Origin: Acidobacteriota bacterium
Lineage (GTDB): Bacteria > Acidobacteriota > Terriglobia > Terriglobales > Acidobacteriaceae
Direction of reading: 5' to 3'
Length of the DNA: 47,704 bases
Assembly (NCBI GenBank): GCA_021792795.1
Contig: JAJYUB010000027.1
Location: 1 to 47,704, forward strand
This document shows, piece after piece, positions 1 through 47,704 of the stretch (within the stretch, counting starts at the first letter, position 1; each line of letters begins with the position of its first letter). The notes beneath the pieces are model-generated. The model worked only from the letters and a program-made list of their open reading frames with translations. It was not told the origin of the DNA and did no database searches. Both the position numbers and the translations under genes were made by a program.

Positions 1-71
1 AACTGGAAGCCGCCTACCATCAAGCCGACAAGGCCATCGAAAACATTGTTGACCTGTTACAAGCCGCCTGA
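1..71 (+). CDS. C-terminal fragment of an unidentified protein (cut by window edge)
   Basis: Only the last 22 codons are visible, reading LEAAYHQADKAIENIVDLLQ and then AA before a TGA at 69-71. The piece looks like an amphipathic helix. The TGA overlaps the ATG of the next gene by one base (TGATG), which suggests translational coupling and membership in the same transcription unit as the following two genes. The fragment is too short to assign a family. Confidence 0.6.
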   Translation, partial: LEAAYHQADKAIENIVDLLQAA

Positions 72-319
72 TGTACTTTGCATTGTTGAACTATTTTTGT
101 CTACAAATGAAGATTGAAGAATCTACTACAGCAACTCCGATATCCCAATCGGATTACATAAGCGGGGAGGCCGACAGCGACAGGCGGAGAAAATATCCCC
201 CTGAGCAAGGCCCAGAAGTTAATATCAATCTCCAAATACATATCTCAGCAGACGCGTCGTCCGATCAGATCGATCAAATCTTCGCGAGCATGTCTAAACA
301 CATCTATAAGCGGGACTGA
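71..319 (+). CDS. Small hypothetical protein, accessory cluster
   Basis: An 82-residue protein of unknown function. The middle (about residues 25-50) is polar and probably disordered, and the end (about 50-80) reads as a beta strand (VNINLQIHIS) followed by a helix (SDQIDQIFASMSKHIY). I recall similar tails in small uncharacterised proteins of accessory loci, but cannot name a family. The ATG at 71 has no clear Shine-Dalgarno sequence but overlaps the previous stop codon, so coupled initiation is likely; an internal ATG at 110 is an alternative. The next gene starts 4 bases after its stop. Codon use is less GC-rich than in the housekeeping genes that follow, which fits an acquired locus. Confidence 0.6.
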   Translation: MYFALLNYFCLQMKIEESTTATPISQSDYISGEADSDRRRKYPPEQGPEVNINLQIHISADASSDQIDQIFASMSKHIYKRD

Positions 320-323
320 CCCG

Positions 324-848
324 ATGCCCCTGCTCAGAGGACATAAGAAGATCATCAAGCTTGTCAAGGAACTGGCGGCCGATGCTCCCCGCAACTTCCT
401 TCCACCATCCGAGGGGACACGGCCAACGAGCGAGCATCTCCTGCCGTTCTCGCATGTACGCGGAACTCGCGGATACCTTGAACGGGTCGTAAATCAGATC
501 AATGGCTGTTATGAAAAAGGGTGGTTTGATGGATGCGCTGTAATGATGCGCCGCCTAATTGAAACTCTAATAATAGAGTGCTTTGAAAAGGCTGGTATTG
601 CCGACAAAATAATGGATGCAAAGACCGGGGAACTCCTTTATCTCAGAGATCTCATAGACAAGCTACTGCAAGAGAAAAACTGGAACTTGGGTAGGACTAC
701 CAAACAGGCATTACCGAAACTTAAGAACGTAGGCGATCAATCGGCGCATAGCAGGCGCTACAACGCCAATCGAGAAGACATCGACAAGCTTGCAAATGAC
801 TTTCGTGTAGTTTGTCAGGAATTGATCTACCTTGCCCGTCTCAAATGA
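324..848 (+). CDS. Hypothetical protein resembling DUF4145-type helical domains
   Basis: A 174-residue soluble protein, mostly helical. Its central part (about residues 50-150) has the pattern of DUF4145-like domains: GYLERVVNQINGCYEKGWFD, a run with paired arginines (MMRRLIETLI), and a late GDQSAHSRRY segment. Such domains occur in accessory and restriction- or defence-associated proteins, but this match is from memory and weak. It follows the 82-aa gene by 4 bases and is likely co-transcribed with it. AT-rich codons (ATA, TTA, AGA) set it apart from neighbours such as aconitase, suggesting horizontal acquisition. No catalytic motif is visible. Confidence 0.6.
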   Translation: MPLLRGHKKIIKLVKELAADAPRNFLPPSEGTRPTSEHLLPFSHVRGTRGYLERVVNQINGCYEKGWFDGCAVMMRRLIETLIIECFEKAGIADKIMDAKTGELLYLRDLIDKLLQEKNWNLGRTTKQALPKLKNVGDQSAHSRRYNANREDIDKLANDFRVVCQELIYLARLK

Positions 849-1056
849 GACGCTCTTGTTAGGATGGGGCACCCCGAACGGACACCGCGAGCCGCTTTCC
901 TTTCCGTCACTAACGGCGGTAGCATAGAGGCAGGCTGCGACAGGCTGCCGGAACGCTATGCTATTCGTACCCAAAATCATCTTCCTCAAACGCTGGCACC
1001 GCGGGAAACCGGACCGCGGCTAGGGGCCGCCTTTCTCCAAGACCACCCCAGAGGCC
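849..1056. other. Non-coding boundary between accessory cluster and acnA
   Basis: No convincing gene is seen. A short stem (GCGGC at 1016-1020, GCCGC at 1026-1030, followed by CTTTCT) could be a weak terminator. The short ORFs here have no recognisable family and no good ribosome-binding site. Confidence 0.4.
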
Positions 1057-1178
1057 GTCATTCTGAGCCCTTCGGCTTCGCTCAGGGTAAACTTCGCGAA
1101 ATCCAGAGAATCTTCGCATAGCCATGACCGTCTGGATTCTTCACTTCGTCCGCCTCGGCGGACTACATTCAGAATGAC
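1057..1178. repeat. Short interspersed element with 10-bp terminal inverted repeats, copy 1
   Basis: The 122-bp stretch begins with GTCATTCTGA (1057-1066) and ends with its exact reverse complement TCAGAATGAC (1169-1178). An internal segment near 1128-1143 (GTCTGGATTCTTCACT) recurs in reverse complement in the second copy at 4159-4266. The element ends 39 bases before the acnA start codon, so the acnA promoter may lie within it. It has no coding capacity. A MITE-like or REP-like intergenic element is the likeliest explanation. Confidence 0.7.
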
Positions 1179-1217
1179 AAGCAATTGCTTCGCAGAACAA
1201 TATAGAGGAGCCACGGT

Positions 1218-4022
1218 ATGAACAGTTTTGGCAGCCGGTCGGAGTTGAAATCCGGCAATCGCACATACGAGATTTTCAAACTGAGCGCGCTGGCGCAGCA
1301 TGGCGTTTCGCTCGCAAGCCTGCCGTACTCGCTGCGGATTCTGCTTGAGAATCTGCTGCGCCATGAAGACGGAAAAAGCGTCACCGCCGAGGACATTGAG
1401 TTTCTGGCGAAGTGGGACGCGAAGGCCGAGCCCTCACGAGAAATTGCCTACATGCCGGCGCGTGTCCTGATGCAGGACTTTACCGGCGTGCCCGCCGTGG
1501 TGGACTTGGCAGCGATGCGGGATGCCATGCGCTCGCTGGGCGGCGATCCGGAAAAGATCAATCCATTGCAGCCGGCGGAGCTGGTGATCGACCACTCGGT
1601 GCAGGTAGACCAATACGGCACCAGCGATTCGTATCAAATCAATTCGCTGATGGAGTATCAGCGCAACGTGGAGCGGTATGCGTTTTTGAAGTGGGGCCAG
1701 ACGGCGTTCCATAATTTTTCCGCTGTGCCGCCGGGCATGGGCATCTGCCACCAGGTGAACCTGGAATACCTGGCGCGGGTGGTGTTCACCACGCAACCGG
1801 ACGCGGAGGGTGTCGTACAGGCCTATCCCGACACGGTGGTTGGCACGGACTCCCACACCACGATGATCAACGGCCTGGGCGTGCTGGGCTGGGGCGTCGG
1901 CGGCATTGAGGCCGAGGCGGCGATGCTGGGCCAGCCAGTGTCCATGCTGGTGCCGCAGGTGGTTGGATTCAAGCTGGAGGGCAAACTGCGCGAAGGCACC
2001 ACGGCGACCGATCTAGTGTTGACCGTGACGGAGATGCTGCGCAAGCACGGCGTCGTCGGAAAATTCGTGGAGTTCTACGGGCCCGGCATCAGCGAGCTAT
2101 CGCTGGCCGACCGCGCCACTATTGGCAACATGGCGCCGGAATATGGCGCGACCTGCGGCATTTTTCCAGTGGACGCGGAAACGTTGCGCTATCTGAAACT
2201 GACGGGGCGGACCGAGGAGCAGATTGCGCTGGTCGAGGCGTACTACAAGGAGCAGGGGCTGTTCCACACGCCGGATGCGCCGGAGGCGAAGTATTCCGCG
2301 ACGTTGTCGCTCGACCTGGCCACGGTGGAGCCGAGCGTGGCTGGACCGAAGCGTCCGCAGGACCGGGTGCGGCTGAGCGATGCCGCAACCAGCTTCAAGA
2401 AGCAGTTGCCGGCGCTGAAAGGTCCGAGCGCCAATGCGAATGCGGAACGGCAAGTGCAGCGCTGGAATGGGGAGGGCGGTCATCCGTCGGCGAATGGAAA
2501 TGGCAACAACAATGCCAAGGGGGCTTTGGAGCCGGGCCATGCGGCGTCGATTCACGATCGCTTTGGTGTCGACGTGGACCAATATCTGGACCATGGCTCG
2601 ATTGTGATTGCGGCGATTACAAGCTGCACGAACACGTCGAACCCATCGGTGATGTTGGCGGCGGGCCTGCTGGCGAAGAAGGCGGTGGAAAAAGGACTGA
2701 GCGTTCCGCCGTGGGTGAAGAGTTCGCTGGCGCCGGGTTCGCGCGTTGTTGCCGATTATTACAACAAGGCAGGGCTGACGAAGTATCTCGACGCGCTGCG
2801 ATTCAACATTGTGGGCTATGGCTGCACGACGTGCATTGGCAACTCCGGCCCGCTGCCGCCGGACGTGACCAAGGCGATCGACGATCATGGCCTGGTGGCG
2901 GTGTCGGTGTTGAGCGGCAATCGAAATTTTGAAGGCCGCATCAATTCGGATGTGCGAGCGAATTATCTGATGTCGCCGCCGCTGGTGGTTGCGTATGCGT
3001 TGGCGGGCAGGATCGATCACGACTTCGAGCATGATGCGCTAGGCAAAGATAAACAGGGCCAGCCGGTGTATCTGCGGGACATTTGGCCGTCGCAGCAGGA
3101 AGTGCAGAGTACGCTGGCCAGTTCGATCGACTCGACGATGTTTCGCAAACAGTATGCAACGGTGAGCGATGGCGACAGCCACTGGCAGAAGCTGAAGTTT
3201 CCAACCGGCAACACCTATGGCTGGGAGTCGGATTCGACCTACATCCGCAAAGCGCCTTACTTCGACGGCATGAAAGCCACGCCGACGACGGTGGAAGACA
3301 TCCACGGCGCGCGCGTGCTGGCGGTGCTGGGCGACAGCGTGACGACGGACCATATTTCTCCGGCAGGCTCCATCAAACTGAACGGTCCGGCGGGGAAGTA
3401 CCTGACGGAGCATGGAGTGAAGCCTGCCGACTTTAACAGCTACGGATCGCGGCGCGGCAACCATGAGGTGATGGTGCGCGGAACGTTTGCGAACGTTCGG
3501 CTGCGCAACAAGCTGGCGCCTGGAACGGAGGGCGGCGTGACACGGCTGCTACCGGAAGGCGAGCCGATGAGCATCTTCGACGCATCCGTGCGGTATGCGG
3601 AGCGGAAGACGCCGCTGATTATTCTGGCCGGTAAGGAGTACGGTTCGGGATCGAGCCGCGATTGGGCGGCGAAGGGACCGAAGCTGCTGGGCGTAGGCGC
3701 GGTGATCGCGGAAAGCTTCGAGAGAATTCATCGCTCGAACCTGGTGGGCATGGGGATCTTGCCGCTGCAATTTGAGGCGGGTGAAAATGCCGAATCGCTG
3801 GGCCTGACCGGGGAAGAGGTCTACAACATTCCCGGATTGCACGCGATGCTGGAGGCGAAGTTTGCCAACGGCCGCAAGCTGACTGTGCAAGCGAAGAGCG
3901 CCGACGGCAAGACGAAGGAGTTTACGGCGACGGCGCGCATCGATACTCCGCAGGAAATTCTCTATTACCAGCACGGCGGGATTCTGCTGTACGTGCTGCG
4001 ACAACTGGCAGGGAAGGCGTAG
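1218..4022 (+). CDS. acnA: Aconitate hydratase (AcnA type)
   Basis: Catalyses citrate-isocitrate interconversion in the TCA cycle with a [4Fe-4S] cluster, in the cytoplasm. The three cluster cysteines are visible: Cys470 in [10 protein letters not shown], and Cys536 and Cys539 in [11 protein letters not shown]. Their spacing (66 and 3) is that of the AcnA/IRP family. The substrate-binding [12 protein letters not shown] motif lies in the C-terminal swivel domain. At 934 residues the protein is somewhat longer than typical AcnA (about 890). The excess includes a low-complexity linker rich in Asn, Gly and Ala at about residues 395-440, just before the domain carrying Cys470. The ATG at 1218 has GAGGAG about 8 bases upstream. 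The gene is monocistronic, bounded by a strong terminator and by paired short repeats. Confidence 0.97.
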
Positions 4023-4038
4023 GTTTCAGCGATGCGTA

Positions 4039-4069
4039 CAAAAGGCCCGGCGCAATCCGGGCCTTTTTT
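4039..4069 (+). terminator. Rho-independent terminator of acnA
   Basis: A perfect stem of AAAAGGCCCGG (4040-4050) with CCGGGCCTTTT, loop CGCAAT, followed by further Ts. It begins 17 bases after the acnA stop. Confidence 0.9.
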
Positions 4070-4158
4070 GCGCTTACAGCCATGCCCAGGCCGTTGTATC
4101 GTAGGGGAACCTGCTTCTGGAGCGGATCGATGGCTCGTGTAGCCAGATTCCAAATGGA

Positions 4159-4266
4159 GTCATTCTGAATGGAGGTCGCCCGGCGACAGGAGTGAAGAAT
4201 CCAGACCATGCGCGCCTAGTACGTACCGTCATTACATTCAGGATTCTTCTCTTCGCTCAGAATGAC
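4159..4266. repeat. Short interspersed element with 10-bp terminal inverted repeats, copy 2
   Basis: A 108-bp stretch with the same exact termini as copy 1: GTCATTCTGA at 4159-4168 and TCAGAATGAC at 4257-4266. The internal AGTGAAGAATCCAGAC (about 4191-4206) is the reverse complement of the internal block of copy 1, so the two copies are in opposite orientation around acnA. It also has a second internal GGATTCTTC (about 4241-4249). There is no ORF of its own. Confidence 0.7.
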
Positions 4267-4314
4267 TCATCCCCAAAATGATTACACCAACTGTAAATCC
4301 GCATTGACTTCTTG

Positions 4315-5507
4315 ATGCCAGCCCCTTCAACATCGCGTGTCACGCCGAAGACATCTCCTTCAGAATCGAAGGGACATCGATGGCATTTGCGACGGATCAC
4401 TTCGGATGGGTCCTGGATCCCCGAGATCGATGGATTGCGTTTTGTCGCGATCAGTTCCGTCGTGCTGTATCACGTCTTCGCGCAGTTGCTGATGAAGAGT
4501 GGGCAGCCCGTTGCGGTGCAAGCCCGGTACGCGTTGCTGGGCACAGCCGTCGGGAATGGCGACCGGGGAGTGCGGCTTTTTTTGTCATCAGCGGATTTAT
4601 TCTCGGCATGGGGTTCGCGCGCCAGCATTTGCGCCTTGGCAAGCCGGTCAGCCTGAGGAAGTATTTTCTGCGCCGTGTTACCCGGCTTGAACCGCCCTAT
4701 ATCCTGAACCTTGTTTTCTGCGCATTGGTCGCCTTCTTTTACTACCATCAGGCGCTGGGGTATATGGTTCCTCACCTGTTGGCAAGCATCCTGTACCAGC
4801 ACAATCTGGTCTATCGCACCCCCAGCGCCATCAATGGCGTTACGTGGAGCCTGGAAGTTGAAATTCAGTTCTACATTCTCGCTCCGTTGATTTCACTCTT
4901 GTTTCGGATATCCAGCGTTTGGGCGCGGCGTTCGGTCTTCCTGGGTTTGATTGCCATCATTGGAGTCGCGCAAATATTACTTCATGCCAACGCGACCGTT
5001 GCCGCCCTGACCATCGTCTTTTACATGCAATATTTCCTTGCGGGGATGCTACTGACGGACCTGTACTTGACGGTGCGTCCGCGCGTTCGGACCCATTGGG
5101 CATGGGACATTCTGAGCCTATGCGGCTGGCCGGCCGTTTTTCTGGTATCGCGAGACTTTCTCTGGTTTCACGCGATTTTGCCGTTCCTGATTATGCCTCT
5201 GTACATTGCGGCATTCCAGGGAGTGGCATTTCGAGCTTTCTTCAGCAATCTTTGGATCGCCACCATCGGCGGCATGTGTTATTCGATTTATCTCTGGCAT
5301 TTTTTTACTATTGGAGTGTTTTTCAAACTGACGCGACACTTGATTATGTTCCACGATTTTTTGTTGAACTTCAGTTTGCAGATTCTTGCGTTGGGGATTC
5401 CTATTGCCACGGTCAGTGTGCTCGCTTTTGCGTTGATCGAACGGCCGTGCATGGATCCGGCGTGGCCGCGGAAGCTTTGGCAATTCCTGAGGCACAAGGC
5501 CGCATAG
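4315..5507 (+). pseudogene. Acyltransferase 3 family membrane protein, frameshifted at a T7 run
   Basis: An integral membrane acyltransferase of the OafA/YrhL type (acyltransferase 3), which typically O-acylates surface polysaccharides or other envelope substrates. The N-terminal part, with the hallmark IDGLRFVAISSVVLYHVF, reads from ATG 4315 (a TTG at 4312 precedes it). The rest (FFVISGFILGMGFARQ onward, including the family NGVTWSLEVEIQFY motif and about eight further hydrophobic segments) lies in another frame. The change of frame falls in a run of seven Ts at 4577-4583. Rereading one T, or an eighth T, would give an uninterrupted protein of about 397 residues. All downstream motifs are intact, so this may be a recent mutation, a sequencing error, or true -1 or transcriptional slippage. 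It stands alone between acnA and a convergent small gene. Confidence 0.85.
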
Positions 5508-5522
5508 CGGCGTCGAGCAATG

Positions 5523-5573
5523 TAAAAGGGCCTGGAGGAATCCAAGCCCTGAGTGTCGAAACTTTGTTTTTTG
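5523..5573 (+). terminator. Possible terminator after the acyltransferase gene
   Basis: An imperfect stem AGGGCCTGGA / TCCAAGCCCT (9 of 10 pairs) begins about 20 bases after the stop, with TTTGTTTTTT some 17 bases further on. The distance to the T-run makes this only a moderate candidate. Confidence 0.4.
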
Positions 5574-5575
5574 GC

Positions 5576-5791
5576 CTAGATTCCGACGCCATACTCCACG
5601 TTATTGCTGCTGCTGCTGTTGTCGCCGGCGTGGGAGTAGAAATCCAAAGGGGTGCGATGGTTCATCCGATAGCGGGCGCGAAGATTTCGCCCAATATAGA
5701 TGCCGACGGCCACTGCTCCGGTCGCCACGGAAGCCCAGCCGACAATGCGTACCCAAGGTTTCTTTGCCAAACATGCATTTAATTTCATCAT
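5576..5791 (-). CDS. Small membrane-anchored hypothetical protein
   Basis: From ATG 5791 this is a 71-residue protein with one hydrophobic segment (about residues 13-33, WVRIVGWASVATGAVAVGIY) followed by basic residues and a hydrophilic tail with TPLDFYSHAGD, a Ser/Asn run, and a terminal EYGVGI. The layout suggests a single-pass inner-membrane protein. A longer version from ATG 5857 (93 aa) is possible; the shorter start is preferred because the hydrophobic part then sits near the N-terminus, but no strong Shine-Dalgarno decides it. It is downstream of the deaminase gene on the same strand. No function can be assigned. Confidence 0.5.
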   Translation of the reverse strand: MMKLNACLAKKPWVRIVGWASVATGAVAVGIYIGRNLRARYRMNHRTPLDFYSHAGDNSSSSNNVEYGVGI

Positions 5792-5976
5792 TTCTTCCGG
5801 CCCAACCTTCCTTTGAGGCTGCTCCCGCCTGGCCAATTCCAAGCTCAGACCCTGCATGCCAAAATCTTACCGCAAAACTGTTTCGTATGGAGTGTTCATC
5901 GGTGAAGATTCGGAAAATAGGTGCTTACTTTGGTACATGGGCGAAACTCATGCAAAAGGTTGGATGGCCGACGCGT

Positions 5977-7026
5977 CTATTTTTCCAGGGGCGATGGATA
6001 TTGCTCCACGCGCTGTAGCAGTTCCAATTTTTTACCGGGCGGCAGAAAACTGGCTTCGATCGAATTTCCCGCCAACTCGCGCAGATGTTCCAGTGCCAGG
6101 TGAAACTCCGTATGCGCCAGGCAATATTCCGCGCAAAGATCGCTGCCGAACAGCGCCGGGTCGTCCGAGTTGAGCGTCACCATCAATCCATTTTCAAAAT
6201 AATTGCGGACGGGATGGTCTTCCAAACGGGCGCAACAGCCGGTACGCAGGTTGCTGGTGATGCAAATCTCGACAGGGACCTGTCTGGTGGCCAGGACTTC
6301 CACCAGATCGTCGTCGCGCCCAGCCGTGAGCGCGTGGCCGATTCGTTCCGCGCCGATGTTCAGGGCCGACCAGATGCCCTCCGGTCCTACGGTTTCTCCG
6401 GCGTGGGCGGTGAGATGCAGGCCATTTTTTTTGGCTTCGGCGTAGAGTTCGCGAAAGGGCCCGGCCCCGGTGCGGCGCTCGTCTCCGCCAATGCCGATGC
6501 CGATGATGGAAGGGTGCTGCTGCTTCAATTCCGCGGCCTTATTAAATACGCGCGCGGCTTCTTCAGGGCCGAAGTGGCGCACGGCGTCGAAGATCCAAAC
6601 CACAGAAACGCCAAATTCCCGCTCGCCGCGAATCCGGCCGCGTTCCATGCCTTCAAACAGCGGCTCGAATTCAATGCGCCGCCAATAGTAGACGACGCCG
6701 ACAGAGACATAGACTTCGGCGTGGACGACTCCCTGGGCGGCCAGCGCTTCGATCATGCGATAGGCGGTGAGCTCATAGTCGTCCGGCGTGCGCAGCCTCT
6801 CGGTAATCGCTTTGAAGGCCAGCATGAATCCGGTGAAGTCTTTGTATTGGTAGAGAGCGCGGGCAGCGTCGAGCGTGAGCGGCGCTGCGTTCTTGTGCCG
6901 GCTCAATTCGACCAATGTTTCCGGCGCGATGGTGCCTTCCAGGTGCAAATGCAGCTCCGCCTTGGGGAGATGTCGAATCCACGATTGCGTGTCGAAGGTA
7001 CGGACGGATTTGACTTTCGCGGACAT
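5977..7026 (-). CDS. add: Adenosine deaminase-family hydrolase
   Basis: A 349-residue metal-dependent amidohydrolase of the adenosine/AMP deaminase superfamily, which hydrolyses an adenine-type amino group to give the inosine-type product. Metal ligands are visible as His26 and His28 in KAELHLHLEG near the N-terminus, then HAGE in the middle, and NSDDP near the C-terminus with the catalytic Asp pair. The start at ATG 7026 overlaps the TGA of the permease gene (TGATG), so translation is probably coupled. The open frame extends further upstream but that part is the shadow of the permease. The alternative function is aminodeoxyfutalosine deaminase of the futalosine menaquinone pathway, which has the same motifs; no other menaquinone gene is nearby to support it. 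The coupled transporter hints at import and use of a nitrogenous substrate. Confidence 0.9.
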   Translation of the reverse strand: MSAKVKSVRTFDTQSWIRHLPKAELHLHLEGTIAPETLVELSRHKNAAPLTLDAARALYQYKDFTGFMLAFKAITERLRTPDDYELTAYRMIEALAAQGVVHAEVYVSVGVVYYWRRIEFEPLFEGMERGRIRGEREFGVSVVWIFDAVRHFGPEEAARVFNKAAELKQQHPSIIGIGIGGDERRTGAGPFRELYAEAKKNGLHLTAHAGETVGPEGIWSALNIGAERIGHALTAGRDDDLVEVLATRQVPVEICITSNLRTGCCARLEDHPVRNYFENGLMVTLNSDDPALFGSDLCAEYCLAHTEFHLALEHLRELAGNSIEASFLPPGKKLELLQRVEQYPSPLEK

Positions 7027-8588
7027 CAGGAATCGATCCGCTTGGCGGAGGCAAATTCGCTGCGAAAACGGCTGTAGAAGAAGTAGATGAGCAGGCCGAT
7101 GGCCAGCCAGATAAAAAAGCTGACCCAGGTGAGCATGGGCAAGCCCAGCATGAGCAGCAGGCAGAAGAACATGCTGAGCAACGGGATGACGGGGCCGCCG
7201 GGACAGCGAAAGGCGCGGTGACGGTCGGGATCCTTGTAGCGCAGAATGATGACTCCCGCGGAGACCAGCACAAAGGCAAACAGCGTGCCGATGTTGGAGA
7301 GGTCGGCGAAGGTGCCAATGTCCAGCAGTCCGGAGGGCAGGCCGACAAAGAGACCGGCAATCCAGGTGGCGGCAGCGGGGGTACGGAAGCGCGGATGCAC
7401 CCGACTGAACAACGCGGGCAGCAGTCCGTCCCGCGACATGGCGAACCAGACCCGCGCCTGACCGATCTGAAAGACCAGGATGGAGGAGATCATCCCCAGC
7501 AGCGCGCCAAATAACACCACCAACTGCACCCAATGCAGCGTTTCGTTGTGGTTTTCGAGGTAGAGCCGGCGCAGTGTGTTCACCACCGGCGCGGCATCCT
7601 CCGTCAGCAATTGCCAATGCACCAGGCCGGTCAGCACCAGGGCGACGCTGACGTAGAGAATGGTGGCGACGACCAGCGTGGCGATGATGCCGATGGGGAC
7701 ATCGCGCTGCGGATTCTTGCATTCTTCGGCTGCGGTGGAAACGGAGTCGAAACCGATATATGTAAAGAAAATGATGGAGCCGCCAGTCAGCACCCCGGAC
7801 CAGCCATTGGGGTAAAAGGGACGCCAGTTGGAGGCGTGGATGAACTGGGAGCCGATGATGACGAACAACAGGACGGCGCCGATCTTGAGCAGCACCATGA
7901 TGTTATTGGTTTCCGCAGATTCGCGGATGCCGCGGACAAGAACTACGGTCAACAACATGACGATCAGAAACGCAGGGACGTTAAAGCCGAAATGCCAGCC
8001 GGGCGCGTAGAGGGCGTGGCCGCTCAGATCTTGCAGTCCGCTGGGTAGATAGGCGGGAGATATCCAGCGCAATGCCGGATGGATTCCGAACCAGTCCATC
8101 AGGGCCACCACGTGCGCGGCAAAACCAACGCTGACAGCCATGTTGGAGAAGGCGTATTCCAGAATCAAGTCCCAGCCAATGATCCAGGCCACCAGTTCTC
8201 CCATGGTGACGTAGGTGTAGGTGTAGGCGCTGCCGGCGATCGGGATCATGGAGGCCAGCTCGGCATAGCAGAGGCCGGTAAATCCGCAGACGATGGCCAC
8301 CAGCAACAGCGAAACCGCCAGCGCCGGACCCGCGCCGGGACGGCCCAGCATCGCCGTGTGACGCACCAGATAATCCAGCACGGGCGTGTTGAGGATCGAG
8401 GAGGCGTCGAAGCGTTGCCCGGCAATCGCCGTGCCGATGACGGTAAAAATGCCGGAGCCGATGACCGCGCCAATGCCCAGCGCCGTCAGCGACAAAGGGC
8501 CCAGCGTTTTCTTCAGACTATGTTCGGGCTCTTCCGAGTCGTGGATCAGCTTGTCGATGGATTTGGTGGCGAAGATCTGTTTTGACAG
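7026..8588 (-). CDS. APC-family amino acid permease (CAT type), probable CTG start
   Basis: An inner-membrane amino-acid permease of the cationic amino acid transporter branch of the APC superfamily. About 12 hydrophobic segments are visible, with the family GIGAVIGSGIFTVIG signature in TM1. The first conventional start (TTG 8495) would lie just before TM1 and cut off the N-terminus. The frame continues upstream with a typical family leader (QIFATKSIDKLIHDSEEPEH) up to an in-frame stop, without any ATG, GTG or TTG. A CTG at 8588-8586 has AGGAG 8 bases ahead, which would give a 520-residue protein of normal family length. I therefore infer a CTG start. The stop codon overlaps the start of the deaminase gene. 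Confidence 0.9.
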   Translation of the reverse strand: MSKQIFATKSIDKLIHDSEEPEHSLKKTLGPLSLTALGIGAVIGSGIFTVIGTAIAGQRFDASSILNTPVLDYLVRHTAMLGRPGAGPALAVSLLLVAIVCGFTGLCYAELASMIPIAGSAYTYTYVTMGELVAWIIGWDLILEYAFSNMAVSVGFAAHVVALMDWFGIHPALRWISPAYLPSGLQDLSGHALYAPGWHFGFNVPAFLIVMLLTVVLVRGIRESAETNNIMVLLKIGAVLLFVIIGSQFIHASNWRPFYPNGWSGVLTGGSIIFFTYIGFDSVSTAAEECKNPQRDVPIGIIATLVVATILYVSVALVLTGLVHWQLLTEDAAPVVNTLRRLYLENHNETLHWVQLVVLFGALLGMISSILVFQIGQARVWFAMSRDGLLPALFSRVHPRFRTPAAATWIAGLFVGLPSGLLDIGTFADLSNIGTLFAFVLVSAGVIILRYKDPDRHRAFRCPGGPVIPLLSMFFCLLLMLGLPMLTWVSFFIWLAIGLLIYFFYSRFRSEFASAKRIDS

Positions 8589-8637
8589 GGTCTTGGCTCC
8601 TGAAATTGCATTTCGCTCAATCCATCATTCGAGTCGT

Positions 8638-8661
8638 CCGGGCCGTTGGTGGATGGCCCGG
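8638..8661. other. Stem-loop in the leader of the permease gene
   Basis: CCGGGCC (8638-8644) pairs with GGCCCGG (8655-8661) across a 10-base loop. It lies between the stop of the 51-aa gene and the CTG start of the permease. No T-run follows on either strand, so it is not a typical terminator; it could be an RNA processing or leader structure. Confidence 0.35.
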
Positions 8662-8688
8662 CGAAGGATGACAAGTCCATTGCTGCTG

Positions 8689-8844
8689 CTATCGCTTGGC
8701 TGCTCCTCGAGCCAGCTTCTTCAGCTTCTGCTTGTTGGAGCCGCGTGGGACGGTGCGCTTCGGTTTTGGAGCAGCTTTTTTGCGGGCCGTCCGCTTTATT
8801 TTTTTCCGCTCTGCCGTATCGGTGATTGCTTTCGTATTTGCCAT
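8689..8844 (-). CDS. 51-residue highly basic protein
   Basis: ATG 8844 to TAG 8691-8689 encodes 51 residues. It starts MANTKAITDTAERKKIKRTA and continues with a run of Lys, Arg, Ala and Pro (RKKAAPKPKR) and a basic tail ending in LARGAAKR. About a third of the residues are Lys or Arg, and there is no Cys or hydrophobic segment, so a nucleic-acid-binding role (ribosome- or nucleoid-associated) is plausible but inferred. A purine-rich AAGAGAGAG lies about 15 bases upstream of the start. It sits between the helicase gene and the permease, all on the same strand. The orderly Ala/Lys/Arg composition looks more like a true protein than chance. Confidence 0.65.
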   Translation of the reverse strand: MANTKAITDTAERKKIKRTARKKAAPKPKRTVPRGSNKQKLKKLARGAAKR

Positions 8845-8912
8845 TGGGCCAGGAATTCTCTCTCTTGGAAACGAATTGTTGGTACGGGGTGAAAATTGAA
8901 CCGGGAGACGCT

Positions 8913-11609
8913 TCAGACTCGTTCCAACTGGGCGAACTTCTCCACCAGTTTTTTTATGCCGAACCGAGGAAATTGTACCGTAATCTTTGCGGTTTCCCCT
9001 TCCCCTTCGCGTTTGAAGACAACTCCCTCTCCATATTTCGGGTGGCGAACGCGTTGTCCGCTGCGGAAGCCGGTCTTGCCGGACGGCCCTGGATCTGAAA
9101 TTTGCGGGCGGGGAAATTTCTGCCCGCGCGCGGCAAAAAACTGCGCGATATTGTCGATAGAACCGCCGGGAGGGCCGCCGGAAGCCTTGGTCCGCGCGCC
9201 GGAATTGCCGGAAGCAGCGCTCCGCGGGCGTTGGTCTTCGTCTTCATAACTCCATTGCTGGTCGCCGTCGTTGTTGCGTGCAGTGCGATGGGGGTTGGGG
9301 CGGGTGGTTTGCGCGGCATGGCCTCCCCAGGTATCGGCGGGAACGGGCGCGCTCAAATCCTGAATCAAGTGGCCGGGGATTTCGCCGAGAAAGCGCGACG
9401 GCGTTGAATATTCCGGCGAATCGTTGCCGTAGCGGCGCCGAAAGCGCGCGCGGGTGACCAGCAAAGAGTCCATGGCGCGGGTCATGCCAACGTAGCAAAG
9501 ACGGCGCTCTTCTTCCAGGCCCTCGCCATCGTTGATGGTGCGCGAGTGAGGAAAGAGACCCTCCTCCATGCCGGCCAAAAAAACCAGCGGAAATTCCAGG
9601 CCCTTGGCGGCGTGCAGCGTCATCAGGGTGACGCGAGACTCGGGATCGTATTTGTCCGTGTCGCTGACCAGGGCGGCGTGGTCGAGGAATTCCGTGAGGG
9701 TCTCGCCGCGCTCGTGCGCGTCCTGCGCGGCGTTGGCAAGTTCGCGAAGGTTTTCAATGCGGGACTGCGATTCCGGCGTCGCTTCTTCTTCCAGCACTCG
9801 AATATAGCCGCTGCGGTCGATCAGAAATTCGATCAACTCCGGAAGAGTCGCGGCATCTCCGGGCTTGCGAAAGGCATTCTCTGCCGGCACTGGAGTTGTC
9901 TCCAGCAGCGATTTTCGTTCGTGCGGCGAGAGCGTCTTGGCCATCGGATTTGACGATGTTGTTGCAAACGGAGAAAACGCTGCTGGGTCGAAGGTCTCTG
10001 CAAGTTTCTCGTCGCGAATGTTTTCTGCAAGCGAAATCTCGGCGTCGGTCATGCCGAAGTCGAAACGAATGGCATCGTCATTGGCTGCGAATGCGTTGTC
10101 GCCTGCGACGGCTGATTCGGCGCCGGAGGCGGCAATATCGAGGCCCAGCTTCTCGGTAAAATCGGGGGCCAGCATGGCGCGCGCGTCTTCAATCATTCGC
10201 CGGAAATTTTCCAGCGCTGCAACTGCTCGCGCGGAGACAAGCCGCTGCACAATGGTTTCGCGGATTGCGTCCCAGGTGCTGATGCCGGTTTCCAGCGCCA
10301 TCCGCTCAATGGTGTCGAGGGTGGTTCTGCCAATGCCGCGCGGCGGCGTGTTGATGGAACGCTGCAGCGCAATCGAGTCGCTGGGGTTCAACACCAGCTT
10401 CAGATAGCCGAGCATGTCCTTGATTTCGGCGCGATCGTAGAAAGAGAAACCGCCCACCATGGTGTATTGAATGCCGTAGCGACGCAGCGCTTCTTCCACC
10501 AGTCGCGACTGGGAGTTGGTGCGATAGAGAACGGCAATGCGCGGCGGCTCGGCCTCGCTGCCGGTCTGGCGAATATATTTCTGAATGTGGTCGGCGATGA
10601 AAAGCGCTTCGCCTTCGCCGTCCATGGCTTCGTAGTAGCCCACCTGCGCGCCGCCATCGCGGGAGGTCCACAGGGTCTTTCCTTTGCGCTGCAAATTGTT
10701 TGCCACCACTGCGCCGGCCGCCTCCAGAATCACCTGGGTGGAGCGATAGTTCTGTTCCAGCCGAATGATTTTGGTGTGAGGGAAATCTTTTTCAAAATCG
10801 AGGATGTTGCGAATGTCCGCTCCGCGCCAGGAATAAATGCTTTGGTCTTCATCGCCGACGACACAGATGTTCTTTTCCTCGCCGGCCAGCATCTTCATCA
10901 ATTCATACTGCGGACGGTTGGTGTCCTGATATTCGTCGATCAGGATGTATCGAAAGCGGCGATTATAGTAGCTGCGGACCGCCGGAACAGCGCGCAGCAG
11001 GCGGACCGCTTCCAGCAACAAATCGTCGAAGTCGAGTGCGTTGGCCCGCTCCAGCTCCTTGTTGTAGAGGTCGTAGAGATGGGCAATGCGCTCCGTCTTG
11101 GGGTCTTTCGATTGCAGGTAGATTTCCTGCGGGGCCAGCATGTGGTTCTTCGCCCAGGAGATGCGAGAGAGCACGATTCGCGGAGTGAGTTGCTTGTCCT
11201 CCAGGCCAAGCCGCCGCATCAATTGTTTCATCAGGCTTTGCTGCTCGGTCTCGTCGTAGATGACGAAATCCTTGGTGCGACCCTTATCGCCAATGCGCAG
11301 TGTCTCGATGTCGCGACGCAAAACACGCACGCAGAAGGAGTGAAACGTCGCCAGCAACGGTCTTGCCAGACTGCGATGGTCCATCAGGCGCTCGACGCGC
11401 TCCGACATTTCCTTGGCGGCCTTGTTGGTGAACGTGACGGCCAGAATGGTATCCGCAGGCACGCCGCGTTCTTCAATCAGGTAGGCGATCCGGTGCGTAA
11501 TCACGCGGGTCTTTCCGGAACCGGCCCCGGCGAGGATCAGCAGCGGACCATCGACGTTTTCAATCGCCGCGCGCTGCTGCGGATTCATATTTTCAAGCAA
11601 TCGGGACAC
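8913..11609 (-). CDS. pcrA: ATP-dependent DNA helicase PcrA/UvrD with a domain insertion
   Basis: A superfamily 1 3'-5' helicase of the UvrD/Rep/PcrA group, used in nucleotide-excision and mismatch repair and in clearing proteins from DNA. The Q motif (NPQQRAAI), Walker A (GAGSGKT, about residues 27-33), DEYQDTN (motif II), YRSTQ (motif IV region) and VTLMTLHAAKGLEFP (motif V) are all present. The C-terminal tail has the Tudor-like PcrA end (RVRHPKYGEGVVFKREGEGE). At 898 residues it is longer than usual (about 720-780). Most of the extra length is an acidic, Ala- and Phe-rich insertion at about residues 485-585, inside the 2B region before LPELIEFLIDRSGY. The start is GTG 11609, with AGGAG about 10 bases upstream. 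UvrC is encoded elsewhere in the window. Confidence 0.96.
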   Translation of the reverse strand: MSRLLENMNPQQRAAIENVDGPLLILAGAGSGKTRVITHRIAYLIEERGVPADTILAVTFTNKAAKEMSERVERLMDHRSLARPLLATFHSFCVRVLRRDIETLRIGDKGRTKDFVIYDETEQQSLMKQLMRRLGLEDKQLTPRIVLSRISWAKNHMLAPQEIYLQSKDPKTERIAHLYDLYNKELERANALDFDDLLLEAVRLLRAVPAVRSYYNRRFRYILIDEYQDTNRPQYELMKMLAGEEKNICVVGDEDQSIYSWRGADIRNILDFEKDFPHTKIIRLEQNYRSTQVILEAAGAVVANNLQRKGKTLWTSRDGGAQVGYYEAMDGEGEALFIADHIQKYIRQTGSEAEPPRIAVLYRTNSQSRLVEEALRRYGIQYTMVGGFSFYDRAEIKDMLGYLKLVLNPSDSIALQRSINTPPRGIGRTTLDTIERMALETGISTWDAIRETIVQRLVSARAVAALENFRRMIEDARAMLAPDFTEKLGLDIAASGAESAVAGDNAFAANDDAIRFDFGMTDAEISLAENIRDEKLAETFDPAAFSPFATTSSNPMAKTLSPHERKSLLETTPVPAENAFRKPGDAATLPELIEFLIDRSGYIRVLEEEATPESQSRIENLRELANAAQDAHERGETLTEFLDHAALVSDTDKYDPESRVTLMTLHAAKGLEFPLVFLAGMEEGLFPHSRTINDGEGLEEERRLCYVGMTRAMDSLLVTRARFRRRYGNDSPEYSTPSRFLGEIPGHLIQDLSAPVPADTWGGHAAQTTRPNPHRTARNNDGDQQWSYEDEDQRPRSAASGNSGARTKASGGPPGGSIDNIAQFFAARGQKFPRPQISDPGPSGKTGFRSGQRVRHPKYGEGVVFKREGEGETAKITVQFPRFGIKKLVEKFAQLERV

Positions 11610-11719
11610 GAAAGGGAAGACTCCTGCGGTTGCGAGCGCGAATTGTATCCACTCGCTCGATACATCTTCAGTGTATCGCGTGGAAGCGTCCGCACTGGTC
11701 GCGATATCCTGATGCTACC

Positions 11720-12283
11720 GTGGCGAAACCGAAAACTATTTGCGTCTATTGCGGGTCTGCCGTGGGAGCACGCGCGGAGTATCGAACGATTGCGGCGGAA
11801 CTAGGCACCGCAATCGCCGAGGCCGACTTCCGGCTGGTGTATGGCGGGGCGCATGTCGGCCTGATGGGCATTGTTGCAGACGCAGTGCTGGCCGCGGGCG
11901 GGGAAGTTGTCGGTGTGATTCCGCAGCAACTGGCGGACCGTGAGGTGGCGCATCGAGGCTTGACCGAGTTGCACGTTGTCCGCACCATGCACAAACGCAA
12001 GCACATGATGGCGAAGCTGGCGGATGCATTTGTGGCGCTGCCCGGCGGCTACGGAACGTTGGATGAACTGTGCGAAGTTCTCGGCTGGGCGCAACTGGCG
12101 ATTCACGAAAAACCCATCATCCTGCTGGACGCGCTGGAATATTGGCAGCCGTTGTTCGCAATGCTCGACCGTGCGGTGGAGGAGGGTTTTCTACAGCCGC
12201 AGCATCGCCAGCACGCGATGCGCGCGGCAGGTGTAGCGGATGTCTTCAGGCTTTTGCAGGCGGAACGCCCGTTGCGTCGCTGA
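11720..12283 (+). CDS. LOG-family (TIGR00730) nucleotide phosphoribohydrolase
   Basis: A 187-residue Rossmann-fold protein of the LOG / lysine-decarboxylase-like family. Members hydrolyse cytokinin ribotides or nucleoside 5'-monophosphates to base and ribose 5-phosphate. Family signatures are ICVYCGSAVG at the start, GGAHVGLMG, and the diagnostic PGGYGTLDE at about residue 112. GTG 11720 gives the normal family N-terminus (AKPKTICVYCGS); the open frame upstream to 11630 does not look like protein of this family. No strong ribosome-binding site precedes it. Its 3' end overlaps the convergent DUF971 gene by 38 bases. Confidence 0.88.
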   Translation: MAKPKTICVYCGSAVGARAEYRTIAAELGTAIAEADFRLVYGGAHVGLMGIVADAVLAAGGEVVGVIPQQLADREVAHRGLTELHVVRTMHKRKHMMAKLADAFVALPGGYGTLDELCEVLGWAQLAIHEKPIILLDALEYWQPLFAMLDRAVEEGFLQPQHRQHAMRAAGVADVFRLLQAERPLRR

Positions 12284-12710
12284 TGCTTGCCCGGCAGGCC
12301 TCGCAATTGCAGACCGATCGAAGGTAGTGCCAGGAATAAATTCCGCTGGTATGGCCATCGTTCCAGTCGAAGCTGATGGCATAGCGCCCGACCGCGTGTA
12401 CGTTGTTGGGGCGTACAGCGGGTTTGAACATGGGAAGCGCAGTTTTCGGCTCCGGCTTTGGCTGACCAGGCTCGCGCCCAGCGGCTTCGCGTTCTTCCAC
12501 GCAGGTCGCGCACGGGCACGCGGCGCGCAGCCAGGGAAACGTCCATTGGCTGATGTGGCCGTCCTTCCAAACGATTTCGACGCCAGTGCCCTCCGTCCGG
12601 TTGACGCGGACATGGCGCGGGTCGATGGCGTCGCGTTGAAATTCTTGCAGCGGACCCGCGGCTTTGCGGGCTACATCTTCCGGGACAATACGGATGCCTT
12701 CATGGCTCAT
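12246..12710 (-). CDS. DUF971 (GBBH-like N-terminal) domain protein
   Basis: A 154-residue protein with the DUF971 fold, also found at the N-terminus of gamma-butyrobetaine hydroxylases and in proteins linked to Fe-S assembly. The domain is recognisable from VEIVWKDGHISQWTFPWLR and the later ISFDWNDGHTSGIYSWHYLR. Two cysteine pairs, CPCATC and CNCEAC, sit in the usual places and could bind metal. A polar linker (about residues 80-100) separates the two halves and makes the protein longer than the usual 100-120 residues. The start ATG is 12710. Its function is not established. It lies just downstream of the ferric-reductase-like gene on the same strand. Confidence 0.85.
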   Translation of the reverse strand: MSHEGIRIVPEDVARKAAGPLQEFQRDAIDPRHVRVNRTEGTGVEIVWKDGHISQWTFPWLRAACPCATCVEEREAAGREPGQPKPEPKTALPMFKPAVRPNNVHAVGRYAISFDWNDGHTSGIYSWHYLRSVCNCEACRASISDATGVPPAKA

Positions 12711-12719
12711 ACTCTTCTT

Positions 12720-13433
12720 CTACACCTGAACACGGCTGGTTGTACGCGCGCGCCGCCGCTGAAAGCCGAGCGCCTGCAAGAACAATGTTATGGCGCCGCA
12801 TACGGCAACCGTTATAACGAAGGGCACGTGTTGCTTCTCCATTGTTTGATAAGCAATCGTATGCAGAAACGCAAAAAGGAACAGCAGATAGTTCCAACGT
12901 TGCAGATGTTTCCAGCGGACTGTACCGAGCCTGCGCAGCGCGTAGTCATTTGACGTAAAGAACAGCAACAGCAGGATGATCGTCGCAATCGATCCGATTT
13001 CATTTGCAAAACCGAAAATGTCGTGCCGCAACGGAAATGTGTGTCCTTCGCTTCGCTGATACACAAAATATAGCCAGGGTCTGCCGCGCATATGGACGCA
13101 CAACCCGATAACGGTATGGAGAATCCCGAGAATGCCAGCCCAGATTCCGACATCGCGTCGAAGGTCGCTCGATATCGGCGTTCGTTGGCCGCGCAACAGG
13201 TTCCACGGTCCAATCCAGAGCGTCATAACCAATAAGACGAGCGCGGGATACGCAGTTGAAAAGCTTAACCTGGCGATCACGTCGGGATACGGACGCGTGA
13301 CATAGAGACAAAACACAGCGAACGCCGTTGCGACCAGCAAACAGAGATGATGTGTCAGCAAGCGGCGAGTCAGGCGCGTTGTTCGCCGTGTTGCCATAGG
13401 AGGTTCGGCGTTACTCGCTGAGGAAATCGGCAT
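12720..13433 (-). CDS. Ferric reductase-like transmembrane protein (MsrQ-like)
   Basis: A 237-residue inner-membrane protein with about six hydrophobic segments and the ferric-reductase-like heme-binding pattern. Candidate heme ligands are the His pair in GILHTVIGLCVHMRG and His in LFAFLHTIAYQ, on consecutive core helices. The closest known role is the MsrQ-type heme b subunit that feeds electrons to a periplasmic partner; no MsrP gene is seen in the window. The start is ATG 13433, whose A overlaps the TGA of the TauE gene (TGATG), so the two are translationally coupled. The C-terminus is short and basic, without the FAD/NADPH domain of full-length ferric reductases. Confidence 0.82.
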   Translation of the reverse strand: MPISSASNAEPPMATRRTTRLTRRLLTHHLCLLVATAFAVFCLYVTRPYPDVIARLSFSTAYPALVLLVMTLWIGPWNLLRGQRTPISSDLRRDVGIWAGILGILHTVIGLCVHMRGRPWLYFVYQRSEGHTFPLRHDIFGFANEIGSIATIILLLLFFTSNDYALRRLGTVRWKHLQRWNYLLFLFAFLHTIAYQTMEKQHVPFVITVAVCGAITLFLQALGFQRRRARTTSRVQV

Positions 13434-14218
13434 CAATAAAGTTTATAGAAAAAGTAGATTGTCACGATGCAGCCCATGATGACGACGACTGCGCGAATAC
13501 CGCGGGGCTTGTGCTTGCGCGCAGCCCGCGCGCTCAAATACCCGCCAAGACTGGCAGCAATCATCATTGCGGCCCCGTAGCGCCAGAGCACGGCCCCGTA
13601 GAAGATGAAAGTGGCTGCCGCAATGGTGTTCGATGTGCTGGTGATGATTGTTTTCAGCGCATTGATTTCGTGGACGCTGTCGATGCCGGCAAAACTGAGG
13701 ACGCCCATAATCAACAGGCCGGCGCCGGCGCCAAAAAAGCCGACATACAGGGAAATGGTAAAAATCCCGAACGGCAGCAGAATGCGCGCCAGCGGGCGCA
13801 ACCCGGTGGCATGGGCATGATGCACGCCCTGAAACAGGCGCTGCTGCAACGGAGGCCCCAAGGCAAAGAGTAGAGTCGCGGTGAGCAATAACCAGGGCAC
13901 CATGCGGAGAAAGGTTTGCTGGCGTGTTGCCAGCAGGAGCCGCGCGCCGATCAAGCCACCTGCAAAGGCGGCGGTCAGCAAGGCCGGCAGCATGGAGCGA
14001 TAGCGCCGCAACTCCTGCCGATACGCGGCAGCCGAGGTGAATTGTCCAGGCAGCAAGGCCACAGTATTGGTGGCATTGGCTTGCACCGGCAGAACGCCAA
14101 CTTGCAACAGTGCGGGGAAGGACAGCAACGATCCGCCGCCGGCAATCGCGTTCATGCCTCCTGCAAGAAAGGCGGCGATGGAGAGCCAAGCGAGATGGAG
14201 AATGGAAGACGACAGCAT
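13433..14218 (-). CDS. TauE/SafE family sulfite/anion exporter
   Basis: A 261-residue membrane protein with about seven or eight hydrophobic segments. The two family repeats start with GGMNAIAGGGSLLSFPAL near the N-terminus and GFFGAGAGLLIMG in the second half. Characterised members export sulfite, sulfoacetate or other organosulfur anions, though substrates vary widely. Coupling to a ferric-reductase-like gene (one-base overlap) suggests a joint redox or sulfur-related role, which is an inference. Confidence 0.9.
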   Translation of the reverse strand: MLSSSILHLAWLSIAAFLAGGMNAIAGGGSLLSFPALLQVGVLPVQANATNTVALLPGQFTSAAAYRQELRRYRSMLPALLTAAFAGGLIGARLLLATRQQTFLRMVPWLLLTATLLFALGPPLQQRLFQGVHHAHATGLRPLARILLPFGIFTISLYVGFFGAGAGLLIMGVLSFAGIDSVHEINALKTIITSTSNTIAAATFIFYGAVLWRYGAAMMIAASLGGYLSARAARKHKPRGIRAVVVIMGCIVTIYFFYKLY

Positions 14219-14292
14219 TGATTGAGATTGTAGCGTGCGACGATCGGCTGGGCGGTTGTGAAGGTGGATGAATCAGGTTGGCGAGCGATGCC

Positions 14293-15198
14293 TCAACTGA
14301 CGGCGGCGTTGCGCTGCAGGCCCACGCTGCTATGCATAATTTCAATGAAGGCCTGCGCGGCGCGGCTCAGCGATTTGTCTTTGCGATAGACCAGCACCAG
14401 GTCGCGCGCAATGCGAACGTCTTCCAATTCGACGACGCCAAGCAGTCCGGCGGCGAACTCGGTAACCGTGTTGGAGCGGGCCTGGAAACCGATTCCGACG
14501 CCCGCCGCGGCGAACCTTTTGATGAGTTCATTCGATTCCAGCTCCATCGAAATCTCCGGCTTCAGTTGACCCATGGCGAACATCTGATCGATGGCATCGC
14601 GGGTCCGCCCCTGCTTGGGCAGGATCAGAGGATAGGCCGCGACGCTCGCCAGTTGGGTTGTGGGTTTAACAGTCAGCGGATGCCCAACCGCGGCAATCAC
14701 GACCATTTCATCTTTGTGGACGGGCACGATGGTCAGGCGCGGGTCGTTGACAGGTTGCGTGGTCACGCCAAAATCGACCTCCTGCGACAAGACCGCCTCC
14801 AGCGTTCGAGAGCGCTCGTGGCGCGCAATCGAGACGGAAACCCGGGGATATTTTCCTTTGAAGTGGGCGAAGACCTGGGGCAGGATGTAAAGGCAGGTGG
14901 CCTCATTGGCGCTGACGACGAGCTGGCCGCGTGGCGTGCGCGCCATCTCCGCCAGGGCGCGAACGATGTTGCGGCGTGCCTGCAGCGTCTCTTCCGCGTA
15001 CTCCAGAAAAAGCCTGCCTCCGCCGGTCAGCGTGACCCGGCCGCCGGTGCGGTCAAACAACCGGGCCCCAATATCTTCTTCCAGAGCGCGGATCTGCGCG
15101 GAAATTGCAGGCTGTGTACGAAACAGCTTCTCCGCGGCGCGGGAAAAGCTGGCGTTGCGGGCGACTTCGACAAATGCTTTGAGCTGCTCAAAATCCAT
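14293..15198 (-). CDS. LysR-type transcriptional regulator
   Basis: A 301-residue regulator. The N-terminal winged helix-turn-helix (residues 1-60) has the LysR pattern: FEQLKAFVEVARNASFSRAA, followed by TQPAISAQIRALEEDIGARLF. It is joined by a linker helix to a periplasmic-binding-like effector domain (about 90-295). The ATG at 15198 fits the family start. Upstream lies a gene-poor 638-bp stretch rather than a divergent target gene, so the regulon is not obvious from context. The nearest downstream genes on the same strand are the TauE/ferric reductase pair. Confidence 0.95.
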   Translation of the reverse strand: MDFEQLKAFVEVARNASFSRAAEKLFRTQPAISAQIRALEEDIGARLFDRTGGRVTLTGGGRLFLEYAEETLQARRNIVRALAEMARTPRGQLVVSANEATCLYILPQVFAHFKGKYPRVSVSIARHERSRTLEAVLSQEVDFGVTTQPVNDPRLTIVPVHKDEMVVIAAVGHPLTVKPTTQLASVAAYPLILPKQGRTRDAIDQMFAMGQLKPEISMELESNELIKRFAAAGVGIGFQARSNTVTEFAAGLLGVVELEDVRIARDLVLVYRKDKSLSRAAQAFIEIMHSSVGLQRNAAVS

Positions 15199-15399
15199 GT
15201 CGGACGGTTCGACTCCAGGGTCGTTGCCATTTGGCCGGCAGCACCGGCATAAAAAATTGCTATTTGAAGGATAAAGGAAATCTATTCCAGTTTACCTGCG
15301 AACATGGGGCACGGAAGGTCGAAACAAGCGATACATTGCCAGCGAGACGATCCGCAAATGCGCCGCTAGAGTGTAGCAGCCGCTGTGGCGGATGGAATC

Positions 15400-15435
15400 C
15401 GGAACTGTTAGTGCGCATGTCCCGCTAACAGTTCG
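15400..15435. promoter_or_regulatory. 10-bp inverted repeat (possible operator or hairpin)
   Basis: GAACTGTTAG and its exact reverse complement CTAACAGTTC are separated by a short spacer (TGCGCATGTCCCG). It lies about 200 bases upstream of the LysR gene and 400 bases upstream of the small exported protein gene. It could be a regulator-binding site or an RNA hairpin; no T-run follows. Confidence 0.4.
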
Positions 15436-15487
15436 TACGCTTTCGCGCAATCAAGCCGCATTGAGTGGCCATGCATCCGCGCCTAAT

Positions 15488-15574
15488 TAAAGGGACACGA
15501 TGAATTGCCGACAGAATTGCGCGGTTTACGATTCGCGAGGGACATTCATGGTATCACGCATTTATGTCCCTTTA
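15488..15574. repeat. 87-bp element bounded by 10-bp inverted repeats
   Basis: TAAAGGGACA at 15488-15497 is matched by its exact reverse complement TGTCCCTTTA at 15565-15574. Another AGGGACA sits inside at about 15538. The ends resemble those of a small non-autonomous element, but no target duplication is evident. Confidence 0.4.
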
Positions 15575-15836
15575 TTGGCGTGCGGATGTATTAGAACGGC
15601 CCGGCTTGCGCAGATATTGCGGCCGATCTTCGCGCCGCCCTGCTTGCCGAACAGGCAAGACCACAGATGCCATCGAACCCGGATCGACGGCGATGCTAAC
15701 CCTGGATATCTACTTTCGTCATACACCGTGTAAGACCATCTAAAAATCGAGGACCGTGCATCGTAAAACAACAGCAAATTTCTAGAACCTTACGCTCGCG
15801 CGTTTCGCCTAAAAATAAACCACTGAGGAATCAATC

Positions 15837-16100
15837 ATGTTCAAAAATGCAACGAAACAGTTGGCGCCCCTGGCATTCGCTGGGATTCTCGCTATAGGAA
15901 CTTCGTTCGCCATGGCCCAAAACCAGACGGCCCAAAACCCGAATGCGCCTGCGTCGGCAGCTTCGACGGGCAAACAACAAATTAAGCAGGACCGCAAGCA
16001 GCTTCGCGCGGACGTGAAACAGTACGGGAAAAAGAGTTCACAGGCCAAAGCGGACCGCAAGAAGCTTCGGCAAGACCGCCGCAACCAATCCGGAGGATAA
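15837..16100 (+). CDS. Small exported basic protein
   Basis: An 87-residue protein with a signal peptide: MFKNATKQLAPLAF, a hydrophobic core, and a likely cleavage after AMA (about residue 28). The mature part has a Gln/Asn/Ala stretch and then a charged helix with repeated KQDRKQLRADVKQ / KADRKKLRQDRR units. It is probably periplasmic and helical; function unknown. GAGGA lies about 9 bases upstream of the ATG. The preceding 638 bases are non-coding, so it likely has its own promoter. Confidence 0.8.
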   Translation: MFKNATKQLAPLAFAGILAIGTSFAMAQNQTAQNPNAPASAASTGKQQIKQDRKQLRADVKQYGKKSSQAKADRKKLRQDRRNQSGG

Positions 16101-16121
16101 GTCAAGACGAACGGCAGAACT

Positions 16122-16406
16122 TCATGTGTCGGTAACGGAGGAGGGGACAGGGCGAGGGTGGTTGGGACCGCCGCCGCGAGTTTTCATCGGCAATACCGCT
16201 CCCAGAGCGGTTTCAACTTCCTCTACCAGCGGCGTCTGCATCATGATCGGCAGCAGGCGCAGTGCCGCTTTCCACAGAGCGATGCGTTCTTCGAGCGCGG
16301 CCAGTCGCATCGGCATTTTCCGCGCATGTTGCACCAACCGCCCGCTGTGTTGAAGGTCAGGCAATGCGATGAACTTCAACACAGTCGGCACGTTGCGAGA
16401 AATCAC
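16122..16406 (-). CDS. Possible small hypothetical protein
   Basis: A 94-residue open frame from GTG 16406, 48 bases downstream of the YXWGXW gene on the same strand. A GGAAGAGAG stretch lies upstream of the start. The middle (PMRLAALEERIALWKAALRL) is helix-like, but the overall composition is not clearly that of a protein and there is no family match I recognise. It may be chance. Confidence 0.25.
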   Translation of the reverse strand: MISRNVPTVLKFIALPDLQHSGRLVQHARKMPMRLAALEERIALWKAALRLLPIMMQTPLVEEVETALGAVLPMKTRGGGPNHPRPVPSSVTDT

Positions 16407-16454
16407 CGGCGGCCAGCTCTCTTCCGGTTGGATAGGCAGGAGAAATTGCCCGGA

Positions 16455-17360
16455 TCAATAATGTCTCTGGCGGTAGATTTGTCGGCTTGCATTGTTCTGC
16501 CGCCGGTTGATGTTTTGCCTTTGCCGCCATGTAAGCCTGCCGCCGTTCGCGCGACGGTCCGCCACGACGGAGCGGTGGATGTTCTGTTGACGATTCAGGT
16601 CCCTTGCCGCTTGACGGGAATTGAGTTGTCCCGTCCGAAGTCCTTGAGCGATTCTTCCCTGCTGGTTATAACTGCGTCCGTTGACTGTGTCTTTGGACAG
16701 CACCGCCGGCTGACCATGATTGGCCGCGTAGAACTGGCCCCTGTTCTGGCTGGCGGCTTGCATGTGCGCCATCTGGCTTGATGTCGCCTGAAAATGCTGC
16801 TCGCGGCTGGCCTGCATCTCCGCCGCTGTAGGCATGGCGCGAATGCCGCCCGCGCCGCCGTTGTAGCTGACGCGGTTATTGACGACCGTGTTGTTGATGA
16901 CGGTCTTGTTGTATGTATTGTGGATGATGGTCGTATTCACATTCATCACAGAGCGGTTATAGAAGAAGTTTCCGCCGCGCCAGTAGCCGCCGCCGAAGCC
17001 GATGCCGCCGTAGCCAAAGCCATAGTTCACGCCGCCATAGAAGCCGACATGTGGTCCCCAGTAGCCGGCGTGCCACGCATACAACCCTCCGGCAAAACCC
17101 CAGTAGCCCGGCGTCCACAGCAGGCCCACTCTTGGCGGATGCACCCAGACACCGGGGACCCAATAATAGCCCGCGGTACCGTAGCCCCAGTATCCGGGCG
17201 TCCACAAGTACCCGACTCCGGGGCACACCGGCTGCGTATAGACCGGTAGAGCGGGCGGCGCGATGGCCACCGAAACAAACACGCCGGCAAACGAGGAGAC
17301 TGGCATCGCAACGATTGCCAGCGCAAGCAATATCTTTCGTAGGGAACTGAAAACGGGCAT
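16455..17360 (-). CDS. Exported YXWGXW-repeat protein
   Basis: A 301-residue secreted protein. The ATG at 17360 is chosen over 17411 because it is preceded by GAAGGA at good spacing and starts directly at a signal peptide (residues 1-26, ending SSFAG). The mature N-terminal third holds several copies of the YXWGXW motif (WTPGYWGYG, WTPGYWGFAG, WHAGYWGPH) followed by a Gly/Tyr/Phe-rich segment. The C-terminal half is rich in Asn, Gln, Arg and Ser (about residues 160-301), with tandem RQ- and NRRQN-type stretches. The role is unknown; such proteins are usually thought to be in the periplasm or outer membrane. Confidence 0.88.
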   Translation of the reverse strand: MPVFSSLRKILLALAIVAMPVSSFAGVFVSVAIAPPALPVYTQPVCPGVGYLWTPGYWGYGTAGYYWVPGVWVHPPRVGLLWTPGYWGFAGGLYAWHAGYWGPHVGFYGGVNYGFGYGGIGFGGGYWRGGNFFYNRSVMNVNTTIIHNTYNKTVINNTVVNNRVSYNGGAGGIRAMPTAAEMQASREQHFQATSSQMAHMQAASQNRGQFYAANHGQPAVLSKDTVNGRSYNQQGRIAQGLRTGQLNSRQAARDLNRQQNIHRSVVADRRANGGRLTWRQRQNINRRQNNASRQIYRQRHY

Positions 17361-17411
17361 GACCTGTCCTTCTCCTGTCGTCCTAATATTCGCTTCCCCA
17401 CGCAGCGGCAT

Positions 17412-17873
17412 TGCCTGCAGAGAAACGCATTACCAGGCCGCAAATCGTCCGACGTCTGGCCTTGTTGGGTATAAACGCACTCCAAAGAAATATGTTGCGC
17501 AAAAAAATCGATTGGCATCTTGGAGCAATTCCAGGGCAGGCGAGAGCGTTGCAAAGATGGCCCACATCCGCCTTACGATGTCGCATACGATGCAAACCCG
17601 CAATTGAAAGAACAGTTGCTATTTTCAATTAGTTTGGAACCAGCCGTGGAGCTGCCGGATAGGTTGGGTCCCGTTCGCAGATCGACAGCGTTGCGGAAGG
17701 CAAGTTTTGCGGAAGGCCCTTTGAAGCTGCGATGCGCGAAGCGATCGGATGGGACGAGGAACAGAAACTATTCAGGCCGTCCGCGCGTCTCAAACGTTAT
17801 GATTGAGTGGAACATCATCTTTTTTCTTGCGATCTGCGACAAGAATTTCAGCCGGTTCCGTTAGTGAGGTTTT
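17412..17873. other. Divergent intergenic region
   Basis: About 460 bases without a convincing gene, between the leftward YXWGXW gene and the rightward exported-protein gene. It should contain both promoters, but I see no clear -35/-10 pair or operator. Confidence 0.4.
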
Positions 17874-18743
17874 TTGATCGGAAATAGGTATCGTTTTCTG
17901 CGCTCACACGTCCGGCGTTTTGCGGTCGGAGTGGTTTTCATCGGCGGCGGGATGCTCTGGGCGCAAGCGGGCATGTCCCCGGATGCAAACCCAGATTCAA
18001 CCACGGTGGCCCTGGCGGCCGACTCCGTGCCAGCGTCCATTCCGGGCGGACAATCCTCGCAAGGCCAGCAGGCGCCGAACGCACCGGTCCCGCAATCGCA
18101 GAGCGATAAGGCGGAACAGCAATTGCGGCAACAGGAGCATCAACGTATCCTCGGCGTCATTCCGAACTTCAACACCAGCAATATTCCGGATGCGGCGCCC
18201 CTTTCGCCGCGGCAAAAATTTCAATTGGCGTTCCGCGGCGCCATTGACCCATTCGAGTTCTTCGCAGCCGGCGCACTGGCTGGCTGGGGGCAGGCTGAGG
18301 ACGACAACGCCGGCTATGGTCAAGGCGCGCAAGGATACGCCAAGAGATATGGCGCGTCGTATGCGGACAGCGCCGACGGCGTCCTGTGGGGGAACGCCAT
18401 CTTTCCAGTGCTACTGCATGAGGACCCACGGTATTTTCGCAAAGGCACGGGCAGCTTTTGGGGACGGTTTCGATATGCTGTGTTGACGACCGTGTGGACG
18501 AAGAACGATGACGGGACTTTTGGCCCCAATTACGCCAACGTTCTCGGCAATGTCGTTGCGGGAGGGATTTCCAATCTGTACTACCCCAGCGACAATCGGG
18601 GTGTTGGACTGACTTTTGAAGGGGCCGCGACAGTCACTGCGGAAGGCGCGCTTGGCGCGCTTGGCGTGGAGTTCTGGCCCGATGTTTCCAGCAGACTTTT
18701 CCACAAACGAGACCATGTTCCTGCCGCGCCCGCGCCAAAGTAG
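17874..18743 (+). CDS. Exported protein of an Acidobacteria-typical 'VIPNF' family
   Basis: A 289-residue protein with an N-terminal hydrophobic segment (about residues 17-31) that acts as signal peptide, a Gln/Pro/Ser-rich stretch (about 35-90), and a conserved globular part starting at GVIPNFNTS. The latter contains PRQKFQLAFRGAIDPFEFF and WGRFRYAVLTTVWTKND and several glycine-rich segments, and I recall it as common and multicopy in Acidobacteria, function unknown. TTG 17874 and GTG 17865 are both possible starts; neither has a clearly better ribosome-binding site. It converges with the flavoprotein gene, 8 bases apart. Confidence 0.8.
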   Translation: MIGNRYRFLRSHVRRFAVGVVFIGGGMLWAQAGMSPDANPDSTTVALAADSVPASIPGGQSSQGQQAPNAPVPQSQSDKAEQQLRQQEHQRILGVIPNFNTSNIPDAAPLSPRQKFQLAFRGAIDPFEFFAAGALAGWGQAEDDNAGYGQGAQGYAKRYGASYADSADGVLWGNAIFPVLLHEDPRYFRKGTGSFWGRFRYAVLTTVWTKNDDGTFGPNYANVLGNVVAGGISNLYYPSDNRGVGLTFEGAATVTAEGALGALGVEFWPDVSSRLFHKRDHVPAAPAPK

Positions 18744-18751
18744 TTTGCATC

Positions 18752-19939
18752 TCAGTTAGAGAGTGACTGTCCCGCGACGAAGCCCGATGCCCATGCCCAC
18801 TGGAAGTTGAAGCCACCCAGGTGGCCGGTGACATCGACCACCTCGCCGATAAAATACAAGCCTGGTACTCTGCGGCACTCCATGGTCTTGGCGGAGAGTT
18901 CATCCGTATCGATGCCGCCCGCAGTCACTTCCGCTTTCGCATAACCTTCCGTGCCGGCAGGCACAATCCTCCAGTGATGCAACTGCTGTTCCCATGCGTT
19001 CAGGGAGCGATTTGTCCAGTCTTCTGGAGGATGCGACGCGAGCCAGCGGTCGGCCAGGCGATGGGGCAGCGTCGCGCGCAACAACTGCTTCGCGGTCGTC
19101 AAATTCCGCGGAAGGCTCGGATCGCGCCATGGCCGCGTCCATGCATCATCGGGAGCGAGATCGATCTCCAGCGGCCCGTCCGGTTTCCAATAGGAAGAAA
19201 TCTGCAGGATAGCTGGACCGCTCAAACCGCGATGCGTGAAGAGCAGGTTCTCGCGAAACTGCCGGCCGGCGCAACGAACTAAAGCATTCTTTGCGACGCC
19301 TGCCAGGTCGCCGTATTGCGCGAGGTCTTCTGTCGAAAATAGAAGCGGCACCAGCGCGGGGCGGCAAGGCTGTATTGCGATTCCAAACTGAGCGGCCAGC
19401 TCGTAACCAAACGACGTCGCGCCCATTTTTGGAATGGACAATCCGCCGGTCGCCACTACCAAGGCGCCGCAAGAAAACAGCGCATCTTGCGTGCGGACTT
19501 CAAAGCAGGCGGAATGGTGGACCTGCTGCACCCGCGCATTCAGAAAGATCCGCACGCCGGCTTCGCAGCATTCTTTTTCCAGCATGGCAACAATATCGCG
19601 CGCGGAGCGGTCGCAAAAAAGCTGGCCAAGGGTCTTCTCGTGGTATGGAATTTTATGTTTGGAGACGAGCGCAACAATGTCTTGCGGGGTATAACGAACC
19701 AGCGCGGATTTACAGAAATGTGGGTTCGCGGAAAGGAAGCGTTCCGGGCTGCAGTGCAGATTTGTAAAGTTGCAGCGGCCGCCGCCGGAGATCAGGATCT
19801 TTTTGCCGATTCGGTCAGCGTGGTCCAGCACCGCAACGCGCTTGCCATTTCGTCCGGCCTCGATGGCACACATCAGGCCTGCCGCGCCGGCTCCGAGAAT
19901 GATGACATCAAAGACTTGGGTCACTGTGCGATTGGCCAA
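18752..19939 (-). CDS. HI0933/YhiN-family NAD(P)/FAD-dependent oxidoreductase
   Basis: A 395-residue flavoprotein of the HI0933 (YhiN, BaiN-like) family. It has an N-terminal Rossmann FAD motif (ILGAGAAGLMCAIEAGRNGK), the family-specific KKILISGGGRCNFTN, and a C-terminal GEVVDVTGHLGGFNFQWAWASG that completes the FAD site. The substrate is unknown. The probable start is TTG 19939, as the N-terminus then precedes the FAD motif by about 10 residues; GTG 19924 is an alternative. It is divergently placed from the DUF3565 gene with a very short gap. Confidence 0.9.
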   Translation of the reverse strand: MANRTVTQVFDVIILGAGAAGLMCAIEAGRNGKRVAVLDHADRIGKKILISGGGRCNFTNLHCSPERFLSANPHFCKSALVRYTPQDIVALVSKHKIPYHEKTLGQLFCDRSARDIVAMLEKECCEAGVRIFLNARVQQVHHSACFEVRTQDALFSCGALVVATGGLSIPKMGATSFGYELAAQFGIAIQPCRPALVPLLFSTEDLAQYGDLAGVAKNALVRCAGRQFRENLLFTHRGLSGPAILQISSYWKPDGPLEIDLAPDDAWTRPWRDPSLPRNLTTAKQLLRATLPHRLADRWLASHPPEDWTNRSLNAWEQQLHHWRIVPAGTEGYAKAEVTAGGIDTDELSAKTMECRRVPGLYFIGEVVDVTGHLGGFNFQWAWASGFVAGQSLSN

Positions 19940-20011
19940 GGGAGGGAACTATTCCATTATGCCTTGCTGCAATGCTGTTCGCGCAGGATGCATCTCGGCT
20001 ACGCTGGAGGC

Positions 20012-20221
20012 ATGGCGCAGGGAAAACCATCCGCGATCGTCGGCTTTCATCAGGATGAACAGGACGATTGGGTTGCAGATTTAGCGTGCGGTCATACGCA
20101 ACATGTGCGTCATCGTCCGCCGTGGACGCTGCGCCCGTGGGTCATCGACGAAGAAGGACGCAGAGAACATCTCGGCACAATATTGATGTGCAAAGAATGC
20201 ATGCACGAAGACCGCGGTTAA
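20012..20221 (+). CDS. DUF3565 protein
   Basis: A 69-residue protein matching the small DUF3565 family: AIVGFHQDEQDDWVADLACG, followed by HTQHVRHRPPWTLRPWV and a terminal CKEC. The Cys/His pattern (CGH, HVRH, CKEC) suggests a metal-binding site. The function of the family is unknown. The ATG at 20012 is chosen because GGAGG lies immediately before it, but this spacing is too short; an in-frame ATG at 19988 is the alternative. The stop overlaps the convergent SCO1/SenC gene by four bases. Confidence 0.8.
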   Translation: MAQGKPSAIVGFHQDEQDDWVADLACGHTQHVRHRPPWTLRPWVIDEEGRREHLGTILMCKECMHEDRG

Positions 20222-21159
20222 GCCGCGCTAGGTGAGGATGGCGGAAAGTTTCGCCCGGTCGGTTTGCGCGTCAGCAGATAAATCATGCCGAGGATGACGA
20301 GAATGGTCACGCAGCCGGCCAGGCCTAGCACGCGCAGGATGGCAACGGTATAACGACCGGACGAAGGGTTGTAGTTGCAGCAGTACAGCAGGAAGAGATC
20401 GGCGGCAGTGCCGATCTTGTGGTTCGAGGCATCCACCATGGCCAGGCGCAGATCGCGCGGCTCGTATTGAATGCCGGAGAAATATTTCGATAGCCGGCCA
20501 TCCGGGGTGGCCACCATAATGACGCTGGAGTGGGCGAATTGGTCCATCTTGCCGTCGGGGCCCGGCACCCGAACATAATGAAAGCCAGTCGCGGTGCTGA
20601 GAGCGTCGATGGAAGGTTGCTGGCCGGTGAGGAAATGCACGCCGGAAGCCGCCGATGGATCGCCAAGCCAACTGAGGAACAATTGCTTCTCTCCGGCCGC
20701 CTGCCGCGGGGTGTCCCTGGGGTCGAAGCTGGCGACCACCACCTGGTAATCTTTACCGGCCTTCAGGCCGGTTTGCCTGAGAGAATCCGCCGCGCCATGC
20801 ATCACCTGCGGGCACAACATGCCGCAACTGAAGTACACCTCTGCGAGTACGACCGGGCGCTTGCCGAAGTAGTCTCCCAGCGTGACCGGCTTGCCGGAAG
20901 AGTCGATGTATGCCGCGCTCAATGGCAATTTGCGGTTCAGGTTTTGCGCGATGCCTGCATGTTTCAAATAGGAAGGAAGGCCCTGCTGTTGCGTAATCGC
21001 GCCTAGTTCCGGCGCGGAATATTGCGCTTTGCAGAGCGGCGTGAACAACGCAAAAAGCAGCACAGCCAGCCATGCGCCGCGTCGCGCAATGCCACCGAAT
21101 AAAACGTTGCGAGCGCGCCTTGGAACCGAGCGTATGTTGGATGCCTGCACAGCTTCCAT
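20218..21159 (-). CDS. SCO1/SenC/PrrC family copper chaperone
   Basis: A 313-residue protein from ATG 21159 (a longer start at 21210 is possible). It has an N-terminal hydrophobic anchor (about residues 28-45), a thioredoxin-like periplasmic domain with the copper-binding CGMLC, and the His of GFHYVRV as third ligand. A second hydrophobic helix near the C-terminus (about 275-300) may be another membrane anchor. SCO proteins deliver copper to the CuA centre of cytochrome c oxidase or act in thiol redox control; no oxidase gene lies in this window. It is divergent from icd, with 162 bases between start codons. Confidence 0.9.
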   Translation of the reverse strand: MEAVQASNIRSVPRRARNVLFGGIARRGAWLAVLLFALFTPLCKAQYSAPELGAITQQQGLPSYLKHAGIAQNLNRKLPLSAAYIDSSGKPVTLGDYFGKRPVVLAEVYFSCGMLCPQVMHGAADSLRQTGLKAGKDYQVVVASFDPRDTPRQAAGEKQLFLSWLGDPSAASGVHFLTGQQPSIDALSTATGFHYVRVPGPDGKMDQFAHSSVIMVATPDGRLSKYFSGIQYEPRDLRLAMVDASNHKIGTAADLFLLYCCNYNPSSGRYTVAILRVLGLAGCVTILVILGMIYLLTRKPTGRNFPPSSPSAA

Positions 21160-21321
21160 CCTAGATGAGTTTGCTTGGGTCGTGTTGCGCAAGGGCTGCG
21201 ATCCGGCCATTCGCCGATCAAAATGCTCCGAGTTTGCCTGGGGTTGGATTCTGGCGGCGATGGAAGTGGAGTGGTAGCCTGTTCAAGGACAATCCGTTTA
21301 CACAATTGGAGATATTACGCA

Positions 21322-22743
21322 ATGCAGTCAAGCTATAACGGCGTCGCGCTGCCCAAAGATGGCACGCCGATTGAATATTCCAGCGGAACGTATCAAGTAC
21401 CCGACAACCCCATTATTCCTTACATTGAAGGCGACGGCACCGGCCGCGATATCTGGCGCGCGTCGCAACGCGTTTTCGACGCAGCGGTCGCCAAGGCCTA
21501 CGGCGGAAAACGCGCGGTCAAGTGGTTTGAAATTTTCGCCGGAGAGAAAGCCTTTGCGCGTTTTCAGAACTGGCTTCCGGACGACACCGTGCAGGCGGCG
21601 CGCGATTTGCGTGTTTCAATCAAGGGCCCGCTGACCACGCCGGTGGGCGGTGGCATCCGTTCGTTGAATGTCACGCTGCGGCAGATGCTGGACCTGTATT
21701 CCTGCGTTCGCCCGGTGCGGTATTACCAGGGAGTGCCCAGTCCGGTGAAGCATCCGGAGAAGCTGGACATCGTGATTTATCGCGAGAACACGGAAGATGT
21801 GTACGCGGGGATTGAGTTTAAAGAGGGAACTCCCGAGTCAAAGAAAATTCTGGACTTTCTGAATAACGAGATGCTGGCCGGCGCCAAGAAAAAGATCCGC
21901 GAAGATTCCGGCATTGGCATCAAGCCGATCTCGATTACCGGGACCAAGCGGCTGGTGCGGGCGGCGATTGCCTATGCTCTGAAGCATGGCCGCAAATCGG
22001 TCACCATGATGCACAAGGGGAATATCCAGAAATTTACCGAAGGCGCGTTTCGCGAATGGGGATACGAAGTCGCTGTCGACGAATTTCGCGATGCGATTGT
22101 GACCGAGCGCGAGAGCTGGATTCTCGGAAATCTGGAAGCCAAGCCAGGCCTGACGATTGAACAGAATGCCGCCATGATCGAACCGGGACTGGAACACGCG
22201 CCGCAGAAATTTCGCGATGAAATTTGTGCGGAAGTGAAGCATGTCGTCGACAGCATCGGCGTCAGCCACGGGCAAGGAAAGTGGAAGAAGAAGTTGCTGG
22301 TCAACGACCGCATTGCAGATTCGATCTTCCAGCAGGTGATTGTTCGCCCCGATGAATACAGCGTGCTGGCGACCCCGAACCTGAATGGAGATTACATCTC
22401 CGATGCCTGCGCGGCGCAGGTGGGCGGCCTGGGAATTGCGCCGGGCGCGAACGTCGGCGACGGCTATGCGGTGTTCGAGGCGACGCATGGCACCGCGCCA
22501 AAGTATGCCGACAAGGACGTCATCAATCCCGGCTCCGTGATGTTGTCTGGAGTCATGTTGTTCGATTTTCTTGGCTGGGTCGAGGCGGCTCGTCTGATTG
22601 AGAACTCTCTGGAGCGGACCATCCAGCAGAAATTTGTGACGTATGACTTCGAGCGGCAGATGCAGGGCGCCACCAAGGTGGGCACCAGCGAATTTGCAAC
22701 TCGCATGATTGAAAACATGGACGCCGTTCCTGTGGCGCGTTAG
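21322..22743 (+). CDS. icd: Isocitrate dehydrogenase (NADP-type)
   Basis: Oxidatively decarboxylates isocitrate to 2-oxoglutarate in the TCA cycle. The 473-residue protein has the family motifs [25 protein letters not shown] (with the Ser corresponding to the phosphorylation site of the E. coli enzyme), [13 protein letters not shown] and [17 protein letters not shown]. Lys-Tyr in HGTAPKY is the NADP-specificity signature of bacterial Icd. It is about 55 residues longer than E. coli Icd, with an extra segment around residues 255-330 (containing [12 protein letters not shown] and [15 protein letters not shown]), similar in length to cyanobacterial enzymes. ATG 21322 has GGAG about 11 bases ahead; the frame extends further upstream without family similarity. 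It is followed by mdh after 60 bases. Confidence 0.97.
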
Positions 22744-22760
22744 CGCAACTGAGAGCGCTG

Positions 22761-22794
22761 AAGATGAAATGTAGAAGAAGATGAAATGTAGAAA
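22761..22794 (+). repeat. 17-bp tandem duplication before mdh
   Basis: AAGATGAAATGTAGAAG (22761-22777) is followed directly by AAGATGAAATGTAGAAA (22778-22794), 16 of 17 identical. It occupies most of the icd-mdh gap, just before the mdh ribosome-binding site. Confidence 0.75.
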
Positions 22795-22803
22795 AGGAGA
22801 AGT

Positions 22804-23730
22804 ATGCGGAAGAAAGTATCGATTGTGGGTGCTGGAAACACGGGCGCTACCTGCGCGCATTGGCTTGCGGCCAAGGAACTGGCCGACATCGTTCTGGTGG
22901 ATGTGGTGGAAGGGATACCGCAGGGCAAGGCGCTCGATCTGATGGAGGCCATGCCCATCGAAAAGCGCGATGTGCACATTTCTGGAAGCAATGACTACGC
23001 GGCCACTGCGAATTCAGACATCGTCGTCATCACAGCGGGGATTCCGCGCAAGCCCGGCATGAGCCGCGACGACCTGCTGCAGACAAACTACAGGATCATG
23101 TCGGACGTGGTCGGCAAAGTGGCGGCGGTCTCGCCGGACGCCATCCTGATCGTCTCCTCGAACCCGCTGGATGTCATGGTCCAGACTGCCCTGAAGCAGT
23201 CTAAGTTCAATCGCGAACGCGTGATTGGCATGGCCGGAGTCCTGGATTCGGCGCGCTTCCGCACCTTTATTGCCGAGGAGTTAAAGGTGAGCGTGGAAAA
23301 TGTCTCCGCATTTGTCTTGGGCGGCCACGGCGATACCATGGTCCCGATGCCACGCTATTCCACCGCGTACGGCGTGCCCATCACGGAACTGCTGGACAAG
23401 GCCACCATCGACCGGTTGGTGCAGCGCACGCGCGACGGCGGCGCGGAGATCGTCAAGTACCTGAAGGCGGGCAGTGCCTATTATGCTCCGGGGGCGGCCA
23501 CAACCGAGATGGTGGAGGCCATCCTCAAGGACAAGAAGAAGGTGCTTCCGTGCTCGGCCTATTTGGAGGGCGAGTATGGCATTCACGGCCTTTGCGTGGG
23601 TGTCCTGTGCAAGCTGGGGGCGCGCGGCCTGGAAGAGATCATCGAACTGAAGCTGACCGACGAAGAGCAGGCGGGAATCAGGAAGAGCGCGGATTCCGTG
23701 AAGGAACTCTGCGCCGTGATCGGGGTCTAG
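22804..23730 (+). CDS. mdh: Malate dehydrogenase (LDH-like type)
   Basis: Catalyses NAD-dependent malate-oxaloacetate interconversion, completing the TCA cycle. It is 308 residues long. The N-terminal NAD-binding motif is GAGNTG, the active-site loop has [13 protein letters not shown] with its two substrate-binding arginines, and the catalytic His is in GGHGDTMVP. Arg81-type residues and VLDSARFR place it with the LDH-like malate dehydrogenases rather than E. coli-type Mdh. The ribosome-binding site AGGAGAAG is close before the ATG. It follows icd on the same strand and is closed by a strong terminator, so icd-mdh is probably one operon. Confidence 0.96.
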
Positions 23731-23750
23731 ATTTTTCTCTGCGCGAAAGA

Positions 23751-23779
23751 CAAAAGGCCCGCACACAGCGGGCCTTTTG
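23751..23779. terminator. Bidirectional rho-independent terminator
   Basis: A perfect 12-bp stem CAAAAGGCCCGC / GCGGGCCTTTTG with loop ACACA. The A-run and T-run flanking the stem allow it to end mdh on the plus strand and the short-chain dehydrogenase gene on the minus strand. Confidence 0.92.
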
Positions 23780-23808
23780 TTCGCGCTCATTTTTCGAGGC
23801 GACACATT

Positions 23809-24546
23809 TCACCACGGCAACGGCTTGCCCATGTGGATAAATGCCCCGGTAGGTCCATCGCCCGGCAACGTGGCCAAGGCAACCGAAGTCGTTGCGCCGA
23901 CAACGACATCCATTGGGGCTGCGTCGGTGCCCATGTCCGTTTTGACCCAGCCTGGATGAGCGGAGTTGACCTTGATCCCGGTGTCGCGCAGCTCGTGCGC
24001 CAGATGAATGGTAAAGGCATTCAGGGCGGACTTGGAGGCGTCGTAGGCGAAGGGTTTCATGCCGTAGATGGGCGATTGCGGGTCACTATGCAGCGTCAAC
24101 GAACCCATGATGCTGGAGAGGTTGACGATGCGCGCTGCGGGACCTTTGCGCAGCAAGGGAAGCAGGGCCTGCGTCAATGCGACCGGAGCAAACAGATTGG
24201 TCTCAAAAATCCGCTGTATTGTCTCCGGCGATGCAGTGCTGGTACTGTTGCCGCTCCAGCCCTCGAATGCAATCCCCGCGTTGTTGATGAGAATGTCGAG
24301 TTTTCCGAAATTCTGCTCGAGAAATGTGACGGAGGCGGCGCGGTCTGCAGCGTTGGTGATGTCCAGCTTTAGCGGGCGTGCATCGATGCCCTCAGCACGA
24401 AGCTTCGCCGCCGCTGCCTCGCCCTTGTTTGCATCGCGCGAGCCCAGAATGACGGTGATGCCCAGCTTGCCAAGCTGGCGCGCGGTCTCAAGCCCTATGC
24501 CTTTATTTGCGCCTGTAATCAGCGCAACTTGCTTGTCTTGACTCAT
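23809..24546 (-). CDS. Short-chain dehydrogenase/reductase
   Basis: A 245-residue classical SDR. The Rossmann motif is TGANKGIG near the N-terminus; the catalytic set is NNAG, a Ser in VNLSSIMGS, and YDASK (Tyr and Lys). The long loop before YDASK and the overall sequence resemble plant-type carbonyl reductases, which reduce carbonyl substrates with NADPH; the true substrate is unknown. It starts at ATG 24546 and ends at the shared terminator. Confidence 0.92.
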   Translation of the reverse strand: MSQDKQVALITGANKGIGLETARQLGKLGITVILGSRDANKGEAAAAKLRAEGIDARPLKLDITNAADRAASVTFLEQNFGKLDILINNAGIAFEGWSGNSTSTASPETIQRIFETNLFAPVALTQALLPLLRKGPAARIVNLSSIMGSLTLHSDPQSPIYGMKPFAYDASKSALNAFTIHLAHELRDTGIKVNSAHPGWVKTDMGTDAAPMDVVVGATTSVALATLPGDGPTGAFIHMGKPLPW

Positions 24547-24641
24547 ATGTCCCCCAAATCCCTTCCACTCAACCTTAGATCAATCGGGAGGAAAAAGGAT
24601 TCAGGGAACGCGGGCTTTGCGGAGAGTGGCCGTCGCCGTCG

Positions 24642-25172
24642 TTACGCGACCCGCTCAATGGTTACCCTTTCAAGAATCACGGGAGTGCGGGGTTTATCGG
24701 AGCGGTCGCGATCAAGTTCGGAAATCTTGTCCACGATGTCTTGCCCTTCGACGACTTCGCCAAAAATCGTGTGATTTCCGGTCAGCCACGGAGTCGCAGC
24801 CACGGTGATAAAGAACTGCGAACCGTTCGTATTGGGTCCGGAGTTTGCCATGGCCAACTGGCCCGGCTTGGCGAAGCTATGCGGCGAACCTTTCGTCTCA
24901 TCTTCAAATTTGTAGCCCGGGCCGCCAAAGCCGGTGCCTGCCGGATCGCCGCCCTGGACCATGAATTTGGGAATCACACGGTGAAAGATCGTCCCGTCGA
25001 ATAACTTGTCTTTCGATTTCTTATTGTTGGTTGGATGCGTCCACTCGCGATTGCCCTCGGCGAGATCGATAAAGTTGGCTACAGTTTTAGGCGCTTCCGT
25101 TTCGTGGAGGCGGCATACGATCTTGCCCTGGGATGTCTGGAAGATAGCGTAGGTTCCGGGTGTTTGGCTCAT
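24642..25172 (-). CDS. Peptidyl-prolyl cis-trans isomerase, cyclophilin type (cytoplasmic)
   Basis: A 176-residue cyclophilin that accelerates proline isomerisation. Motifs are FHRVIPKFMVQGGDP (with the catalytic Arg), MANSGPNTNGSQFFIT and GEVVEGQDIVDKI. ATG 25172 is chosen because AGAGGAG lies about 11 bases ahead; the frame extends to 25247 but not in the family. No signal peptide is present. It is 87 bases downstream of a second, exported cyclophilin gene, indicating gene duplication followed by split localisation. Confidence 0.94.
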   Translation of the reverse strand: MSQTPGTYAIFQTSQGKIVCRLHETEAPKTVANFIDLAEGNREWTHPTNNKKSKDKLFDGTIFHRVIPKFMVQGGDPAGTGFGGPGYKFEDETKGSPHSFAKPGQLAMANSGPNTNGSQFFITVAATPWLTGNHTIFGEVVEGQDIVDKISELDRDRSDKPRTPVILERVTIERVA

Positions 25173-25259
25173 GATTGGCAACTCCTCTTGAAGGGTAGAA
25201 ATCTTGTGTTGCAACGCTGCGCGGATCGGAATCGGTGGGGATTTCAATTCCGTGGAGAT

Positions 25260-26084
25260 TCAAGGTTGGGCCGAGGGCGGGGGTGTCGCTGTTGCCCCGG
25301 TCCGCGGCGCAGCTAACGCCGGCGCCGGCGGCAATGGCTGGCCTGGCTGCACGATGGTGACTTTGTTGAGATAGACGGCGTCGAGCGGTTTGTCCTGCGA
25401 ATTTCGCGGTACCTGAGTGATGGATTCGGCCACCAGGACGCTGGCCGGATCGCATTGGCCAAAGATGGTGTACTGCTGATCGAGAGAAGGCTGCGGCGCC
25501 ACGGTGACAAAGAACTGAGAGCCGTTGGTGTTGGGGCCGGCATTCGCCATGGCCAGGCGGCCAGATGTATCGAAGTTCAGATTTGGCACGATTTCATCGT
25601 TGAAGAAATAGCCTGGGTCGCCCATTCCGGTGCCCGTCGGATCGCCACCCTGGACCATGAAGCCGGGAATCACGCGATGAAACGTGGTGCCGTTGTAGAA
25701 GGGCTTGCCATATATTTTCTTGTGACTGGCCGGGTCGGTGTATTGTTTGCTGCCCGTCGCCAGGCCGATAAAGTTTGCCACAGTTGTGGGCGCTTCTTTG
25801 GAATAGAGTCCGCAGGTCATTCTGCCCATGGATGTATCGAAGACGACAGTCGGCCCGTCCGGAGCGATCGGCGCCTCAATGTGGGCGGTGGTTGCCGGAT
25901 CATCCGGCAGGGCGTCTGTTGCGGTGGGAGCGGATTGCGCCGAGTTGGCCGACGCATCGCCCGCCTGTTGCTGCTGCGACTGGCCGCCGTCGGGTTGGGC
26001 AGTGGCATGGATCTGGCCGAATGCGACCAGGCTGAACAATACGGCCGGGAAAAACAGAGGGAGTCGAACCGTTGAGCGAACCAT
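25260..26084 (-). CDS. Exported cyclophilin-type peptidyl-prolyl isomerase
   Basis: A 274-residue cyclophilin with a signal peptide (MVRSTVRLPLFFPAVLFSLV, cleaved about residue 28), a Gln/Ala/Ser-rich linker (about 30-75), and the cyclophilin domain: FHRVIPGFMVQGGDP and MANAGPNTNGSQFFVT. The C-terminal tail is Pro/Ala-rich and looks disordered. It probably assists folding of envelope proteins in the periplasm. ATG 26084 is preceded by CGGAG; a GTG one codon earlier is also open. It lies upstream of the cytoplasmic paralogue on the same strand. Confidence 0.93.
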   Translation of the reverse strand: MVRSTVRLPLFFPAVLFSLVAFGQIHATAQPDGGQSQQQQAGDASANSAQSAPTATDALPDDPATTAHIEAPIAPDGPTVVFDTSMGRMTCGLYSKEAPTTVANFIGLATGSKQYTDPASHKKIYGKPFYNGTTFHRVIPGFMVQGGDPTGTGMGDPGYFFNDEIVPNLNFDTSGRLAMANAGPNTNGSQFFVTVAPQPSLDQQYTIFGQCDPASVLVAESITQVPRNSQDKPLDAVYLNKVTIVQPGQPLPPAPALAAPRTGATATPPPSAQP

Positions 26085-26087
26085 CAC

Positions 26088-26370
26088 TCCGTATTGTAAC
26101 GGTTTGCGCCATCCTGTGAAGCGCGGGCGAGATCGGGTTTCATCGCTCGAATCCGGATTATCGGCTCTATTGTTGAACGCTTCCGAGCGAGTGAGGCGCA
26201 GGCGAAGATTCTTCGAAATATCGGCCTACGGCCCTCGGTTTCCGTGCAAAAAGTACTCGACCGGGAAGCTTTTACCAGCGTTTAGATTCCTCAAAGGGGA
26301 AATGATCGCTTTGGGTAACAGGAAAGCAACCTGCATTACAGCACTTCTGCACGCAATCGTCAACGGAGCG
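26088..26370. other. Intergenic region upstream of the exported cyclophilin
   Basis: About 280 bases without an identifiable gene. It should include the promoter of the leftward cyclophilin gene. No structure is evident. Confidence 0.35.
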
Positions 26371-26730
26371 AACGTTTCTTATTTCGCGGGCGTTGAGACG
26401 GGAAGCCAGCCGGGTCAATTGGCGGGAGAGATTTCGCAGGCGCCGGGAGCGCAGCAAGGGACGCTGGGAGGGCTGATCTGCACACAGGGTGCTGGACCGT
26501 CGCCCAGCGGCGTTGCTCTGGCGGTGCAGGCAGATGCGTTGCAGCAAATTGCCACCAATGGCGCCAGGATTGCCGTGCCACTGCTGCCCAGCGAGAGTCC
26601 GTACAACGAAGCTATGTTGACCACGAGTGCGTCGAGTTGCGCGCCGGGCGTCGTTTGCGCTCTGTTTGCCATGCGGACATCGATTGCGTTTGTCCGGTGG
26701 CAAGACCGTCCGATGTATGAAGTCATGTGA
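26371..26730 (+). pseudogene. Remnant of a DUF4382 lipoprotein gene paralogue
   Basis: The translated segment from about 26371 (NVSYFAGVETGSQPGQLAG, then CTQGAGPSPSGVAL, ALQQIATNGARIAVPLLP and CAPGVVCALF) aligns with the C-terminal half of the DUF4382 protein downstream (VAYSAGVVLSVQPGQTTGNI, TTQNGATPSAGTAA, ALQQLPGNGPIITVPQLP, CVNYAL). The similarity is moderate but runs through the same order of motifs, with conserved Cys positions. The DUF4382 domain, signal peptide and start are absent, and the end departs from the intact protein after the Cys motif. It is best read as a decayed tandem copy; it might also be the 3' end of a truncated gene whose start was lost. Confidence 0.65.
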
Positions 26731-27012
26731 AGATTTCAAAAATTGATCTGTATTTCTTACATCATCGCTTCAAGGCAATTGTGACGATGGTAACCGGGCG
26801 AGAATTTTCTGGAGATTGCGATGCCGCATAAGTTGTTGATTGAGAAGATGCGATCTGCCGCGTGTGTCGCAGCCGTAGAGAGAAGCAAACTTGGCATCCA
26901 ATTTGCAGTTGTAGTGGAATTGTTATTTCTAACAGGGTTCGACTTCCATTTTTTAAATTCTAACGTCTATGTTTGTTATTCAGCTCAACCCAACGAATTT
27001 TCAGGAGGCATG
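26731..27012. other. Upstream region of the DUF4382 lipoprotein gene
   Basis: An open frame runs through from 26821, but its codons do not look like a protein leader, and the lipobox-containing start lies at 27013. Probably untranslated leader and promoter; AT-rich near 26945-26985. Confidence 0.4.
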
Positions 27013-28461
27013 ATGCGGACAATTCTATCTCTAGCTGTCGGAATGTCGGTTGCAGTTCTGGTTGCCATCGGTTGTTCGGGCGGATCTTCAAGCAGTCCCA
27101 GCATGAATGCCGGATCTGTGAGTGTGAGTTTGAGCGACCCGGCAACCTGCCAGGCACCGAACGGGCCATACAAAGCGGTTTATGTCACCATTACGGATGT
27201 AAAAGCGAGCACCAATTCGAACGCCGCAGCCACGGACCCAAGCTTTGTCGATCTCACGCCGAGTCTGGCCTCGTCTCCCATGCAGGTAAATCTGCTGGGG
27301 CCGGCTGGCGGTCAATGTTTCCTCGCCATGCTAGGTTCCAAGGTTGAGTTACAGGCCGGCAATTACCAACAGATCCGGATCATGCTCGCGCCCGATTCGC
27401 AAGGCGCATCCATCGCCAACAATCAATGCGGGAACTATGCCAACTGCGTTGTTACGTCGGATGGCACGGCGCATGATCTGGCGCTTTCCAGTGAAGCGCA
27501 GACTGGGCTGAAAATTCCCTCCGGGCAAATTGCGAATGGGCAATTCACGGTGGGAGCCGGCCAGACGGAGGACCTGGATATCGACTTCAACACTTGTTCC
27601 TCCATTATTCAGGAAGGGAACGGGACGTACCGGCTGAAGCCTGTTCTCCATGCAGGAGAGATGAGTACAACATCGACGTCCATCAATGGAACGGTGGTCA
27701 GCTCACTCGGGGGAAAACCGATTACCAGCGGGCCGGTGGTCGTTGCCGCCGAACAAAAAGATGCAAGCGGTATCGATCGCATCATCATGAGCACGCTAAC
27801 GGATTCCAATGGCAATTTCGTCTTCTGTCCGCTGCCTGCAGGCACGTACGACATTGTTGCCGTAGGTCCGGCAACCCTTGCGAATGGCACCGTGCCCGGA
27901 GTCGCCTATTCCGCCGGTGTGGTGTTGAGCGTGCAGCCGGGGCAAACGACGGGAAACATCGCACTGGTGCCCAATACGCAGGAGTCTTTACTGGACGGAC
28001 AGGTGACGACGCAAAATGGCGCTACACCGTCGGCCGGCACTGCTGCGGACTTGCAGCTTGCCGCGCTCCAGCAGCTACCCGGCAACGGGCCGATCATCAC
28101 AGTACCTCAGCTTCCAATGACAGGGGTGACTGGGGCTTCTCCCGCGTATAACCCGGAAGGGACCTACGTAACTGCGGCTGGCGGCAACTGCGCCGCAAAC
28201 GTCGATTGCGTCAACTATGCCTTGTATGTTCCGTCGGTATGGCCCAATGTTGGAACCTACCAGACGAGTGGAGTTCAGTTCGCTCAATCGACCACCATGC
28301 CGGTAAACTACACGGTCGATGCCGAGGCGGAAATTCCTGGTTCGGGAGGCGCGCTTGACTGTTCCTCTCCAGACATGCAGGCCAATACCACTACCTCTGG
28401 CGGGCCGCTGACGGCAGCATCAGGAAACGCCGCCACAATTGCATTTACCGGGTGTCAGTAA
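27013..28461 (+). CDS. DUF4382 lipoprotein with carboxypeptidase-regulatory-like domain
   Basis: A 482-residue envelope lipoprotein. The signal peptide (MRTILSLAVGMSVAVLVAIG) ends in a lipobox with the Cys at residue 21, followed by Gly/Ser. The DUF4382 domain (about 34-215) begins SVSVSLSDPATCQ and contains VYVTITDVKAS and LQAGNYQQIRIML. A second domain (about 225-330) has the beta-sandwich pattern of carboxypeptidase-regulatory-like or Cna-B folds (NGTVVSSLGGKPITSGPVVV, TDSNGNFVFCPLPAGTYDI). The C-terminal part is beta-rich with paired cysteines. ATG 27013 is chosen because AGGAGG is 4 bases ahead; ATG 27010 is too close. Function unknown; probably surface or periplasmic. Confidence 0.87.
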   Translation: MRTILSLAVGMSVAVLVAIGCSGGSSSSPSMNAGSVSVSLSDPATCQAPNGPYKAVYVTITDVKASTNSNAAATDPSFVDLTPSLASSPMQVNLLGPAGGQCFLAMLGSKVELQAGNYQQIRIMLAPDSQGASIANNQCGNYANCVVTSDGTAHDLALSSEAQTGLKIPSGQIANGQFTVGAGQTEDLDIDFNTCSSIIQEGNGTYRLKPVLHAGEMSTTSTSINGTVVSSLGGKPITSGPVVVAAEQKDASGIDRIIMSTLTDSNGNFVFCPLPAGTYDIVAVGPATLANGTVPGVAYSAGVVLSVQPGQTTGNIALVPNTQESLLDGQVTTQNGATPSAGTAADLQLAALQQLPGNGPIITVPQLPMTGVTGASPAYNPEGTYVTAAGGNCAANVDCVNYALYVPSVWPNVGTYQTSGVQFAQSTTMPVNYTVDAEAEIPGSGGALDCSSPDMQANTTTSGGPLTAASGNAATIAFTGCQ

Positions 28462-28470
28462 CGCATCGAA

Positions 28471-28511
28471 GGGCGGGAGGTCCGGACCATCGCAAGCCGG
28501 ACAACCCGCCC
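28471..28511 (+). other. GC-rich stem-loop after the DUF4382 gene
   Basis: GGGCGGGAGGTCCGG (28471-28485) pairs with CCGGACAACCCGCCC (28497-28511), 13 of 15 pairs, loop of 11 bases. There is no T-run. It sits 9 bases after the lipoprotein stop and 38 bases before the next start. It may stabilise or end the upstream mRNA. Confidence 0.55.
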
Positions 28512-28549
28512 GTTGGCTTGTCCACCCTCTTACATTAGAGGAAAAAATA

Positions 28550-28741
28550 ATGGCCGAAATTCTCGATCTAAATCGGAACACACCCATGAAGCCGCTCGAC
28601 GCCACCGTTGAAGGTGAAGAGAAAGAGTCCTTGCAAGCGCATCGCAGCGTAGAGCGTGAAGCCGATAAGGCAGCCGAACGCGGCAAGGAACGGCAAAGGC
28701 AAAACGACCAGGGTGAATTCAGCAATGTAGGTCCCGTCTGA
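28550..28741 (+). CDS. Small charged hypothetical protein
   Basis: From ATG 28550 a 63-residue hydrophilic protein: MAEILDLNRNTPMKPLDATV, then a helical, highly charged stretch (EGEEKESLQAHRSVEREADK / AAERGKERQRQNDQ). The ribosome-binding site AGAGGA is well placed 8 bases upstream. No hydrophobic segment or family match is seen. It is probably cytoplasmic; the function is unknown. It is followed by a strong hairpin. Confidence 0.7.
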   Translation: MAEILDLNRNTPMKPLDATVEGEEKESLQAHRSVEREADKAAERGKERQRQNDQGEFSNVGPV

Positions 28742-28818
28742 GCGTCCGGAATAAAAGACGGCGCGACAAGAAATTAGTATCGCTGTTCCAACGGTGTTAC
28801 ACGCAGCAGCCCTCCCCG

Positions 28819-28862
28819 GTCTCGCGCTGGTTTCTCATTTCTATGAGAGGCCAGCGCGAGAC
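28819..28862 (+). terminator. Strong hairpin, probable terminator of the 63-aa gene
   Basis: GTCTCGCGCTGG pairs perfectly with CCAGCGCGAGAC (12 bp). The inner part (TTTCTCAT / ATGAGAGG) continues the stem through two G-T wobbles and six pairs, leaving a 4-base loop (TTCT). TTTATT follows, so the T-tract is weak. It is 78 bases after the stop codon. Confidence 0.65.
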
Positions 28863-29195
28863 TTTATTCAGCCATTCGCATCTTGCTCCGCACCTTCCGC
28901 TCAAGAATGCGTCAGCGTTGCGCAACCAGAAGCAACTGCCTTCCTTGACTCGCGAGCGATCACGCTCCAATAATGGATGTTGACTCTTCCGCCGTCTTTT
29001 CTTGCCCGCTGAATGGCGGTTTCCGCGCAAGCCGCGTGGATGACCATGCCTTCGGTTTTCGGCTGGCGCGTTGGTACGCGTATCGCTTGCCCCGAGCGCC
29101 GGCTGCAAGCACCGGCACGAGACGAGCCAATGCATCCTCAACCGCAGTAAGGGGTGGAGACTGATGATTTACCTCGACAAGGTTGGAAAAGACAA
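28863..29195. other. Leader region of the sdhCAB operon
   Basis: About 330 bases with no convincing gene; probable location of the sdh promoter and leader. An open frame leading into sdhC from 29154 lacks family similarity. Confidence 0.4.
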
Positions 29196-29897
29196 ATGAG
29201 CGCAACGATCAGCGTCGCTGAGGCCCACTCGCGCAAGAACCGCGCCGTCACTTTCTGGCAGTCCACAAACGGAAAAAAAGTCGTCATGGCGGTGACCGGC
29301 GCCATGATGTTTCTGTTTGTGATCGGCCATTTGCTGGGCAACCTGCAAGTGTTTGAAGGCCCTGAAAAGATCAACGCCTATGGCCACTTTCTGCACAGCA
29401 TCGGCGAAGTGCTGTGGATCGTGCGTGGCACTCTGATCATGGCAATCCTGCTGCACATTGCCGCGACGGTACAGCTTGCGATACGCAACAAGAAAGCGCG
29501 GCCCATCGGTTACTCCCGCAAAGAAGCGATCAACTCCTCCTACGCGTCGCGCACCATGTATTGGAGCGGCCCCATCGTTCTGGCCTTCATCATTTTTCAC
29601 CTGCTGCAGTTCACCGCCGGGTACGTCCATCCTGAAGCGCGGTTTGTTGAAGGCGATGTGTACCACAACCTGGTGTCGGGCTTTCAGGTATGGTGGGTAT
29701 CGCTCTGGTACATTTTCGCGATCACGCTGCTGGGCTTCCACCTGCGTCACGGCATCTGGAGCATGTTTCAGTCGGTCGGGATTGCCCATCCGCGTCACAC
29801 GCAGACGCTGAAACACGCTGCACTCCTGATTGCCACTCTGATTGTTCTGGGATACATTTCCATCCCGATTAGCATTTTGCTGGGGCTCGTAAAATAA
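29196..29897 (+). CDS. sdhC: Succinate dehydrogenase cytochrome b subunit (SdhC, b558 type)
   Basis: A 233-residue membrane anchor and quinone-reducing subunit of succinate dehydrogenase (Complex II). Five hydrophobic segments are present, with conserved His residues ([33 protein letters not shown]) that can ligate two haems. This single-anchor organisation is that of the B. subtilis / Bacteroidota-type enzyme, so no SdhD is expected. ATG 29196 is chosen over the open frame from 29154. Its TAA overlaps the ATG of sdhA (TAATG). Confidence 0.94.
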
Positions 29898-31810
29898 TGA
29901 CACTCGACGCAAGAATCCCTTCCGGCCCAATTGAACAGGCGTGGGACAAGGCCCGCTTCGACATGAAGCTGGTGAATCCCGCCAACAAGCGCAAGCACAA
30001 TTTGATCGTTGTCGGTTCCGGTCTGGCCGGGGCGTCCGCATCGGCGTCGCTGGGCGAGCTGGGCTACAACGTGAAATGCTTCTGCTTTCAGGATTCGCCG
30101 CGACGCGCCCACTCCATCGCCGCGCAGGGCGGCATCAACGCGGCAAAAAATTATCCCAACGACGGCGAGAGCATTTACCGCTTGTTTTACGACACGGTGA
30201 AGGGCGGCGATTTTCGCGCCCGCGAAGCCAACATCTACCGGCTGGCGGAAATCAGCAACCACATCATCGATCAGTGCGTGGCCCAGGGCGTTCCGTTTGC
30301 GCGCGAATACGGCGGCACGTTGACGAACCGTTCCTTCGGCGGCGCGCAGGTGTCGCGCACGTTTTACGCGCGCGGCCAGACAGGCCAGCAGCTCCTGCTG
30401 GGCGCGTACCAGGCGCTGGAACGCCAGGTCCATGCAGGGACCGTCACCATGATTCCGCGCACCGAAATGCTCGACCTGATCGTGATCGATGGACAGGCCC
30501 GTGGCATCGTGGCACGCAACCTGGTCACGGGAAAATTCACGGTGCATATCGCCGATGCGGTGGTTCTTGCCACGGGCGGTTACGGCAACGTCTATTATTT
30601 GTCCACCAATGCGAAGGGCTCCAACGCCACCGCAATCTGGCGCGCGTACAAACGAGGAGCGTTGTTCGCCAATCCATGCTTCACGCAAATCCATCCAACG
30701 TGCATTCCAGTATCGGGCGAGTATCAGTCGAAGCTGACGCTGATGAGCGAGTCGCTGCGCAACGACGGTCGAATCTGGGTGCCAAAGACAAAAGGCGACA
30801 AGCGGCCGCCGAATGAAATCCCGGAAGACGAGCGCGATTATTATCTGGAGCGGCGCTACCCAAGTTTCGGCAATCTGGTGCCGCGCGATGTAGCTTCGCG
30901 CAACGCCAAGGCCGTCTGCGATGAAGGCCGCGGAGTGGGGAAGACGGGGCTCGGTGTCTACCTAGACTTTTCCGAGGCGATCGCGCGGCTAGGCGAGAAG
31001 ACGATTCGCGAACGTTATGGAAATCTGTTCGACATGTATCAGCGCATCACGGATGAAGATCCCTACAAGGCGCCGATGCGTATTTATCCCGCCATCCACT
31101 ACACCATGGGCGGCCTGTGGGTGGATTATCAATTGCAGAGCACCATACCGGGCCTGTTTGTGCTGGGCGAAGCAAATTTTTCCGATCATGGCGCCAATCG
31201 CCTGGGCGCCAGCGCGTTGATGCAGGGACTTTCGGACGGCTACTTCATCATTCCTTATACAGTCGGAAACTATCTGGCGACGAACAAGTTCGCCAAGGTG
31301 GGTGAATCGCACGCGGAAGCGCAAAGCGCGGTCACCATTGCGCAGCAGAAGATCGACAAGCTGCTCTCCATCAAGGGCAAACGCACGGTGGATTCTTTCC
31401 ATCGCGAGCTGGGCAAAATTCTATGGGACTACTGCGGCATGGCGCGAACGGCCGAGGGTCTCGAAAAAGCGATTGGAGAAATTCGCGCGCTGCGCGACGA
31501 GTATTGGCACAACGTGACCGTCCCCGGCAGCGGCGACGATCTGAATCAGAGCCTGGAGAAAGCAGGCCGTGTGGCGGACTTCTTTGAGCTGGCGGAATTG
31601 ATGTGTATCGACGCACGCGACCGGAACGAGTCCTGCGGCGGCCATTTTCGCGAGGAACATCAGACGCCGGAGGGCGAAGCCCAGCGCGACGATGAGCATT
31701 ATTCCTACGTCGCGGCCTGGGGTTATCGCGGCCGCGATGCCGCTCCTGAGTTGACCAAGGAACCGCTCGAGTTCCAGTACGTTCATCCGAGCCAGAGGAG
31801 CTACAAGTAA
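29897..31810 (+). CDS. sdhA: Succinate dehydrogenase flavoprotein subunit
   Basis: A 637-residue catalytic subunit that oxidises succinate to fumarate with covalently bound FAD. Visible: the FAD-binding [12 protein letters not shown] (about 37-48), the His of [14 protein letters not shown] that carries the flavin, active-site [10 protein letters not shown], and the basic RDVASR. The sequence type (with [11 protein letters not shown] and an extended C-terminus) groups with the Bacillus/Bacteroidota class, matching the single-anchor sdhC. Start and stop overlap both neighbours by one base (TAATG), so the three subunits should be made in stoichiometric amounts. Confidence 0.97.
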
Positions 31811-32607
31811 TGAAACTAAAATTAAAAATCTGGCGGCAGAAGAATTGTAAAGAGAAGGGCAAATTCGTCCAGTATGCTGTGGATAACGTCGATCCCGAGA
31901 TGTCGATGCTGGAATGTCTCGATGTGCTGAACGAATCGCTGATCGAGCGCGACGAAGAGCCAGTGGCATTCGAGCATGACTGCCGGGAAGGCATCTGCGG
32001 CTCCTGCGGCTTTATGATCAACGGCGTGGCCCATGGACCGGAGCGCGCGACCACTGTCTGCCAGTTGACCATGCGGCACTTCAAGGACGGCGACGAATTG
32101 GCGATCGAGCCGTGGCGTTCGGTGGCGTTTCCTCTGGTCAAGGACCTGGTGGTCGATCGCAGCGCATTCGATCACATTATCGAGGCTGGCGGCTACATTT
32201 CCGTCTCGACCGGCAATGCCCAGGATGGCAACACGCTGCTGATCGGCAAAGATATAGCGGACAAGGCGATGGATGCCGCCGCCTGCATCGGCTGCGGGGC
32301 CTGCGTGGCAGCCTGCCCCAACGCATCCGCGGCACTGTTTACCGGCGCAAAAATTGCGCATCTTGGGGCCCTGCCGCAGGGCAAGCCGGAGCGCGACCGC
32401 CGCGCCTTGAGCATGGTCTCCCAGATGAACATGGAAGCTTTTGGGAACTGCACCAACATTGGCGAGTGTACCGGCGTATGTCCCAAGGAGATCCCGCTGG
32501 AAGCGATCGCCACCATGAATCGCGACTACCTGCTGGCAAGCTGCAAAAAGCGCGAGGACATCGCGACAGACATTTCTCCTGTGATTGAACTGACTGCCAA
32601 GGGGTAG
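31810..32607 (+). CDS. sdhB: Succinate dehydrogenase iron-sulfur subunit
   Basis: A 265-residue electron-transfer subunit linking the flavin to the membrane quinone. The [2Fe-2S] ligands are Cys58, Cys63 and Cys66 in [10 protein letters not shown] and Cys84 in TTVCQL. The [4Fe-4S] and [3Fe-4S] ligands lie in [13 protein letters not shown] and in the later [16 protein letters not shown]. The start overlaps sdhA (TAATG). The operon ends here; rdgB follows convergently. Confidence 0.97.
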
Positions 32608-32620
32608 GCGCTGGCCAGCG

Positions 32621-33283
32621 TTACGGGTTGGACGCTTCTTGCCGGTTTGGGATGAGTTGCGTCAGCAGACGGCGCAGGGCATGGCCGCGATGGCTGATTG
32701 TGTATTTCTGTTCCAGGCTGATTTCCGCCATGGTCCGATCGAACTCCGGCAAATAAAAAAGAGGATCGTAGCCGAAGCCTCCGCAGCCGCGCGGAGCGTC
32801 GAGAATCATGCCCTCCACCGCGCCATGCGCAACTGCGATGCACTCTCCGTCGCGGGCAGCGGCCAGCACGCACCGATAGCGGGCGGTGCGATCGGCCTGC
32901 GAAAGGCCGCGTAGATTCTCCAGCAAAAACACATTGTTGCGGGCATCGTCGGTACTCGCGCGGAGCGACTCCGGATCGAAGCCGGCATCGGCGGCATACC
33001 GCGCTGAACGGACACCGGGCGCGCCCTGCAGTGCATCCACTTCCAGGCCGGAATCGTCTGCCAGCACGATGCAGCCGGGGGCGTGGCGGCTGTATTCCAT
33101 TGCCTTGCTACGAGCATTCTCTTCAAATGTGGCGCCATTTTCCGGCGGAGGCTCAATTTGCTCCATTCCAGGCAAGCGGACGAATTCAACTTCTCCGCCA
33201 TGCGGCCCGACGGCGACGGCGAAGTCGCGCAGTTTCCCTGGATTCGTGGTCGCAACGTGGAGTGTGAGAGGCATCGTTGGCAT
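32621..33283 (-). CDS. rdgB: XTP/dITP diphosphatase (RdgB/HAM1)
   Basis: A 220-residue nucleotide house-cleaning pyrophosphatase that hydrolyses ITP, dITP and XTP to monophosphates, preventing incorporation of deaminated purines. Signatures: TTNPGKLRDF near the N-terminus, ENARSKAMEYS, ADDSGLEVDALQGAPGVRSARYA, and FGYDPLFYLPEFDRTMAEI. Length and motifs are normal. Start is ATG 33283 or ATG 33274; no ribosome-binding site decides. Confidence 0.95.
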   Translation of the reverse strand: MPTMPLTLHVATTNPGKLRDFAVAVGPHGGEVEFVRLPGMEQIEPPPENGATFEENARSKAMEYSRHAPGCIVLADDSGLEVDALQGAPGVRSARYAADAGFDPESLRASTDDARNNVFLLENLRGLSQADRTARYRCVLAAARDGECIAVAHGAVEGMILDAPRGCGGFGYDPLFYLPEFDRTMAEISLEQKYTISHRGHALRRLLTQLIPNRQEASNP

Positions 33284-33397
33284 CGGGCAGTCGGCGATCG
33301 CGTTGGGGAGGATGACCGGCGGTCGGCGATACCGCCTGAATCGCAGCGAATTGGCTGCGCTCAGGCGGATTGCCGGATGAATGAGAGATGTTCGCGT

Positions 33398-33733
33398 CTA
33401 TTTTCCGGACGCAACAGAGGCGACCTGGACCGTCGTGCCGGAAACCGTGCCCTTGACCACAGCAGGCGCGCCAGCCAGTGCATACAACTCTTTCTTTACG
33501 TCAGCGCTAGCTTGCAGGGTATACACCTTGTCGCCGACCACCAGCGCGTAGGCAGATCCCATGCCAACGCACTCACGGGTACACTTGGCGGCGCTGGCGC
33601 CAGCCATCATATGCTTGGCGCCGCACATCTGGTCTGAGACGACGCCTTTCAGCGTTGTGGTCTGGGCGCTGGCCGCGGCGGCGGACAGCAGGGCAACGAT
33701 GGCGAACGGGCCGAGCGTGCGGGAAATGTTCAT
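33398..33733 (-). CDS. Small exported Cys-containing protein
   Basis: A 111-residue exported protein. The signal peptide (MNISRTLGPFAIVALLSAAA) is cleaved at about residue 23. The mature part begins TTLKGVVSDQMCGAKHMMAG and has a second Cys pair in KCTRECVGMGSAY, followed by a beta-rich domain (ALVVGDKVYTLQ, VVKGTVSGTTVQVASV). I recall this 'DQMCGAKHM...C..EC' pattern in Acidobacteria, as a small family of exported proteins of unknown role. Met and Cys placement could suit metal binding, but that is inference. AGGAAA precedes the ATG. Confidence 0.82.
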   Translation of the reverse strand: MNISRTLGPFAIVALLSAAAASAQTTTLKGVVSDQMCGAKHMMAGASAAKCTRECVGMGSAYALVVGDKVYTLQASADVKKELYALAGAPAVVKGTVSGTTVQVASVASGK

Positions 33734-33794
33734 TCGAGTTTCCTTTCAGAGGTCGGGTAGGTTTCCCTGGCGAGCAAAGTCGGCCAGGGAGTGT

Positions 33795-34526
33795 TCAGTA
33801 TAACGGTTTCGAATCGCCGGCAGGAAGATAGGGTTGCAAGGGACAGCCTTGGCAACGCGGGGTGGCGCCGCAGTGGCGTTTGCCGACTTCGACAATCAGC
33901 GCGTGCAGTTCATTCGCGTGGCGAGCTGTTTCTTCGCGGGTGGCGCTGGCAATCGCGCCATCTCCCAGGGCCTGCAATTCCGCATAGCGCGCATTGGCAG
34001 GGAGAAGCTCATGGCGCGTGACCACACGACGGAGGTATTCGTCCACGACAAACACGGGATGTTCGAGCGCATAGAGGAGAATGGCATCGGCAGTTTCCGG
34101 GCCGACACCGGGCAGCGCCAGCAATTGCGCGCGAAGCTCGGCCGTCGGCTGCTGCGCCATCCGATCGAGCGAGCCAGCGTAGTGATCGTCCAGAAATCGC
34201 ACAAAGGATTTGATGGAGGCTGCCTTGCGCACAACAAAACCGGAGGGGCGGATTGGCTGGCGCAACGCTTCTTCTGAAATGAAACGGATGCCTTCGATGG
34301 TGAGCAATCCAGCGGCGCGCAAGTTGGCGATGGAACGTTCCACGCTGCGCCATGCGGTGGCCTGGGTCAAGTAGGCGCCAAGCACCACCTCAAATGCTGT
34401 GTCGGCGGGCCACCACTTGCGGGTCCCATAGGCAGCCAGCAGTGCGGCATACATCGTGCGCAATTGTTGCTCGGACCCTGGGCCAGGGCCGGAGGCGCGC
34501 GAAGATTTGTGGCGGCGGCGGGTCAC
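33795..34526 (-). CDS. Endonuclease III-like HhH-GPD DNA glycosylase (MagIII-like)
   Basis: A 243-residue base-excision repair glycosylase of the HhH-GPD superfamily. The helix-hairpin-helix is [16 protein letters not shown]; the catalytic Asp is in [10 protein letters not shown]. At the position of the Nth catalytic Lys (GRKTAN) there is a Glu (GPETAD), as in H. pylori MagIII as I recall, implying a monofunctional glycosylase acting on alkylated bases rather than a glycosylase/AP-lyase. The C-terminal Fe-S motif is reduced: [16 protein letters not shown] retains three cysteines, with Leu where a fourth would be expected. The start is GTG 34526. It is divergent from yjbQ. Confidence 0.85.
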
Positions 34527-34580
34527 AACGATTTTCTCTGCGCTGGCAGAAATCCAGCTCTCCTCAGTATCCTATGGTGC

Positions 34581-35015
34581 ATGAAGGTCCATACGGAATA
34601 TCTGCACATGCAAACGGTCGAGCGGCGCGAGATTGTCCACATCACGCCGCAGGTGGAAGAGATTGTTGGGCGCAGCGGGGTCCATGACGGTCTGTGCTTC
34701 GTGTCGCCGATGCATATCACGGCCGCTGTGTACGTCAACGATCTGGAAGAGGGCCTGATCGAAGACATCATGGAATGGTTGGACAAGCTGGCCCCCGTAG
34801 GGCCGGATTACAGACACCACCAGACCGGCGAAGACAACGGGGACGCCCATCTGAAGTCGTTGCTGATGCACCATGAAACCACGCTGCCCATCACTGCGGG
34901 CAAGCTCGATTTAGGGCGGTGGCAACGCGTGTTTTATGCGGAGTTCGACGGACAGCGGCGCAAGCGCGTCATCGTAAAAGCGATGGGTGTGACGGAAACA
35001 GGTCAGGCCGGGTAG
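34581..35015 (+). CDS. YjbQ family protein (UPF0047)
   Basis: A 144-residue protein of the YjbQ/UPF0047 family, annotated as secondary thiamine-phosphate synthase enzyme. It shows the family features: [20 protein letters not shown], a [17 protein letters not shown] segment with the conserved His residues, and a C-terminal [19 protein letters not shown]. The ATG at 34581 matches the usual family start; longer open-frame sequence upstream overlaps the divergent glycosylase gene. Physiological role not established. Confidence 0.9.
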
Positions 35016-35126
35016 AGCGATTCCGATCTGGATCTCTGAAAGGCCCATGGTGGATGGCCGTGGCCGCTCTGTTCATCCGGTACGGTCCACTTTATGGCCG
35101 CGCGATTCTAAGGCATACTGGATTCG

Positions 35127-36290
35127 ATGTCCGCCAACGACAGCGAACTCGCCCGCCTTGTCGCGGAACTGAATCGCACAGCTATTCGCGTTCCACGTTC
35201 CAGCGATAAAGCCGCCGCCAGCCCGCGCGATCTGGACCAGCTCCTGGTCCTGGCCACGCAGCGGCACGCGTCGGACCTGCTGCTTGTCGCCAACTCTCCC
35301 ATAGCCTTTCGCATCAACGGCGCCCTGGCGACCGCCGGTAGCGCGCTGGCTTCAGCCGAAGAAATCCGCAGCTACCTGCAACCCTTGCTGTCCGTCGCAC
35401 TGTCTGAAGAACTCGAGAAGAACCGTTCGATCGACTTTTGCTTTATGCGACCCAACATTGGTCGTTTTCGCGCCAACATTCATTTTCAGCGTCGGACCAT
35501 GGCTGCCGCGATCCGGCTGCTTCCCGCGCAGATCCCGTCTCTTGAATCGCTGCATCTTCCCGCTATCCTGGCCGTGCTCGCCGAGCGCCGGCAGGGCTTC
35601 GTGCTGTTCACGGGCCCCACCGGCTGCGGAAAAACTTCCTCTCTTGCGGCGCTTATCGACCTGATCAACGCCCGCCGTCGCGATCACATTATCACCATTG
35701 AAGATCCCATCGAGTACGAACATCCCAATCGCAGCTCCATTGTGGAGCAGATCGAAGTAGGGGGCGATGCCCGCGGGTTTGCCGGGGCCGTGCGCTCCGT
35801 TCTTCGGCAGAATCCGGACGTAATTTTGATTGGAGAAATTCGCGACGCAGAGACCATGTCCGCGGCCCTGACGGCTGCGGAAACCGGCCATCTTGTTCTT
35901 TCTTCGCTGCACACCAACGACACAGCCCAGACCATCAGCCGCATCCTCGATATCTTTCCTGCCGGACACCAACAGCAGATACGGCAACAATTATCGCTGG
36001 CCTTACTGGCGATCGTTGCGCAGCAACTTGTTCCCGCTTCGGACGGCACCGGCCGTTATCCGGCAACGGAAGTCATGCTCGCGAATTTCGCCATGCGCAA
36101 TCTGATCCGGCAAGGGCACGATCACCAGATTCGATCGCAAATCACGATCGCGCGCGGGGAAGGAATGATGACGATGGACCAATCTCTCGGCGAGCTTGTC
36201 CGCGCGAATCGCATCTCCCGTGAGACAGCCATTGCCCATTGCCATCAACCCGACGACCTGTGCCGCCAACTTGACAGCGGAGGAGCCTGA
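35127..36290 (+). CDS. pilT: PilT-type twitching motility ATPase
   Basis: A 387-residue ATPase that drives type IV pilus retraction. The N-terminal PAS-like part is followed by the RecA-like domain with Walker A GPTGCGKT (about 163-170), Asp box (IITIEDPIEYEH), Walker B (VILIGEIRD, about 230-238) and His box (LHTNDTAQT). Longer than typical PilT (about 345), with an extended N-terminus (about 40 residues). No other pilus gene is in the window, so PilT and PilU cannot be told apart. Converges on the ABC transporter gene. Confidence 0.93.
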   Translation: MSANDSELARLVAELNRTAIRVPRSSDKAAASPRDLDQLLVLATQRHASDLLLVANSPIAFRINGALATAGSALASAEEIRSYLQPLLSVALSEELEKNRSIDFCFMRPNIGRFRANIHFQRRTMAAAIRLLPAQIPSLESLHLPAILAVLAERRQGFVLFTGPTGCGKTSSLAALIDLINARRRDHIITIEDPIEYEHPNRSSIVEQIEVGGDARGFAGAVRSVLRQNPDVILIGEIRDAETMSAALTAAETGHLVLSSLHTNDTAQTISRILDIFPAGHQQQIRQQLSLALLAIVAQQLVPASDGTGRYPATEVMLANFAMRNLIRQGHDHQIRSQITIARGEGMMTMDQSLGELVRANRISRETAIAHCHQPDDLCRQLDSGGA

Positions 36291-36356
36291 CGAAAGCCGA
36301 GGCGGTCCATCGCCGGACCAAATCCGCATCTCCGGCCATCGAAACGGGGACTCCAG

Positions 36357-38120
36357 TCAACCGACGACGGACAGTTCCTCTTCCAGCATTTGCTTTTCAT
36401 GCAGTTGGGTATAGTAGCCGTTGCGCGCGACCAGTTCGTCGTGCGTGCCCAACTCGACGATGGAGCCATCGACCAGCACGGCAATCTGGTCGGCGTGGCG
36501 TACGGTGGAAACGCGGTGGGAAATAAAAATAGTGGTGCGGCCGCGCATGGCTTCCGCCAGCCCCTGTAGGATGCGCTCTTCGGTAAAAGTGTCGACGCTG
36601 GACAGCGCGTCGTCGAGGACCAGGATGCGCGGGTCGCGCACCAGCGCGCGCGCAATGGCTGTGCGCTGTTTCTGTCCCCCGGAGAGGGTAATGCCACGCT
36701 CGCCTACCAGCGTGTCGAATCCCTTGGGGAACTCAAGTATTTCGTCGCGGATATGCGCTGTGGCAGCCGCTTGAAGAATTTCTTCCTCAGTTGCGGCGGG
36801 CGCGCCAAAGGCGACATTTTCGCGGATGGATTCGCTGAAGAGGAATGTCTCTTGCGGAACAAATCCGATCGCTCCTCGCAATTTAGCCAGCGGATAGTCC
36901 ATGACATAATGACCATCCACCAGGAGCATCCCCCGTTCCGCTTCGAGCAACCGAGGAATGAGCCGGACCAGCGTTGTTTTGCCGGAACCCGTAGGGCCGA
37001 CAATGGCAAAGCTGCTGCCCGCGGGAATGCGGAGATCGATATTTCGCAGCACCGGGGCGGTGGAGTTGTCGTAAGTAAAGTTGAGATGGCGAAATTCAAT
37101 CTCACCGCGGATTTCTGTTGCGACGGCCCCGGTCGTAGGCAAGGCGGCGTCGGAGATGGACGGTTCCGCGATGAGAATCTCATGGATGCGGGTCACCGAT
37201 GCCGTGCCGCGCTGCACCAGGTTGACCACCCAACCCAGGGCAATCACCGGCCAGGTCAGCATCATCATATAGGTGGTAAAAGCAACGAAGGCGCCCACGG
37301 AGATTTTTGCGTTGACGACTTGGTGTCCTCCCACCAGCAGCACGACGACAAGAGAGAGCCCGAGCATGAATTCCAGGGTTGGCCACAGCATTCCCATCAG
37401 CCGGACCAGGCGCAATGCGCGACGAACGTACTCCGCATTGGCGCGCTCGAAGGCGGAAATCTCCGCCTCTTCCTGCGCAAAGGCCCGTACCAGGCGGGCG
37501 CCGGAAACATTTTCCTGCACCCGCGCGGAGATGTCGGAGTACATGGCCTGGATACGTTCAAAACGCTCGTGAATTTTGCGTCCAAAATACTGCACCAGAA
37601 TGCTGGCCGCGGGCAGCGGCACAAATGCCAGCAAGGTCAACCAGGGGCTGATACGGAGCATAAAAACCAGCGCGCCCACGGTGAACAGCAGCGTGTTCGC
37701 GCTATACATAATGGCCGGACCCAGCAGCATTCGGACCGCGTTGAGGTCATTGGTCGCGCGCGCCATAATGTCTCCGGTGCGATTTTCCTGAAAGTAGGAG
37801 GGGGCTTGGCGCTCCAGCACGCGGAACAGATCATTGCGCAGGTCGTACTCAATATCGCGCGAGATGCCAATGAGGACCCATCGGGTGAGGAAAAGGAAGA
37901 CGCCCTTCGACAGCGCCACGGCAACCAGAATCCCGGCGTAGAAAAGGATGCCGCGATAGCTCAAATGCTTGGTCATGTCGTCGATCGCGCGACGAATGAC
38001 CTCTGGAAAGAGCACCCAGATGGCGTTGCTGCAGACAGCGAAGAAGCCGCCCAGCAGGAATCCGCGGCGATAGCGTCGCATGTAGGGAAACAGTGGCCGC
38101 AGATTTTCGAGCAGGGTCAA
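36357..38120 (-). CDS. ABC exporter, permease and ATPase fused (MsbA-like)
   Basis: A 587-residue half-transporter with six hydrophobic segments (about residues 15-310) and a C-terminal ATPase. Walker A is GPTGSGKT (about 375-382), signature LSGGQKQR (about 475), Walker B ILVLDDALSSVDT, and the H-loop ISHRVSTV. It belongs to the MsbA/LmrA type. The TTG at 38120 is chosen because GAAGAAGG stands 7 bases ahead and the length is then normal; the frame extends to 38246 into the preceding gene. Its position 82 bases downstream of the LptF-LptG gene suggests it may flip lipid A or a similar lipid, which is inference; a drug exporter is possible. Confidence 0.92.
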   Translation of the reverse strand: MTLLENLRPLFPYMRRYRRGFLLGGFFAVCSNAIWVLFPEVIRRAIDDMTKHLSYRGILFYAGILVAVALSKGVFLFLTRWVLIGISRDIEYDLRNDLFRVLERQAPSYFQENRTGDIMARATNDLNAVRMLLGPAIMYSANTLLFTVGALVFMLRISPWLTLLAFVPLPAASILVQYFGRKIHERFERIQAMYSDISARVQENVSGARLVRAFAQEEAEISAFERANAEYVRRALRLVRLMGMLWPTLEFMLGLSLVVVLLVGGHQVVNAKISVGAFVAFTTYMMMLTWPVIALGWVVNLVQRGTASVTRIHEILIAEPSISDAALPTTGAVATEIRGEIEFRHLNFTYDNSTAPVLRNIDLRIPAGSSFAIVGPTGSGKTTLVRLIPRLLEAERGMLLVDGHYVMDYPLAKLRGAIGFVPQETFLFSESIRENVAFGAPAATEEEILQAAATAHIRDEILEFPKGFDTLVGERGITLSGGQKQRTAIARALVRDPRILVLDDALSSVDTFTEERILQGLAEAMRGRTTIFISHRVSTVRHADQIAVLVDGSIVELGTHDELVARNGYYTQLHEKQMLEEELSVVG

Positions 38121-38202
38121 AGCGGTGCCTTCTTCAAATTCATTGTAGTCAAGACGGATGACGGCCGGAAATTGCAGGTCTATTCTCGCTGGACTTGGTC
38201 CT

Positions 38203-40524
38203 TTACGTCCGCGTACGCAAGAGGAGGTATCCGCCAACCAAGCCAAACATCAGATCGGGCGACCACGCGGCCAGTACCGCGGGCAGCGTGTTCACATTGC
38301 CCATCGCCTCAAACAGCCCCGCGGCCATCCAGTATGCGATGGCGACGACGATGGCGACAGCAACGCCGGTGAGAGAGCCGCGCCGTCCCGTGGAGAGCGA
38401 AAAAGGGACCGCAAGGACCGCCATCACCAGAGTGACCAGCGGATACGCAATTTTTTTATTCAACTGTACGCGCAACGGCAAGGTGTCAAAACCGCTCTGG
38501 CTCAGATCGTGGACATAGCGGGCCAGTTCCGAGAAGGTCATCTCAGACGATTGGAGGTCTTCTTTCTTGAAATAGCCAGGCGGTTCGGTGATGTTGGGAA
38601 ACACTTCATGGGTGAATTTCCGGTAGGAAGTAATGGTGCCTCCCTGAAAGGTCCGTTCCCATCCGTCTTCGAACGTCCATTGGCGTTGTTGCGGGTCCCA
38701 GACCACGTCGGAGGCGAAAATACGCCCGGCAAGGACGAAGCTGTTGGGCTGAAACTCCAGTACGGTCAGATTGGCAAAGCGATTGTTCGCGGAATCGAAA
38801 TATTCGTAATAGAAAATGCGCGAGCCTTCATTGGGTTTGGCCCTTCCGAACACCCATTCCCGGTCGGGACGCAGAAAGGTGCGGGGCGGCTTGCCCTTAA
38901 TTTCGCTGCGCAGCGCTTCCTGTTTGCGGTTGGCATTTGGCAAGTAGAACTGGTCGAAGGTGAACATCACGACGGAGAGGACAGCGGCGATCATGAAAAT
39001 TGGCGCCACGGCGCGATAGAGGCTGATGCCGGTGGCCTTCATCGCGGTCAGTTCGCTGGAACGATTCAGCGCCCCGATCGTTACCAGGACCGCAATCAAC
39101 ACGCTGAGAGGCGTGATGGTGTAGATCATGCTCGGAGTCAGGTTCAGCAGGTATTCACCGACGATCTCCAGCGAGGCGTGATTGCGGATGATGTCGCTGA
39201 GCAGCTCAAACAAAGAAAAAATCAGCGACAGCATCACGAAACTGATTTCCACCAAAAGGAAGCTGCCGACAAACGAGCGCAGCACGTAATCGTCGAGAAT
39301 CAGCGGAAAGCCTTCATACAACGTGCGTCGCGGCAGGGCCCCAAATACGGCTCCCGTTGCGGGCTCGGCCCCTCTGCGAAAGACTTTCCGTACCTTGTCG
39401 CCAACCTGAGGCACAGGAAAGCGGACGGTGCCGCGCGACATCTGATAGAGCAACAACAATCCGGCCATGCCGAAGATCAGGTTCGCTCCCCACACGCCCA
39501 ACAGGACAGGGATCTTTTGCTGTTTGGCCAATGCCATTCCGGTCGAAGAGAGAAAGTAGTAGATGAAGACAAGAAAAATGGTGAGCACAAAGCCCATGCT
39601 CTTGCCGCCGCGCCGCGAAGACAATCCCAGGGGAATGCCCACCAACATTAGGACCAGGCACGCGGTGGGATAGGCATAGCGTTTCTGCAGTTCTATCTGG
39701 TACCAGCGGCCATCCGCGGAATGGGCGCGTTCGGACAGTTGACGGTTCGACATCGCCAGAATGGGCACGTCGCTATGTCCGATGCGCGTCGTATCCTGGC
39801 CGCTGCCGATCTGGATTGGCAGGTCTGTCTGCGCGAAGGTGGAGATGTTGTAGGCCCCGGGATCGTTGGGCGGCATTTCATGCTGCTCGCCATTGCGCAG
39901 CCGCATGCGCAGTTCATGATGCTGACCGGCGACCACGGTGGCCTGTTCCGCCAGGGTAATTTTCGGAGAGACGGGATCGCTGATATCGGCCAGAAACACA
40001 TGCGACCAAACGGACGCATGGCGGCCAAGCCGGACATCCTGGACATACAGAATGGAATTGCGGAAATCCTCATAAAACACTCGCGGCTGGACTTGAAACG
40101 TTGCCTGCGAATCCCGCAGAGAGTTTTCCACTTTCAACATGGCGGTGGTTGCTTTGGGAGCCAGGTAGAGGGAATTGAACAATCCGAGAAACCACGCCGC
40201 CACGCCGACCATGGCGACAATGCGGACAAACTGAAACACGCCGAAGCCGCAGGCGCGCATGGCCGTCACTTCGCTGTCGGCAGCCAGCCGGCTGAGTCCG
40301 AGCAATACGCCGACCAGCAGCGCCATCGGAATGGTGACGGTCATGGAATTTGGCAGGGTGAACGCGACCAGTTTCAAAACGCTCATGGGAGACGCGCCAT
40401 CTTGCACCACCAGCTCCAAAATCTGCACCAACTGGGGCATGAACAGGACAAACGTGAACAGCCCGATTCCCACCAGAGTATGGGAGAGGACTTCGCCGAG
40501 GATGTAGCGTGTCAGGATGCGCAC
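38203..40524 (-). CDS. lptFG: LptF-LptG fusion: LPS export permease
   Basis: A 773-residue protein in which two YjgP/YjgQ-type permeases are joined head to tail. The first half (about 1-365) has TM1 (MRILTRYILGEVLSHTLVGI), the periplasmic jellyroll region (about 105-280) and three C-terminal TMs. The second half (about 400-773) repeats this pattern: LDDYVLRSFVGSFLLVEISF, ELTAMKATGISLYRA, jellyroll, and three TMs near the end. Each half carries the coupling-helix sequence (SEVTAMRACG and SELTAMKATG) that contacts LptB. In most Gram-negatives LptF and LptG are separate and form a heterodimer; here one polypeptide would supply both. The GTG start at 40524 has no strong ribosome-binding site. LptB is not in the window. 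Confidence 0.92.
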   Translation of the reverse strand: MRILTRYILGEVLSHTLVGIGLFTFVLFMPQLVQILELVVQDGASPMSVLKLVAFTLPNSMTVTIPMALLVGVLLGLSRLAADSEVTAMRACGFGVFQFVRIVAMVGVAAWFLGLFNSLYLAPKATTAMLKVENSLRDSQATFQVQPRVFYEDFRNSILYVQDVRLGRHASVWSHVFLADISDPVSPKITLAEQATVVAGQHHELRMRLRNGEQHEMPPNDPGAYNISTFAQTDLPIQIGSGQDTTRIGHSDVPILAMSNRQLSERAHSADGRWYQIELQKRYAYPTACLVLMLVGIPLGLSSRRGGKSMGFVLTIFLVFIYYFLSSTGMALAKQQKIPVLLGVWGANLIFGMAGLLLLYQMSRGTVRFPVPQVGDKVRKVFRRGAEPATGAVFGALPRRTLYEGFPLILDDYVLRSFVGSFLLVEISFVMLSLIFSLFELLSDIIRNHASLEIVGEYLLNLTPSMIYTITPLSVLIAVLVTIGALNRSSELTAMKATGISLYRAVAPIFMIAAVLSVVMFTFDQFYLPNANRKQEALRSEIKGKPPRTFLRPDREWVFGRAKPNEGSRIFYYEYFDSANNRFANLTVLEFQPNSFVLAGRIFASDVVWDPQQRQWTFEDGWERTFQGGTITSYRKFTHEVFPNITEPPGYFKKEDLQSSEMTFSELARYVHDLSQSGFDTLPLRVQLNKKIAYPLVTLVMAVLAVPFSLSTGRRGSLTGVAVAIVVAIAYWMAAGLFEAMGNVNTLPAVLAAWSPDLMFGLVGGYLLLRTRT

Positions 40525-40712
40525 GGTGGTTGTCTTATCGTTTCGTCATTGCATGACGCGGGGTACGGACATTCAGTGTAGCTCCGGCGGGCTGGCAAAT
40601 GCTCTACGATCCATGGCAATTTCGTTCGTGCTACCCTGATCGGTGCCCACGAAGTGGTCGTATTTGCTAGCAGTTGTGGGACAATCGCAGCGGACTCAAG
40701 GAGAGCACTCGC

Positions 40713-42800
40713 ATGAGATTTCGTCCAACCATCAATTTTATCGTTACCACGACTGCCTGCATGGTTTTTGCGCCGTCGTTCCTACTCGCTCATGCGCAGA
40801 ACACAAAGAATCCGCCCCAGCAGGAATCGCATGGCATCGACGTTGCCAACATGGACCGGTCGGTGACGCCGGGCAACAATTTTTATCTGTATGCCAACGG
40901 AGACTGGATCAAACGCACCGTGATTCCCGCGGACCGCGCCGCTGTCGGTGTTTTCTCCACGCTGGATGACATGGCCAACAAGAACACGGCGGCGTTGATT
41001 CAGGAAGCGGCAAAGGCCGACGCTCCGGCGGGCTCGAATGCGCGAAAAATCGCCGACCTTTATAACTCCTATATGAACGGGGCCATGATCGAGGCCAAGG
41101 GGTTGACGCCGTTGCATCCGCAATTGGCCGCCATCGCCGCCATCCATACCAAACGCGAACTGGCCCGAGCACTGGGCCAGAGTCTGCGGGCCGACGTGGA
41201 TCCGCTGAACAACACCAATTTCCATACTGCAAATATTTTTGGCCTTTGGGTCGCGCCCGGCTTTCACGATCCGGAACACTACAACCCATACCTGCTACAA
41301 GGCGGCCTGGAACTGCCCGACCGCGAGTACTATCTCGGCGACAGTGCCCACATGAAGGAGATTCAGGCGAAGTATCAGACCCATGTGTCGGCGATGTTTC
41401 GGCTTGCCGGATTCGACGACACCGATGCGCGCGCCGCTCGCGCGATTGCACTGGAGCAGGCAATCGCAAAAACGCATACCAGCCTGGCCGATAACGAAGA
41501 CATTCACAAAGCGGACAACACATGGAAGCGGGCGGATTTTGCATCGAAGGCCCCGGGTCTGGATTGGGGGGAATTTTTCCGTGCCGCAGGGCTGGCAAAC
41601 CAGTCGAGTTTCATCGTCTGGCAGCCGAATGCGTTCACGGGCGAGTCCGCGCTGGTGGCATCGACGCCTGTGGGCACGTGGAAAGATTGGCTGGCTTACC
41701 ACGCCATTGAAGAGTATGCGGGAGTTTTGCCAAAATCGCTGGCGGACGAACGGTTCGACTTCTTCGGCAAAACTCTCGTGGGCGTGCCGCAACAGCGGCC
41801 GCGCTGGCAGCGCGGCGTTTTCGTGGTCGACGAGCTGTTGGGCGACGCGGTAGGGAAAATCTATGCGCAGCGCTACTTCTCCCCGGAGGCGAAAGCGGCG
41901 GCGCAGGCCATGGTGGCCAACATCATCGCTGCCTATCGCGTGCGCATCGAAGCGTTGACGTGGATGGCTCCGGCGACCAAAGCGGAAGCCGAGGCGAAAC
42001 TGAACGCGCTGTACGTGGGCGTCGGCTATCCGGAAACCTGGCACAGCTACGATGGCTACCAAGTGAAGCCGGATGACATCTTTGGCAATATTCAACGTGC
42101 TGGAACGTTCCGCTATCACCAGCAAGTCGCGCGGTTGGGCAAGCCTGTCGATCGCAAGGAATGGTCGATGACGCCGCAGACGGTGAACGCGGTGAATCTG
42201 CCGCTGCAGGACGCATTGAATTTTCCGGCAGCGATTCTGCAACCGCCGTTCTTCGATGCGAAGGCGCCCGCCGCAGTCAACTACGGAGCGATTGGGTCGG
42301 TCATCGGACATGAAATCAGCCACACCTTTGACACAGAAGGCAGCACGTTTGACGCCACGGGCCGTTTGCGCGACTGGTGGACCTCCGCTGACCTGGCGCA
42401 TTTCGATGCGGCCACGGCGAAGCTGGCGGCGCAGTACGACACCTATATGCCGTTTCCCGATGTGCATGTGAATGGCAGACAGACGCTGGCGGAAGACATT
42501 GCGGACGTAGCTGGAATTTCAGCCGCGTATGACGGATACCACGCTTCGCTGGCGGGCAACCCCGCACCGGAACTCGATGGCTTTGCTGGCGACCAGCAAT
42601 TCTTCATCGCGTTTGGGCAGAACTGGGGATCGAAGGTACGGCCAACCGCGCTGCGCCGTCAAGTGATGACCGACCCGCATGCGCCGGCGGAATATCGCGC
42701 CGACACAGTGCGAAACATCGACGCCTGGTATGCGGCATTCGATGTGAAGCCAGGGCAGACGCTTTACCTGGCGCCGCCGGACCGCGTTCGCATCTGGTAA
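40713..42800 (+). CDS. M13 family metallopeptidase (neprilysin-like), exported
   Basis: A 695-residue zinc endopeptidase. A signal peptide (about 1-29, ending AHAQN) is followed by the M13 N-terminal domain and the catalytic domain. The zinc site is visible: HEISH with His533 and His537, catalytic Glu534, and the third ligand Glu594 in AEDIADVAG (most family members have GENIAD). The C-terminus ends in RVRIW; the common family ending has Cys two residues earlier. The ATG at 40713 has AAGGAGA about 9 bases ahead. Probably periplasmic or surface-exposed and involved in peptide degradation. It faces the GT39-like gene convergently. Confidence 0.94.
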   Translation: MRFRPTINFIVTTTACMVFAPSFLLAHAQNTKNPPQQESHGIDVANMDRSVTPGNNFYLYANGDWIKRTVIPADRAAVGVFSTLDDMANKNTAALIQEAAKADAPAGSNARKIADLYNSYMNGAMIEAKGLTPLHPQLAAIAAIHTKRELARALGQSLRADVDPLNNTNFHTANIFGLWVAPGFHDPEHYNPYLLQGGLELPDREYYLGDSAHMKEIQAKYQTHVSAMFRLAGFDDTDARAARAIALEQAIAKTHTSLADNEDIHKADNTWKRADFASKAPGLDWGEFFRAAGLANQSSFIVWQPNAFTGESALVASTPVGTWKDWLAYHAIEEYAGVLPKSLADERFDFFGKTLVGVPQQRPRWQRGVFVVDELLGDAVGKIYAQRYFSPEAKAAAQAMVANIIAAYRVRIEALTWMAPATKAEAEAKLNALYVGVGYPETWHSYDGYQVKPDDIFGNIQRAGTFRYHQQVARLGKPVDRKEWSMTPQTVNAVNLPLQDALNFPAAILQPPFFDAKAPAAVNYGAIGSVIGHEISHTFDTEGSTFDATGRLRDWWTSADLAHFDAATAKLAAQYDTYMPFPDVHVNGRQTLAEDIADVAGISAAYDGYHASLAGNPAPELDGFAGDQQFFIAFGQNWGSKVRPTALRRQVMTDPHAPAEYRADTVRNIDAWYAAFDVKPGQTLYLAPPDRVRIW

Positions 42801-42827
42801 AGCTCGCCAACTGTTTTCTCTACGGAT

Positions 42828-44393
42828 TCAGTGCCAGTTCTTCACGTAGGGCCAATAGGCGGAGAGGGGGACCTTTCCGCCGCGGCAGAGATAAATGGGT
42901 CCGTTTTCGAATGGCATGGCCAGCGGATTGTCGACTTCTCCGACCTGCTGCACGGAATCGCAGTACTTCTCTACATTGGATTTCGACTCGCCAACGACAA
43001 TCAATATGTCGCCGGAGTAGCCGCGCGGTCCCCAGAAATAATAATTCTGGTGACCGCTGATGGCCTGAGGAAGGCCGTACTTCGGCCCGAACAAATCAAT
43101 CGCGCTGGCCTCGCCATAGTTGCCGCAGAAAATTCCCACTTTGGCGCGGTCGGCAGGCGACAACGAGTCGTAGATCCGGGCCACTTCCGCCACCAAGCCA
43201 TGCCAGCCGAAGCGATCGGCGTAGAACTGCGGCAACGGACCGGTCTTGGCGGTCTCGGTCTCCTCATGCGTCATATGGAGCGCCCGCGTGTACCGAATCC
43301 AGGTATACGGCGGCATGACTGGAATTCCCATGGGTAGCGTGATTGCTCCAAGAATCAGCATGACCACGCACCATGCCGGCATCAGCCATGCTGTTTTTCG
43401 AGATACGGAAAACAAACTCTGCCAGGCGAGCGCTCCTGCCGCAAACAGGACGGGATAGATCGGCGCGACGTAGTAATCCTTGGCATACAGATGGATCATG
43501 ATCGCGAGCAGGACAACATACATGAGTCCGATCCAACGGAAACCGCGCGCGGATTTCGCGACCAACAGCCAAACCAACCCCGGCAGCAGCAGAAAAATGC
43601 TGATTGGATGGAGCATCATGATCTGCGCGCCGAGGAAAGCGACGGGACCAAGCTTTACGTTCTTGTGGCTGTGATTTACGTTATTCAGCCAGACCAGCGT
43701 CGGCCATTGGTGATGGATTTGCCATAGAAGGTAGGGCAGCGCGATCAGAAAGATGAGGCCAACGGCGGCCAACGTCCAGCGACTCCAGAGAATCCGGCGC
43801 TGCGGAGTCAGAAGCAACCCAATCGGCAGGGCAGCCAAAAAGAATGCCATCGACGGTTTGTTCAACAGACCGAGACCTCCGAGAAGGCCAAACATGATCC
43901 ACCAGCGCGGACTGGCTCCGCGAACCATCAGCAGGATGGCGACCATGCACCCCATCCAGAAGACTGGCTCGAAGGAATTCATCGATAAAAAGCTATCGAT
44001 CCCTAGATAGACCGGCGCGATCAGCACGGCAATCATGGCCATCGCTTGCGCCATGCGCCTGCCGCCCAGAAGCCACGCCAGCGCGCCCGTCAGGAAAACT
44101 TTGGCCGCGCCCGCCAATGCCGAGAAAAGACGCAAGAGCGCCAGTTGATGAAATCCAAACAGCGTTTCCGCGACGCGCGCCTGCAGCGCCACCATGGGCG
44201 CCTGGTCGACGTAGCCCCAGGCAAGGCGCCGTCCGCAGACGATGTAGTACATCTCGTCGCGAAAAATTCCGTAGCCGAAATGCTGCGCCACAAGGTTTCC
44301 GGCAAACTCAATCGCAAGTTTGATGGCCGCGAACGCGAGAGCGAGATGAAACACTGGTTTCCAGTGGCCAGCAGAGGCGCTTCGAATTTCCAT
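42828..44393 (-). CDS. GT39/ArnT-like membrane glycosyltransferase
   Basis: A 521-residue integral membrane protein of the PMT_2 (dolichyl-phosphate-mannose mannosyltransferase / ArnT-like) type. About 10-11 hydrophobic segments are seen. The family Asp-Glu pair sits in the first periplasmic loop (FRDEMYY, residues 46-47). The C-terminal part is a soluble periplasmic domain with GNYGEASAIDLFG and a WGPRGYSGDILIVVGES segment. It uses polyprenyl-phosphate sugars to modify proteins, lipids or glycans. Substrate cannot be deduced. It lies between the M13 peptidase and uvrC. Confidence 0.88.
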   Translation of the reverse strand: MEIRSASAGHWKPVFHLALAFAAIKLAIEFAGNLVAQHFGYGIFRDEMYYIVCGRRLAWGYVDQAPMVALQARVAETLFGFHQLALLRLFSALAGAAKVFLTGALAWLLGGRRMAQAMAMIAVLIAPVYLGIDSFLSMNSFEPVFWMGCMVAILLMVRGASPRWWIMFGLLGGLGLLNKPSMAFFLAALPIGLLLTPQRRILWSRWTLAAVGLIFLIALPYLLWQIHHQWPTLVWLNNVNHSHKNVKLGPVAFLGAQIMMLHPISIFLLLPGLVWLLVAKSARGFRWIGLMYVVLLAIMIHLYAKDYYVAPIYPVLFAAGALAWQSLFSVSRKTAWLMPAWCVVMLILGAITLPMGIPVMPPYTWIRYTRALHMTHEETETAKTGPLPQFYADRFGWHGLVAEVARIYDSLSPADRAKVGIFCGNYGEASAIDLFGPKYGLPQAISGHQNYYFWGPRGYSGDILIVVGESKSNVEKYCDSVQQVGEVDNPLAMPFENGPIYLCRGGKVPLSAYWPYVKNWH

Positions 44394-44527
44394 GGGTACT
44401 CCGAGTCGATTCGTAGAGCATGGTTCCGCTGCGACAGCGAATAAATCTCAATACGGAGAACGAAGAGAAAAGTTCCCGCGCAATCGCTTCGGGAGCATTC
44501 CGACCCACGATGAGCGGAAATGGGGCG

Positions 44528-46495
44528 CTATTCCGGCGGATCGCTGGCCGGGACTGAACTCTGGAAATGGGCGCAGATGGCTTCGGCGACTTTGCGCGAG
44601 ACGACTGACTGGAGCGCTTCGAGGGAGGCGGACTGGATGGCCCGCAGACTGCCGAAGTGGGCGATGAGGCGGGTACGGGTCTGCGCGCCGACGCCGGGAA
44701 TCCGCAGCAGGTCGGAATCGCGGTCGCGCATTTCCCGCCGTTTGCGATGGTAGGTGATGGCGAAGCGGTGAGACTCATCGCGGATTCGCTGGACCATGTG
44801 CAGGACGGGCGAGTGGCGATCGAGCACCACGGGTTCATCCTCCTGGCCGTATACGTAGATCACTTCTTCCCGTTTTGCGATTGCGGCCAGCGGCTGGCTG
44901 GTGAAGCTCAACTCCTCCAGCGCGGTTGCAGCAGCGTGCAACTGGCCCAGTCCGCCATCGATCAGAATCAGGCTGGGCATCGGTCGATGCTCCTCCTGCA
45001 GACGGCGATAGCGTCGGGTGACGACCTCCCTCATGCTGGCAAAATCGTCAACCCCTTCGACCGATTTGACCTGGAACTTGCGATATTCGGACTTGTTCAT
45101 CGCGCCTTTTTCCCATACGACCATGGAGGCAACGGTCTCCGCGCCCTGAATGTGGGAAATGTCGAAGCACTCAATCCTCTCCGGCAGCACGGGCAAACTA
45201 AGCGCGTCCTGCAGCGCCTCCTGGGTCACCAGGATGCTGGGCTGCAATACGCGAAAGCGCTGATCGTACGATTGCTTCGCATTCTGCCCGGCCAGGTCGA
45301 GCAGGGACCGCTTCTCGCCACGCTGCGGTACCGCGATTTCCACTTTGTGTCGGGTGTGTTCGCCCAGCAGTTCCGTCAACGGCGCGCGATCCGGAAAGTC
45401 GACGGGCACATAGATGTTGCGCGGTACATATTGCTGGTCGATATACATCTGTTTCAGCAGTGCGGAGAAGAAAGCCGCGGGAGAAAATTTTTCGTTCGCA
45501 GGAATCTCTGCGAATTTTGGAATCGCGGGCGCGGCGGTCGCTTCGACCAGCGAATCGAGGACGGACGCCGCAGGTCCTTCTTCGGGATTCGTTTCGTGTA
45601 GCGGAGCTTCGAGGACCTGCGCCTCCGGAAATTCCGGCAAGTCTTCCCAGAAGAATTCGCGACGGTCGACAATGCGGCCATTGCGAATGTGAAACAGGTT
45701 CGCCGCAAGCATTCCCTTTTCATAGTGAAAGCCGAAGACATCGGCATCGTCATCCGAAGCGACGGCCATGCGCTGCTTTTCCTGCAATTGATGCAGCGTG
45801 ATGACCAGGTCGCGATAGCGGCCAGCCAGTTCAAATTGCTCATTTGCGGCTGCGGACTGCATCCTCTGTTCGAGGGATTTCTCCAACTCGGCCGCGTGTC
45901 CCTCCAGCATCAGCCGAACATCGCGGACCGCCTCCGCGTAGAGGTCGGGAGTGGTGAGTCCCTCGACGCAAGGGCCAAGGCAACGATGAATGTAGTACTG
46001 GAGACAAGGCCGGGGATGATAGCGCGAAAGGTCCACCTTGCAACTGGGAACCAGGAAGGTGCGATGGATGAGGTCGACGATGCGATACGCGAGGTTCCCA
46101 GGGAAATATGGGCCGTAGTAGATGGCGCCATCTTTGCGGACCCGTCGCGTCACCAGGACCTTGGGATAGCGATCGCCGAGCGTGAGTTTCACATACGGAT
46201 AAGTCTTGTCATCGCGGAGAAGCACGTTGAAACGGGGCTTGCGCTGTTTGATCAGGTTGTTTTCCAGCGCCAGCGCTTCGTGCTCGTTCGCGACCGTGAT
46301 GTATTCCAGATCGACGGCTTCCCGCATCAGTGAGCCGGTTTTTGCATTTGCTTGCGCAGCCTCAAGAAAATAGGAGCGCACACGCGAGCGCAGATTTTTT
46401 GCCTTGCCGACGTAGATGACGCTTCCATCCGCATCGTGAAACAGGTAGACGCCGGGACCGGCTGGAAGCGCGCGAATTTTCTGGTGTAGATCCAT
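44528..46495 (-). CDS. uvrC: Excinuclease ABC subunit C
   Basis: A 655-residue nuclease of nucleotide-excision repair that makes both incisions flanking a lesion. It has the N-terminal GIY-YIG nuclease (GPGVYLFHDADGSVIYVGKA, about residues 13-32), a UVR motif binding UvrB (about 190-230), the RNase H-like C-terminal nuclease (RIECFDISHIQG, about 436), and tandem helix-hairpin-helix at the end (IPGVGAQTRTRLIAHFGS). Length and motif order are normal apart from a long spacer of Ala/Pro/Glu around 290-330. ATG 46495 fits the family start. Confidence 0.97.
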   Translation of the reverse strand: MDLHQKIRALPAGPGVYLFHDADGSVIYVGKAKNLRSRVRSYFLEAAQANAKTGSLMREAVDLEYITVANEHEALALENNLIKQRKPRFNVLLRDDKTYPYVKLTLGDRYPKVLVTRRVRKDGAIYYGPYFPGNLAYRIVDLIHRTFLVPSCKVDLSRYHPRPCLQYYIHRCLGPCVEGLTTPDLYAEAVRDVRLMLEGHAAELEKSLEQRMQSAAANEQFELAGRYRDLVITLHQLQEKQRMAVASDDDADVFGFHYEKGMLAANLFHIRNGRIVDRREFFWEDLPEFPEAQVLEAPLHETNPEEGPAASVLDSLVEATAAPAIPKFAEIPANEKFSPAAFFSALLKQMYIDQQYVPRNIYVPVDFPDRAPLTELLGEHTRHKVEIAVPQRGEKRSLLDLAGQNAKQSYDQRFRVLQPSILVTQEALQDALSLPVLPERIECFDISHIQGAETVASMVVWEKGAMNKSEYRKFQVKSVEGVDDFASMREVVTRRYRRLQEEHRPMPSLILIDGGLGQLHAAATALEELSFTSQPLAAIAKREEVIYVYGQEDEPVVLDRHSPVLHMVQRIRDESHRFAITYHRKRREMRDRDSDLLRIPGVGAQTRTRLIAHFGSLRAIQSASLEALQSVVSRKVAEAICAHFQSSVPASDPPE

Positions 46496-46737
46496 GAAAT
46501 CGGGAGCCAGGATCAGTTTATGCGCTTCGATACGGCCCTAGGAGCCGCCGCCGCGAAAGAGGGCAGCATGTAAAAATTGCCAGTTCTGGACGCTGTTTCA
46601 TGGGCCCGTGCGGTACGAGACTAGCGTAACGCATTGATATTTAACGGGTTATAAAATCCTCGCGATTGGCTAGTGGATTGCATCCTATGAACTACGACGG
46701 CGAACGAACCTGCGCCATTACGAGGGAGAAAGTTGAT
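46496..46737. other. Intergenic region between uvrC and the OmpA-like gene
   Basis: About 240 bases containing the divergent promoters. An AT-rich stretch (TTGATATTTAACGGGTTATA) near 46634-46653 may belong to the rightward promoter; no firm -35/-10 pair can be assigned. Confidence 0.35.
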
Positions 46738-47565
46738 ATGAGAAAAAGGGCTGGAATCTCAAAAATTTATCTTGGGGGAGCTTCCATTCTGATCCTGACG
46801 TTTGCCGGCTGTGCAACCAAGAATTACGTTCGCACGCAGACAACGCCGTTGATCCAGCACACCAACGAGCTGGAAGATCAGACGGCTGCCAACCACCGCA
46901 GCATTCAGGATGTAGATAGTCGAGCGACGCAGGGCATCCAGCAGGCGCAAACGGCCGCAACCACAGCGGACCAAAAGGCGATCGCCGCGGGTCAGGCTGC
47001 GACCCAAGCCCAGCAATCCGCGCAGCAAGCCATGAATCATGCCGACACGCTTGCCAGCGTCGTCGGCAACCTCGACACCTACCATCAGGTGGCCGATACG
47101 GATGTGCATTTCGCCTTCGATAAGGCGGCCCTCACGCCTCACGGTAAGGCAGACCTGGACACCTTTGCCAGCCAACTTGGCAACACCAAGTCGTACATTC
47201 TGGAAATTACCGGCGGGACGGATTCCACCGGCAACAAGGACTACAACTATCAGTTGAGCGAGCGGCGCGCCGAGGCGGTCGCACAGTATTTGGCTGAGAA
47301 ATACAACGTACCCGCGCACAAGTTTTACCTGATCGGAATTGGCAAAGATGTGGAAGTCGCCAGCAACAGCAACGCCAGCGGTCGGGCCAAAAATCGGCGG
47401 GTCGAAATTCAACTTCTGTCGAACGCGCAAAATGCAAACGGACAGCCGAATGCAGGTGCGCAAGGCAGTTCGCAGGGCGCCATGAACTCCACGCCGGCAG
47501 CGACGGGGCAGTCCAATCCCCCCGCAGTGAACAACCAAGCTAGCGCGGGTGCGGTTCAGCAGTAG
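46738..47565 (+). CDS. OmpA-type peptidoglycan-associated lipoprotein
   Basis: A 275-residue outer-membrane lipoprotein. It has a lipobox (LTFAGC, Cys at about residue 25), a long alanine/glutamine-rich coiled-coil segment (about 45-110) resembling Lpp-like helices, and a C-terminal OmpA domain (about 120-230) that binds peptidoglycan: VHFAFDKAALTPHGKADLD, and the ligand-binding LSERRAEAVAQYL. The tail (about 235-275) is low complexity, rich in Asn, Ala, Gln and Gly. GAGGGAGA precedes the ATG at 46738. It probably tethers the outer membrane to the cell wall, like Pal. Confidence 0.93.
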   Translation: MRKRAGISKIYLGGASILILTFAGCATKNYVRTQTTPLIQHTNELEDQTAANHRSIQDVDSRATQGIQQAQTAATTADQKAIAAGQAATQAQQSAQQAMNHADTLASVVGNLDTYHQVADTDVHFAFDKAALTPHGKADLDTFASQLGNTKSYILEITGGTDSTGNKDYNYQLSERRAEAVAQYLAEKYNVPAHKFYLIGIGKDVEVASNSNASGRAKNRRVEIQLLSNAQNANGQPNAGAQGSSQGAMNSTPAATGQSNPPAVNNQASAGAVQQ

Positions 47566-47627
47566 AAGCCGAAGCAACTGCTAGTGTAGTGCGTCGTAAA
47601 TGATGACCATTATTACCGCAACGCGTC

Positions 47628-47653
47628 CATACTATGGAGGACGACATAGTATG
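47628..47653 (+). promoter_or_regulatory. Hairpin over the transposase ribosome-binding site
   Basis: CATACTATG (47628-47636) is the exact reverse complement of CATAGTATG (47645-47653). The loop GAGGACGA holds the Shine-Dalgarno sequence and the stem includes the ATG start codon (47651-47653). Such a structure would limit translation, as in other transposase mRNAs. Confidence 0.65.
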
Positions 47654-47704
47654 CGGATTGCCGTGGCGGTTGCCCTGAACCCGGAACAGAGACAAGCCCT
47701 GGAG
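47651..47704 (+). CDS. N-terminal fragment of an IS630-type transposase
   Basis: The first 18 codons, reading MRIAVAVALNPEQRQALE, match the common start of IS630-family transposases, where the EQR.LE motif introduces the helix-turn-helix domain. GGAGG lies 10 bases before the ATG. The rest lies beyond the window. Confidence 0.65.
   Translation, partial: MRIAVAVALNPEQRQALE

Follow-up and report, generated by a model that had tools for sequence, protein, structure and literature searches.

Structure of the acyltransferase locus

The window analyzed here is the stretch of 47,704 nucleotides at positions 1 to 47,704 of contig JAJYUB010000027.1, from an Acidobacteriaceae genome (GCA_021792795.1; G000 below). 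It carries a gene of the acyltransferase 3 (AT3) family whose coding sequence changes frame at a run of exactly seven T (T7; 4577-4583), with C and G as its neighbours (Table 1). An earlier note on this DNA had reported both the run and two acyltransferase parts in different frames joining there, and both observations hold: ORFs, Pfam matches, alignment to an intact homolog and the substitution phase all agree. The zero-frame protein from ATG 4315 begins MPAPSTSRV, continues through IPEIDGLRFVAISSVVLYH and reaches GDRGVRLF, beyond which the conserved sequence is left; the frame stays open until the stop codon at 4654-4656, giving a product of 113 aa. The remainder of the AT3 protein, from FFVISGFILG to 5507, lies in the -1 frame. 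When the intact 397-aa protein of the congener G008 is aligned to the window (L030, in which coordinates are those of the window), it matches as two segments, each in its own frame, whose junction is at T7: residues 1-90 at 4315-4584 and residues 85-395 at 4566-5498. Substitutions relative to the congeners peak at position phase 0 upstream of T7 and at phase 2 downstream, and this switch in the phase scan supports the frame change independently of ORF calls. A run of seven is not rare in itself in the window, which contains nine homopolymer runs of at least seven, among them a second T7 within the same gene where the frame holds and G008 has TTC TTC.

Table 1. Features of the acyltransferase locus (window coordinates)
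Feature	Position	Strand	Remarks
N-terminal part of AT3 gene, zero frame	4315..4576	+	ATG 4315; R-X10-H is RFVAISSVVLYH; start common to G008 (L003) and G006 (L005)
T7 run, site of the frame break	4577..4583	+	One base short relative to congeners in the Leu-Phe-Phe codons
Out-of-frame tail of zero-frame product	4584..4656	+	Ends at stop 4654-4656
Rest of AT3 coding sequence, -1 frame	4584..5507	+	No internal stop; stop codon 5505-5507
Single downstream-frame ORF from alternative ATG	4380..5507	+	AAGGG upstream; 375 aa; lacks the TMH1 R-X10-H of the family
Second T7 in the same gene, internal control	5300..5306	+	Frame intact

The substrates of AT3 enzymes are carbohydrates, which in bacteria they often acylate at the cell surface; two of the family's motifs, R-X10-H in TMH1 and RXXR in TMH3, are reported to be essential, and the former is called absolutely conserved in AT3 domains (PMC9833829). 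A Pfam search with both window frames returned Acyl_transf_3 (PF01757) in the downstream frame only (profile positions 50-324 of 326, E 6e-27, 95 bits against a cut-off of 31), and the intact G008 protein scores 106.8 bits over profile positions 2-324 of 326. Both the downstream frame and the G008 copy therefore belong to PF01757 by a match above the cut-off. R-X10-H lies at residue 42 of the zero-frame product and RXXR, as RRVTR, in the downstream frame only; the G008 copy has the two motifs within one protein and the window does not. Since these two essential motifs sit in different frames, neither window product alone would be expected to work as an AT3 enzyme. Seven further PF01757 matches were found in the window's genome, six of them near full length and open and one at a contig end.

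The site in homologs

The homologous site was compared in 31 loci, known duplicates, remnants and the window itself being left out; two of these proved to be duplicates, leaving 29 distinct loci. L002 is a different gene from the genome that holds the window. Every alignment begins well before the site. All 31 loci (29 distinct) read through it in one frame. The T run at the homologous place varies from 2 to 8, and in the four of 29 where it reaches 7-8 the gene is in frame. Conservation of the run in relatives had been put forward as a check on the frame change; the homologs compared show no conservation of the run or of the frame change. The run is ordinary coding of Phe-Phe after Leu, Ile, Val or a similar residue and no conserved shift site.

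The Leu-Phe-Phe codons and the codon that follows are CTA TTT TTT GTG in G008, CTG TTC TTT GTC in G006, CTC TTC TTT GTG in G001 and TTA TTC TTC ACC in the BP5 MAG. The window is one base shorter here than all four. In each of these the Leu codon ends in a base other than T, and CTT accounts for 62 of the 611 CTN codons in 13 window genes. At least one substitution and one deletion are needed to convert between the window and G006.

In a wider family sample, 10 of 120 genomes have a match to the intact protein with E of at most 1e-60, and in nine of them (all except the window's own) the match is nearly full length and in one open frame. A plasmid collection gave no match, and viral contigs held no exact match to a 35-base pattern spanning the site. 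On a contig of Chitinophaga pinensis YS-16 (L026, about 2811-3932) an acyltransferase homolog lies in six pieces and three frames, with its breaks away from the site compared here; its breakage looks like long-read indel errors and is unlike that of the window.

State of the gene across the genus

The genus set comprised ten genomes, one per species: the window's own and nine congeners. G008 has the intact gene, and its DNA context is the same as that of the window from the end of the aconitase gene onward. In G006 similarity stops at residue 211 of 397 and is followed by unrelated sequence with other ORFs. In G001 it stops at residue 281, about 140 bases from a contig end, and a stop codon follows. 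The last stretch of G001 has a sub-threshold match to DUF4096 (IS4/5 transposase; E 0.068), and a similar stretch recurs elsewhere in G000, one copy having as its neighbour an ORF that falls just short of the DDE_Tnp_1 threshold (22.8 bits; cut-off 23). No aconitase match adjoins the G001 copy, so it may sit at another place. As these genomes are drafts, the truncations in G006 and G001 could in part be assembly effects. G007 retains 28 terminal codons, and the DNA matches flanking the missing part lie 30 bases apart. The remaining five (G002, G003, G004, G005 and G009) gave no match to the gene at E 0.001. The distance between flanking matches is 24 bases in G002, 156 bases in G005 and 831 bases in G004, whose lack of the gene is unlikely to be an assembly gap because that genome is listed as 100% complete. 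The earlier note had held that stop codons downstream in close relatives would mark simple decay, and the truncated copies of G006 and G001 and the remnant in G007 are of that kind.

In the tree of one neighbour gene from the ten genomes (a putative amino-acid permease, named by eye), G000 and G006 are sisters with a support of 0.989, and G008 joins them next with 0.968. Because the gene is intact in only one of the nine congeners and absent, truncated or a remnant in the other eight, the comparison indicates that the genus can do without it and that its loss is proceeding by several routes. In G006 (L019, 904-3839) the unrelated sequence immediately behind the truncated copy holds a 114-aa ORF without a Pfam match and then ORFs resembling a hydrogenase maturation protease and a ROK kinase, both putative and named by eye.

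Age of the break

Compared with G008, dN/dS is 0.10/0.58 before the break (87 codons) and 0.05/0.69 after it (307 codons), giving ratios of 0.07-0.17; the pair L003-L005 gives 0.06/0.58 (220 codons). Between 4315 and 4946 the window differs at 34 sites where G006 and G008 are identical, and third positions account for 6 of 12 of these changes before the break and 14 of 22 after it. Neither dN/dS nor the third-position shares give any sign of long neutral decay. With dN/dS low in both parts, the loss is read as recent; taken by itself, low dN/dS would suit a recent, a false or a tolerated break equally. The downstream part, without a further stop and with purifying-type substitution, looks as it would be expected to look were the true sequence intact.

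Other frame changes and repeats in the window

Thirty-three ORFs passed the filter of the phase scan (at least 100 codons and at least 40 variable sites, at least half of them at third positions). Off-phase stretches occurred in two, the acyltransferase gene and 34278-35012. The off-phase part of the latter overlaps the opposite-strand ORF 33798-34571 and was taken as lying upstream of the real start. The acyltransferase gene is thus the only one of the 33 with a mid-gene phase switch unexplained by gene overlap. At least one of the 33, 11749-12048 on the minus strand, probably just shadows the plus-strand gene 11630-12283; the region at about 15.4-17.9 kb has few variable sites and is weakly tested by the scan, and a putative adenosine deaminase gene (about 5977-7027, minus strand; named by eye from its translation) lies outside the 33. 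When ORFs of the relatives were compared with the window, 481 of 724 had a match, many of them in two frames; these two-frame matches were taken as antisense shadows, 5' extensions or gene ends, some being inspected by eye. The indels listed relative to G006 and G008 include three (19942, 21243 and 38135) that G008 does not share; it does share the one at 25179, but this lies upstream of the Met of a protein that we take to be PPIase-like. Further examples are at 8591, 17395, 17507, 32608 and 40700. Paired small gaps at 4320 and 4328 relative to the congeners cancel out and were dismissed as an alignment effect.

Several other features of the window were observed along the way. On the minus strand, ORFs 33401-33745 and 32624-33397 agree in substitution phase, with a single stop between them (33398-33400), and represent either two adjacent genes in the same frame or one gene with an in-frame stop. 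A 17-bp tandem duplication (GAAGATGAAATGTAGAA, twice) lies between two ORFs at 22760-22793, and G006 has one copy fewer. An intergenic element of about 180 bp at 4117-4302, with inverted arms GAGTCATTCTGA and TCAGAATGACTC, has many matches in the window's genome, mostly of 100-180 bases and 70-90% alike, and is also present in at least seven of the nine congeners among the matches listed. As single-stranded DNA it folds better than its shuffles (z -3.3, 0/200), and it looks like a REP/MITE-like dispersed hairpin element.

Origin of the frame break

The locus is most probably a fresh pseudogene of a dispensable acyltransferase, made by the loss of a single base: relatives have intact orthologs and the window a truncating frame change, the combination by which an indel pseudogene is recognized. 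With one base missing in the Leu-Phe-Phe codons, a ribosome that starts at ATG 4315 drops out of frame and terminates early. We infer a one-base deletion in replication, which could have arisen by slippage on eight consecutive T, had the Leu codon been CTT, or by loss of a base between CT and the Phe codons, itself creating T7. Given that none of the four relatives has a third-position T in Leu and that CTT is infrequent in the window, T7 may have resulted from the deletion as well as brought it about. That the gene can be spared would explain why the deletion became fixed or common: congeners have lost or broken their copies at other positions and by other means, and the genome retains other PF01757 genes. 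An acetyltransferase gene, yiaH, is entered as a pseudogene of one Salmonella genome in a table row of PMC8538453. The earlier note had left three options: a very recent frame change, an assembly error and programmed slippage. The comparison supports the first and speaks against slippage, as the site is not conserved, the RNA downstream forms no structure stronger than its shuffles do and the gene is dispensable; assembly error is left standing.

Such an error would give the same picture as a pseudogene. The main rival is accordingly that the organism's gene is intact and that one base was dropped from the consensus at the T run. Its appeal is that one base at a homopolymer makes up the whole break, that the assembly is in 133 contigs, that the part behind the break is open with a low dN/dS, and that the break stands alone among the homologs compared. 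Singleton frameshifts confirmed by BLASTp are expected in PMC3711429, for genomes of 2013 and earlier, to be sequencing errors and not genuine indels, and singleton status is read there as more often error. Against this, the phase scan found no second unexplained mid-gene switch among the 33 ORFs tested, and six other A/T runs of 7-8 lie in frame-intact genes (5300, 6425, 8949, 9577, 29273 and 38451; the gene at 6425, that for adenosine deaminase, was judged intact from the first phase scan alone). Moreover, the Leu codon without a final T in the nearest four relatives would suggest a true run of at most six, and CTT is infrequent in the window. The contig thus looks clean elsewhere, which makes a local consensus error less likely, and we consider it unlikely while giving it real weight.

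Slippage of polymerase or ribosome at T7 that yields a little full-length enzyme, or a tract that toggles within the population, is very unlikely; if true, a free-living acidobacterium would carry a partly active gene, and its surface-sugar acylation would be low or variable from cell to cell. Phase variation or leaky slippage, in which a change in run length or a slip of RNA polymerase toggles a surface-sugar acyltransferase, would agree with the carbohydrate substrates and frequent surface role of AT3 enzymes (PMC9833829) and with a break at a mononucleotide run in an otherwise preserved gene. Seven T is short, however, beside the runs of nine cited for bacterial transcription slippage in PMC5009743; the run is interrupted in all four nearest relatives, the homologs with T7-T8 are in frame, and the gene is missing or damaged in most congeners. 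Such switching is highly improbable here. Within the literature collection searched, no paper linked acyltransferase 3, phase variation and a homopolymer.

Programmed -1 ribosomal frameshifting at the zero-frame T TTT TTG would also restore the full-length enzyme. Slippery heptamers have the shape X XXY YYZ, and this one is in the right register with GGGGAG a few bases upstream. Yet in the relatives a single frame encodes the protein, which leaves nothing to be programmed, and GGGGAGT is carried by the intact G008 gene as well and is therefore ordinary GVR coding. In a test of pseudoknot-free folding, four stretches of downstream RNA were no more stable than their shuffles, with z of +0.45, +0.60, +1.74 and +1.16 (congener segments: +1.25 and +1.53), and the window lacks the conserved site that Table 1 of PMC3711429 gives as a criterion. 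Programmed slippage was rejected on conservation (31 of 31 loci in one frame) and RNA folding, and is barely conceivable. It is also hardly credible that the downstream frame is used alone as a separate product from ATG 4380. AAGGG precedes this ATG, and the 375-aa frame is then uninterrupted with no shift needed; but G008 and G006 have AAGGG-ATG at the corresponding position, out of frame with the gene, so ATG 4380 is incidental. Its product would have the wrong N-terminus and lack the TMH1 R-X10-H, the R..H at residue 44 being a chance occurrence outside the family context. The ATG of the downstream frame had suggested a further frame change close to the start (ATG 4380 versus 4315); this was likewise rejected, as G008, G006 and BP5 (L017) start in the frame of ATG 4315.

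Comparison with known systems

By itself the locus is of little importance. It illustrates compactly how a gene that probably serves surface modification is lost repeatedly, and at different places, within one genus, by apparent routes that include truncation ahead of unrelated sequence, IS-like sequence, deletion and the loss of one base; and the T run at its frame break is what conserved Phe-Phe codons yield by chance. The gene resembles the AT3 family (PF01757; OafA/OafB-like membrane proteins) in its Pfam match and in possessing both R-X10-H and RXXR, and differs in that the motifs are split between frames, leaving no complete AT3 protein in one frame. With homopolymer-based phase variation it shares a frame break at a mononucleotide run, but this run is short and unconserved. 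The closest likeness is to the pseudogenes made by single-base indels and to the singleton frameshifts classed in PMC3711429 as 'pseudogene' and 'H-pseudo / Error', in that the break is isolated, unconserved and truncating and lies in a gene that relatives have lost or broken. The locus departs from these classes in nothing beyond the usual, and the finding is an ordinary one.
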